Part shown: in pieces, positions 1-40,611 of the stretch
Numbering within the stretch: the first letter of the stretch is position 1
Layout of the letters: every line of letters starts with the position of its first letter
IMG/VR virus record: IMGVR_UViG_3300025769_000279
Coordinates: 1-40,611 of that record
DNA from: a virus
Length of the DNA stretch: 40,611 nt
Strand: one strand, 5' to 3'
Translations under genes and position numbers: made by a program
The notes under the pieces: model-generated
What the model was told of the DNA's origin: nothing
What the model saw: the letters and a program-made list of their open reading frames with translations, nothing else
Databases searched by the model: none

Positions 1-11
1 AGCTTGAAGCC
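1..11. repeat. Left copy of 11-bp terminal direct repeat (candidate cos end)
   Basis: The first 11 bases (AGCTTGAAGCC) are identical to the last 11 bases of the window. The core GCTTGAAGC is a palindrome around one central base, like the rotational symmetry of lambda cohesive ends. The small terminase gene starts only about 60 bp from the other copy. The repeat could be filled-in cohesive ends or simply an assembly overlap of a circular molecule. Bases 12-83 hold nothing I recognise. Confidence 0.4.
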
Positions 12-83
12 CTCACAAGGTCATAAAGTAAGGACCCGCTAACATCAGCACAAGAGCTACTAACAAGCACGCTACGTTTCCTA

Positions 84-476
84 TCATTCATCTCTTTTGC
101 TCTGACACTTTCGACAAACAGGCCCGCGCTTCCAGTTATCGAATCGAATTATTCTTGAATCGTTGCACTCTCCGCACTCCACGTCGACCATACGCCTTTC
201 GTTGTGCATGCCCATATCAGCCATCAAGACGTAGTCGCCTAACTGCTCACCGATCCTATCCTGAACGATTCGGCGCGCGCGCATGCTTGACATGCTCTCG
301 CGCAAGCACCCGCATGAGTTGATCACCCTGCCAAGGTTACTGCCGACCACCACCACCCATTCGCCGCAATTGCATTCACACTCCCACAAAGCGCGCCGGT
401 CATGGTCGAACTCAACGAATCGAACCACTCGCAAGCGACCATGGCGCTCACCGCTTCTATCCTTTCGCTTTCTCAT
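84..476 (-). CDS. Two-zinc-motif protein, HNH/AP2-associated N-terminal type
   Basis: Protein of 130 residues with no assigned function. The N-terminal half has a basic start followed by a CECNCG motif and, after about 20 residues, SCGC. This layout is seen at the N-terminus of phage HNH/AP2-like proteins, and a close match (CECDCG ... SCGC) occurs in the protein at 13953-14555 here. The C-terminal half carries a second cysteine set (VECGEC ... VCRKC), so two zinc sites are plausible. No HNH catalytic core is visible. It is the last gene of the minus-strand block from 1899 and overlaps its upstream neighbour by 20 bp. It may be a DNA-binding remnant of a homing-type protein. Confidence 0.6.
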   Translation of the reverse strand: MRKRKDRSGERHGRLRVVRFVEFDHDRRALWECECNCGEWVVVVGSNLGRVINSCGCLRESMSSMRARRIVQDRIGEQLGDYVLMADMGMHNERRMVDVECGECNDSRIIRFDNWKRGPVCRKCQSKRDE

Positions 477-681
477 TGATCCATGAAAACGGATTGTAAT
501 TAGGTGGATCTACAATTCCAGAGAGACACTTCCAGAACTCGCGATAGACTTCGGCAAACTGTCGCGCCTCGTCTCGCTTACGCTCTAGCTTTCGGGCCAG
601 AGCGGCTAGATCATCAATGTGCTCTTGCCAGTCGATGTGCTTACCACCTGCAATGATGTCTGTTTCTGGTGTGTCACTCAT
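457..681 (-). CDS. Small hypothetical phage protein (MSDTPETD type)
   Basis: Protein of 74 residues. It opens with MSDTPETD and has a central charged helix rich in Arg, Glu and Lys (about residues 24-48), then an aromatic C-terminus. Short proteins with a D-T-P-x-T-D start and a helical middle are common in phages, but no function is known. It starts with an ATGA overlap on the upstream gene's stop and overlaps the downstream gene by 20 bp, which supports translational coupling in the 1899-84 block. Confidence 0.65.
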   Translation of the reverse strand: MSDTPETDIIAGGKHIDWQEHIDDLAALARKLERKRDEARQFAEVYREFWKCLSGIVDPPNYNPFSWINEKAKG

Positions 682-866
682 AGCTTTCTCATGTAAGGGC
701 CTAACGCTTTGTCTGCTTTCTTGCGTATATCCCGCATAGCCTCTTGTCTAATCTGCGAACTCTGAGAGTCGCACTGAGCCCAAATGCTAATTGTCACCAG
801 AGCACGCACCATGTCTAAGATCTCGGTCTCTGTAAGCGCTTTGACGGCGTTCCTTGATTCACTCAC
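678..866 (-). CDS. Small hypothetical helical protein
   Basis: Protein of 62 residues, predicted mostly helical, with no motif I recognise. It is linked by 4-bp ATGA overlaps to both neighbours: the gpZ-like gene upstream and the MSDTPETD protein downstream. That linkage is the main support for its being a real gene. No membrane segment or cysteine motif is visible. Confidence 0.6.
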   Translation of the reverse strand: MSESRNAVKALTETEILDMVRALVTISIWAQCDSQSSQIRQEAMRDIRKKADKALGPYMRKL

Positions 867-1465
867 CCTTTTCTCAGTTCATTCGCCAGTGCTCGCTGAA
901 ACTCGATCTGGAATCGACTAGCCGAGATCTTATTCAGCTTCTTATGCAGCCGCTTTTTAACCAACTCTTGCAAGATCGAGAACGCGTAAAGCTTGCGAAT
1001 CTTTCGCGAACCCGTGCGATACTTACCCGGCGCTTGCTTGAAGATTGAGCGCCCCTGCCTGCCTTCCTGGTTTCTCAGATTGGTTGGTCGAAACGCGCCC
1101 CTTACAACGCGCCCACGAAACCGCACGCGTTGCGCTCGACGCTTGCCCTTGCGGAATGACGAAACCTTAGTGTCTCTGACTTGGCCAAGGTGTAAATAGT
1201 CCTCATTGGTAATGATCTCAATGAAATCGCGCCCGCGAGTGCCGCGCTTCCGGTTTGCTGCCGTCGCCTTCTCTAGCGTGACCGCCTTGGATACGTCGCC
1301 TTTGCGACGCGGGTTCACCTCCTCGACCAGGTTGGCACGATGCACTTTGCGAATCGTTATTCCTAGACGATTCAATGCCGCACGCGTCGCCCTCGGCACC
1401 TTCTTACGCTCGATAGCGGTCAGGCTTGAGACCACGTCTCGAATGTCAGATTTTACCGAAATCAT
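863..1465 (-). CDS. Minor tail protein Z-like (lambda gpZ family)
   Basis: Basic protein of 200 residues, close to lambda gpZ in length and pattern. It has an N-terminal segment VPRATRAALNRLG, which matches the 'VPxAxxxAxNR' start of gpZ proteins. An RRKGDVSKAV stretch corresponds to the gpZ 'RRKLVKERA' region. A mid-to-late segment with RGAF and a C-terminal helix typical of the family follow. GpZ acts at the head-proximal end of the tail in lambda and is needed for a functional head-tail joint. Here it lies far from the other tail genes, at the opposite window end, with ATGA overlaps on both sides. On a circular map it lies upstream of the terminase genes on the same strand. Confidence 0.7.
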   Translation of the reverse strand: MISVKSDIRDVVSSLTAIERKKVPRATRAALNRLGITIRKVHRANLVEEVNPRRKGDVSKAVTLEKATAANRKRGTRGRDFIEIITNEDYLHLGQVRDTKVSSFRKGKRRAQRVRFRGRVVRGAFRPTNLRNQEGRQGRSIFKQAPGKYRTGSRKIRKLYAFSILQELVKKRLHKKLNKISASRFQIEFQRALANELRKG

Positions 1466-1899
1466 GACCGCGCCTCCACTTTCCGCTTGGCACCGATCCG
1501 GCCCGACTCTGCCCGCGTCAGCGTTGGCGTGTTGAGTGCTCGTTGCAGTGTCCAGCCCATCACATTAACCCGGTAGCGCACCGCTTGCGGTGAGATCGGT
1601 TGCCCGCTTTCCCGAATGGCGCGCTTGATCGTTTTTCGCGTGTTTCGAATCCGATAGGTCTTGGCCCTCTTAGGCTCTCTAGTCTCGGGAAACACAACGC
1701 CAGCAGCCCGAAGCCCTGCAGATAGTCGAGCGTTGTTTATACGGATCGGATGCGGACACGCTTGGCGCGCTTGCTGGAGTGTGTACCCCATAGCGGCCAG
1801 CGCGCGGAATTGATCCGCTACCTGATAAGCAACTGCCATGACGCGCGCACTGTCAGCGCTATTCCGGCACCCGGTCAATAAGTCGGCATCGGTGGACAT
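1462..1899 (-). CDS. Putative DNA-binding protein with GW-x5-AL modular motif
   Basis: Protein of 145 residues and the first gene of the 1899-84 block. The C-terminal part has a basic linker followed by ISPQAVRYRVNVMGWTLQRA and an L-N-T-P end. This resembles the short helix-turn-helix 'xxxRxxxGWxxxxAL' modules seen in phage HNH-associated and transcription-related proteins. The N-terminal part contains a similar GYTLQQARQACPHP segment, so there may be two repeats of a DNA-binding module. It sits directly downstream of a candidate promoter and GTTGTCA repeats, so it could be a regulator of the late block. Function is inferred from the module only. Confidence 0.6.
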   Translation of the reverse strand: MSTDADLLTGCRNSADSARVMAVAYQVADQFRALAAMGYTLQQARQACPHPIRINNARLSAGLRAAGVVFPETREPKRAKTYRIRNTRKTIKRAIRESGQPISPQAVRYRVNVMGWTLQRALNTPTLTRAESGRIGAKRKVEARS

Positions 1900-1919
1900 A
1901 ATCGCACACGCTCGGACGC

Positions 1920-1940
1920 GTTGTCAGTCTCGTTGTCAGT
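1920..1940 (+). repeat. GTTGTCA pair, left arm
   Basis: Two copies of GTTGTCAGT begin at 1920 and 1932, 12 bp apart and in the same orientation. A near-identical pair with the same 12-bp spacing lies at 2084-2104. The spacing is close to one helical turn, as expected for cooperative protein binding. They could be integrase arm sites or repressor operators. This copy lies just downstream of the candidate minus-strand promoter. Confidence 0.6.
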
Positions 1941-1954
1941 CCTGAGCGCCCATT

Positions 1955-1982
1955 AATGTAACTCATTGACGATCAGTGGCAA
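1955..1982 (-). promoter_or_regulatory. Candidate sigma-70 promoter for the 1899-84 block
   Basis: On the minus strand, TTGCCA (1982-1977) is followed after 16 bp by TACATT (1960-1955). The predicted start falls near 1948, about 50 bp upstream of the ATG at 1899. The GTTGTCA pair at 1920-1940 would lie in the initially transcribed region. Motif match only. Confidence 0.35.
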
Positions 1983-2083
1983 CTACCAACAAGAATTGAA
2001 CCCCCTTGGGTCACCTGCGGGGCGTTGGTGGTGCGGTTAGGCCTATAAAATAAGGGTTTGGACGTGCTCGCATACGGTCGCAT

Positions 2084-2104
2084 GTTGTCAATTTCGTTGT
2101 CAAT
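2084..2104 (+). repeat. GTTGTCA pair, right arm
   Basis: Two copies of GTTGTCAAT begin at 2084 and 2096, in the same orientation and with the same 12-bp spacing as the pair at 1920-1940. The two pairs are 164 bp apart, a typical P to P' arm distance for tyrosine integrase attachment sites. Confidence 0.6.
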
Positions 2105-2174
2105 TTCCCTTGCTGATCGAGCCGAAATCGGGCAATTTTGCCGTGCGGCTGAGTAGGTCGTAATCTTCATTCCT

Positions 2175-2215
2175 GAAAGGCCCGCTGGTTCCCTAGTTTT
2201 CCCAGCGGGCCTTTC
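2175..2215. terminator. Strong hairpin upstream of integrase
   Basis: A perfect 14-bp inverted repeat (GAAAGGCCCGCTGG at 2175-2188, its complement at 2202-2215) with a 13-base loop. It resembles a bidirectional intrinsic terminator, though the T run after the plus-strand stem is short. It sits 28 bp before the integrase ATG, so it could insulate or attenuate integrase transcription. It may also be host sequence carried with the attachment site. Confidence 0.65.
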
Positions 2216-2243
2216 TTGTGCCCTGTGATACCGTGTCACCGTC

Positions 2244-3377
2244 ATGGCCAGCATTCGTCAGAAACCGGGCTCTCCCTATTGGTATGCCTGTCTCACGCTC
2301 CCACACGCGCGCACAGAGCGTTCCACGCGCATCAGGTGCGCCGATGGTGTCCAAGCCCGAAGACGCGCACAAGCGCTCGCTGACCTATGGGAACGCGATC
2401 TACTCGACCAGCGCGAGGCCCAACGCGCGCATGCGGTCGTCGATGAAATCATAGGCAAGTTGCACGGTGCCGGCGCCGTCCTCACCGTGCCTGCCTATCT
2501 AGATCAATGGCTAGCCGCTCGCGAGGGCGAGCTAGCACCCGGCACCTATCGAGTCTACGAAAAACGCCTGCGCGAGTTCGGTCACTCGGTCCGCACCGCT
2601 ACGCTGAGCCAACTCTCAAGTGAGCATGTGCGCAAGTTCCGCGATGATCTCGCCAAGCGCGTCGGCGTTAACACGGTCAACAAATACCTCTCAACGGTCA
2701 AGACCGTACTGCAGGACGCCGTTAGGGACGGTCATCTAGCAAGCAACCCATGCGACGCGTTGCGCCGTCTCAAGGCCAAACGCGCCGATACTAGACGCGC
2801 CTTTACGCTCGATGAGCTTCGACGCGTGCATGAGCTAGCGTCGCCCGAATGGCAAAGCATGATCCTATTTGGGCTCTACACGGGCCAGCGTCTGCAAGAC
2901 ATCGCGGCCCTCACTTGGGCCAGCCTTGATCTCGTTACACAAGAGGCACGCTTTGTGACCGGCAAAGGCAACAAGCGCATGGTCGTGCCGCTGCACCCAT
3001 GTTTAATGGATCACATCCAGGCCATGCAGACACCGAGCGACCCTAACGCGCCATTGCACCCTGACGCCTTCGCCGTCGTCGCCAAGGCTGGTCGCGTGTC
3101 CACGCTGAGCAATGCCTTTCGAGATATCCTCGCCAGCGCTGGCCTTGTCCGCACCCGCTATGTCAAAGCCAACCGGGAAGGGGACCGCCGCCAACAATCC
3201 GAGCTGAGCTTCCACTCGCTGCGCCACACGGCCACAACGCTACTCAAGCAAGCGGGCATTTCCGGCCCGGTCGTGCAAGAGCTGATTGGCCATGAGTCTG
3301 ACGCCGTCAACCGGGTCTACACTCACATCGACGCTGAAACGTTGCGCGCTGCCAACGCTTCATTGCCTCGGCTTTAA
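2244..3377 (+). CDS. int: Tyrosine-family site-specific integrase
   Basis: Protein of 377 residues, normal length for phage integrases. An N-terminal arm-binding part is followed by a SAM-like core-binding domain (about residues 80-165) and a C-terminal catalytic domain. Visible catalytic residues are the Arg in TGQRLQDI (about 215), the Lys in TGKGNKR, His and Arg in FHSLRHT (about 322) and the GHES motif. The nucleophile is the Tyr in RVYTHID (about residue 359). It would integrate and excise the phage genome at attP/attB. It is transcribed away from the 1900-2243 control region and overlaps the convergent gene at 3374 by four bases. An 18-codon copy of its 3' end lies at 3667-3720. Confidence 0.93.
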   Translation: MASIRQKPGSPYWYACLTLPHARTERSTRIRCADGVQARRRAQALADLWERDLLDQREAQRAHAVVDEIIGKLHGAGAVLTVPAYLDQWLAAREGELAPGTYRVYEKRLREFGHSVRTATLSQLSSEHVRKFRDDLAKRVGVNTVNKYLSTVKTVLQDAVRDGHLASNPCDALRRLKAKRADTRRAFTLDELRRVHELASPEWQSMILFGLYTGQRLQDIAALTWASLDLVTQEARFVTGKGNKRMVVPLHPCLMDHIQAMQTPSDPNAPLHPDAFAVVAKAGRVSTLSNAFRDILASAGLVRTRYVKANREGDRRQQSELSFHSLRHTATTLLKQAGISGPVVQELIGHESDAVNRVYTHIDAETLRAANASLPRL

Positions 3378-3616
3378 GGAGCGCCGCCGATTTCTTCTAA
3401 CATCTTTCTCACGTAGGCTGAAATATTCTTTCCCTCGATCAGTTCGCCGCCTTCCCCTCCCGCCTCTAAGGCGTATTGCATGGCCGCGCCCAAACCCGCG
3501 TCCATGATGCTAGCATAAATCCTCTCCTGCTTTGTTGCCGTGCTCATGTCCGGGTCCATCGAGCAAGCAATGTTTCCGCCGTCGACTTCTTTAATTACCA
3601 TCATGCATGTTATCAT
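3374..3616 (-). CDS. Small hypothetical protein between integrase and integrase remnant
   Basis: Protein of up to 80 residues. Several starts are possible near the N-terminus (M1, M5, M6), and none has a clear ribosome site. The middle is GAAMQYALEAGGEGGE and the end is helical (NISAYVRKMLEE). No family recognised. It converges on the integrase with overlapping stop codons and lies between the intact integrase end and a second, diverged integrase end, so it may have arrived with a recombination event at this spot. Confidence 0.5.
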   Translation of the reverse strand: MITCMMVIKEVDGGNIACSMDPDMSTATKQERIYASIMDAGLGAAMQYALEAGGEGGELIEGKNISAYVRKMLEEIGGAP

Positions 3617-3666
3617 TTTATTTTTCTTGTTAGTGGTTAAATTCTTTCAAACTTTCCAGCGCTTCC

Positions 3667-3720
3667 CACATAGACGCCGAGACGTTGCGCGCTGCCAATG
3701 CGTTGTTGCCTAAGCTTTAA
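3667..3720 (+). pseudogene. Remnant of a second integrase C-terminus
   Basis: The 54 bases encode HIDAETLRAANALLPKL followed by TAA, against HIDAETLRAANASLPRL and TAA at the true integrase end (3324-3377). The DNA differs at 9 of 54 positions, mostly silent, so it derives from a related but distinct integrase rather than a recent copy. No matching sequence precedes it, so it cannot be expressed as an integrase. It marks an old recombination joint. Confidence 0.8.
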
Positions 3721-3743
3721 CCGCCTGAAATAGACGGATTTCT

Positions 3744-3773
3744 GCCTATCACCCCTATTTGGACGTGATAGGC
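3744..3773. terminator. Hairpin at the end of the 4894-3755 gene group
   Basis: A 9-bp perfect inverted repeat (GCCTATCAC at 3744-3752, complement at 3765-3773) with a 12-base loop. It overlaps the last codons of the gene ending at 3755. There is no T run after it on the minus strand, so a terminator role is uncertain. Confidence 0.35.
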
Positions 3774-4039
3774 GGAACTCTGTCGAATTGACTGTTCGGC
3801 TCAAGAAATCCCGCCGCAATCTCCAACCCTTTTGCCACCCCGGCAGACCAAGCGGCGGCGTTCTTGTCGCTCGTCCTTGTCGCCGCGTCTGCGTTCCCCT
3901 CTCGTTTCGCCTCGATAGCTAGAAGGGCATGGGCAATCCGCCGCTCCATCTTGCGGGCTTCCGTGTAGATGTTTCGCGGGTTCAGATCAGAGTCAGACCT
4001 GCCCCCAGTTCGGAGGCAGGCCCTTTCAATCGTTTTCAT
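3755..4039 (-). CDS. Small hypothetical protein
   Basis: Protein of 94 residues from the ATG at 4039, chosen because it gives an ATGA overlap with the stop of the upstream gene; a longer form from 4060 is possible. The middle is helical and charged (TEARKMERRIAHALLAIEAK), followed by a Ser/Ala-rich segment and AAWSAGVAKGLEIAAGFL. Proteins of this pattern occur in phage accessory regions without known function. It is the last gene of the group led by the promoter near 4957. Confidence 0.6.
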   Translation of the reverse strand: MKTIERACLRTGGRSDSDLNPRNIYTEARKMERRIAHALLAIEAKREGNADAATRTSDKNAAAWSAGVAKGLEIAAGFLEPNSQFDRVPPITSK

Positions 4040-4212
4040 TTTCTCGCTCGTTTTATCCATTCGGTGATTTGCCCCGATTGGCTGCGTTTCTTCGCCTTAC
4101 AAAGCTTGCGGAACTTTTCCGCGTGTTCTGGCTCGATTTTCACTGTGATCGCCTCCAGAGGGGTTGCGCGGGGCTTGCGCCCCGCTCCCTTGCGTTTTCC
4201 GCCGTGACTCAT
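4036..4212 (-). CDS. Ribbon-helix-helix-like small DNA-binding protein
   Basis: Protein of 58 residues from the ATG at 4212, which overlaps the upstream stop by four bases. The N-terminus GGKRKGAGRKP is the glycine/lysine tail common on phage ribbon-helix-helix and similar DNA-binding proteins. It is followed by a short strand (AITVKIEP), a helix (EHAEKFRKLCKAKK) and a second helix (SGQITEWIKRAR), the expected order for this fold. It probably acts as a small repressor. A similar protein is at 4515-4673. Confidence 0.6.
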   Translation of the reverse strand: MSHGGKRKGAGRKPRATPLEAITVKIEPEHAEKFRKLCKAKKRSQSGQITEWIKRARK

Positions 4213-4379
4213 GCTCCCATTTGGATCATCTCCATTGCCCATTGCTTCCTTGTTTCTTGTGGGATTGTTGCGAGTAGCTCTTTCTGTGATTCGGCGTCTT
4301 TTGGGATCTCAACACCGCGAAGGCGGAAGAATTGAGCGGCTTTGAATTGGAGGTAGTCTTTGATGTCGTTCGTTGTCAT
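4209..4379 (-). CDS. Small hypothetical protein, 56 residues
   Basis: A short gene starting at the ATG at 4379 (MTTNDIKDYLQFKAAQFFRL) and ending in MEMIQMGA. It is acidic-helical with no known motif. Its stop overlaps the start of the next gene (ATGA at 4212-4209), which supports it being real. An unusually placed promoter-like TATTCT lies six bases upstream of its start codon, so it may also have its own, possibly leaderless, transcript. Confidence 0.6.
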   Translation of the reverse strand: MTTNDIKDYLQFKAAQFFRLRGVEIPKDAESQKELLATIPQETRKQWAMEMIQMGA

Positions 4380-4514
4380 GCGTGTAGAATACCTCTTTTT
4401 TGATTTCGCGCAAGTCTTTTTTCATGTTTTTCTGCATTTATTTTCACGCAAGACCGGAAAAGCGAACAAAACGTCGCAGCTAATCCTTCGGATAGCTGGA
4501 CTCAGCGTTCTGTC

Positions 4515-4673
4515 TCAAGCATCGTTGGCGAGATCCGTTAGCCATTGAGTGAGCGATTTCCCCGCTTTCCGTGCTTTGCGAACCCACTCACCTTTGCGGG
4601 AGAGATCGCAACGGAACCGGACGACCCCTTGCTTGGAGTCGTCCTTGGTTGTGCCTTTTGGGCGGCCTCTCAT
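4515..4673 (-). CDS. Ribbon-helix-helix-like protein with GRPKG hook
   Basis: Protein of 52 residues starting at the ATG at 4673, overlapping the upstream stop by four bases. It opens with MRGRPKGTTK, an AT-hook-like basic tail. A strand (VVRFRCDL) and two helices ending in SLTQWLTDLAND follow, the usual order of a ribbon-helix-helix DNA-binding domain. It resembles the protein at 4036-4212 in layout. Probably a small transcriptional regulator of this accessory block. Between its end and the next gene (4380-4514) only promoter-like sequence is seen. Confidence 0.6.
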   Translation of the reverse strand: MRGRPKGTTKDDSKQGVVRFRCDLSRKGEWVRKARKAGKSLTQWLTDLANDA

Positions 4674-4894
4674 GCCTCTAAAAACACTACCTTAGCTCCA
4701 AATGCACCATCGCGCTGGACGCTGCCAACATTAAAGATATGCACCTCGTCAGATTCTGGCCATGCCATCCAATGGATTTCGAGCCCTTTGATATTGGCGA
4801 TATTATGTCCGCCTTTCGCCTCGCTTTGATTTGCGTTCTTGATCTTTGATGCGGTGAGCTTAACGCCTTGGATGGTTACTGTCTTTTGAGTCAT
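4670..4894 (-). CDS. Small hypothetical protein
   Basis: Protein of 74 residues, predicted beta-rich, with no recognised family (centre KGLEIHWMAWPESDEVHIFN). It is the first gene after the promoter at 4954-4959 and is coupled by ATGA to the ribbon-helix-helix gene at 4673. No catalytic or metal motif visible. Confidence 0.6.
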   Translation of the reverse strand: MTQKTVTIQGVKLTASKIKNANQSEAKGGHNIANIKGLEIHWMAWPESDEVHIFNVGSVQRDGAFGAKVVFLEA

Positions 4895-4953
4895 GGTCTT
4901 CTAGATTTTAGATTTCTCAGATCCGCTGAGGCGGTATCGCGTCTTGCGATGTG

Positions 4954-4959
4954 ATTATA
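4954..4959 (-). promoter_or_regulatory. TATAAT -10 element upstream of 4894 gene
   Basis: On the minus strand a perfect TATAAT lies about 60 bp upstream of the ATG at 4894, inside an AT-rich gap (4895-5053). A -35 box is not clear: TTGTAG lies a little too far upstream. It would drive the small-gene group 4894-3755. The rest of the gap also contains one copy of the GCAGAACAAGGC motif at 5012-5023. Confidence 0.5.
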
Positions 4960-5053
4960 ATACGCGGTTTCTTGCGTGTGTCTACAATTAATTTAACATT
5001 CTACGAAAAAAGCAGAACAAGGCAGGGCTCATCGACTGCCGATCACGCTGGAG

Positions 5054-5338
5054 TTAATTTGGAGAGTCACCGGCACGGCAGCGAGAGGCTTTGACGTTCG
5101 TCAAAGAATCCACTTCCATCATCACTCGGAGGATTTCGGCGGCGACTTGGGGGACGATGGCGTTTCCAAGTCCTCTAAGTCGGTCCACCCTGTGGGGTAC
5201 CCCATCAACCACTCGACCCATGCCGGATTCAGCGAGCCATTCCCTTTCTTCGATCCATGTATTGCCGCAACATCCCCCTGTTCCGATAATGGCGGCTAGC
5301 CTACTTACGTTCGATTCCTGCCAAGTGTGGAGCTTCAT
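5054..5338 (-). CDS. Orphan C-terminus of a cytosine-5 DNA methyltransferase
   Basis: Protein of 94 residues. Its second half, with GMGRVVDGVPHRVDRLRGLG followed by NAIVPQ and a helix, is the motif X end of phage C5 cytosine methyltransferases. The catalytic Pro-Cys loop, the ENV motif and the SAM-binding start are absent, so it cannot methylate alone. The first 30 residues do not look like a methyltransferase. It may be a decayed fragment, or a C-terminal module retained for DNA binding. It has an intact start and stop and a clean spacing to its upstream neighbour. Confidence 0.65.
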   Translation of the reverse strand: MKLHTWQESNVSRLAAIIGTGGCCGNTWIEEREWLAESGMGRVVDGVPHRVDRLRGLGNAIVPQVAAEILRVMMEVDSLTNVKASRCRAGDSPN

Positions 5339-5349
5339 TTAACCAAATA

Positions 5350-5682
5350 TTATCTTGGATCGATCACAAAGGCAGAACAAGGCGGATCAGGCAAACAAAC
5401 CAAACCGCCTTCGACCGCGTGATATGATGCCCCCGCAAGATTTCCGGGAAATGTTCCGCCTGGTGCCTCGCGCCGATAAATGGCAGCGTCACACTGGACA
5501 CAAAGTCCAGTTCTCCCGAGCGTTCCCACTCCATGCACGTAAATCTGCGACTCGCTGTTCGAGTATTCGGGCGTGATTTTGCACTTCACGGTTGGGAGCC
5601 CTTCCACGCGATCACAAGGCAGAACAAGACGCGGCACGCCAACGCCCTCCTCGCTTCGCTCGTCTGTCATGGGTGCGCTCAT
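5350..5682 (-). CDS. Hypothetical protein with CxxC pair
   Basis: Protein of 110 residues from the ATG at 5682, chosen because it overlaps the sigma-factor stop by four bases (ATGA). It contains a CVQCDAAIYRRE motif that could bind zinc with other cysteines nearby, and a Gly/Pro-rich C-terminus. No family recognised. Two of the three GGCAGAACAAG-type repeats fall inside it, in different frames, which suggests part of it arose by duplication. Confidence 0.55.
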   Translation of the reverse strand: MSAPMTDERSEEGVGVPRLVLPCDRVEGLPTVKCKITPEYSNSESQIYVHGVGTLGRTGLCVQCDAAIYRREAPGGTFPGNLAGASYHAVEGGLVCLPDPPCSAFVIDPR

Positions 5683-6197
5683 GAGTTCTGCTTTAGGGCT
5701 TTCAACGCTTCCCACATAGCAACCCGCACCTCATCTCGCGTTAGGCCAAGCACCTTGCATGTCTCGCGCTCGGTAGCTATCGGGCGCTGTAGTAGTCGCA
5801 TTTCAACCACGCGGCGTTGCGTCGATGTCAGCGCGTCGAGCACCGTGCTCTGCGCGGCAGGCGACGCCGGAAACATGTCGGGCTCGATTGGCTCGACCGG
5901 TTGCGGGGTTGCGGCACCCATCAAGGCCCGCACCATAGCCGACCTGACGCTTGGCTTGGCGTATGCCCAGAATGGCACGCCTGGTCGCGGTTTCCAGCGT
6001 TCCATAGCCGCCTGCATTGCCAGGTAACCCACTGACACCAAGTCGCCCGGCTCGCATAGGTTGCCGGGCTTGCCGAGCTGATTTGCGAGCACGGGCAACC
6101 GGTCGACCATCTCGGCCAACAGAGCGGCCCGCCCTCGCTTGCTGCCGGCAAGCTTGCGCTCTCGCTTTAGATCCGCTGGCGTGGCTTTGTTTAACAT
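5679..6197 (-). CDS. Phage sigma-70 family RNA polymerase sigma factor
   Basis: Protein of 172 residues from the ATG at 6197, one base after the preceding stop. Region 2 is visible at about residues 49-91 (EPGDLVSVGYLAMQAAMERW, then FWAYAKPSVRSAM), matching the 'DLvqeG-lgl--A---F--YA---I' signature. Region 4 is at about 119-168 (LTSTQRRVVEMRLL, then an HTH in ETCKVLGLTRDEVRVAMWEA). Regions 1 and 3 are missing, as in short sigma factors. It should bind host core polymerase and redirect it, possibly to the late promoters. It is encoded with an excisionase-like gene and precedes two coupled genes. Confidence 0.8.
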   Translation of the reverse strand: MLNKATPADLKRERKLAGSKRGRAALLAEMVDRLPVLANQLGKPGNLCEPGDLVSVGYLAMQAAMERWKPRPGVPFWAYAKPSVRSAMVRALMGAATPQPVEPIEPDMFPASPAAQSTVLDALTSTQRRVVEMRLLQRPIATERETCKVLGLTRDEVRVAMWEALKALKQNS

Positions 6198-6198
6198 G

Positions 6199-6432
6199 CT
6201 ATTTCGGCAATCCTTCGATGTAACTTCGGACCGACTCATAACTGATCAGCCTTACCCCGCTGAGTTTGCCCGGCGCTCTCACTGAGCGCGTCTCAATCAG
6301 CCCGGCTTTCATAAGATCATAGTAGCCTGTCCGACTGATCCCAAACCATCGGCAATAGGTGCCGTCTTTCGGTAGTCTGATCCATACTGGCGGCGCTTCA
6401 TAAACAACCTTCGGCGCGACTCCTTCAGACAT
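6199..6432 (-). CDS. Excisionase-like / MerR-type helix-turn-helix protein
   Basis: Protein of 77 residues. The centre (TYCRWFGISRTGYYDLMKAG) is a winged-helix entry helix as in excisionases and phage HTH_17 proteins. A basic wing (RSVRAPGKLSGVRLISY) and a short helix (ESVRSYIEGLP) follow. It may act as excisionase (Xis) for the integrase or as a small repressor. It overlaps its upstream neighbour by eight bases and ends one base before the sigma factor start. Confidence 0.7.
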   Translation of the reverse strand: MSEGVAPKVVYEAPPVWIRLPKDGTYCRWFGISRTGYYDLMKAGLIETRSVRAPGKLSGVRLISYESVRSYIEGLPK

Positions 6433-6706
6433 CGGACTTCCCCCGGTTTGCGCATTCGGTGATGCCTTCCAGCCATAACCGTTTCTGCATTTCTATAATT
6501 TCCTCGTCCGTCTTGCCCAGTGCCCGGTTGCGCCCGTAGTGCGAACAGATCGTCCGCGCGCACGGTTTCCGCACCCCCCATACCTCATAGTAAGCTTCCC
6601 ACCCCGCAAAGGTGCGGTCGCCGTACTTGTGAGGCTTTCTCCCATTCGGCGCGGTCCTGACTCTGCGCTGGTGACTGAGTCTCGCTGTCCTTTTCCGTTT
6701 TTGCAT
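6425..6706 (-). CDS. Small basic hypothetical protein
   Basis: Protein of 93 residues with a very basic N-terminus (MQKRKRTARLSHQRRVRT) and a central segment with WEAYYEVWG and a paired CARTICSHYG. It looks DNA-associated but matches no family I know. The leader is A/C-rich with no Shine-Dalgarno sequence. It is the first gene of the 6706-5350 sigma-factor group. Confidence 0.6.
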   Translation of the reverse strand: MQKRKRTARLSHQRRVRTAPNGRKPHKYGDRTFAGWEAYYEVWGVRKPCARTICSHYGRNRALGKTDEEIIEMQKRLWLEGITECANRGKSDV

Positions 6707-6870
6707 TTTGTCGTTTTTGGGTTCGTGTTTATTTAGTGAAATTGTTAGTTGCCGGCCCCCTTAGCATTTCGCATGCCATCGCAGACTTTCCGAAACGTTC
6801 CAAAGGTTGGCTTTTCAGCTCTAGGATTTCGCATCGGCGCTCAACCCCAAGCGCTATTTTTCTAGTCGAA

Positions 6871-6905
6871 GTGGTCCCCTTTTTGATTTTGCAAAAGGGG
6901 ACCAC
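6871..6905. terminator. 13-bp hairpin in the GGTCCCC array
   Basis: GTGGTCCCCTTTT (6871-6883) pairs perfectly with AAAAGGGGACCAC (6893-6905) around a 9-base loop. It could be a terminator for the leftward early operon ending at 7087, or a structural element of an origin. Confidence 0.5.
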
Positions 6906-6941
6906 CTTCCGCGCCCCTCGGCAGGTCCCCGGCAAGAGGCG

Positions 6942-7014
6942 TGGTCCCAACTGGTCCCCTTGGTCCCGTTTATCCCCTGGAAGGGGTAACGGGAAAAGGG
7001 GACCAGGGGGACCA
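6942..7014. repeat. Nested compound hairpin in the GGTCCCC array
   Basis: Four successive arms pair in order: TGGTCCC 6942-6948 with 7008-7014, TGGTCCCCTT 6952-6961 with 6996-7005, CCCGTT 6965-6970 with 6988-6993, and CCCC 6974-6977 with 6983-6986. The result is a 73-base near-continuous stem of stacked GGTCCCC units. Confidence 0.65.
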
Positions 7015-7086
7015 CCCTCGCCCTGCCTTGGGTGAACTGGTCCCCTTTTTGAAATTAACTGGTCCCCTTTTTGGGGACCACCTAGC

Positions 7087-9285
7087 CTAAAACGGCAATT
7101 CATCAGACGATTCCTCCTCTGTTTTCGGCGCTAATTCGTTAGCTACCCGGTTAATAAATTCAGCGATCTTTTCATTTTTCCGAGGTTGGCCCTTGATGCC
7201 AAATCTTGCGGCCTCGCGCCTCGATGGGAGTCTTTCATGCTCCTTATGGAAGTCTCTGATTGCTTGTAAAAACTCGTTCTCGCCCTTCTCACGGTTAAGA
7301 GAGTAGCGCGATTTTGACTTCGGCGCGGCGCTCCGATCTCGGCGCTTTGGTGCCGCTTGCTCGGTGGCTTCCTTGAGTTCCTTGATGTCCTCTGGCGTCG
7401 CGTCCTCCCAGCAAATCCCCACCTTGCCATGCTTAAAATGCCTCACCTGAGAGTCCCAGCCTAGCCGCCCTGCCCGCTTGCCTGCAATAAGCTGGTAAAG
7501 CCCTTCCGTGACCGTAGGAAGTAGCAGCATGTCAGCCCTTGCCCAGTTGGCGAGCTGAGCGCCTCCCGCGCCCAAATAGCTCGAATAGGCAAGCCCGCGC
7601 TCTTGTATGGCGTTGACACCTACCTTCGGTGTATGGTGGCAGAGCTGCCAGCCTAGCGCCAGCTCCCTGGCTAGGCGTGTCATGTCCATGGTAAACTCCA
7701 GGACTCCTCGTACATCACCAGCCACGTCGAGCCCTGAAAGCGCCTGTAGTGGGTCCAAGCACACAATGTCGGGCTTCCAACCCTTGTATCCCATGCCGAG
7801 CCTACGGGCCAAATTGAGAACGCCTACGCCCAACGTTTCGACGGTAAAGGTGCGGACGTTGCGTTGCACCTGCTCTTTCTCAGCCTCGGTCAATCCAAGG
7901 CCCTTGAAGACACCTTGCGCCATTTCGGTCAAGTCGCCGTCGTCGTTTTCGACCTGGAAAACGGCGGTCTTGAGCGGCCCGTTCGGCGTGATACCGAATG
8001 CTGGGCGACCAAGCGCCCATAAGATATGGGCTTGCGTTGAGCTGGACGATTTACCGATGCCGGTTGATCCGGTCCACATCATAGCGCCGCCACGACACAA
8101 GAATCTGTCGCCTAGCAACGTCATGGACTCGTCGATAGGGGTGCGGGCCAACTCCAAGGGCCCGCGCCCGGTCTCAAGAATGCGCTCCAGTTCGGGGTCG
8201 TTTTCCGAAAACCAGCCTTCCCAGTCGGCGCAACCCATGCGAAGCCGCACCAGGCGCTGGATGCCGTCACCCCTAGCTGCTGTAGGGCACCTAGACCAGC
8301 GCGACGGGTTGCCGACCTTGATGTCCACCCCGGTATTGTCTAGTGCCTCATAGACAAGCTGCGCGCGCTCGTCATACTCTGATCGCGTCGAGGCATCGAC
8401 CCGCACCCACGCATGGAGCCCGCGCCCCGCACTGTCGATAATGCATGAGATTGGAAGAGCGCTCTTACTGAACGTATCTAGCTGCACTTGGCGCGATATC
8501 GTATCATCGTCGATTTCCGCCAGGACGTGGCGCAATGCGGTCACGTCGGCATCCTTAGTGCCGCCCTTAGTCATCGGATTCATGCGAATGAACACGCCGC
8601 GATCCGTGCTCATCAAATCGCGTATATCACCACCGTGCTTGCGCTCCTTGCGCTCGACCAGGCGCGCTATGAGCGCGTCGCGTTCCAAGGTTACGCCGCT
8701 GGTTGGGTTCAGCTCCTCATCAGCCGATGAGAGCGAGACAAACTCGCCTTCCTCATAGGTCGATTTGAGGAAGGCAACCATACCCTCATGCCCGGCCAGC
8801 TTGTCAGGATAAAGAACGCCATCGAAAGGATCATGATCCGGCTCGCGCGTCTCGTCGCTGGCAGGCTTGGCACGACCGATGATCGGCTTCTTACGACCAG
8901 GCACGCCCGACTTGCGCCCGCATGGTTCGCGCGCCTCACTAACAACCATGCAAGAATCAATCGTCTTGCGGGCTTCTTGCTCGCTCAATCCATCGGCCAT
9001 GGCTCGCGTTTTGAGTAGGCCGCGCCATACGTCACCGACGCGCCCGCTGTCACGGCACTGGTGACATGCATTGCGCAAGGCGACGTTGCGATTGCCCTTG
9101 CCTACGCCAAACTTGAGATAGTTGACCGTGACTGGCGGCAGGTCGGGCTTGCCCTCCTCAGTGTATTCGTTGATTCGATTGACACGCCCAATGCGCGGTC
9201 GGCTCGACCGATAGCGAAAGCTTCTAGGTCGCGTCGGCTTGTTGTTCTGATCATTGTTCGGCTTATCGTTTGGTTCGTCTGGCAT
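7087..9285 (-). CDS. Primase-helicase (AEP-type primase fused to RepA-like ATPase)
   Basis: Protein of 732 residues. After a polar N-terminus comes a helical segment resembling a primase accessory domain (about 50-135). A primase-polymerase-like region follows with VLAEIDDD (about residue 253), an SAGRGLHAWV strand and a WSRCPTAAR motif. The C-terminal half is a RecA-fold ATPase with Walker A GSTGIGKSS (about 405) and an acidic Walker B in IVCLDPLQAL, like RepA/DnaB-type helicases. It should prime and unwind phage DNA. It is the last gene of the leftward early operon and abuts the GGTCCCC array. Confidence 0.75.
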   Translation of the reverse strand: MPDEPNDKPNNDQNNKPTRPRSFRYRSSRPRIGRVNRINEYTEEGKPDLPPVTVNYLKFGVGKGNRNVALRNACHQCRDSGRVGDVWRGLLKTRAMADGLSEQEARKTIDSCMVVSEAREPCGRKSGVPGRKKPIIGRAKPASDETREPDHDPFDGVLYPDKLAGHEGMVAFLKSTYEEGEFVSLSSADEELNPTSGVTLERDALIARLVERKERKHGGDIRDLMSTDRGVFIRMNPMTKGGTKDADVTALRHVLAEIDDDTISRQVQLDTFSKSALPISCIIDSAGRGLHAWVRVDASTRSEYDERAQLVYEALDNTGVDIKVGNPSRWSRCPTAARGDGIQRLVRLRMGCADWEGWFSENDPELERILETGRGPLELARTPIDESMTLLGDRFLCRGGAMMWTGSTGIGKSSSSTQAHILWALGRPAFGITPNGPLKTAVFQVENDDGDLTEMAQGVFKGLGLTEAEKEQVQRNVRTFTVETLGVGVLNLARRLGMGYKGWKPDIVCLDPLQALSGLDVAGDVRGVLEFTMDMTRLARELALGWQLCHHTPKVGVNAIQERGLAYSSYLGAGGAQLANWARADMLLLPTVTEGLYQLIAGKRAGRLGWDSQVRHFKHGKVGICWEDATPEDIKELKEATEQAAPKRRDRSAAPKSKSRYSLNREKGENEFLQAIRDFHKEHERLPSRREAARFGIKGQPRKNEKIAEFINRVANELAPKTEEESSDELPF

Positions 9286-9294
9286 GGCGTCGGC

Positions 9295-10965
9295 CTATTG
9301 TTTGTAGGTTGTTAGGGTCTGGGCGAATTCTGCGAATACGTCGCGCTTATGCTTGGCCGCTCGGTAGCGTCCGCCTGACGGCGAGGCGCTCGCTTGAGAG
9401 GGTGCGGATTTCTTACTGCCAAAGCGCGCGTCAAGCTCGCGCCCCGCCTCGGCACGCGTGAGCGTGTTGGCATTCGGCACTTTCAACTTATGCAGCCAGA
9501 ATACTTGCTTGGCCGTTGCCAGGCCCATCTTTTGACGGCTGGCCAGCGAGTCTAAAAGCTTGCTAGCATGGCCGCGCGATTGGATCTCATCAGCCTGCAC
9601 CCCCATCCTTTCGAGAGTCTCAATTTGCTTGTCGGTTGGCTTAGCTCGTTCCCAGCCCATTGTCGGCTCATAATCAGCCAGGCCTGACGATTCCATGACC
9701 TTTAGCGCATAAGTGACAGGATCAAAGCACTTAGCCGCCGCCGCTTTCTTTTCCTTGAGGCGCTTCTCAATACTAGCAATGCGGCTTTCTCTCGCGTCGC
9801 TCGTTGCCTCTAGTAGATCAATAGCCTCATCACCGACGCCAGGCAGATAATCCGCGTCAACGATAGCCTCGGTCACTGCCTGAGCGTCTTCCTTGGTCTC
9901 GGCTACTAGGTGCGCCGGTTTCGTCAGCGCGTGTGTCTCGCTCATCCAAAGCGGATCGATCACAAGTAAATGATCCTTGCCGGGAGAAATGCGCGTGCCT
10001 CGGCCTATCATCTGTGCATACAGCGCGCGTGACTTGGTTGGCCTTAGGCACATGATTGTATCAACGGCGGGCTCGTCGTAGCCTTCTGTTAGCAACATGG
10101 CATTACACAAGACTTCGATCTTGCCGCTTGCGAAGTCTGCGAGGATCTCGCGCCGGTCTTTACTCTCGCCATCGATATGCGCGGCATGAATTCCCATGCC
10201 CTTCAATATCTGACAGAAATCCCAAGAGATGCACCGCAACGGGAGGAAGACTAACGCTTTCCTTCGCGCCTCGAAATGCTTAACGAATTGCTTAGCAATC
10301 GGCACTAGTAAAGGTTCGATAGCGTGTGCGATCTCGTTGCGGTCATAGTCACCGCTGGTTGATTTGACGCTTGCCAGGTCCACCTCAACCGGGAAGCTGG
10401 CAACCCGAATGGGCGAGAGATATTCCCGCTCGATCAACTCTTTTAACGAAACTTCATAGGCGACGTTCTCAAACGCACGCGAAAGGTTTTTCTTGTCGGC
10501 CCGGTCTGGCGTCGCCGTGACGCCTAGCAAGTACGCGCTCGCGAAATACTCAATAATTTCTTGATAGGTCTTGGCTAGGGTGCGGTGTGCCTCGTCGACA
10601 ATGATCAGGTCGAAGTGGTCGGCAGGCCAGCGCTCTAGGCGCTTTGGCCTGTACATGGTCTGCACGCTACCAACGACCACTGACGCGCCGAGCGAGGCCT
10701 TAGAGCCCGCACGTTCTAGACTGCTGACGACACCCTCGGCCCGATAGAGCTTGTCTTGCGCTTGCGTAAGCAGCTCCTCCCGATGCGCCAGGATAAGGCA
10801 TCGCTTGCCGTTAGTGGTCCAATTTTTAACCAGCTTGGCGAATGTGATAGTTTTCCCTGCGCCCGTGGGTAAAACTAAAAGCTGGCTTTGAAAGGTGCGG
10901 AAGCCCTGATCAATCTTGATCAGAGCCTCCGCTTGATAGGCGCGCTCCTCGAAGGCAACGCTCAT
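9295..10965 (-). CDS. Superfamily 2 DEAD/DEAH-type helicase
   Basis: Protein of 556 residues from MSVAFEERAYQ at 10965; an in-frame upstream extension would overlap the DUF669-like gene and is less likely. Motifs visible: Q-like RAYQAEALIKI, Walker A LPTGAGKTITF, Walker B VDEAHRT, LGVTATPDR, and the C-terminal helicase motifs LVFLP, CNAMLLTEGYDEPAVD and MIGRGTRISPGKD. It is an UvsW/RecQ-like translocase of the type found in phage recombination-replication blocks. It lies 14 bp after the DUF669-like gene and 9 bp before the primase-helicase. Confidence 0.9.
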   Translation of the reverse strand: MSVAFEERAYQAEALIKIDQGFRTFQSQLLVLPTGAGKTITFAKLVKNWTTNGKRCLILAHREELLTQAQDKLYRAEGVVSSLERAGSKASLGASVVVGSVQTMYRPKRLERWPADHFDLIIVDEAHRTLAKTYQEIIEYFASAYLLGVTATPDRADKKNLSRAFENVAYEVSLKELIEREYLSPIRVASFPVEVDLASVKSTSGDYDRNEIAHAIEPLLVPIAKQFVKHFEARRKALVFLPLRCISWDFCQILKGMGIHAAHIDGESKDRREILADFASGKIEVLCNAMLLTEGYDEPAVDTIMCLRPTKSRALYAQMIGRGTRISPGKDHLLVIDPLWMSETHALTKPAHLVAETKEDAQAVTEAIVDADYLPGVGDEAIDLLEATSDARESRIASIEKRLKEKKAAAAKCFDPVTYALKVMESSGLADYEPTMGWERAKPTDKQIETLERMGVQADEIQSRGHASKLLDSLASRQKMGLATAKQVFWLHKLKVPNANTLTRAEAGRELDARFGSKKSAPSQASASPSGGRYRAAKHKRDVFAEFAQTLTTYKQ

Positions 10966-10978
10966 TTTTATGTTTGGG

Positions 10979-11434
10979 TTAGAATTTGGACGGCTCGCTT
11001 TCCGCACTCGCGGCAGCCTTGGCGCGCTCCTCTTGCTCGCCTGCCGGCTCGGACTCAAAGTCCGCGATCATGTCAGGGTCGAAATGCCAGACCGAGATTT
11101 CCGGTGATGGCTTGCCGTTGTATTCACCAAGCTCTACCGTGACCCATGCGGACTTTCCTATGAGCTTATCACTTTCCACCGAGAAATCGCTACCGTCCTC
11201 AACCTCGAAGCCGAGCGCGGCTAGCACTTGGTCAATTTTCCAATAGGCGTTTTCGGTAAAGACGAGCCTCTCGAAAAGCTTGTTGTTTCGCCCGTGAATT
11301 CCGAGTGTCAGCTTGATCATGTCGTTACCAGCCTTGGACACGTCGTCCTCGGCATTCTCGATTGTGACCTTGTAGTCTCCGGCGTCCAGAGTGCCGAATC
11401 CCGCTGTCGGGGTGCTTTGTGTATATGTTGGCAT
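10979..11434 (-). CDS. DUF669-like protein, probable ssDNA-binding protein
   Basis: Protein of 151 residues with the DUF669 pattern: DAGDYKVTIENAEDDVSKAG near the start, then LTLGIHGRNNKLFERLVFTE, then WKIDQVLAALGFE. The acidic, Ala/Glu-rich C-terminus (EPAGEQEERAKAAASAE) resembles the disordered tail of single-strand DNA-binding proteins. These proteins sit between recombinase and helicase genes in phages, as here. The leader is A/C-rich without a Shine-Dalgarno sequence. Confidence 0.7.
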   Translation of the reverse strand: MPTYTQSTPTAGFGTLDAGDYKVTIENAEDDVSKAGNDMIKLTLGIHGRNNKLFERLVFTENAYWKIDQVLAALGFEVEDGSDFSVESDKLIGKSAWVTVELGEYNGKPSPEISVWHFDPDMIADFESEPAGEQEERAKAAASAESEPSKF

Positions 11435-11466
11435 AATGCTATCTATGTATTGGGTTTGTTTATTGG

Positions 11467-12462
11467 TTAGGATTTCTTAGCTCGGCCAGGTCGGATTGAT
11501 CCGGCGCGATAAGTTTTCTTAAAGAGCGCCTCGCGCTCGGTTTCGGTTAGTTCGACCTTGGCTTCCTTGAGTAACTTCTCGGCATCCTTACCGGAAATGT
11601 CCTTTAGTAAGGGCAACAGGTTCTCCAAGCCTATCATATTAATATAAGGCTCAAGCGCGGCAGGCGAGACGCTAACAGACTCCGCATCCTTGGTTTGCAT
11701 GTAACCAGGAATCTCAACGCCATCGGCCTTGCAGTCCGCTTTGATTCGCTTCTCTATCTCTTTCGCAATCGCCATCTGACGTAGGAAGACCGAAATGGCG
11801 GACGGATCGCGCCTCATTTCTATCAATGTCAAAACATCGGTTTGGAGCGCGCTTGACACATTAGTCGACACTGCTGGGCACTCATTGAAGCGCTTACACC
11901 ACTTGCAGAAATCGTTAATCTCTCGCCTGCCTGATCTGTAGTTGAGTTGTGCGGCTCTGATTAGCTTGACGCATTGCTGGCGCGTGAAGCTGTAAAATGT
12001 CGCGTCCTCGCTGTCCATGTATAGCACGACCACCGCCCACTGATCCAGGCCTCGATCCTCCATGCAGCCGAGCGCATAAGCGGCCATTTGTCCTTCGTAG
12101 TCGTACTTACGGCCACTTTTAACATCTAGAGTCATGGCCATTTCAGGAATCACGGCGTCCATCGTGCCAGGCCGCTCAAAGCCCGGAATCGAGATTGTGC
12201 ATGCGTCTTCATCGGCGATGATGTCGTGACCCTGTGCCAGGCCCTCGGCTTGCTCCACGGCCCACAAGACACCTTGCCGGTCGAGTGGCGTTAGCTCTGC
12301 GTAGGCGTCGGACTCGCCGTCCGTGTCGCCCTGACGTAGCTCGATAAGATCGCGGAATGCCGCATCCATGAGGGTTCCACGCTGCGCAGGATACCCGCTG
12401 CCCGGCGTGGACTCATAGCCCCCGCACCTCAATAAATAAGGGATCGCGCTCGGCCTAAACAT
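11467..12462 (-). CDS. Cas4/PD-(D/E)XK-like nuclease with C-terminal cysteine cluster
   Basis: Protein of 331 residues from the ATG at 12462, which overlaps the ATPase stop by eight bases. It has RGTLMDAAFRDL near the N-terminus, then MDAVIPEMAMTLDVKSGRK (the D and D-x-K of a PD-(D/E)XK site) and YEGQMAAYALG. CKWCKRFNEC follows, the cysteine cluster that carries a 4Fe-4S centre in Cas4/AddB-type nucleases. This makes it a probable 5' to 3' exonuclease working with the Sak4-like ATPase upstream. The C-terminal third is helical and Lys/Glu-rich. Confidence 0.75.
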   Translation of the reverse strand: MFRPSAIPYLLRCGGYESTPGSGYPAQRGTLMDAAFRDLIELRQGDTDGESDAYAELTPLDRQGVLWAVEQAEGLAQGHDIIADEDACTISIPGFERPGTMDAVIPEMAMTLDVKSGRKYDYEGQMAAYALGCMEDRGLDQWAVVVLYMDSEDATFYSFTRQQCVKLIRAAQLNYRSGRREINDFCKWCKRFNECPAVSTNVSSALQTDVLTLIEMRRDPSAISVFLRQMAIAKEIEKRIKADCKADGVEIPGYMQTKDAESVSVSPAALEPYINMIGLENLLPLLKDISGKDAEKLLKEAKVELTETEREALFKKTYRAGSIRPGRAKKS

Positions 12463-13504
12463 CGGCAGCCTCCTTCTGTTTCTCGTCGCGAAATGACAGT
12501 AAGGCATCGATAAATTGCTGGGGATGATCCGCCGCGCGAATCAGGTAGTCTTCCGGCGCGTCGCGCCATGTCTCGCCGTCGCTGATCTTGCCCCTGGCAA
12601 TCAAGAAATCATCGATCAGCTCATTCGATCCATGCACGGCAACGGCAGCATGGAAACGCTGACAGGCCTCTGATAGGTCAGACGTGTATTCTTTAGCATC
12701 GAGCAGATCCTTAGCCTTGTCGGCCAGTGCGCCAGCGCTAAGACCTTCCGACTTGGCGGGGGAGGGTGCGGGCTTCGAGTCTATCGCAATCGCTTTAGCG
12801 ATAACGTCAGGCAACTTATCCTTGACCGGCACAAGCTCAGGTAGTTGGTGCCGGTTTTTGGCGTCCCACGCTGCCGAGTGCGTCGTGTGTAAATTGCGCT
12901 CCTTGCCACCGACGCCACGCGTCTTCTTGGTCTGCGAGTCTTTGGCAACCTTGATATCCCAATTCAAGAATAGCAACATGTCAGCCCACTCTTTTAGCAA
13001 TGGCAGGCTTTTCTTGGTTAGCTTGAGTTGCCAGCGATCAAATGACGCGCCGCTGTCTGGTTGCTCAAACTTCAAGATTTGCGCATGCGCCAGGACGACG
13101 ACATGCACGCCGCTTTGAACTACCGTCGTGAGGCGCGATAACAGTTTCGCGAATTCTTGCTGTGCCTCGGTATAGCCTTTGCCGTATCCATAGTCTTCGA
13201 TGGATTTCATGCCGTCACGGCGTAACATGCCCTGAATCATGATGCTCTCGCACCAATCTGCCGTATCGATAATGAGGGTTTTAAAATCAGATTTCGCGAT
13301 CTCCGCGCATGCCTGGTTCACGTCGTCAATCGCCGCGATGTTGAGGCGGTCAACGTCCATCTGTTTTGTGCCGCCCTCACAATCGAGAAACAACGGGCTT
13401 GGAAACCAGGAGGCCAGCGTTGATTTGCCGATTCCTTCCGGGCCGTAAATGACGATCTTTTGCGCCCCTTTAACGGGGCCTTTCTGTATTCTGTTTAATA
13501 CCAT
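12455..13504 (-). CDS. Sak4-like RecA-fold ATPase (recombinase)
   Basis: Protein of 349 residues. Walker A is GPEGIGKSTLASW near residue 24, followed by LFLDCEGGTKQMD. Walker B is FKTLIIDTADWCE, and VHVVVLAHAQILKFEQPD matches the sensor strand of phage nucleotide-binding AAA proteins of the Sak4 group. The C-terminal 100 residues are a helical accessory part. It probably anneals or exchanges single strands during recombination-dependent replication. Leader: CTAACAAACAAACCCAACAC with no Shine-Dalgarno sequence. It overlaps the nuclease gene downstream. Confidence 0.75.
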   Translation of the reverse strand: MVLNRIQKGPVKGAQKIVIYGPEGIGKSTLASWFPSPLFLDCEGGTKQMDVDRLNIAAIDDVNQACAEIAKSDFKTLIIDTADWCESIMIQGMLRRDGMKSIEDYGYGKGYTEAQQEFAKLLSRLTTVVQSGVHVVVLAHAQILKFEQPDSGASFDRWQLKLTKKSLPLLKEWADMLLFLNWDIKVAKDSQTKKTRGVGGKERNLHTTHSAAWDAKNRHQLPELVPVKDKLPDVIAKAIAIDSKPAPSPAKSEGLSAGALADKAKDLLDAKEYTSDLSEACQRFHAAVAVHGSNELIDDFLIARGKISDGETWRDAPEDYLIRAADHPQQFIDALLSFRDEKQKEAADV

Positions 13505-13579
13505 TTGTTAGTGTTGGGTTTGTTTGTTAGAAAGGGCAATCGATCTGCCCTTGAGATTTTAGACGCCAGAGAAGGCCAT

Positions 13580-13963
13580 TTAGGATGCGTCATGGCCTCC
13601 CCTGGTGCTATTGGTTGGGTGGGTGGAATGGTCCGCCAGGAAACTGCGCGCCATGTCTAGAAAGTCTTGAGCCCGCACCGTCACCAGCCACGGTTGGCGC
13701 GACGTTTTGTGGGCCACGTACGGAATCTGCGCAGACAGGCTAGCGTCAGCCTCGGCCTGATCCATGGCCTGCCGAATGTTAAGGCGCTCGACAAACTTAA
13801 CCTCGCAATGAAAGAGTGAGGCCATTTCCTCGCAGATCACGTCGGGCGAGTCGCCGCCGCCTGAAAACTGCTGACCACGATGCGCGGTAAAACCCGCATT
13901 TCGCAGCTCGTCACGCCAGGCGCGCTCAGCCCTTGCCCCTTTAGCTCGACTATTAATTGGCAT
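13580..13963 (-). CDS. Holliday-junction resolvase-like PD-(D/E)XK nuclease
   Basis: Protein of 127 residues. The pattern is GARAERAWRDELRNAGF (Glu of the site), then FSGGGDSPDVICEE (Asp) and FHCEVKFVER (E-x-K), followed by LNIRQAMDQAEADA and PYVAHKTSRQPWLVTV. This is the archaeal Hjc-like arrangement found in phage resolvases. It would resolve branched DNA before packaging. It overlaps the HNH-like gene upstream by 11 bp and lies 76 bp from the Sak4-like gene. Confidence 0.7.
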   Translation of the reverse strand: MPINSRAKGARAERAWRDELRNAGFTAHRGQQFSGGGDSPDVICEEMASLFHCEVKFVERLNIRQAMDQAEADASLSAQIPYVAHKTSRQPWLVTVRAQDFLDMARSFLADHSTHPTNSTRGGHDAS

Positions 13964-14555
13964 AAGGCGAGTAGGTTAGAGCTTTCTCATGGGACCACCC
14001 TTTAGCTATCCTCTTTCTCAACCCGGACGCGCTAAGTTTGCATCTAGGGTCCTTAATCCAGCTAGTGATAGGCTTCTTTTCGCCGAATGCGGTTAGGTAA
14101 ACCGTATTACACTTGTTGTTTTGCTGGATATCATTTTTTACCCAGCGGCAGTTGTTGGGCTCATAATTCCCGTTTACATTAATTCTGTCTAAGGAGTAAC
14201 TAGGATTGGGGCGCTTACCCATGTCCTTGATAAAACGACTAAAGCTTTTCCATCGGTTGCAGACCTTTATACCCCTTCCTCCGTAGCGAGCGTAACTAGA
14301 AGCCGACTTGCAATTGCACCTGTGAAGCATACCGCTCCAGCTCTTGTAGGTGATTGTTTTGTGCATGCCGTGCTTTCTTATTCTGCATCCGCATGACTTC
14401 GACACCCCTTGCTCTAAATGCGCTACGCGAAATGTTTTCACATTTCCGCAGTCGCACTCACAAGTTAACATTGCGTGACCTTTTATTCGCTGCGCTTCTT
14501 TGATTACGGTTAGTAATCCGTAGCGTTTGCCCTTGTCTCGGCTAAGTTTACTCAT
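13953..14555 (-). CDS. HNH-like homing-type DNA-binding protein
   Basis: Protein of 200 residues with three parts. First an N-terminal zinc motif (TCECDCGN ... SKSCGC, residues about 32-57). Then a central HNH-family core of the type YGGRGIKVCNRW ... YSLDRINVNGNYEPNNCRWV. Last, a C-terminal module ending in RIAKGWSHEKAL. Such proteins are mobile nuclease-like inserts in phages. Base composition is more AT-rich than the flanking genes, which fits later arrival. The DRI segment lacks a clear His-Asn-His triad, so activity is uncertain. Confidence 0.75.
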   Translation of the reverse strand: MSKLSRDKGKRYGLLTVIKEAQRIKGHAMLTCECDCGNVKTFRVAHLEQGVSKSCGCRIRKHGMHKTITYKSWSGMLHRCNCKSASSYARYGGRGIKVCNRWKSFSRFIKDMGKRPNPSYSLDRINVNGNYEPNNCRWVKNDIQQNNKCNTVYLTAFGEKKPITSWIKDPRCKLSASGLRKRIAKGWSHEKALTYSPYAN

Positions 14556-14580
14556 AGTTGTAATGTGAGTTTGAAAGTAT

Positions 14581-14620
14581 GGGCGCGGCCTGGAAAAACC
14601 CCTTAAAACAGGCCGCGCCC
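14581..14620. terminator. 12-bp perfect hairpin
   Basis: GGGCGCGGCCTG (14581-14592) pairs with CAGGCCGCGCCC (14609-14620), with a 16-base loop. It sits in the 80-bp gap between the small membrane gene and the HNH-like gene. There is no T run, so it may be a Rho-assisted terminator, an RNA-stability element, or the scar of the HNH-like insertion. Confidence 0.6.
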
Positions 14621-14635
14621 GATCCCGCTATGAGG

Positions 14636-14758
14636 CTAACGGAAAGTCGTTGGTTGCCCGCCTAGCATCTGGGGCAAATCGATGCCAGTTAAGGCCGAGA
14701 AGAAAAACACCAGAAAGTAAAGCGCTAGAACGAACGCGATGAGCCTAACAAGAATCAT
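14636..14758 (-). CDS. Small single-span membrane protein
   Basis: Protein of 40 residues from the ATG at 14758, which overlaps the upstream stop by four bases (ATGA). MILVRLIAFVLALYFLVFFF forms one membrane span, followed by a short polar tail (PQMLGGQPTTFR). A longer in-frame ORF exists upstream but would break the overlap pattern. Function unknown; it closes a chain of four coupled small genes. Confidence 0.65.
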   Translation of the reverse strand: MILVRLIAFVLALYFLVFFFSALTGIDLPQMLGGQPTTFR

Positions 14759-14979
14759 GCGCCCGTAATGAGGTAGACGCCTAAGCGAATGGCTGAGTAA
14801 AGGAACGCGATGCCCGCCAAGCCGACGCATCCCAGCGCGATCAGATTTGCGGGCTGGTCCTCGTCGCCGTCGTCAACGAGAGGCAGGACGACGCTAGAGC
14901 CCTTGACTCGCTGAGATTCCCAGCAAGCAATTAGGAAGTAGCCAACGCTGGCTAGCATAATAAGCACTAGAGCGGTCAC
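14755..14979 (-). CDS. Small two-span membrane protein (GTG start)
   Basis: Protein of 74 residues starting at GTG 14979, which overlaps the upstream stop as GTGA. Two hydrophobic segments are seen: TALVLIMLASVGYFLIACW at the N-terminus and LIALGCVGLAGIAFLYSAI, separated by a charged, acidic loop. Function unknown; possibly an early membrane or exclusion protein. Confidence 0.65.
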   Translation of the reverse strand: MTALVLIMLASVGYFLIACWESQRVKGSSVVLPLVDDGDEDQPANLIALGCVGLAGIAFLYSAIRLGVYLITGA

Positions 14980-15101
14980 TTGTTGGCCTCCTTCTTGGCG
15001 CGCTTCTCGGCTTTCTTGCTATCCTGCTTGCGGTTCCACTCTGCTAGCTCGGCCAGGGCCTTGTCAGCCTTGGCATTGATACCAGTGCGGAACTGGCTCA
15101 T
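14976..15101 (-). CDS. Small Lys/Ala-rich protein, 41 residues
   Basis: Short gene from ATG 15101 to the stop at 14976-14978. It opens with MSQFRTGINAKADKALAELA, and the C-terminus is a basic helix (KAEKRAKKEANK). It is coupled by four-base overlaps to genes on both sides, the main evidence that it is real. Confidence 0.6.
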   Translation of the reverse strand: MSQFRTGINAKADKALAELAEWNRKQDSKKAEKRAKKEANK

Positions 15102-15265
15102 TTGGAAGCCTCCTTCTTGGCTGGCTTTGCTGGGATCACTTCCTTGATGATCTTCGCCAACTTCTCTTCTGGTGATATGCCCTCCTTGCTCGCAATCTCG
15201 CAGAATCTAGAAAGGTCCTCCGCGGCAAGGGTTGGCGTTTCGGTGATAGTCAGTTGAATGGTCAT
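15098..15265 (-). CDS. Small hypothetical protein, first gene of the leftward early operon
   Basis: Protein of 55 residues from ATG 15265 (MTIQLTITETPTLAAEDLSR ... KEASK). It has a beta-like start and a helical, basic end. No known family. It is the first gene after the divergent control region and is coupled by ATGA to the next gene. Probably under direct control of the protein encoded at 15355. Confidence 0.6.
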   Translation of the reverse strand: MTIQLTITETPTLAAEDLSRFCEIASKEGISPEEKLAKIIKEVIPAKPAKKEASK

Positions 15266-15354
15266 GAATTAACAGATTGGTTAAGAAAATACCCAAAATG
15301 GGCAATTAACAAGTCTTTCTTTGCAAATTTCGGAAAATAGTTCACAGATTGGGT
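15266..15354. promoter_or_regulatory. Divergent early/lysogeny control region
   Basis: An AT-rich 89-bp gap between the leftward early operon and the rightward HTH gene. It contains ACAGATTGG twice (about 15272 and 15344), AATTAACA twice (about 15267 and 15304) and a small palindrome CCCAAAATGGG. These are candidate operator sites for the HTH protein. Promoters must lie here in both directions, but I cannot fix their -10 and -35 boxes with confidence. Confidence 0.5.
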
Positions 15355-15777
15355 ATGAACGATGAAGTTAAAGCGTGGCTGAAGCGATCAGGACACAGCA
15401 GACAATGGCTTGCTGATCAGTGTGGTGTCTCAATTGGCACTGTTAACAACTGGCTATCCGCGGGCCGAAAAATCACGGGCTCTCCCGCCAAGATCATTGA
15501 ACAGTTAATGAGTGGCGTGCCCGAAATTAACCCCCGACTCGATTTGAAGACATTTGAAAAGTTCCAGGCAAAAGCTCGCTCTGAAGGGAAGACGGTCGAT
15601 GAGCTGATCGCCGAGCTGATCAAGAATGCTATCAAACTCCTCATCTTCGCCGCCATCATCACCGCAGTATTCCTGACGTCAGCCGACGTCGAGAAATGGA
15701 CAGCCGAGCTTTCTAAAGTCCTTGATACTGAGCCAGTCGCAACTGAAGGCTCACGCGATATCTTCTGGGGCGAATGA
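15355..15777 (+). CDS. Membrane-anchored HTH repressor-like protein
   Basis: Protein of 140 residues from ATG 15355. Residues about 5-50 form a phage-repressor helix-turn-helix (SRQWLADQCGVSIGTVNNWL). Residues 64-90 form a helical linker (KTFEKFQAKARSEGKTVDEL). Residues 92-109 (AIKLLIFAAIITAVFLTS) form one membrane span, and a short acidic tail follows. If membrane-bound, it would be a repressor tethered to the inner membrane. It is divergent from the early operon, as expected for a lysogeny repressor. A soluble protein with a hydrophobic oligomerisation helix is the alternative. Confidence 0.7.
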   Translation: MNDEVKAWLKRSGHSRQWLADQCGVSIGTVNNWLSAGRKITGSPAKIIEQLMSGVPEINPRLDLKTFEKFQAKARSEGKTVDELIAELIKNAIKLLIFAAIITAVFLTSADVEKWTAELSKVLDTEPVATEGSRDIFWGE

Positions 15778-15845
15778 AGCTCCTGCTGAAGTTTCTCATC
15801 TTCTGGCTGGCAACGCTGCTGTTTCACTGGCTGATCACACGGTAA
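15774..15845 (+). CDS. 23-residue membrane micropeptide
   Basis: A tiny gene, MKLLLKFLIFWLATLLFHWL followed by ITR. It starts with an ATGA overlap on the stop of the membrane-anchored HTH gene, the same coupling used throughout this genome. The peptide is one basic-tailed hydrophobic helix and would insert in the membrane. It could partner the membrane segment of the HTH protein or be a small toxin. No database family can be assigned from sequence. Confidence 0.55.
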   Translation: MKLLLKFLIFWLATLLFHWLITR

Positions 15846-15855
15846 TTCCCTCATA

Positions 15856-15869
15856 TGTTCAAGTGAACA
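15856..15869. promoter_or_regulatory. Palindrome TGTTCAAGTGAACA
   Basis: A perfect palindrome with 6-bp arms and a 2-bp centre in the gap upstream of the ribbon-helix-helix gene at 15940. It is a likely operator for a dimeric regulator, possibly the HTH protein encoded just upstream. Confidence 0.5.
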
Positions 15870-15898
15870 CTTTTGGCTCGATCTCGCAATCTTCTGCC

Positions 15899-15917
15899 TG
15901 TAGTACACTGTATTACA
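15899..15917. promoter_or_regulatory. Tandem TGTA-N-TACA operator
   Basis: Two 9-bp palindromes, TGTAGTACA (15899-15907) and TGTATTACA (15909-15917), start exactly 10 bp apart, 22 bp before the ATG of a ribbon-helix-helix gene. Such phased tandem palindromes are typical operators of ribbon-helix-helix dimers, suggesting autoregulation. Confidence 0.55.
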
Positions 15918-15939
15918 GACTATCAACTATCCTTAACTA

Positions 15940-16227
15940 ATGGCTTCCAAATCCCGCCCTATCCGCCTCCCTGAAGACCTCGCTAAAGTGGCCGACGCAC
16001 GCGCCAAACACCTAGGCTACGCCTCCTACTCGGCCTATATAAAGGGCCTGATACGTTACGACGCGCTCGTTCAAGGTCCGCACCAGATCAGCCTCCCATG
16101 GGCGCAACTACCCCTAGAAGCACAGGACAAGATTGACGCCGAGTTACTCGACCTTTGCAAGGATGGGGTAGGGAAGCGCGGCCAGTATCTCAGAAGAGTG
16201 ATTGACGGAACCTCTAACGATGAGTGA
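15940..16227 (+). CDS. Ribbon-helix-helix (Arc/CopG-like) regulator
   Basis: Protein of 95 residues. Residues 4-40 have the order strand (SRPIRLPE), helix (DLAKVADARAKHLG), helix (SYSAYIKGLIRYDAL), the classic ribbon-helix-helix fold. The rest is a helical C-terminal part with an LPLEAQDKIDAELLDL helix. It probably binds the tandem TGTA-N-TACA operator just upstream. It is coupled by a GTGA overlap to the zinc-ribbon gene. It could be an antitoxin-like or Arc-like regulator. Confidence 0.7.
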   Translation: MASKSRPIRLPEDLAKVADARAKHLGYASYSAYIKGLIRYDALVQGPHQISLPWAQLPLEAQDKIDAELLDLCKDGVGKRGQYLRRVIDGTSNDE

Positions 16228-16511
16228 GCATCCTCCCCATGGAGGACAAGGATTGCCCGTTCTGCGGAGAAACCATTAGAGCCAAAGCTAAGATCTGTAG
16301 ATATTGCCAGATTGATTTATCAACGGGTCAACCCCTAATCCAGCAACAACAGCCACCACCGCTTCCACCACCGAACACGGTAAACGCCCGATCCAGTGTT
16401 GAAGATGGCGTAAAGCTAGGGTGCGGAATGTTTATTGTCCTCCCTCTCTTGATCCTAGCGGGGTTGCTTGCTCTTCTTTGGTTCATCGCTATGCTTGGAG
16501 CTTCTGCCTAA
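16224..16511 (+). CDS. Zinc-ribbon membrane protein
   Basis: Protein of 95 residues from GTG 16224, which overlaps the previous stop by four bases; ATG 16239 is an alternative. A zinc ribbon CPFCGETIRAKAKICRYC (Cys 11, 14, 25, 28) is followed by a Gln/Pro linker (QQQQPPPLPPP-like). One long hydrophobic span follows (GMFIVLPLLILAGLLALLWF). Zinc ribbon plus membrane helix is a widespread bacterial pattern of unknown role. Cellular partner not evident. Confidence 0.65.
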   Translation: MSILPMEDKDCPFCGETIRAKAKICRYCQIDLSTGQPLIQQQQPPPLPPPNTVNARSSVEDGVKLGCGMFIVLPLLILAGLLALLWFIAMLGASA

Positions 16512-16518
16512 CAATCCT

Positions 16519-16851
16519 ATGACAACTTTCCAAGCCGCCAAAGAGATCAACGCGCAAGGCCTAGGCCTATCCTGGCCTGAATGTCTGCGCATCGCCGCCA
16601 GGTTGCGCCGTGCATTTGAGCTACGCATAGCTAGGGTGCGGGCACAGTATTTCCGCCAACGTCGCCAAGCCTTGAGAGGCGAGCGCTTTCGCTCCGCACT
16701 CCACAAAGCGGGCAAAGTATTAGAAGGCGCTCAAGCGCGCGAGGGTAGGGCAGGGTTCCCCGTGGAGTTCTGCGAGCCTCTAAGGCTTTCTGAATACCAT
16801 GACATTGTTGAGAAACCAACCGGGCACGGTTTCATGATCCACGCTTTCTAG
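16519..16851 (+). CDS. Basic hypothetical protein, converges on glycosyltransferase gene
   Basis: Protein of 110 residues, start ATG 16519 eight bases after the zinc-ribbon stop. The N-terminal 60 residues are helical and strongly basic (LRIAARLRRAFELRIARVRA), so a nucleic-acid or membrane-surface role is possible. The last 72 bases overlap the 3' end of the minus-strand glycosyltransferase-methyltransferase gene, which is unusual. Either protein end could be slightly mis-set, but the minus-strand end looks like a normal methyltransferase C-terminus. Confidence 0.5.
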   Translation: MTTFQAAKEINAQGLGLSWPECLRIAARLRRAFELRIARVRAQYFRQRRQALRGERFRSALHKAGKVLEGAQAREGRAGFPVEFCEPLRLSEYHDIVEKPTGHGFMIHAF

Positions 16852-18498
16852 TAAGTCTTTTGTTAGCTTGGCGTCATGTCTTAGCTCGGTATACTCCTCG
16901 ATGTCATGCCGCCAGTTGGCGCGCGGTCGGCAATTGATATGCCCGACGCCGCCTTGGCCGGGTTGCGCCGCTGAAAACACTAGCAGATTCTTAGTCATCC
17001 TGCCGAGATTCCTGAGCGCCGTCACCGTATCGGCCTTGTCTATGTGTTCCAGTACTTCCAGGCATATTACAATGTCAGCAACACCGCTGAAGGGCATGTG
17101 AGATTCTGTTAAATCTCTTTGGAAAACATGGCAATGATCCTTCCTAGCATCGATGTCATACCCGCAAGCGTAAATATCCAGAGCCCTCATCGCGTCGACG
17201 AAGTGACCAGGCCCGCACCCAATATCTAGCACTCGGCTAGGGCTTTGCTCCCTGATCCATGCCGCCACTTGCTCGGCTAACGGCTTCTCTTCTTCGGCCA
17301 TCCATTCGAAATTTTGACGCTCAGGATGGTGCGGAAAATTCAGCGTCAAGTGATCAAGCTCGGCTCGGCTATCATCTCGCTCATACCAACCGCCGCTTGG
17401 CTTGGCATGCATGCGTGAGGCGAGTGTGAAAAATTCCTCATATCGAGGCGCGATAGCGTCTAGACTGTAGTTTCCTTTCGCCCACTCTCGGCAGTTGCGC
17501 GGGTCGATCCTGTCAATGTTGCGCGCGGCCCAAATGAGCTGCTCAAAGCTCCGCGCTCTATACCCCGTATGGCCATGCAAAACGGTTTCAGTGAATGCCC
17601 CCCAGTCTGTACTAATGACAGGCGTTCCAGAGAGCATGGATTCGACAGCAACCCCGCCAAAAGGCTCTAGGTATTGAGACAAGCAAAAGACGCCCTTCGC
17701 GTCTCGGTATAGCTCGCGACGCTTTTCACGATTAGCAAACCCGACAACCTCAACATTGGGCGGCAAAGCCTGTGCCTTGCCTGGCCCGTAGTTATCATCT
17801 ATATAGCATCGGTTTTGACCAGCGATCAGAAAGCGCTGATTCGGCAAGGCCTCGGCTAGCTGAATCACCAAGTGAACGCCCTTGCCCTCATAGATGCGAC
17901 CAAGAAACAGGAAATAATCACCTCCTGATCGATAAGTGAAATCTTCGGTGTCGAAATAGTTAGGAATCACGCCGGTGTGCCATTCCATTCTTGCGTTAGA
18001 GCTATTCTCCAGCCCATAGTATTGGTGATAGAGCGAGTAAGACTCGAAGATTTTATAGGTCGCAAAGTGGCCTCGACTATAACCGATACCTGGCTCAACT
18101 GGTGCAAGCTCAGGGTGCGCCTGGCACACCGGCTGCCCAGCAACGCTAAAGAAGCTCAGAATGAACTCGTTAGGCCCTTTCTTGCGCTCAGCTATCGCTT
18201 TGATTGCGCCTTGCTGGTGTTCTTTGTAGGTCGCGTCGCTGAGATCAAATTGAAAGAATTTATTCTTCGTGTCGTTTGATCCATAGTCCGCATCAAAGGT
18301 CTCGCGAGAAACTACGGGAACATTCTCGGAATCAACTTCCGAATCAGGATGGCCATAGTGATAACACTTATGGCCGCGCGCCGTCGTCATCTTGATGAAT
18401 TTTAAGACTTTGGCAGTGTAAGCGCAAGCACAATAGTCTTGGCTCGTAATAGTGTGAGGAACACCTAAGCAGTGGAAGGTGAATTTCTGATTTAGCAT
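16780..18498 (-). CDS. Bifunctional glycosyltransferase (GT4) - methyltransferase
   Basis: Protein of 572 residues. The N-terminal part (about 1-370) is a GT-B glycosyltransferase: FLFLGRIYEGKGVHLVIQLA, and the GT4 motif EPFGGVAVESMLSGTPVIST (about residue 277) with both glutamates that bind the nucleotide sugar. The C-terminal part (about 400-572) is a class I SAM methyltransferase with RVLDIGCGPGHF (about 421) and VICLEVLEHI. It would transfer a sugar and methylate the product. It lies 24 bp downstream of the collagen-like fibre gene on the same strand, so the fibre is the most likely target; host surface polysaccharide or other molecules are possible. Confidence 0.85.
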   Translation of the reverse strand: MLNQKFTFHCLGVPHTITSQDYCACAYTAKVLKFIKMTTARGHKCYHYGHPDSEVDSENVPVVSRETFDADYGSNDTKNKFFQFDLSDATYKEHQQGAIKAIAERKKGPNEFILSFFSVAGQPVCQAHPELAPVEPGIGYSRGHFATYKIFESYSLYHQYYGLENSSNARMEWHTGVIPNYFDTEDFTYRSGGDYFLFLGRIYEGKGVHLVIQLAEALPNQRFLIAGQNRCYIDDNYGPGKAQALPPNVEVVGFANREKRRELYRDAKGVFCLSQYLEPFGGVAVESMLSGTPVISTDWGAFTETVLHGHTGYRARSFEQLIWAARNIDRIDPRNCREWAKGNYSLDAIAPRYEEFFTLASRMHAKPSGGWYERDDSRAELDHLTLNFPHHPERQNFEWMAEEEKPLAEQVAAWIREQSPSRVLDIGCGPGHFVDAMRALDIYACGYDIDARKDHCHVFQRDLTESHMPFSGVADIVICLEVLEHIDKADTVTALRNLGRMTKNLLVFSAAQPGQGGVGHINCRPRANWRHDIEEYTELRHDAKLTKDLLESVDHETVPGWFLNNVMVFRKP

Positions 18499-18522
18499 GT
18501 TGGGTGCTGGTTGTTGGGTATG

Positions 18523-19860
<1,338 letters not shown>

Positions 19861-19864
19861 AATG

Positions 19865-21451
19865 TTAATTTTCTACCCTGCGGAATATTTCTACTTTTCT
19901 GTTTGGCCCATCAAGCTGTATATGCACGTCACCCACGCGCGCGTCAACGGACCCCGCGTCCGTGCTTGGTTCTATTGCGCTTGTTGTCACCTTTGGTGTC
20001 GTGTCGTCTCCTTCGGTCGGGAGATCGCTTGGCGTGACATAGACTAACTCTTTTTCCTGAGTGGCTGCGTCCCACCCAAAGATAGTGCTCGCCACCTTCT
20101 TCAGAGCGAGCCTAACGTAAGCCCTAGGCCCCTCGGGTTCGGTAACAAGAGCATGATCGATGACCCGATAGGTATCATTCACGCCCATGACATCGCTCTG
20201 AACGGTCACGGTGTCCCATGGTTTCATATCCAGGCCCTTTTGAAGGTTCACTTCCATGTCGATTGTCTCGTCCATTCGCTGATTCCTCAAGTGGATCGAT
20301 GCCGTTCGGCGCGCTTGTTCATGCGTCGCGCAAAACTCCAAATCTTTTTCTAGAATGATTTCCTTGCCATTGTCTTCGATCAAGAAAGCCGATTCCGTGA
20401 CAGGGACATACTCGGCAGGCGCATCGTAGGTTTCAGGACTAACAAACAAACCCTTGATTGTATTCGCTCGCGTCAAGTTGCTGCCCGCCGTTGCTCGTGT
20501 CAGATTACCGATAATATCGTCATCGGTAATCGTGACCTCTGGTGCAACCCATGCCCCGGCGTGTATGTAGTAGGTGCCGTCGTGCTCAACCAACGCACCC
20601 GCCATAGCGTCAGTAATTGGTTCGATCCATCCTTCTGGCGTGCCCTCAAGCTCGAAGTAGCCGTGCGACTCATAGCGCGTTGCCGTCGACGTGTCCTTGA
20701 GGGTAACTGTCTCGTCGCAAGTGTTCGCCGCCGCCGTTAGAGCTGTCGTATCAATGCGCGCGCGAGGGATACCTAGATAGGTTTCCAAGATCCAAGCCAC
20801 CTGTAGTGCGGGGTTTGCGGAGTAGCCCGTTAGGGTTGTGCGCGGATCATAGATCCCGTTAGCCCCGTGCATCTCAACGGTAAAATTAGGGATAAAGCTA
20901 GGGTAACGTTTCTCACTCTTCCAGAGCTTAGCCCGCAAGTAGGCCCGCCCTTGGAAACGATGGTTTGCCGTCCAATTTGCTAGCTCTTGCAGCGTGGTGT
21001 CTGCCGTCTGCGTTGGTGATCCTAGGTGATACTCAAAGTTGGCATATTTACGAAGGACCCCGATAGCATTTCCTGGCGTTAGCCCACCGACATCAAAGTC
21101 GGTTTCTTTGCCACCGACGAAAAGCTTGTCCATGCTCTCTACCTCATGCGCTGCCACGACTACCGCTAGATAGAGCCGACGGTTTTTTGAGGGCGATCCG
21201 CTGCCGTTCACGTAAGCCATGAGCCCGCCCTTCCGCACCACTCCTAAGACCACATGATGCGGCATTGAGGACGTTCTAATATTACCAGATCGCCCTTGCT
21301 TCTGATCAGGGCGCTTGCCAAAGATTGCCGTAGCGGCAGCATTTAGGCCAACACTGAGCGCTGACGTTAGGACCGCGCCCACAGCCTTAGCCGCCGCCGT
21401 GCCGGACGCCAGAAACGCAAAGAAACTACCTATTGCCGCACCTAAGCCCAT
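19865..21451 (-). CDS. Tail tip protein, gpJ-like N-terminal type
   Basis: Protein of 528 residues. The hydrophobic Ala-rich N-terminus ([20 protein letters not shown]) and the phrase [20 protein letters not shown] are typical of tail-tip/central-fibre proteins of Gifsy/lambda-like phages. No fibronectin repeats are present, so it is much shorter than lambda gpJ. It probably forms the baseplate hub that the collagen-like fibre attaches to. It overlaps the gpK-position gene by 10 bp. Confidence 0.75.
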
Positions 21452-21876
21452 GTTTTCGAGATCTTTGGATGAGTCCAGACGCTGCCGATTTCAATCATAC
21501 TCCGGCGCATCCACGTTAGGCCCGTTCGGCTATCTTTGCGCGTGGCGAAGTAGCCGCGATTCATAATCCCGACGCATTCTGGAAAGTATGACACTGTGCT
21601 TTTGGCGCAAGCAATCGCATAGTCTTCTTGCCTTCTTAGGTTGGTTTTCTCAAACCCTAGCGGTTTCAAGATAGAGGCAACCGCCGCTTCCATGCCTCCC
21701 TTGCGCTCTAGGTAATCCTTCGCGCCTTCGTCAGTGAGTGCGGGCAACTTGACTTCTTCGCCGCAAATCAAGCTTGCCCAGCCTGCCGCAAACGCACAAC
21801 AATCACCCGTCCCGCGCTCGAATGGGACACTAATCGCGCCCTTTACATAGTCTGACCAAAGTTTTAATAGTTCCAT
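21442..21876 (-). CDS. gpK-position tail protein with NlpC/P60-like Cys
   Basis: Protein of 144 residues. The segment GTGDCCAFAAGWASLICGEE resembles the 'W--DC--F---W' start of DUF6950/NlpC-P60-like tail proteins found between gpL and gpJ. The cysteine could be a peptidase nucleophile, but a clear His partner is not obvious. It is likely involved in tail-tip assembly or local cell-wall cutting during entry. Confidence 0.65.
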   Translation of the reverse strand: MELLKLWSDYVKGAISVPFERGTGDCCAFAAGWASLICGEEVKLPALTDEGAKDYLERKGGMEAAVASILKPLGFEKTNLRRQEDYAIACAKSTVSYFPECVGIMNRGYFATRKDSRTGLTWMRRSMIEIGSVWTHPKISKTWA

Positions 21877-21878
21877 TG

Positions 21879-22454
21879 TTATTCCTTGAATGTGCTACCG
21901 TAGGCACCCCAGCGAATTTCGACGCCTGAAGATAAATAGGCGAGATATTCAAAGGCCTTATCGCCAGGGTATTCTATTTGCTGCTCCGCATCAGAGTATC
22001 GCCGCACGTTCTGTCTAGCCGCGTAGGTCGTCTCATGCTCCAAGTTCACTTGCACCGCGCCCACACCGCCCTCGATTGCATAAGTCAATTGATCTACGTA
22101 GTAGTAGCTCGGCTTCGCATACAACACTGAAGCATTCTGCAACATAGCAAAGATGAAGCGCGCGGGCCTGCCTTTGTAGTCCTCGGCGTTCAAATTCCCA
22201 GCTTTCATCTCATCGAGTGGCAAGCCATGCATTGATAGAGTCACGCCGTTAGCTCGGACATCAGTAGAAGATCCAATCTCGCCCACTCGGCCAACGCCAC
22301 CAGTTGGCGACCAGGTTTGGCTATCGTAACTCAGATCATAGGTTCCGGTCCAGTAGCGCTCTGTTCCGGTTGCTAGCTCAAGCTCTACCAAATATGCCAA
22401 GACAGCGTCACCATCTTCGAGCGCTGTCTTTGCTGCTGCCGATAACAATCCCAT
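21879..22454 (-). CDS. Minor tail protein (DUF2163/gpL-position)
   Basis: Protein of 191 residues, beta-rich. Features: ALEDGDAVLAYLVELELATG, TYDLSYDSQTWSPTGGVGRV and ANGVTLSMHGLPLDE. This is the usual opening of DUF2163-like tail-tip proteins. It lies between the distal tail protein and the gpK-position gene, two bases from the next gene. Confidence 0.65.
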   Translation of the reverse strand: MGLLSAAAKTALEDGDAVLAYLVELELATGTERYWTGTYDLSYDSQTWSPTGGVGRVGEIGSSTDVRANGVTLSMHGLPLDEMKAGNLNAEDYKGRPARFIFAMLQNASVLYAKPSYYYVDQLTYAIEGGVGAVQVNLEHETTYAARQNVRRYSDAEQQIEYPGDKAFEYLAYLSSGVEIRWGAYGSTFKE

Positions 22455-22457
22455 AAA

Positions 22458-23093
22458 TCAAAGTACCTCCACGCATTGAATTTGATTTTCAAACCGCTCG
22501 AAACGCGTGCGATTAAACGTTGGGTTGCTGTCTGCTAGCGTAAATGTTCCGCGCGGATTGCGAGTGATCACTTCCGTGTCAGCCGCATGCGCTTTCCGCA
22601 ATCTCGGCCATACTTCCAACGTCATCGACCCGCTACCGTCGCTTCCCGTCCCGCCCGCGCCGCTATCGGCATCGACGAGAACCTTGTAAAGATAGCCTTC
22701 AATTTCAATCAGGTCATTTGCTAGGAGCTGGTCTGACGTGTTGGGCAGGAATCCTTGAACCTCGATTGTCGTTGCCTGCGCTACCGCTGTTTTGACGGAT
22801 CGATTAGGCGACACGCCATGCTTGAAATCATTGCCGCGTGGCAAGGATCGGTAGGGGTCGCCTTGACGGAAGCTATTTACGCCGCCTCGAAGGCGAGAAA
22901 TAAACGCCTCAAGCTGAGCGGCGTCACCGCGAGACATTGGCAGGAAATTTAGGACCATGCGCCATTGCTCGCCGCCCCAATCTTGTACTTCGCGCGCGAA
23001 TGTGTAAGGCGATGTCGCATTTCCTACCGCGTTTCCCTCCGTGAGGGAAACCTCGGTTATGCAAACATCAGCAGGAAAGTCGTAAGTAGCCAT
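22458..23093 (-). CDS. Distal minor tail protein (gpM-position)
   Basis: Protein of 211 residues. A strand-rich N-terminus is followed by WRMVLNFLPMSRGDAAQLEA and FRQGDPYRSLPRGN, a pattern seen in distal tail proteins that handle connections between tape measure and hub. A Gly/Ser/Asp-rich loop (GAGGTGSDGSGSM) precedes the C-terminal strands. It follows the lysin in order, three bases away. The start codon has a CTAACAA leader and no Shine-Dalgarno sequence. Confidence 0.6.
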   Translation of the reverse strand: MATYDFPADVCITEVSLTEGNAVGNATSPYTFAREVQDWGGEQWRMVLNFLPMSRGDAAQLEAFISRLRGGVNSFRQGDPYRSLPRGNDFKHGVSPNRSVKTAVAQATTIEVQGFLPNTSDQLLANDLIEIEGYLYKVLVDADSGAGGTGSDGSGSMTLEVWPRLRKAHAADTEVITRNPRGTFTLADSNPTFNRTRFERFENQIQCVEVL

Positions 23094-23096
23094 TTG

Positions 23097-23792
23097 TTAG
23101 AAGTTGCAGCGAATGATAGAGCGAATCTTAGATTTCGGGCGCTTCTTAGACCAGACGCCGTCGCCATCTCGACCACCGCTAGGGCCAGTGTTACCCTCGA
23201 TGGTCTGGACGTAGCCGCCAGCTTCGTCTTTAGCTGCTAGCCCGATATGGCTAAACGTGTAACAAACAATATCCCCCGCGCGAACTGTCGTTTTGCTAGC
23301 GGGTTTAATGAGCGTCACCGCAGCGCTTTGCTTGTGCGCCCAATTCTCGAAATCCCATGCGCCAGCCGTGCGCGGACGCTCGACGCCGCTCGGCAATCGG
23401 CGCCCATCCAACGCCCGCTGGAATACCCAACAGATAAAGGCCGCGCACCATGGCCAGGGGGAGGGGGTTAGCCAAGTGGCCTTTTGATATTCTACAATCC
23501 GCGCGCCTTTGTTGTTGCCTCCTGACTCCTTTGTCCCTAGCTCTCCGTGAGCAATAACTACCATTCTATGGCTCATTGAGCCTACCTGCGCGGGGGCGGC
23601 AGTCTTGCTGGAGAATCCCCCAGAGGCGGGCTCAGGCTTACTCTGAGTGTCCCACCAGGATAACGCCTTATCATACGCCGCTTTACTTTTAGGCCCCCAA
23701 TTGCCAGATTGCGGCGCTCGGTAAAGATCCATAGCCGCCAAACCTTTCTGAATGAGAAAAGCGACCATCTTGTTAGGAGGGTTGAAACTCAT
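23097..23792 (-). CDS. Endolysin or tail lysin with CHAP domain
   Basis: Protein of 231 residues. The N-terminus (MVAFLIQKGL ... SGNWGPKSKAAYDKALSWWD) resembles a peptidoglycan-binding module. The CHAP domain follows: active-site Cys in WPWCAAFICW, His in FSHIGLA and an acidic residue in EGNT. It cleaves peptide bonds in the wall. It sits between a holin-like gene (overlap four bases) and tail-tip genes, so it could serve lysis, entry or both. Confidence 0.8.
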   Translation of the reverse strand: MSFNPPNKMVAFLIQKGLAAMDLYRAPQSGNWGPKSKAAYDKALSWWDTQSKPEPASGGFSSKTAAPAQVGSMSHRMVVIAHGELGTKESGGNNKGARIVEYQKATWLTPSPWPWCAAFICWVFQRALDGRRLPSGVERPRTAGAWDFENWAHKQSAAVTLIKPASKTTVRAGDIVCYTFSHIGLAAKDEAGGYVQTIEGNTGPSGGRDGDGVWSKKRPKSKIRSIIRCNF

Positions 23793-24256
23793 TTGATAGT
23801 CTCCTCTCCGCGCATTGGTGGAATAGGCAGCGTCTTGTCAGGCTCGAAAGCGCCCCATGCAGAAGGCGGGTTCATGGGCTCAACTGCCGGGAATCTCGGC
23901 TCGCGAGGGGTATGTGCGGGCGCTGGCTCTTCTCGCAGTGGCGTTAGGCCTGGCGGGTCGAAGCGCGTCGCCGAAGAAGAGAACCGATCATGCATGCGTT
24001 CCTGGCGTTTCTGCGCTAGCTCTTGCTCAATTGTGCGTCGAGCTTGACCTTCTGGCGCTGGTCGCTTGCGACGCGTGCCAGGCTTATCGTCATCCTTGCG
24101 CATCATGTAAGCAGCAGACAACGCGCCCACAAACGCTTGCAAAGATGTTAGCGCGAATTGATCCATCCCATTCGCCGCCACGTATTGCCACCAACCAGCA
24201 ATACCGGCAATGTTTCCATATAGGAACACCCTGACATTCCTAGAGGGAAGTCTCAC
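23789..24256 (-). CDS. Putative holin with long basic/Pro-rich tail
   Basis: Protein of 155 residues. Two N-terminal hydrophobic segments (VFLYGNIAGIAGWWQYVAA and LTSLQAFVGALSAAYMM) are followed by a long charged, Pro-rich tail (KPGTRRKRPAPE, later PAPAHTPREPRFPAVEP). Position between the lipoprotein and the CHAP lysin, with four-base overlaps to both, favours a holin. Other membrane scaffolds cannot be excluded. Confidence 0.55.
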   Translation of the reverse strand: MRLPSRNVRVFLYGNIAGIAGWWQYVAANGMDQFALTSLQAFVGALSAAYMMRKDDDKPGTRRKRPAPEGQARRTIEQELAQKRQERMHDRFSSSATRFDPPGLTPLREEPAPAHTPREPRFPAVEPMNPPSAWGAFEPDKTLPIPPMRGEETIK

Positions 24257-24585
24257 TTGCGACCCCCTTTCCGGGCTCTCCAGGGCTCACGAGTAAGGGA
24301 ATAGGGCGTTTCGAAACCCATTGCCTCCCAAGCCTGCTTTGGGCTAAACTCAAGAAAAGATGGGTCAATGTAAGAATCGCTGAAAATATCAGGATTTTCT
24401 TTAGATGGTTCGTCATTTTCAACGATGCGAACCGAAATTTGCACTGTATGAGTGCGGGTGATCGGAATAGCGCACGACGTCAAGAAAGGCACCGCCAACG
24501 CCAGCGCTAACAGTAACGCATGACGCTGACGGGTCTCAGCACCCAACAGCAGAGAACGAGAGAGAGATGTCATGGCACGCCTCAT
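24253..24585 (-). CDS. Outer-membrane lipoprotein, possible o-spanin
   Basis: Protein of 110 residues with a clear lipoprotein signal: hydrophobic LLLALALAVPFLTSC with lipobox LTSC (Cys about residue 38). The remaining 70 residues are polar. A lipoprotein in a lysis cassette fits an outer-membrane spanin. No obvious i-spanin (membrane helix plus long coiled coil) was found next to it, so the pairing is uncertain. It implies a two-membrane host. It overlaps both neighbours by four bases. Confidence 0.6.
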   Translation of the reverse strand: MRRAMTSLSRSLLLGAETRQRHALLLALALAVPFLTSCAIPITRTHTVQISVRIVENDEPSKENPDIFSDSYIDPSFLEFSPKQAWEAMGFETPYSLTREPWRARKGGRK

Positions 24586-24914
24586 TCTTGCAGTTGATTT
24601 TGTTGAGAAAGAGAATCTTCAAGCGCGGCAATATCTTTTTTAGCCTTGTCGGTTGCCGCGTTCTCGGAGTGTACCTTACACGCCTTCCAGGCGTCTAAGC
24701 CTGTGATTAGCTTGGAAAGCGCCTGTTGCGCCGCTGCGCCTGCCTCGCGTGCCATCGCGATCTTTTGCGCGTAGCTCACTGGATCGTCTGAGATTTTAGC
24801 GGACAAGGCGCTTTGAAGCGCTTCGTTACACGTTTGGGTGCATGATGCCGAGTGTCTTAGCGCGTGCCTGACGCGCAGCTCTGCCTGGTCGGGTGATAGT
24901 GTGGGTGTCTCCAT
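24582..24914 (-). CDS. Helical hypothetical protein in the lysis block
   Basis: Protein of 110 residues from ATG 24914; a longer in-frame form (to 25034) would overlap the DUF1353 gene by 95 bp. It is almost entirely helical (RVRHALRHSASCTQTCNEAL, AREAGAAAQQALSKLITGLD) with four cysteines, and ends in a coiled-coil-like KDIAALEDSLSQQNQLQ. A lysis or chaperone role is possible. A conserved leader motif (24925-24943) lies just upstream. Confidence 0.5.
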   Translation of the reverse strand: METPTLSPDQAELRVRHALRHSASCTQTCNEALQSALSAKISDDPVSYAQKIAMAREAGAAAQQALSKLITGLDAWKACKVHSENAATDKAKKDIAALEDSLSQQNQLQE

Positions 24915-24924
24915 GACACCACTA

Positions 24925-24943
24925 GGAAGCCAGCACTTTTCAA
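24925..24943 (-). repeat. Conserved leader motif, copy 1
   Basis: On the minus strand this reads TTGAAAAGTGCTGGCTTCC, 10 bases before ATG 24914. It matches copies 2 (33514-33532) and 3 (38094-38112), each immediately before a gene start. Possible late-gene control element or translation signal. Confidence 0.5.
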
Positions 24944-25446
24944 GCCGACTGGCCTTCCAAAGTGATCGCCATGATTGGCAAGCGACGGTTAGCGGCATCA
25001 GTAGCGCTTGTCCGTCTCCAAGCCATCCAGCCAAACGCCCATAGTGCCGAGCTAGCTATCAGACACCGCCAGCGCGGCAACCCCATTTTGAGAATCCCGA
25101 TCAGAAAGAGCGAGTCTGCCTCATATCTCGAAACGGCAATCATGCCGCCGTTCATGACAGGAACGCGTCCTCTTAGTGCGTAAAGCACGTCATGCGCATC
25201 GCCTGGCGCTTCGGTCTGGTCATTGCGCGGCACAACAACAAAAGGCCAGCGCGCAAACCAAGGAATTGACGGACCATCTAATTCCGTCCCTTCAGGGACA
25301 ATGACCTCGTATTGCAGAAAGTCTTTTGTCAGGATGAAGCGCCATTCCTCGGCCAGAATCAAGATGCCGTCTTTCCTACCGCGCTTGGTTCTCGGCTCTT
25401 CTGACCAGGACAAATTCAGACCGTATGGTTTGCGGAAATATAACAT
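24940..25446 (-). CDS. DUF1353 family protein
   Basis: Protein of 168 residues. It has the DUF1353 signature: LDGPSIPWFARW, later GDAHDVLYALRG (conserved His-Asp). A C-terminal hydrophobic stretch (CLIASSALWAFGWMAW) follows. DUF1353 genes are common near phage lysis genes, with unknown role; a metal- or zinc-dependent function is suspected from the HD pair. Confidence 0.75.
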   Translation of the reverse strand: MLYFRKPYGLNLSWSEEPRTKRGRKDGILILAEEWRFILTKDFLQYEVIVPEGTELDGPSIPWFARWPFVVVPRNDQTEAPGDAHDVLYALRGRVPVMNGGMIAVSRYEADSLFLIGILKMGLPRWRCLIASSALWAFGWMAWRRTSATDAANRRLPIMAITLEGQSA

Positions 25447-26057
25447 TAGGCCAAGCTTTTTAAACGGCTAACAAGAATGCGACAACGCGTCAATGTATTT
25501 TCATCCAATTGCTCGTCGCTATGCGTCGCGAAAGAACAGTAAGAAATTGCAACGCAATCCTTATTTGTTTCTAGCTCCTTCCTAGACAAGAAAAACCACG
25601 CTGAATGCTTAACACCTTCCGCATTGTAAATTTGACGCACGTAGCTGTCAGGAATTTCTTCAACCGCAAAAACCAAGCTTCCAGTAGAAATGATCTGACT
25701 TAATCTAAACGCATAATCATCATCAAGTTCAAAATGGATATAAGACCTAGGCTCCTGACTGCCTTCTCTGTATTGATAGACTGCCGTCGTCCACTTGGGC
25801 TTAAGCGTTCCATTCCAAGCCCGCAAAATAAGGAAACGGTCAATATCAGTCTCTTTAACTAAGGAATGCAATTCTTTTTCAATTTCGCCCCACTCCCCGA
25901 CAAAGTCGGTAAATGATAGCGCGGCTTTCTGAAACCCCATTTCGTTCTTTGCTTGGTCGCGCTCTCTTTTTGCGCGCCTAGCTGCGCAAACCCCAGCAAA
26001 TGCAGTGACGCACATGCCGAGAAATCCAATGATTGAACTTATAATGACATCACTCAC
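25446..26057 (-). CDS. Membrane-anchored accessory protein (possible moron)
   Basis: Protein of 203 residues. An N-terminal membrane segment (IISSIIGFLGMCVTAFAGVC) is followed by a basic helix and a soluble domain with no known family (FILRAWNGTLKPKWTTAVYQ ... AEGVKHSAWFFLSRKELETN). The gene is more AT-rich than its neighbours and lies between the tape measure and DUF1353 genes, a common place for accessory genes. A superinfection-exclusion role is conceivable but unproven. Confidence 0.6.
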   Translation of the reverse strand: MSDVIISSIIGFLGMCVTAFAGVCAARRAKRERDQAKNEMGFQKAALSFTDFVGEWGEIEKELHSLVKETDIDRFLILRAWNGTLKPKWTTAVYQYREGSQEPRSYIHFELDDDYAFRLSQIISTGSLVFAVEEIPDSYVRQIYNAEGVKHSAWFFLSRKELETNKDCVAISYCSFATHSDEQLDENTLTRCRILVSRLKSLA

Positions 26058-26061
26058 AGAA

Positions 26062-29000
26062 TCAAAAACCTAACGTTCTCGCTCTTCGGCCACCTCTCAG
26101 GCCCTCATCCCGAATGGCCGCCATAGTACCTTCTTTGGCTGCTGCTAAAATCTGTGGAATCATCTCCTGACTGACACCCGGCTGAATATTGAGCGTTTGC
26201 GCGATCTGCATCCCGCCACCGCTTGCGGCCATTTGCCCGCGTGACAGGTCAATCACTTGCTCGTTGGGGTGCAAGATAGCAGGGAACCCTCCGAACCCGT
26301 CGACACCGCCCGTGCGTGGACCGTAGCCAGTAAAACCTCCGCCATTGAACCCTGGAATAAACGACAGCAAGCTTCCAAGATTGATTCCGCCGCCACCACC
26401 CGCGCCGCCAAACAGATCACCAAGGAAGGATGCCGCGCGCCGCGCCAGGTTACTAAGCACGTTCACGGCACCCTTAGCCATATCTGCCAAACTACCAAGA
26501 ATGGTCTGGTTTGCATCCTCGAAGCTAGCGGCAGTGCGGGTCGCCGCCGATGTTCCAGCGTCCTCCATTGCTTGAAAAACATTCAGGCTGATTTCCTCAA
26601 CTTGCCCACCTAGTAAATCAAACGCGCCAGGATCAATGCCGGGCTCGACCGGCAGAGTAACTGGCACAACTGCTGCGGACGGCTTGCGAGGCTCCACATT
26701 GGTCCGCACCCCTGCCAGGATGTCACGCGCCTTCATAGCCGCGTTCTCCAATCCCTTTGAGATCGGGGGCGCGTTAGCCACTGAGAATGCCTCTCCGAAA
26801 TTCACGCCCGCCGATTGGCCGAGAGTGTCGAAATAATCGAGATTCTCAGCAGCCTTGTTTTTGAGCGTTTCGAAAAACTGATAGTCTCCACTCTTGAAGG
26901 CGTCGTCTAGCGCTTTGTGAAGCTCGCCCGCATGCTGCGAAGAAAGCCCGCGCTCGACCAGGTCAAAAATCGCTTCGGTGCCTCGCTGAAAATCCAAGTC
27001 TATCGGTACCTCTAGCGATGGAAGATCCGCACTCACTACCGCGTCTGCTGCCGCTGCTGCGTCGTAAGAGGCCGGCAACGAGATCGGACGTTTGAACCCC
27101 TCCAATACGCGCTGAACGGGCAAGGGGTCAATCTCCGGCGTAATATCGACGGTTAAGGCCTTCGTGCCACCGCCTCCAAATAGCTCACTCAGAACGCCGT
27201 TATCGCCAAACAGAAGGCGCTCGGCTTGGAGCGCGGCAATCTCGGCAATGATTCCTGCGACGAACTCACCGAAGTCGTCGACACCGCCTCGAAGGAAACT
27301 TGAGAAACTCGACTCAAGAACACCAACCGTGTCTTGCCATGTGCCTTGCAAGCCTTCCATGCCAAGCTCGATCTCGCGGAACTCTTCAAGCGCGCGCGAT
27401 TTGTAAATCTGGTTCTCCTGACCAGACAAACCACCCGCACCAGTTGCCTGGTCAATCGAGCGAAACTCGCGTTGCAGACTCTCAACCGGCGTTGCAAAGC
27501 GCGAGCGGATCGCATCTGCCGCACCTCTTAGCCGCTCGGCTTCCTGAGCGATCCGAGAGAAGCTCGAAACGCCATCAACGCCAGCCTTGCTAAGCGCGCC
27601 AGCCAGATTATCAACCGACGCCTTAGCGCCGTCCGTCGCTGATGTCACGGCGTCGGTTTGACTCGCGAGCGCGCTAGCCGCATCCCCCGCACCATCTAAG
27701 CTCGTTTTTAACTCGGACGCTGCTTGTGCCTCGCCTTGAATCAAGCGATCAGCCGCAAGCGCTTTCCGACGCTTGATTTGCTCTTGCGTCAGTTTCTGGA
27801 GGGCGCTTTCAGCGAATCCAACCTCACCGAAGAGTGATTCGAAGTAGCGCTGCGTTTGTTCATCCAGCTTAGCAAAAGCGCCGAAGAACTCATCACTGAA
27901 ACTCTTGGTTTGCGGAATGTCAGGTCTCGGGAAGCTGAGCGTCGGCAAGTCCACTTCAAACCTGCCCGGCAAAATCGTATTGATCTTTTCGAAGTTCGCT
28001 AAAATCGCATTGAACGCCGTTTCTGCTTGCGTGATAACGCCCGTAAACGCCGTCCCTAGCGCGCTTTGAATATGGCTTCCAATGACATTAAAAGTAGCAA
28101 TCGCCGCCGCCCTAATCGCATCAAAGGCAGACAGAGCATTCCTGATTTGTTCTCTCGAAATGTTCTCGAAAAATGCCGCAATCCCCAAGCCAACGCCTTT
28201 TGCGGCGTCTGCCCAGTCTTGGAAATACAGATCAATTGCTTCGCTCGCCTTAGCAAGCCCGGCGCTCAGATCAGGAATGATCAGTTCGCCAAGGCTTCGG
28301 TTGAATTGCTTTTGGCGATTCTGAAAGAGCTGCAACTTCGACGCGTAGGTATCGGCAGCCCTTGTACTCTCCTCGATCAGCGCACGGTTCTCTCGCCAGA
28401 GTCCGCTTGATTGCGCCAACCGTTGCCGCACCAAATCTACATTACGCGCCAGGGTAGGGAACACCCTCAAATTCTCATCACCGGCAAGCTTGAGTTGCGT
28501 TAGTACATTGGTGGTATCGTCGCCCGTTTGACTAAGGCCCTCTAGGAAGTCCACAAACGCGCTAGCGGCATCCTCTCGGAAAGCCTCTGCGATCTCCTCA
28601 GCACTTTGCCCCATGACATCAGAAAGCGCCTGCGCGCGCTCCCCGCCTTCCTGCGTGATCACCTGGATAGCGCGAAAAGCTCGACCAACGGCGGACCCTG
28701 AAAGCTCAGCTCGCAAGCCTAACTCTTTCATCGCCGTCGATAAGCCGACAACCTCGTCAGCAGAAACGCCGAACTGACCAACCGATTGGCCCACAAACGT
28801 GGCCATGTGAACGATTTCGGCCTCGGTTGCTGCCGCCGAATTACCTAATCCAACAATAGCCGCGCCTAGGTTGTCAATATCATCGGTATTCGATCCGGTG
28901 ATATTAAGAAGCCTAGCAAGATCACGCGCGCCTTGCTCTCCGGTAACATCTGACGCCAGTTCAAGTCGCGCTAACGTCTCAGTAAATTTGAGGATGTTAT

Positions 29001-29421
29001 TGGTGCCCTTAACGCCAAGTTGGCCAGCAGCCGACGCCATACCAAGAAGGTTCTCGGAACTCGTCGGAATCTTTCTTTCGAGATCTTCAACGCCGCGCGT
29101 TAGCTCTTTTAGCTGCTCCGACGTTGCGCCCGTCGTTTTTGCAACCGCCGTCAGGCCCGTCTCAAACGCTGCCGCTTCCCTGACGGCGGCCTGAGCAAAT
29201 CCAGTAATTGCCCGAATCGAGAACGCGGCAGCAATGACACCGCCAAGCCTCACGAAATCCTTTTCAAGAGACTTGGTCGCTTTGCTAACTGTTCCGAAAG
29301 CGCCCGTTGCCGCGTTAGCTCCCTGGTCAAGCGCCTTGAATTCTTCGCGCACCTTGCGAATAATGCGGCTAGCGCGATCCTCCGCTGAAACCTCGAAAAT
29401 GGCCTTTTCGCGTCTTGGCAT
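26062..29421 (-). CDS. Tail tape measure protein
   Basis: Protein of 1119 residues, long and helical. The N-terminal 400 residues match the phage tail tape measure family (ASAAGQLGVKGTNNI, AGDENLRVFP). The middle carries coiled-coil segments, and the C-terminus is Gly-rich (GGAGGGGGINLGSLLSFIPG). By the usual 1.5 angstrom per residue it suggests a tail near 170 nm (inference). It follows the frameshifted chaperone genes, as in lambda. Confidence 0.93.
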   Translation of the reverse strand: MPRREKAIFEVSAEDRASRIIRKVREEFKALDQGANAATGAFGTVSKATKSLEKDFVRLGGVIAAAFSIRAITGFAQAAVREAAAFETGLTAVAKTTGATSEQLKELTRGVEDLERKIPTSSENLLGMASAAGQLGVKGTNNILKFTETLARLELASDVTGEQGARDLARLLNITGSNTDDIDNLGAAIVGLGNSAAATEAEIVHMATFVGQSVGQFGVSADEVVGLSTAMKELGLRAELSGSAVGRAFRAIQVITQEGGERAQALSDVMGQSAEEIAEAFREDAASAFVDFLEGLSQTGDDTTNVLTQLKLAGDENLRVFPTLARNVDLVRQRLAQSSGLWRENRALIEESTRAADTYASKLQLFQNRQKQFNRSLGELIIPDLSAGLAKASEAIDLYFQDWADAAKGVGLGIAAFFENISREQIRNALSAFDAIRAAAIATFNVIGSHIQSALGTAFTGVITQAETAFNAILANFEKINTILPGRFEVDLPTLSFPRPDIPQTKSFSDEFFGAFAKLDEQTQRYFESLFGEVGFAESALQKLTQEQIKRRKALAADRLIQGEAQAASELKTSLDGAGDAASALASQTDAVTSATDGAKASVDNLAGALSKAGVDGVSSFSRIAQEAERLRGAADAIRSRFATPVESLQREFRSIDQATGAGGLSGQENQIYKSRALEEFREIELGMEGLQGTWQDTVGVLESSFSSFLRGGVDDFGEFVAGIIAEIAALQAERLLFGDNGVLSELFGGGGTKALTVDITPEIDPLPVQRVLEGFKRPISLPASYDAAAAADAVVSADLPSLEVPIDLDFQRGTEAIFDLVERGLSSQHAGELHKALDDAFKSGDYQFFETLKNKAAENLDYFDTLGQSAGVNFGEAFSVANAPPISKGLENAAMKARDILAGVRTNVEPRKPSAAVVPVTLPVEPGIDPGAFDLLGGQVEEISLNVFQAMEDAGTSAATRTAASFEDANQTILGSLADMAKGAVNVLSNLARRAASFLGDLFGGAGGGGGINLGSLLSFIPGFNGGGFTGYGPRTGGVDGFGGFPAILHPNEQVIDLSRGQMAASGGGMQIAQTLNIQPGVSQEMIPQILAAAKEGTMAAIRDEGLRGGRRARTLGF

Positions 29422-29462
29422 ACCCTTAGAAGCCAGCCCTTTTCGAAGCCGCTTAGATTACG

Positions 29463-29956
29463 TTAGTCCTTCTCACTCAAAAGTGAGAAATAAGCAAGCC
29501 ACCCCGTGCGCTCCGCCAGCGTCATGTCGTTCACCTCGGGCAGGGTGCGGCCCAGGTGATGCGCTAGGAAAAACGAGTTTCTTAGGTGGACTCCGGTTTC
29601 TCCTCTGAGAACTGCTTTCCCTTGTCTACGTCTTCCACCTCCAGTTGGGGCAACAAGAGAGAAATCAGCTCTTGCAGAATCTTAGGATCAACCTCGTTCA
29701 CAAGAATGCGCTCGACGTTGCGCGGGCGCTTGAGTTCGTCCTGGTGCGAAAAAAGCGGTTTGCCGTCCGCTTGCATGATCCGCTTGAGCGCGAGCTTGGG
29801 CCAAGCCTTTTCGCCATCCTTGAATAGTTGCTGCTTATCGTCCCAAGTGAGAGGCGAAACTTTGACGGGCAAACCGCCAAGAGACTCAACCTCGGCGTCG
29901 GTCTCTTTCTTTGCCCATTCCTTTTGCAGTGTTGTTAGTATATCGGCGTCAGCCAT
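29463..29956 (-). CDS. Tail assembly chaperone G-T fusion by -1 frameshift
   Basis: Ribosomes that slip at GGGAAAG (29621-29615) would read on in the -1 frame for 50 more residues, with no stop until TAA at 29463-29465. The extension contains LAHHLGRTLPEVNDMTLAER, the typical gpT start of lambda-like phages, ending in SLLSEKD. The fusion is 164 residues (114 from the zero frame plus 50). Lambda uses the same heptamer for gpG-GT, and the GT form recruits tail tube subunits. This product is absent from a plain ORF list because it spans two frames. Confidence 0.85.
29582..29956 (-). CDS. Tail assembly chaperone gpG-like, short form
   Basis: The unshifted product of 124 residues, normal for tail chaperones (LPVKVSPLTWDDKQQLFKD, then RNVERILVNEVDPKILQELI). 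It binds the tape measure during assembly in lambda. Leader: AACACCCAACAACTACCCAAC with no Shine-Dalgarno sequence. It lies between the tail tube and tape measure genes. Confidence 0.85.
   Translation of the reverse strand: MADADILTTLQKEWAKKETDAEVESLGGLPVKVSPLTWDDKQQLFKDGEKAWPKLALKRIMQADGKPLFSHQDELKRPRNVERILVNEVDPKILQELISLLLPQLEVEDVDKGKQFSEEKPEST
29615..29621 (-). promoter_or_regulatory. Programmed -1 frameshift site GGGAAAG
   Basis: The heptamer GGGAAAG is in the correct frame (G GGA AAG) near the end of the short chaperone gene. It is the same slippery sequence used by lambda G-T. An uninterrupted -1 frame follows. Confidence 0.85.
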
Positions 29957-30036
29957 GTTGGGTAGTTGTTGGGTGTTAAAAAGCGGGACCGCCTAGCATC
30001 GCCTCTAGACGGCCCCTAGTTGCTGCGAGGATAAAT

Positions 30037-30492
30037 TTAGACCACAGTCGCAATGGCAAGCGCGCCGTCGCCGGTAATCGTCACGGTTTGCGTGATATTC
30101 GAGCCAACCTCGGAGGGAACGCTGACGCTAGCAACCAAGCCAGAACCAGAGTATTCCTTTTCTCCAGACGCGTTGTCGTTCGGGTAGAGCTTGACACCAA
30201 CCGTTTCGCCAGCCTTCGTCGGATCAAGGTAGGTGCTCGCGCCCTCGTCGGTTTTCTGCCAGAAAAATTCCATGTCCACGGACCAAGACTTGCCTTGGAG
30301 CGTGTTCGAATCCCAAGCGATAGACGAAGCGCTTCCACCGTCGCCGTTAGACTTCATGCAACGCGTGTTTTCCGTGTTGACGCTGCTAGATGTGTTCAAC
30401 GTCCATGATCGGAGACAAGGCACTTCTTCCGGAGTGCCGCCGCTGGTAATTTCGAGAACCCCGTCGGTTCCTTTAGTGATGCTAGTTGCCAT
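30037..30492 (-). CDS. Major tail tube protein
   Basis: Protein of 151 residues, beta-rich (VPCLRSWTLNTSSSV, MEFFWQKTDEGAS, VGSNITQTVTITGDG). It sits between the tail terminator and the chaperone, the position of gpV in lambda-like phages. The same domain recurs as the N-terminus of the protein at 34061-36058. Leader rich in AAC repeats. Confidence 0.8.
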   Translation of the reverse strand: MATSITKGTDGVLEITSGGTPEEVPCLRSWTLNTSSSVNTENTRCMKSNGDGGSASSIAWDSNTLQGKSWSVDMEFFWQKTDEGASTYLDPTKAGETVGVKLYPNDNASGEKEYSGSGLVASVSVPSEVGSNITQTVTITGDGALAIATVV

Positions 30493-30507
30493 AGTGTTGC
30501 GTTGTTG

Positions 30508-30924
30508 TTAGTTAAGTTGTTGTGTCCAAGTGGCTAGATAAGCCTGAGTAATAATTGCTATGGTTGGAGTGCTAGGATTGATTTCCGTTTCTTGCGCGAA
30601 TAGATCGATCTGCACGCCCTCCGGCATGTTGGCGCGGTCGGCTTCAACCGCTGCCTCTAGCGCCTCGCCTAGGCCCAGGATGTGTTCTTCGGCGTCCTCA
30701 CCTAATGCTACCGTATCCGCAATAGTCACCTGGATAACTTGTTCTCGATCCGTGATCGAATCGCGCATAGAAACGCGAGAAGTTTCTTGCTTCCCGAGAT
30801 AAACCGACGCGGCGTCATCCTCGAAGATGTCAGGCTTGCCACTAGAAACCGTGCCGCTGAAATCAGCCAAGCCAGCCACAAGCGTGAGCATGCGCCCTTT
30901 GATTTGTGTGGGTATTGTTGGCAT
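30508..30924 (-). CDS. Tail terminator / gpU-like protein
   Basis: Protein of 138 residues. The order of strands and helices (MPTIPTQIKGRMLTLVAGL, REQVIQVTIADTVAL, ILGLGEALEAAV, then TPTIAIITQAYLATW) fits small tail terminator proteins. Position directly before the tail tube gene supports it. The sequence match is weak, so the role rests on gene order. Confidence 0.6.
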   Translation of the reverse strand: MPTIPTQIKGRMLTLVAGLADFSGTVSSGKPDIFEDDAASVYLGKQETSRVSMRDSITDREQVIQVTIADTVALGEDAEEHILGLGEALEAAVEADRANMPEGVQIDLFAQETEINPSTPTIAIITQAYLATWTQQLN

Positions 30925-30927
30925 TTG

Positions 30928-31239
30928 TTACGGTGCTTGGCCTTTACCGAGCGCTAGAGTTGTCACGACGCCATCCGTGCGAACGTCCAATACCGGATGG
31001 TTAAGTCCACTATATGAAACCGTATCGCCTTCGGCTGCCGCACCATCGCTCGCGGCATAGGTGAAATGGATCGCATCCACTCGATGATAGGTGGTGCGGT
31101 ATCCATCGCCTGCCTCTTGCTCCTCTTCGCCCGTGTCCCAGTAACCCAATAGGTCAATGCTGCCGCCGCCACCGCCAGGCGTAAGCGAGACGGTAACGGC
31201 GGCATCGGTAGCGAATAGAGCATTGACGGGCTCTGCCAC
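30928..31239 (-). CDS. Head-tail connector (gpFII-like position)
   Basis: Protein of 103 residues, beta-rich, with DGYRTTYHRVDAIHFTYAAS and DTVSYSGLNHPVLDVRTDG. This matches the 'd-A---G--i---g--Y-V' pattern of gpFII/Gifsy head-tail joining proteins. It lies between the capsid block and tail terminator. Confidence 0.6.
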   Translation of the reverse strand: MAEPVNALFATDAAVTVSLTPGGGGGSIDLLGYWDTGEEEQEAGDGYRTTYHRVDAIHFTYAASDGAAAEGDTVSYSGLNHPVLDVRTDGVVTTLALGKGQAP

Positions 31240-31241
31240 GG

Positions 31242-31448
31242 CTAGCTAGAGGAAGCTTGTTTCTTGGCTGGAATCGGCTTGGCCTCCGGCTTGATAGCCT
31301 TAGCCTCGTCGCTGTCAGCCCTCACGAATCGATTGGAAGCGAGGAGAGGCAAAGCCTCATCCTTTGGCTTTGTGATGACCGCCCCGCGCTTGATCACCTC
31401 GCCATTGACGAGGCACCGAGCGGAGCACTTTAGCTCGATATCAGCCAT
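31242..31448 (-). CDS. Small protein downstream of capsid
   Basis: Protein of 68 residues from ATG 31448 (MADIELKCSARCLVNGEVIK); an upstream in-frame extension lies in the capsid gene and is unlikely. It is followed by a Lys/Ala-rich tail (KPEAKPIPAKKQASSS). Position fits a small head-completion protein. Two Cys near the N-terminus. Confidence 0.6.
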   Translation of the reverse strand: MADIELKCSARCLVNGEVIKRGAVITKPKDEALPLLASNRFVRADSDEAKAIKPEAKPIPAKKQASSS

Positions 31449-31450
31449 GA

Positions 31451-32845
31451 TTATGTCAGGTCGGTGATTGCGCTGAAGTTGGCAGCCTGACCCACGACAC
31501 AATCAAGATCTTGGAAGACACGGAGAACAACGCCACCCGTCGCAACCTTGGTTGCCGTGTCACGGATCAGCTCGACGCCGCCCCACATGCCAACATGGAG
31601 AGAGCTAAAGTTGCCGTAAATGATCGCTGTCTTGTCGGTGCCAACGCCGAGATTGTTCGGCACATTGTTAGAAATCTTAAAGTTTCCAACGTCGGTATCA
31701 ACCGAGCCATTGTCGCCGCGAGATCCAACAAACAGACCAGATCCGGCGTCTGTCTTGGTGGTCAAGAGAACGCGCTTTCCGTGCGTGTTGGTCAAGCCTT
31801 GCGCGCCGCTTGTGCTTGCGTTGGCGTTGGCGAGATCTTCTTCAAGGTCGAACAAGTGCTCGCGGGTCAGTGTGCCGCTGGTCGTGACAGAACCGATGCC
31901 AGAAGCATTCAGAATCCCTTCAGGCTCCCCGCCGCTGCCAGGACCATTGATCAAGGTTTGATCGATGGCGATTGCAAGGCCTTTACGAATCGAACGAGTC
32001 AAGAGGCCCTCGATGCCTGGAGTTGTGGTTTTGCCAGCCTGACGAGTGAATGGGATGCGGCCCGCTACCGTCTTGTAGCTAAGCGAAATCTTGTCCAGCG
32101 TGTAATCACCCTCGGTCGGCTCGGCATCCTCCGCAACCCAATAGAAGGCCGGGTTGGTTAATTCGCGCGGAATTTCGACATTCCCAACGAGACCAGGAAG
32201 GACGGTGACACCCATTCCCAGCACCACGGCTTCTTCGCGCAAGCTCTCGATAAACATATCATCCCGAAGCTCAGTAGCGACAATGTCAGCCGCTTCCGAG
32301 TTGCCAACGCCGACGCCTACCGTGGCGCGCTCACCATAAAGAGCCGAGCGGGTTGCCGCGTCTTGCGGAATCCAACCGCGCAAGAGCACGTCAGTGGGAA
32401 TGGCTACGCGATCATTGGAGCGGCCTTGGCTCTCTTTGATAGCGTCGGAAACTTCGAACTCATGCTCGGCACCGCGCGTGCTGCCGGTGATCAGCGCTTG
32501 AACAACGTTCGCGAGATTGTAACGCTTCCTCTCTTTCTGCGAAAGGCCGATGTCTTCGGTCGTTGTCCCGAGAGAACGCGTCTGACCCTTTTCGAGTACC
32601 ATGGCGTTAAAGTCGGCTATTGATGTCCCATCGTCGCATGCACGCTCGGCTTCTTCGGAGAAATTCCATTGTGAGCCAATGTCACGAATCTTACGTTGGC
32701 GCTCACGATCCGCTGAAACCGCATCGTTAATGGCTCGCGTATTATCGGCTTCCCGCTCAACTACAATGGTAGAGCGCTCACCGCCTGAGTTGCTAGTGTG
32801 TGTGCTCGAATCCTGAGCGTTAGAAATATCGGCTTCTTTGGCCAT
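31451..32845 (-). other. Possible internally started capsid (464 residues)
   Basis: ATG 32845 (MAKEADISN) is in frame in the fusion and preceded by a leader rich in AAC (CGAAACAACGAAACAACAAC) like those of independent genes in this phage. If used, it yields a stand-alone capsid precursor with its delta domain. Confidence 0.45.
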
Positions 32846-33505
32846 AATGCTAGTGGTTGTTGTTTCGTTGTTTCGTTTGTCGCGAAATTGTTCAATTTCT
32901 TGAAGATGGCACTTTTCGGAAGCGCTTCGGCCAAACCCCGTGTTTGGATCGGCTGGCACGGTGACGAAAGAGGCTTCCTTAGGCTCCCAGTCACTCACGC
33001 GGTAATGCTCGCCGTCCTCGGTTTCTCCCTCGAAACGCCACTGGTGAATGCGAAAACCGACGCTCACGTTGCGCAAGATCCCGGCTTCTACGTCGGCGCG
33101 CTTCTCTTGTGCTAAGGGTGACGGGCCGAATCTGACGGTCACATAAACCGAGCCGTCCCGGATTTCCGCACCCTCAATGACGCCTAGTTGTTGGTCATGA
33201 CGGTGCATCCAAAGCAACGGCGCGTTACCGGACTGTAGCCAATCCATCCGCACTTCGCCACGGTCATGACCTAGGGTTTCGTGGTAGTCAGCGAAAATAT
33301 TGACGGCGGCGTCAGTTGTTAGCCGTACCTCATACCGAGCGGGCGCTTCCTCCGCGCCATCGGACTCCTCAGACCGCAGGCGCGTGACGGCATCTTGACC
33401 GCCCGCAAATGCGCGCACGATCACGCCGCCATCCGCTTCCGGCTCCTTAGTGGGTGCGGACGCTTTACGCTCGCCCTTCTTCGGTAGTGTCTTTGGCTTA
33501 GCCAT
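31451..33505 (-). CDS. Fused prohead protease - major capsid protein (HK97 fold)
   Basis: Protein of 684 residues from MAKPKTLPKK at 33505; a further in-frame extension is discounted because it lacks protease homology. Residues about 30-205 form an S78 prohead protease with WMHRHDQQLG (catalytic His) and ILRNVSVGFR (Ser). Residues 221-684 form a delta-like helical segment and an HK97 capsid (ELTNPAFYWVAEDA, GRIPFTRQAGK, INGPGSGGEPEGILNASG). Most phages separate the two genes. The joint codes for a low-complexity RNNETTTTSIM that is also a perfect A/C-rich leader, so the capsid may also be translated alone from 32845. Confidence 0.88.
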   Translation of the reverse strand: MAKPKTLPKKGERKASAPTKEPEADGGVIVRAFAGGQDAVTRLRSEESDGAEEAPARYEVRLTTDAAVNIFADYHETLGHDRGEVRMDWLQSGNAPLLWMHRHDQQLGVIEGAEIRDGSVYVTVRFGPSPLAQEKRADVEAGILRNVSVGFRIHQWRFEGETEDGEHYRVSDWEPKEASFVTVPADPNTGFGRSASEKCHLQEIEQFRDKRNNETTTTSIMAKEADISNAQDSSTHTSNSGGERSTIVVEREADNTRAINDAVSADRERQRKIRDIGSQWNFSEEAERACDDGTSIADFNAMVLEKGQTRSLGTTTEDIGLSQKERKRYNLANVVQALITGSTRGAEHEFEVSDAIKESQGRSNDRVAIPTDVLLRGWIPQDAATRSALYGERATVGVGVGNSEAADIVATELRDDMFIESLREEAVVLGMGVTVLPGLVGNVEIPRELTNPAFYWVAEDAEPTEGDYTLDKISLSYKTVAGRIPFTRQAGKTTTPGIEGLLTRSIRKGLAIAIDQTLINGPGSGGEPEGILNASGIGSVTTSGTLTREHLFDLEEDLANANASTSGAQGLTNTHGKRVLLTTKTDAGSGLFVGSRGDNGSVDTDVGNFKISNNVPNNLGVGTDKTAIIYGNFSSLHVGMWGGVELIRDTATKVATGGVVLRVFQDLDCVVGQAANFSAITDLT

Positions 33506-33513
33506 CGACAAAT

Positions 33514-33532
33514 AGAAGCCAGCACTTTTCAA
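33514..33532 (-). repeat. Conserved leader motif, copy 2
   Basis: Minus-strand sequence TTGAAAAGTGCTGGCTTCT, eight bases before ATG 33505 of the protease-capsid gene. It differs from copy 1 by one base. Confidence 0.5.
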
Positions 33533-33542
33533 TTCCGCACCT

Positions 33543-34007
33543 CTATATATTATCAAGCTCCTGCTCAATAATGTGCCAGTCTTCCACGGTGCCGTCTTTC
33601 TTGACCACTTTGCGCCAGTGCCCGGTTTCGTCTTGGTAGTCCATGGTGAGACTCCACGAATGACCCTCAACGCTGCAATGGGTGTCGAATCGAATTCGCG
33701 TTGTTAGTGAGTCCACTTCTGCCAGCACGGACTCAGGAAATTCATGCGTCTCTTCTCGCTCGCCCGTCTCTTCGTCGGGCTCTGACCAATGAATGCGTCT
33801 CCAGAAATCAGCGTAATTGTGAGGCTGGTCAGACGGGCGAACGGTAACGTCGACAGGCGCGAACGTCTCCCCATCTGGTAGCTCGGCATGTGTAGCCAAC
33901 CCCTGGAAATAGCGGCCATAGTTGGCCAGATAGCTATCTTGTAAGAGCGTCACTTGTGGCAATAGCTCTGTGAGCCTTGCGTCTATTGCTGTTTGCTTTG
34001 TAACCAT
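33543..34007 (-). CDS. Hypothetical protein in head block
   Basis: Protein of 154 residues, no family recognised. Segments include TDLLPQV-like N-terminal helix (LTELLPQVTLLQDSYLANYG) and a polar C-terminus with WSLTMDYQDETGHWRKVV. It lies between the LamG protein and the protease-capsid gene, so a minor head protein is plausible. Confidence 0.55.
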   Translation of the reverse strand: MVTKQTAIDARLTELLPQVTLLQDSYLANYGRYFQGLATHAELPDGETFAPVDVTVRPSDQPHNYADFWRRIHWSEPDEETGEREETHEFPESVLAEVDSLTTRIRFDTHCSVEGHSWSLTMDYQDETGHWRKVVKKDGTVEDWHIIEQELDNI

Positions 34008-34060
34008 ATATTAAAAATACAACGATTCTAAACGTGCGTCGATGGCGTCTGTTTTAAGGC

Positions 34061-36058
34061 TCATGCTAAGGCAAAGTGCGCGGTTAATGCTGCTTTCTCG
34101 GTGGCGGTTAAGAGACGCCCAAAGACAATCACGGATTCAATCGTTCCCACCCAATTGGACCCCCAATTGAACCCGCTGTGTAGTGAGTTAATGCCCCCAA
34201 CGCTGAGCCCTTTCATTGCTTCCGTCGTGCCTGTCCCTTTGGCAAACACGTCCGCATCCACCTGCAAGGTAACATCCGTGCTCGTGAACGAGGCGAAGAC
34301 AAGGACACGGTCTGTGGTCGTATTTGTAGACGCGGAGAAAAGCGCGTTGCTGTAAGCTCTGTATTTACCACTTGGCACAAAGAGCAACCTGCGGAACGAG
34401 GCGTCATTGCTGTCAATAACATAGGCACCTGAAGGGGCTGCGGCATCCTTGCTGCCTACAAACACAATGGTAGAATCCCCCAAAGTCTCCCCTGAGGTTG
34501 TCTGCAAGGCATTAGAAAGACCATCATATACCAACACCCCACCTATAAACTGAGGAGCGTCCCCAGGCGCATTGATGGCGACATCCCCAAACGGGCTAGC
34601 ATCGGTCCCTTGATTCTCCCATTTCGTCACCCCTGCATATTGTGTCGCCTCATACTCCACCGGCCCGTGAGCTGCGCCAACGGTGTTATTGTCGGTTAGA
34701 TGGTTGGAGCCGTGCGAATCATATCGGGTCCCCCTAGGCTCGTTGAGGTTCCAGAAACTAACAAGATCAACTTTCTCGGAGGTTGTTAGATCTGCGTAAT
34801 TGCGAGGAGTTCCCGAATTGTAGAGGGCAGTGATTTCTGAAGATGATAGGGCTCGGCTCCAGATAGCAGTATTGGACATCTCAGCATCACAAGGGACGGT
34901 AAACCCAGAGCTGCCGGCCAATACAAAGGGACCAGATGAGTTTATGCTAGCGCCCTGTTGGGCAGGCGAGCCACTTGCCAGCCCGTTGCTAAAGGCTTCG
35001 AAACTACCGCTAGCATTGCGCCGCATGATAATATTATACCAACTCCCCAGGACGATCCCACTGACTGCTATTTGAACCCCCGCGTTGTTACTATCTACCA
35101 AACGGCAGTAGATGGTAGTGTCAACCCTAACCATTGTCAGGCCAGGAGTCGATTGATTCCCTGCCCCTTTCGCCATAATCCACTGCACGCCGCTGATAGA
35201 AAGAGGTCTAATCCAAAGGGAAATCGTAAATTCCCCAGCACCCAAATCTAACCCTGTCTGCGCCGCATCAGTGATGCTCAAATACTCACTATTAGCACTA
35301 TCGAAGCTCGCCACCAGATCCGTTTTGAACGTGCTAGGCGTGGTATCATACCACCCTTTGGCGTCACTGTAAGCATCCCAAGTAAACCAGAAGAAATTAT
35401 GATCGACCGAGCCTAGGTCGTTCGTCGCTGTGATAGTGACAGCAAGTGAGCCTTCATCGGCGTCGATGCTGCCGCTAATCATCCCGGTGTTTGGATCAAG
35501 CAACACGCCTTGAGGCAACCCGAATGAGCTATAGCTTGTCACCACGCCATTAAACCACGTGCTAGCATCGATGCTAATTGCGTCATTGACCAAATTCGCC
35601 ATATCAACTGGCGCGCTTCCCGAGACAGTTGGCTCATACCCGAAGAACAGATCGCCGTCTCCGATCAGATTGACCGTCTGCGTGATATTCACGCCGATTT
35701 CGGCAGGCTTGGACAATGACTGAATGATTGCCGACCCTTCATAGCTTGGCCCACTAGCGCCGTCAGGGAGTAGCTCAATATCAATCGTTTCGCCCGTGCG
35801 TTCTGGTGAGAATGACGGCGCGGCAGCCTCGTCGGTCTTTTGCCAATAAAACGTTAGTGATAAGCGCCAGCCGCGCCCGATGGCGACCACGCTTTCCCAT
35901 AAGCTGAAATTGTCGTCGCCATTACTCGCCATGCACCGAGTGACTTCTCGCTGTTCTGACGCCGTCGTATTCAGCTCCCAAGACGACAAGCAAGGCACTT
36001 CCGCGCCTCCTTGAAGCTTAATGATTCCCTCGTTGCCCTTTGTAATCGTGCCTGCCAT
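34061..36058 (-). CDS. Tail-tube-like domain fused to Ig-like and LamG/lectin domains
   Basis: Protein of 665 residues. Residues 1-145 align with the tail tube protein at 30037 (both have VPCL-SW-LNT, FFWQKTDE/FYWQKTDE and NITQTV-L/TI-GDG). Residues 150-240 form an Ig/cadherin-like module (LDPNTGMISGSIDADEGSLA). Residues about 245-420 form a LamG/concanavalin-like domain (FTISLWIRPLS, AIWSRALSSSEITALYNSGT). Residues about 470-665 are a second jelly-roll of the same kind. It sits between portal and protease genes, not with tail genes. It could be a decorated alternative tail subunit or a head decoration protein with a sugar-binding surface. Confidence 0.8.
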   Translation of the reverse strand: MAGTITKGNEGIIKLQGGAEVPCLSSWELNTTASEQREVTRCMASNGDDNFSLWESVVAIGRGWRLSLTFYWQKTDEAAAPSFSPERTGETIDIELLPDGASGPSYEGSAIIQSLSKPAEIGVNITQTVNLIGDGDLFFGYEPTVSGSAPVDMANLVNDAISIDASTWFNGVVTSYSSFGLPQGVLLDPNTGMISGSIDADEGSLAVTITATNDLGSVDHNFFWFTWDAYSDAKGWYDTTPSTFKTDLVASFDSANSEYLSITDAAQTGLDLGAGEFTISLWIRPLSISGVQWIMAKGAGNQSTPGLTMVRVDTTIYCRLVDSNNAGVQIAVSGIVLGSWYNIIMRRNASGSFEAFSNGLASGSPAQQGASINSSGPFVLAGSSGFTVPCDAEMSNTAIWSRALSSSEITALYNSGTPRNYADLTTSEKVDLVSFWNLNEPRGTRYDSHGSNHLTDNNTVGAAHGPVEYEATQYAGVTKWENQGTDASPFGDVAINAPGDAPQFIGGVLVYDGLSNALQTTSGETLGDSTIVFVGSKDAAAPSGAYVIDSNDASFRRLLFVPSGKYRAYSNALFSASTNTTTDRVLVFASFTSTDVTLQVDADVFAKGTGTTEAMKGLSVGGINSLHSGFNWGSNWVGTIESVIVFGRLLTATEKAALTAHFALA

Positions 36059-37534
36059 TTAGTCGTCTTGCTCGGTCTGCTGTGGTGCCGCTGGTTGTGC
36101 TTGAAAATTCAAACTAACGTCATCTCCAGCGATGTCTTGAAACTCCTTGATTTCCTCAAGGATCACTGCCGGATCTTCACCAGTCGATTCTTCGATGACC
36201 CGTTGCGGTGACGTAAAGCCCGCACCCACTGCCTGAATGTTCGCGTTTACCTCCTTGAGAGGATCGACCCATTGCCAGCCGCGCGCCGTGAAACGGTAGC
36301 AATCATCTTCTAGCAACGCTTGAAGCTTCCCAGCGTCGAGGCCGCTTTGCTCATTGAGACGTTGCACCTCAACCCATCGGTTAAACCAGATCTCTTCAAA
36401 GTGCTCGATGTAAAACGCTTGCAGCGTGCGCCAGGCATCCCGGTCGTTCAACTTAGCCTCGCGCAATGACGAATAGTTGACGCCTTCGTAATTATTGAAG
36501 ACGTGGTTATAGTTCGCGCCAACACCTGACGCGATGCCGCGCGAAATGACCTTGTGAAACTCTTCTAAGTTTGCTGGTGGAAAGTTAGGGTCAAACGTAT
36601 CCACGTCGAGGCCTGGCGGCAGCAAATCAAACATGCCGGGCTCGACTTCTTGCCGCAAGTCAGTGCCGTCATCCTCGCCAGGGTCGTCGCCTTCGTATTC
36701 ATCGTTAGGCTTATAGAATCCCATCTTCGAGGCCGCAACCCTAGCGCCTACGCAAATTGCTTCCTCGAACTTATCGAGCATCCTTGACCGCACTCCAGAA
36801 GATGCAAGCCAAGTAATCCCTCGCGTTTGTCCTGTGCGCTCGATAGCGTAAAGGTGCGTAATCTCGTCGGCAGGAACTACCTCATATTCTGGCTGATTCG
36901 TGCGCCAGCCAAAGATGCCCTCTGACGGGTGTTGTTTGAGAATGTGATAGGCAATCGGTCTGTCGTCCTCGTCAACCTCGACGCCCATCTTGACCTGATT
37001 GCCGTTAGGCAAGGTGCCGTTCACGCGCCAATCAAGACGCATTGAATCGATAAACTGAACAGCATAGCGCCACTTGTTTTTCTTAAAGCCAGGTCGATGA
37101 TGAATGATCGCCTCGCCGTCAACCGCTAGCCGCACCATCGCCATATCGCCGATGTCCTTTCGCGTCTGCTTTCCGCAAGCGCTTGGCGAGTGCTTGAGCT
37201 TTCCGGCGCGCTTCCAAGCGTCTTCCAGCGTCTTGTTAAAAGATTTATCAATGCGCCCATTCCTGGCTTTCCGGCATGCCGTCAGTTTGATACCATGCGA
37301 CCCTATTACATTAGCTTTCAGCAAGCGTAGATAGTTTCGAATGTAATCATTGTTACGCTCAAGGTCACGCGCCCGTGAAACCATTTGCACAAGTTGCGGG
37401 TAGATCGAGGCATCCGCCGAAACGTCTTGCGTATCCCAACCAACAAACGATTCGCTTGCCGCCATTTGGAAGTAGCGCTTGCCCTTCTTGCGCTGCTCAA
37501 ACTTGCCGGTTTTAATGTTGAACTTGTAACTCAT
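36059..37534 (-). CDS. Portal protein, lambda gpB-like
   Basis: Protein of 491 residues from ATG 37534 (MSYKFNIKTGK), chosen because it overlaps the upstream stop by four bases. Segments typical of lambda-type portals: ERNNDYIRNYLRLLKANVIG, VEPGMFDLLPPGLDVDTFDP, FNNYEGVNYSSLREAKLND and SPQRVIEESTGEDPAVILEE. It forms the dodecameric ring through which DNA enters the head. It follows the gpW-position gene. Confidence 0.88.
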   Translation of the reverse strand: MSYKFNIKTGKFEQRKKGKRYFQMAASESFVGWDTQDVSADASIYPQLVQMVSRARDLERNNDYIRNYLRLLKANVIGSHGIKLTACRKARNGRIDKSFNKTLEDAWKRAGKLKHSPSACGKQTRKDIGDMAMVRLAVDGEAIIHHRPGFKKNKWRYAVQFIDSMRLDWRVNGTLPNGNQVKMGVEVDEDDRPIAYHILKQHPSEGIFGWRTNQPEYEVVPADEITHLYAIERTGQTRGITWLASSGVRSRMLDKFEEAICVGARVAASKMGFYKPNDEYEGDDPGEDDGTDLRQEVEPGMFDLLPPGLDVDTFDPNFPPANLEEFHKVISRGIASGVGANYNHVFNNYEGVNYSSLREAKLNDRDAWRTLQAFYIEHFEEIWFNRWVEVQRLNEQSGLDAGKLQALLEDDCYRFTARGWQWVDPLKEVNANIQAVGAGFTSPQRVIEESTGEDPAVILEEIKEFQDIAGDDVSLNFQAQPAAPQQTEQDD

Positions 37535-38085
37535 GAAAGAACGGATTTGATGCGGCGGTAGCCTGTTTTCTTGGAGGCCAGGCCAAGCTCGGCTTTGCAA
37601 CGCTTAATTTCTCCCATGATCCAAATTCGATGGCGTCGCAATTCCGCTAGATCAAGCCATTGATATTCGCGATCTGACACGCTCGGAATCGAAATGCGGT
37701 GCGCCTTGACGCCGCCTGATTCGATCACTTTCCGAATCGCAGAATCAATACTAACAAGGTCTGCATTGAGTTGCGTTAGCTTGGCGTTGCTTGCGCCAAG
37801 CGCTTCGGTGATTACGATCCACCCCTGACACACGTCGAAGATGTCGCCGCCTTTCGCGGCCTGGATGCCGTAGGCGTAGCTTCCTGGCGTCCATGTTGCC
37901 GACGTGGCCGCCGTGACCGCGAACGCGTAATCGCTGCCATCCTCCGTCGCAACTACCGTGTATGTCTGCGAGCCGCTATTGAGGATCATGGACACGGTCC
38001 ACCCATCGCCGGTCGGGTAGTCCGTCAAATGCACGGTCCACTCGTCGCTTGTTGTGCCCGCCCGGAAGCTCGAAGGAATAGCCAT
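37531..38085 (-). CDS. gpW-position protein with N-terminal beta domain
   Basis: Protein of 184 residues. Residues 1-95 are a beta-sandwich-like domain (WTVHLTDYPTGDGWTVSMIL). The C-terminal 60 residues resemble gpW-type head-joining proteins (DREYQWLDLAELRRHRIWIM followed by GEIKRC). Such fusions are unusual; gpW is 68 residues in lambda. It sits between terminase and portal, as lambda W does. A conserved leader motif precedes it (38094-38112). Confidence 0.65.
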   Translation of the reverse strand: MAIPSSFRAGTTSDEWTVHLTDYPTGDGWTVSMILNSGSQTYTVVATEDGSDYAFAVTAATSATWTPGSYAYGIQAAKGGDIFDVCQGWIVITEALGASNAKLTQLNADLVSIDSAIRKVIESGGVKAHRISIPSVSDREYQWLDLAELRRHRIWIMGEIKRCKAELGLASKKTGYRRIKSVLS

Positions 38086-38093
38086 TGCTCACC

Positions 38094-38112
38094 AGAAGCG
38101 AGCACTTTCCCC
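38094..38112 (-). repeat. Conserved leader motif, copy 3
   Basis: Minus-strand sequence GGGGAAAGTGCTCGCTTCT, eight bases before ATG 38085. The shared core with the other copies is AAAGTGCTSGCTTC. Confidence 0.45.
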
Positions 38113-40091
38113 TATTTGACCGACAACCAGTTGGCGCGCCTAGGAGGCCTCTGGCGTCGAATTTGGGCTTTCTTGCGCGCTTTGGGCTTGTTTTCTGGGG
38201 TTTCGGTCTCCGCATCGCCTTCTTTCGCTTCCTCTTGCCTAGGTGCAGAATCAGGCGCTTGTTTCAGCTCATACTTGCGCTTCTTAAGCGCCTTTCTCTT
38301 GCGCGCCAGGGTGCGGAGATTGATCGGCAAAGAGCGCAAGGCGGCCATGGCATACACACGGCAGTCAAGAGGTTCATTACGTCCGCCCGTGCCCGCGTCG
38401 GACTTCTTTTGAAAAGAAACGCGCGGCTGGCCAGCCGTCCACCGCACAACCTTCTCTTCCGATGTCAGTTGCTTGAAATACTCTAGCGAATATTCCATAG
38501 GGAAATGCATACGCCCGACGCGATCCGAGAGAGCGGATAGGTTGGCGTAAATCGTTTCCTTGGCGGTATCCGTGCCGACGTGCGCCAACTTGACTTTGGC
38601 CTTCTTGAGCTTAGACCAGCGCGCAAAGATCGGTTGCCCGGCAGTCGTTAGGCCTCGGCAAGCAAAGACGTGCCTTGAAGTCTTGCCTCTTACAAACTGA
38701 TAGACAGCGTCGGCGCGGTGGCCGGCAGCATCGATAAAGGTTGCCTTGATGCCCATTTCGCGCCCGTCTTGACGCTTATAGAACGTGTCACTCAACACGG
38801 CGTCAAGCTGGTCGCGTGTTTCCTTGTTAGCGGGGTCGCCCGGTATCGTGATGTAATCGAGCGACCAGGATTCCTCGCCATCACCCCAGCCGACTATCTC
38901 AAGCTCGAAACGGTCGTCTTGCGTATCCACTCCGCACGTTATCACAAGGATGTCATCAGGGATTGACTCGTGACTATAAACCTCGCGCCGCTTAAACAGG
39001 GTTTCGCAATCGACCTCAAGCCCGGCGTGGGAATACTCCAACCCTAAGACCGTGTTATAGAACACTTGCTCTAGTTCAGGGTCGCCCTTGCATTTCTGCC
39101 ATTGGTTGCAAATCCAAACCCACGACCTAAACGGGCTGTAAGCTGTCCAGATGAAGAAGCCTCTCGCACCCTCGCGGCCTTCATCGCTGGTTGCTCTCCA
39201 TTCTGCCGTTCCGCCCATTTGCGAGTCTGCTAGCATCGCCGCTTTGTGATGGTGCGCAATGTGTCGCTTACATGACTGGCATCGATACTCGCCATAGTGT
39301 TTTGCGTCAGGATCGTCTTTCTCGAACTGCTCCCACTTGAGCGTGATATGATCGCGACAGTGCGGGCACTCCACAAAGTATTCTCGCTGATCGGTGCTCT
39401 CGTAGCCCTTGACCGTTCGTGAGGCTCCCTTTAGGACTGGCGTTCCACCAGCAACAAACATCCGGTTAGATTGATAGGTTGCTTGGCGCGCTCTCGCCAA
39501 CTCGATAGGATCGCCTTCCTTGCCAGTGCTTGGCGGATAGCGGTCGACCTCGTCACAGAACACAACCCGAATGGGCCTTGATGCGATAGCTGCCGGACTG
39601 TTCGCGCCGATCAGCTGCATCAAACCGCCGGGGAATTTCTTCCTGAGAATCGTATTGCTCGACTTCTTAGCGCGAAAGTCTGTTAGCGCGGCTAGACATT
39701 CGCAATCTCGAAGCATTGGCTCGATGCGATCTTTTGAATAACTTTCAGCCATCTCAAGCGTTGGCTGAACCATCATGATAGGGCCAGGGTCCAAGTGAAT
39801 GTAATAGCCGACCGCATTGTTGAGCGTTTCACTGTAGGCAATCTGAGCGGATTTTTTGAACCAGACTTCTTCAACATCAATAACCGCACCCGTCATTGTG
39901 TCGAGGATCTCGCGCATGTATGGCGTGCGCTCGATACGAAAGCGGCCAGCCTCGGCGCTAGCCTCCGGCGAAAGTCGTCGGTATTCGTTGGCCCATTGCG
40001 AGCCAGTAATGTCAGGCGGTGGCGCAATCCTGGCCCGCACCCTCCTAGCCAAGGCGCGAACCTTCGGCCCGATCTCAATGCGGGCTTTCAT
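38112..40091 (-). CDS. Terminase large subunit (lambda gpA type)
   Basis: Protein of 659 residues. Terminase_GpA features: RRLSPEASAEAGRFRIERTP, WFKKSAQIAYSETLNNAVGY, FCDEVDRYPP, a zinc-like CPHCRDH ... CQSCKRH pair and the nuclease segment CGVDTQDDRFELEIVGWGDG. It cuts at cos and pumps DNA into the head. It overlaps the small subunit by 17 bp. Normal length for the family. Confidence 0.93.
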   Translation of the reverse strand: MKARIEIGPKVRALARRVRARIAPPPDITGSQWANEYRRLSPEASAEAGRFRIERTPYMREILDTMTGAVIDVEEVWFKKSAQIAYSETLNNAVGYYIHLDPGPIMMVQPTLEMAESYSKDRIEPMLRDCECLAALTDFRAKKSSNTILRKKFPGGLMQLIGANSPAAIASRPIRVVFCDEVDRYPPSTGKEGDPIELARARQATYQSNRMFVAGGTPVLKGASRTVKGYESTDQREYFVECPHCRDHITLKWEQFEKDDPDAKHYGEYRCQSCKRHIAHHHKAAMLADSQMGGTAEWRATSDEGREGARGFFIWTAYSPFRSWVWICNQWQKCKGDPELEQVFYNTVLGLEYSHAGLEVDCETLFKRREVYSHESIPDDILVITCGVDTQDDRFELEIVGWGDGEESWSLDYITIPGDPANKETRDQLDAVLSDTFYKRQDGREMGIKATFIDAAGHRADAVYQFVRGKTSRHVFACRGLTTAGQPIFARWSKLKKAKVKLAHVGTDTAKETIYANLSALSDRVGRMHFPMEYSLEYFKQLTSEEKVVRWTAGQPRVSFQKKSDAGTGGRNEPLDCRVYAMAALRSLPINLRTLARKRKALKKRKYELKQAPDSAPRQEEAKEGDAETETPENKPKARKKAQIRRQRPPRRANWLSVK

Positions 40092-40551
40092 CGCTTAGAT
40101 CGGTTAGCAGTGTGTGTGCCTCTTTGTCGATGCGCGCCTTCATTTGGCGTTCGGTCTTTAGGCCTGTCAATTCCGGCGCGAGTCGCGAGCCCATAGCCAA
40201 GACGCCCGCACGGATTGCCGCGACAATCTCAGACCAAGCCAGTTCGACTTCGGCAGAGCTGACCAGTTCGCCCTCATTCACGGCGTTTTTCATCTCCTGG
40301 TCATCGGCCTTGGCTTTGGCGAGTCGCGCTTGCTCTTGCACCAGGTCGACCCTCTCCGACGACATCTTGTCCTTGCTGGTCGCCACGTCTCTAAGCCGGT
40401 CAATGTAAGCGCGAGTGATCGCCATGAGATTATAGGGCGCTTTCATGTTGTGCATCTGCGCCGTTTTGCGCACGGTCGCCGAGTCGACATTGAAAAATTC
40501 TGCCGCCTCTCGCTGCGAAATTTTGATGCTTCGAAAATCCTTGGCGCTCAT
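40075..40551 (-). CDS. Terminase small subunit (Nu1-like)
   Basis: Protein of 158 residues. The N-terminal winged helix (ISQREAAEFFNVDSATVRKT) binds DNA. The middle (RLAKAKADDQEMKNAVNEGE) and C-terminus (AWSEIVAAIRAGVLAMGSRL) match Nu1-type subunits that contact the large subunit. It is the first gene of the late operon at the window end, with an AGGA ribosome site six bases from ATG. Confidence 0.88.
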   Translation of the reverse strand: MSAKDFRSIKISQREAAEFFNVDSATVRKTAQMHNMKAPYNLMAITRAYIDRLRDVATSKDKMSSERVDLVQEQARLAKAKADDQEMKNAVNEGELVSSAEVELAWSEIVAAIRAGVLAMGSRLAPELTGLKTERQMKARIDKEAHTLLTDLSDESPH

Positions 40552-40569
40552 GGCTTCCTAATGCGCTTA

Positions 40570-40584
40570 GTGTAAGTTTTACAC
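40570..40584. promoter_or_regulatory. Palindrome GTGTAAGTTTTACAC before terminase
   Basis: Perfect inverted repeat with 6-bp arms (GTGTAA, TTACAC) and a 3-base centre, 19 bp upstream of the small terminase ATG. It could be a regulatory operator or a terminase recognition element near cos. Confidence 0.45.
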
Positions 40585-40600
40585 CTAGCTATTTCTTGCG

Positions 40601-40611
40601 AGCTTGAAGCC
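40601..40611. repeat. Right copy of 11-bp terminal direct repeat (candidate cos end)
   Basis: AGCTTGAAGCC, identical to bases 1-11. It is 50 bp upstream of the terminase small subunit start, the position of cos in lambda-type phages. Bases between 40585 and 40600 show nothing else of note. Confidence 0.4.

Follow-up and report, generated by a model that had tools for sequence, protein, structure and literature searches.

A tail-tube paralog encoded beside the portal gene carries exchangeable lectin-type domains

Host attachment in phages is mostly retuned via tail-tip fibres. What, then, is a second tail-tube domain bearing lectin-type domains doing among the head genes of a virus? We examined this question for gene P0001 of the window, that is the whole 40,611-nucleotide stretch of viral DNA analysed here. 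An earlier note on this DNA had placed the gene at 34061-36058, had read its first 145 residues as a paralog of the tail tube protein encoded at 30037-30492, followed by an Ig-like and two LamG-type domains, and had proposed a new virion part. The coordinates are correct, and the gene lies on the minus strand, read from 36058 down to 34061. Its product of 665 aa (70.1 kDa, pI 4.3) is composed of a tube domain, an Ig domain and two LamG regions (LamG1 and LamG2).

In transcription order, the genes for the small terminase, the large terminase, the head-tail joining protein and the portal are followed by P0001, P0006 and a protease-major capsid protein fusion (31451..33670, minus strand). P0001 thus lies between portal and protease, as had been noted, with one small gene (P0006) intervening. 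The stop codon of the lambda-family portal gene (36059..37600, minus strand) directly abuts the P0001 start. After the protease-capsid gene come three small genes, one of which matches a head-tail attachment family with a score just under the cutoff, then P0002, a 124-aa gene and the tape measure. P0002 (30037..30492, minus strand, 151 aa) is the genuine tail tube protein, in its canonical place between the neck genes, which include those at 30508-30924 and 30928-31239, and the tape measure. P0001 thus lies outside the tube-gene position, which P0002 occupies; it is a gene of its own, located about 3.6 kb upstream, and not a frameshift product of the tube gene. The head-tail joining protein (37531-38085, PHROG 5774) has an additional beta-rich N-terminal region; the adaptor of phage R4C has been reported with an accessory Ig-like domain (PMC10276861). 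Elsewhere in the window, an integrase gene at 2244-3377 indicates that the virus is probably temperate. A collagen-repeat tail-tip fibre is encoded at 18523-19860, followed at 16780-18498 by a fused glycosyltransferase-methyltransferase gene. The non-collagen C-terminal end of this fibre is very short, a weak hint that there may be room for another adhesin.

By BLASTP, residues 1-137 of P0001 align to P0002 with 68/145 identities (47%, E 3e-40), a sequence similarity far beyond chance which upholds the proposed paralogy. We delimited the tube-fold domain to residues 1-140 (35639..36058, minus strand). In the PHROG database, phrog_1407 (major tail protein) spans residues 2-217, that is the tube and Ig domains together (E 6e-5). 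Structure prediction and comparison, which the earlier note had suggested, pointed the same way: the AlphaFold model of residues 1-224, of moderate quality (mean pLDDT 73, pTM 0.57), is closest to lambda gpV, whose chains make up its three best PDB matches in Foldseek (E 7e-6 to 2e-5), followed by further proteins of this fold from tubes, baseplates and necks. In a viral structure library, tail tube proteins were also the top matches of this model. Against the PDB, the tube profile had a single meaningful match, the major tail protein 8gtb. Sequence searches of the PDB with P0001 and P0002 gave nothing useful, the NCBIfam search gave no match, and Pfam Phage_tail_2 (PF06199) did not match P0001; even P0002 scored 23.0 against a cutoff of 23.8. 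The tube-fold assignment of the P0001 N-terminus stands.

Residues 141-224 (35387..35638, minus strand) form the Ig-like domain, whose best matches are gpV tube and Ig chains and in which Pfam He_PIG covers residues 149-217 (30.7 bits against a cutoff of 24). LamG1 (34829..35290, minus strand) is clear, with Laminin_G_3 (PF13385) at residues 258-409 scoring 65 bits against a curated cutoff of 27.6. These two parts of the domain order claimed earlier are confirmed, and the third is weaker when taken alone: the second LamG-like region (about residues 485-665; 34064..34606, minus strand) reached only 17.7 bits (E 0.004), under the same 27.6 cutoff. We provisionally assign the last ~180 residues, from their sequence, to a second LamG-type domain (LamG2). 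The AlphaFold model of the LamG half, built from four sequences, had a pLDDT of 33, and the profile of this half gave only chance matches against the PDB.

The SN(G/S)D motif is still present in the tube domain of P0001, as are numerous further residues conserved in tube proteins. However, the loop that carries this motif is trimmed: 4/4 portal-side tube copies are without three residues and without the GG after SN(G/S)D, all present in the aligned true tube proteins. A second loop, near residue 103, is also shortened by two to three residues in 4/4 portal-side copies and not in true tube proteins. In the P0001 model, the trimmed SN(G/S)D loop falls between strands 24-41 and 53-72, and we take it as the probable counterpart of the long beta2-beta3 loop of tube proteins. 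This loop makes the ring-to-ring contacts, and its deletion or mutation stops tube formation in T5, lambda and SPP1 (PMC5717097, PMC8718954). Since the stacking loop is shortened in all four portal-side copies, these proteins may not enter the tube itself. A motif retained but trimmed would fit a terminal or minor ring better than the bulk of the tube.

By gathering related loci with portal, tube and capsid queries, we found the tube-Ig-LamG-LamG fusion in four contigs, namely the window, L002 (65% identity to P0001), L094 and L096, all of them metagenomic. L096 also has an ordinary tube gene (15009-15530), so that the two-tube arrangement is directly seen twice. A fifth contig, L006, encodes a stand-alone tube domain of 168 aa (53% identity) directly after the portal, then a separate fibre-like protein of 537 aa. 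As the domain is stand-alone there and fused elsewhere, it behaves as a separable module. The portal stop and the start of the paralog abut directly or overlap by 1 nt in the window, L002 and L006, and the gap from portal to fusion is a few bases in L094 and L096. The phage records of the collection that we searched contained none with a tube paralog.

The portal-capsid distance is below 600 nt in 67 of the 87 related loci that hold both genes (a few of these loci being copies of the same contig), and no gene separates the two in RcCronus, R4C and Xanthomonas M29, which are isolated relatives. Since portal and capsid genes are adjacent or less than 600 nt apart in most relatives, a P0001-type gene is an insertion and the slot an accessory site. 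The more distant L008, L009, L098 and L100 have fibre-type genes in this slot, with family matches for L009 only; in L009 a small gene accompanies the fibre gene, and a similar pair is found in L100. We dropped a BppU-like assignment of the small gene in the slots of L009, L008 and L100, as its PHROG matches are to unknown-function and fibre-assembly families and a PDB search was empty. Other uses of the slot were also seen: in L151 (6516-9759) it is taken by a 548-aa protein together with an apparent tyrosine integrase, and in L091, L093 and L097 the place of the adhesin is filled by small genes that, on inspection by eye only, are lysis-type or DUF1353-like. Separately, L124 has two tail-tube-like genes in tandem (6590-7393).

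In the phylogeny, the portal-side tube domains of the window, L002 and L006 form one clade (support 98/99 to 100/99), which groups with the window's own tube protein P0002 (83-86 / 94-95). The L094 and L096 tube domains are placed elsewhere in the tree, on a long branch; a single origin of all portal-side copies is not rejected (AU p 0.077). Between the window and L002, the tube domains retain 66% amino acid identity while identity at third codon positions has fallen to 34% (saturated), which indicates long-standing purifying selection on the tube domain.

LamG1 occurs as type A (window and L096, 81% identical) and type B (L002 and L094, 81%), with about 30% identity between types; LamG2 occurs as type X (window and L002, about 95%) and type Y (L094 and L096, 93%), with about 38% between types. 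All four combinations were found: AX in the window, BX in L002, BY in L094 and AY in L096. L094 and L096 are 96-98% identical in nucleotide sequence over 12 kb except at LamG1, where amino acid identity is 29%: the blocks flanking LamG1 are 97.6% and 96.3% identical, with a sharp drop across the domain. At 6620-7600 of L094, LamG1 is swapped for the other type relative to L096. For the window and L096, LamG1 dS is 0.19 whereas the tube and Ig domains of the same pair are saturated, indicating that LamG1 moved recently between old lineages. The linker and hinge around LamG1 are conserved in all four fusions (75-93% amino acid identity), and they are likely the crossover zones. Reading frames are open in every fusion copy.

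The LamG2 exchange has left a trace in the window. From about 34597 to 34018, the window is 93-100% identical to L002 bar one 12-nt indel, and outside this block identity falls to about 36-83%. The block ends in a recombination scar (34018..34061, minus strand) that overlaps the P0001 stop and holds the vestigial start of an L002-type partner gene (ATGAGCCTTAAAACAGACGCC...); the scar sequence MSLKTDAIDARLE, which precedes the start of P0006 and follows the stop codon of P0001, corresponds to the first 39 nt of the next gene of L002. P0006 itself (33543..34007, minus strand, 154 aa) is an acidic orphan with no family match. Its homologs lie directly after the LamG gene in the window, L002, L094 and L170, and this constant position suggests that P0006 is probably a partner of the lectin, either a chaperone or an accessory protein. 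In L170 (1-2309), the gene before the P0006 homolog encodes three LamG-type domains (one extra, one LamG1 A-like and one LamG2 Y-like); it adjoins apparent lysis genes and an integrase, has no capsid gene after it, and is truncated at its 5' end, where the contig stops.

From the tube paralogy, the domain order, the portal abutment and the module exchange, all read from the sequence, we infer that P0001 is an accessory adhesin present in the virion: through a duplicated tube subunit, lectin modules open to exchange would be fixed to the tail or neck. We give this reading a probability of roughly 55%. The diverged tube subunit and its gpV-like Ig domain would serve as the anchor, most likely built into the tube/neck stack, either as a minor ring or as a minority of its subunits. 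The Ig domain would act as a spacer from which the LamG-type domains project outward, and these domains would bind host-surface or extracellular glycans and hold the phage at the cell until the tail tip engages. Recombination at the conserved linker and hinge would then swap lectin modules among related phages and retune the stickiness of the particle. The earlier proposal of a subunit with lectin-type domains on display holds up and is strengthened by the stand-alone tube domain of L006 and by the swapped lectins, with its place in the virion still a matter of prediction.

Where P0001 would sit is the main point on which other explanations differ. A gene beside the portal could just as well encode a part of the head or collar, and gene position is a poor guide to location in the virion, since the portal-vertex fibre of TP901-1 is encoded after the baseplate genes (PMC4493119). 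P0001 might surround the portal vertex as a ring or as whiskers, with a function like that of the neck passage structure (NPS) of TP901-1 and 936 phages, and never be part of the tail tube. We consider this rather unlikely, even though the portal gene is directly abutted in three loci, a small gene with a fibre gene fills this slot in L009 (L100 has a comparable pair), neck proteins of tube-like fold are among the Foldseek matches, and NPS collars bear carbohydrate-binding domains at just that vertex (PMC6669499, PMC4493119). The N-terminus of the NPS is BppU-like, not tube-like, no sign of portal binding was seen in the P0001 sequence, and gene position does not prove the location. The estimates for this explanation and for the tail-or-neck adhesin overlap, because the latter leaves tube or neck open. 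A re-use of the tube-fold domain on the head shell, as a capsid decoration that displays lectins, is improbable. P0001 is within the head gene cluster, and the structurally solved relative R4C is without a decoration protein (PMC10276861), so such sites would be free; however, the literature searched gave no tube-fold decoration protein, and retention of the SN(G/S)D motif and many conserved residues is expected if tube-like partners are still contacted. Because the domain has kept the likeness of a functional tube protein, we favour the tube/neck stack over the capsid.

Two further explanations would remove the function or the exchange rather than relocate the protein. A mobile lectin cassette that leaves a scar behind, in a gene absent from most relatives, could be joined to a decaying duplicate in a neutral fusion with no virion role. 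This is very improbable given the long purifying selection on the tube domain (66% against 34%, window and L002) and the open frame of every copy. Alternatively, the lectin combinations could be chimeras of metagenome assembly, since the conserved linker and hinge are places where an assembler could go astray; this would take away the argument from exchange and leave the tube-lectin gene in place. We hold it to be highly unlikely as well, since the four contigs come from separate samples with their frames intact, a second, identical contig (L001) matches the window gene, and the scar in the window is not part of the repeated region.

If P0001 is an adhesin anchored on tail or neck, the tube building block has apparently been duplicated into a mount, on which lectins are swapped singly between otherwise near-identical genomes. 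The phage would then have a second adhesion system, carried by the neck or shaft, and P0001 would be a natural modular example of a tube-fold scaffold that displays domains. With the four lectin combinations, ready-made pairs are at hand to compare what each domain binds. A more specific reading, at odds well short of even, is that in some siphophages the second tube-fold gene abutting the portal is dedicated to a sole job as a docking ring for interchangeable adhesins, at the neck or the top of the tube. With the same reserve, these adhesins might be lectins fused to the ring protein, with recombination acting on single domains, or a separate fibre as in L006.

Several known systems share parts of this design. 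As in P0001, the tube fold of lambda gpV and T5 pb6 is followed by a C-terminal Ig domain, but P0001 has two extra LamG-type domains and a shorter stacking loop, and is a second copy beside a normal tube protein, encoded next to the portal. The tube subunits SPP1 gp17.1/gp17.1* and 936 TpeX show an adhesion-type domain along the tail (PMC8718954, PMC6669499); however, the extension of gp17.1* and TpeX (FN3 or carbohydrate-binding) arises by frameshift of a single tube gene, whereas P0001 is a diverged paralog gene with exchangeable lectins. The TP901-1/936 NPS has a carbohydrate-binding C-terminus and is a non-essential structure of the portal vertex (PMC4493119, PMC6669499); the C-terminus of P0001 is LamG-type and may bind carbohydrate, and its N-terminus is a tube fold and Ig domain instead of the BppU-like region and coiled coil of the NPS. 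With the Cronusvirus siphophages RcCronus (Rhodobacter) and R4C (Dinoroseobacter), the window shares a gene order of portal, capsid, neck and tube as well as a protease-capsid fusion of related sequence, and the tube-profile match 8gtb is a further likeness to this group, but their portal and capsid genes are adjacent, without the second tube domain or lectin protein that the window has between them. As gp17.1*, TpeX and the NPS already place carbohydrate-binding domains on tubes or collars, the term new virion part was too strong. The open-access literature held no description of a separate lectin-bearing tube-fold paralog beside the portal. Taken together, lectin-decorated siphophage tubes and collars are a known kind, to which a dedicated tube-fold paralog encoded next to the portal appears to add a new variant.
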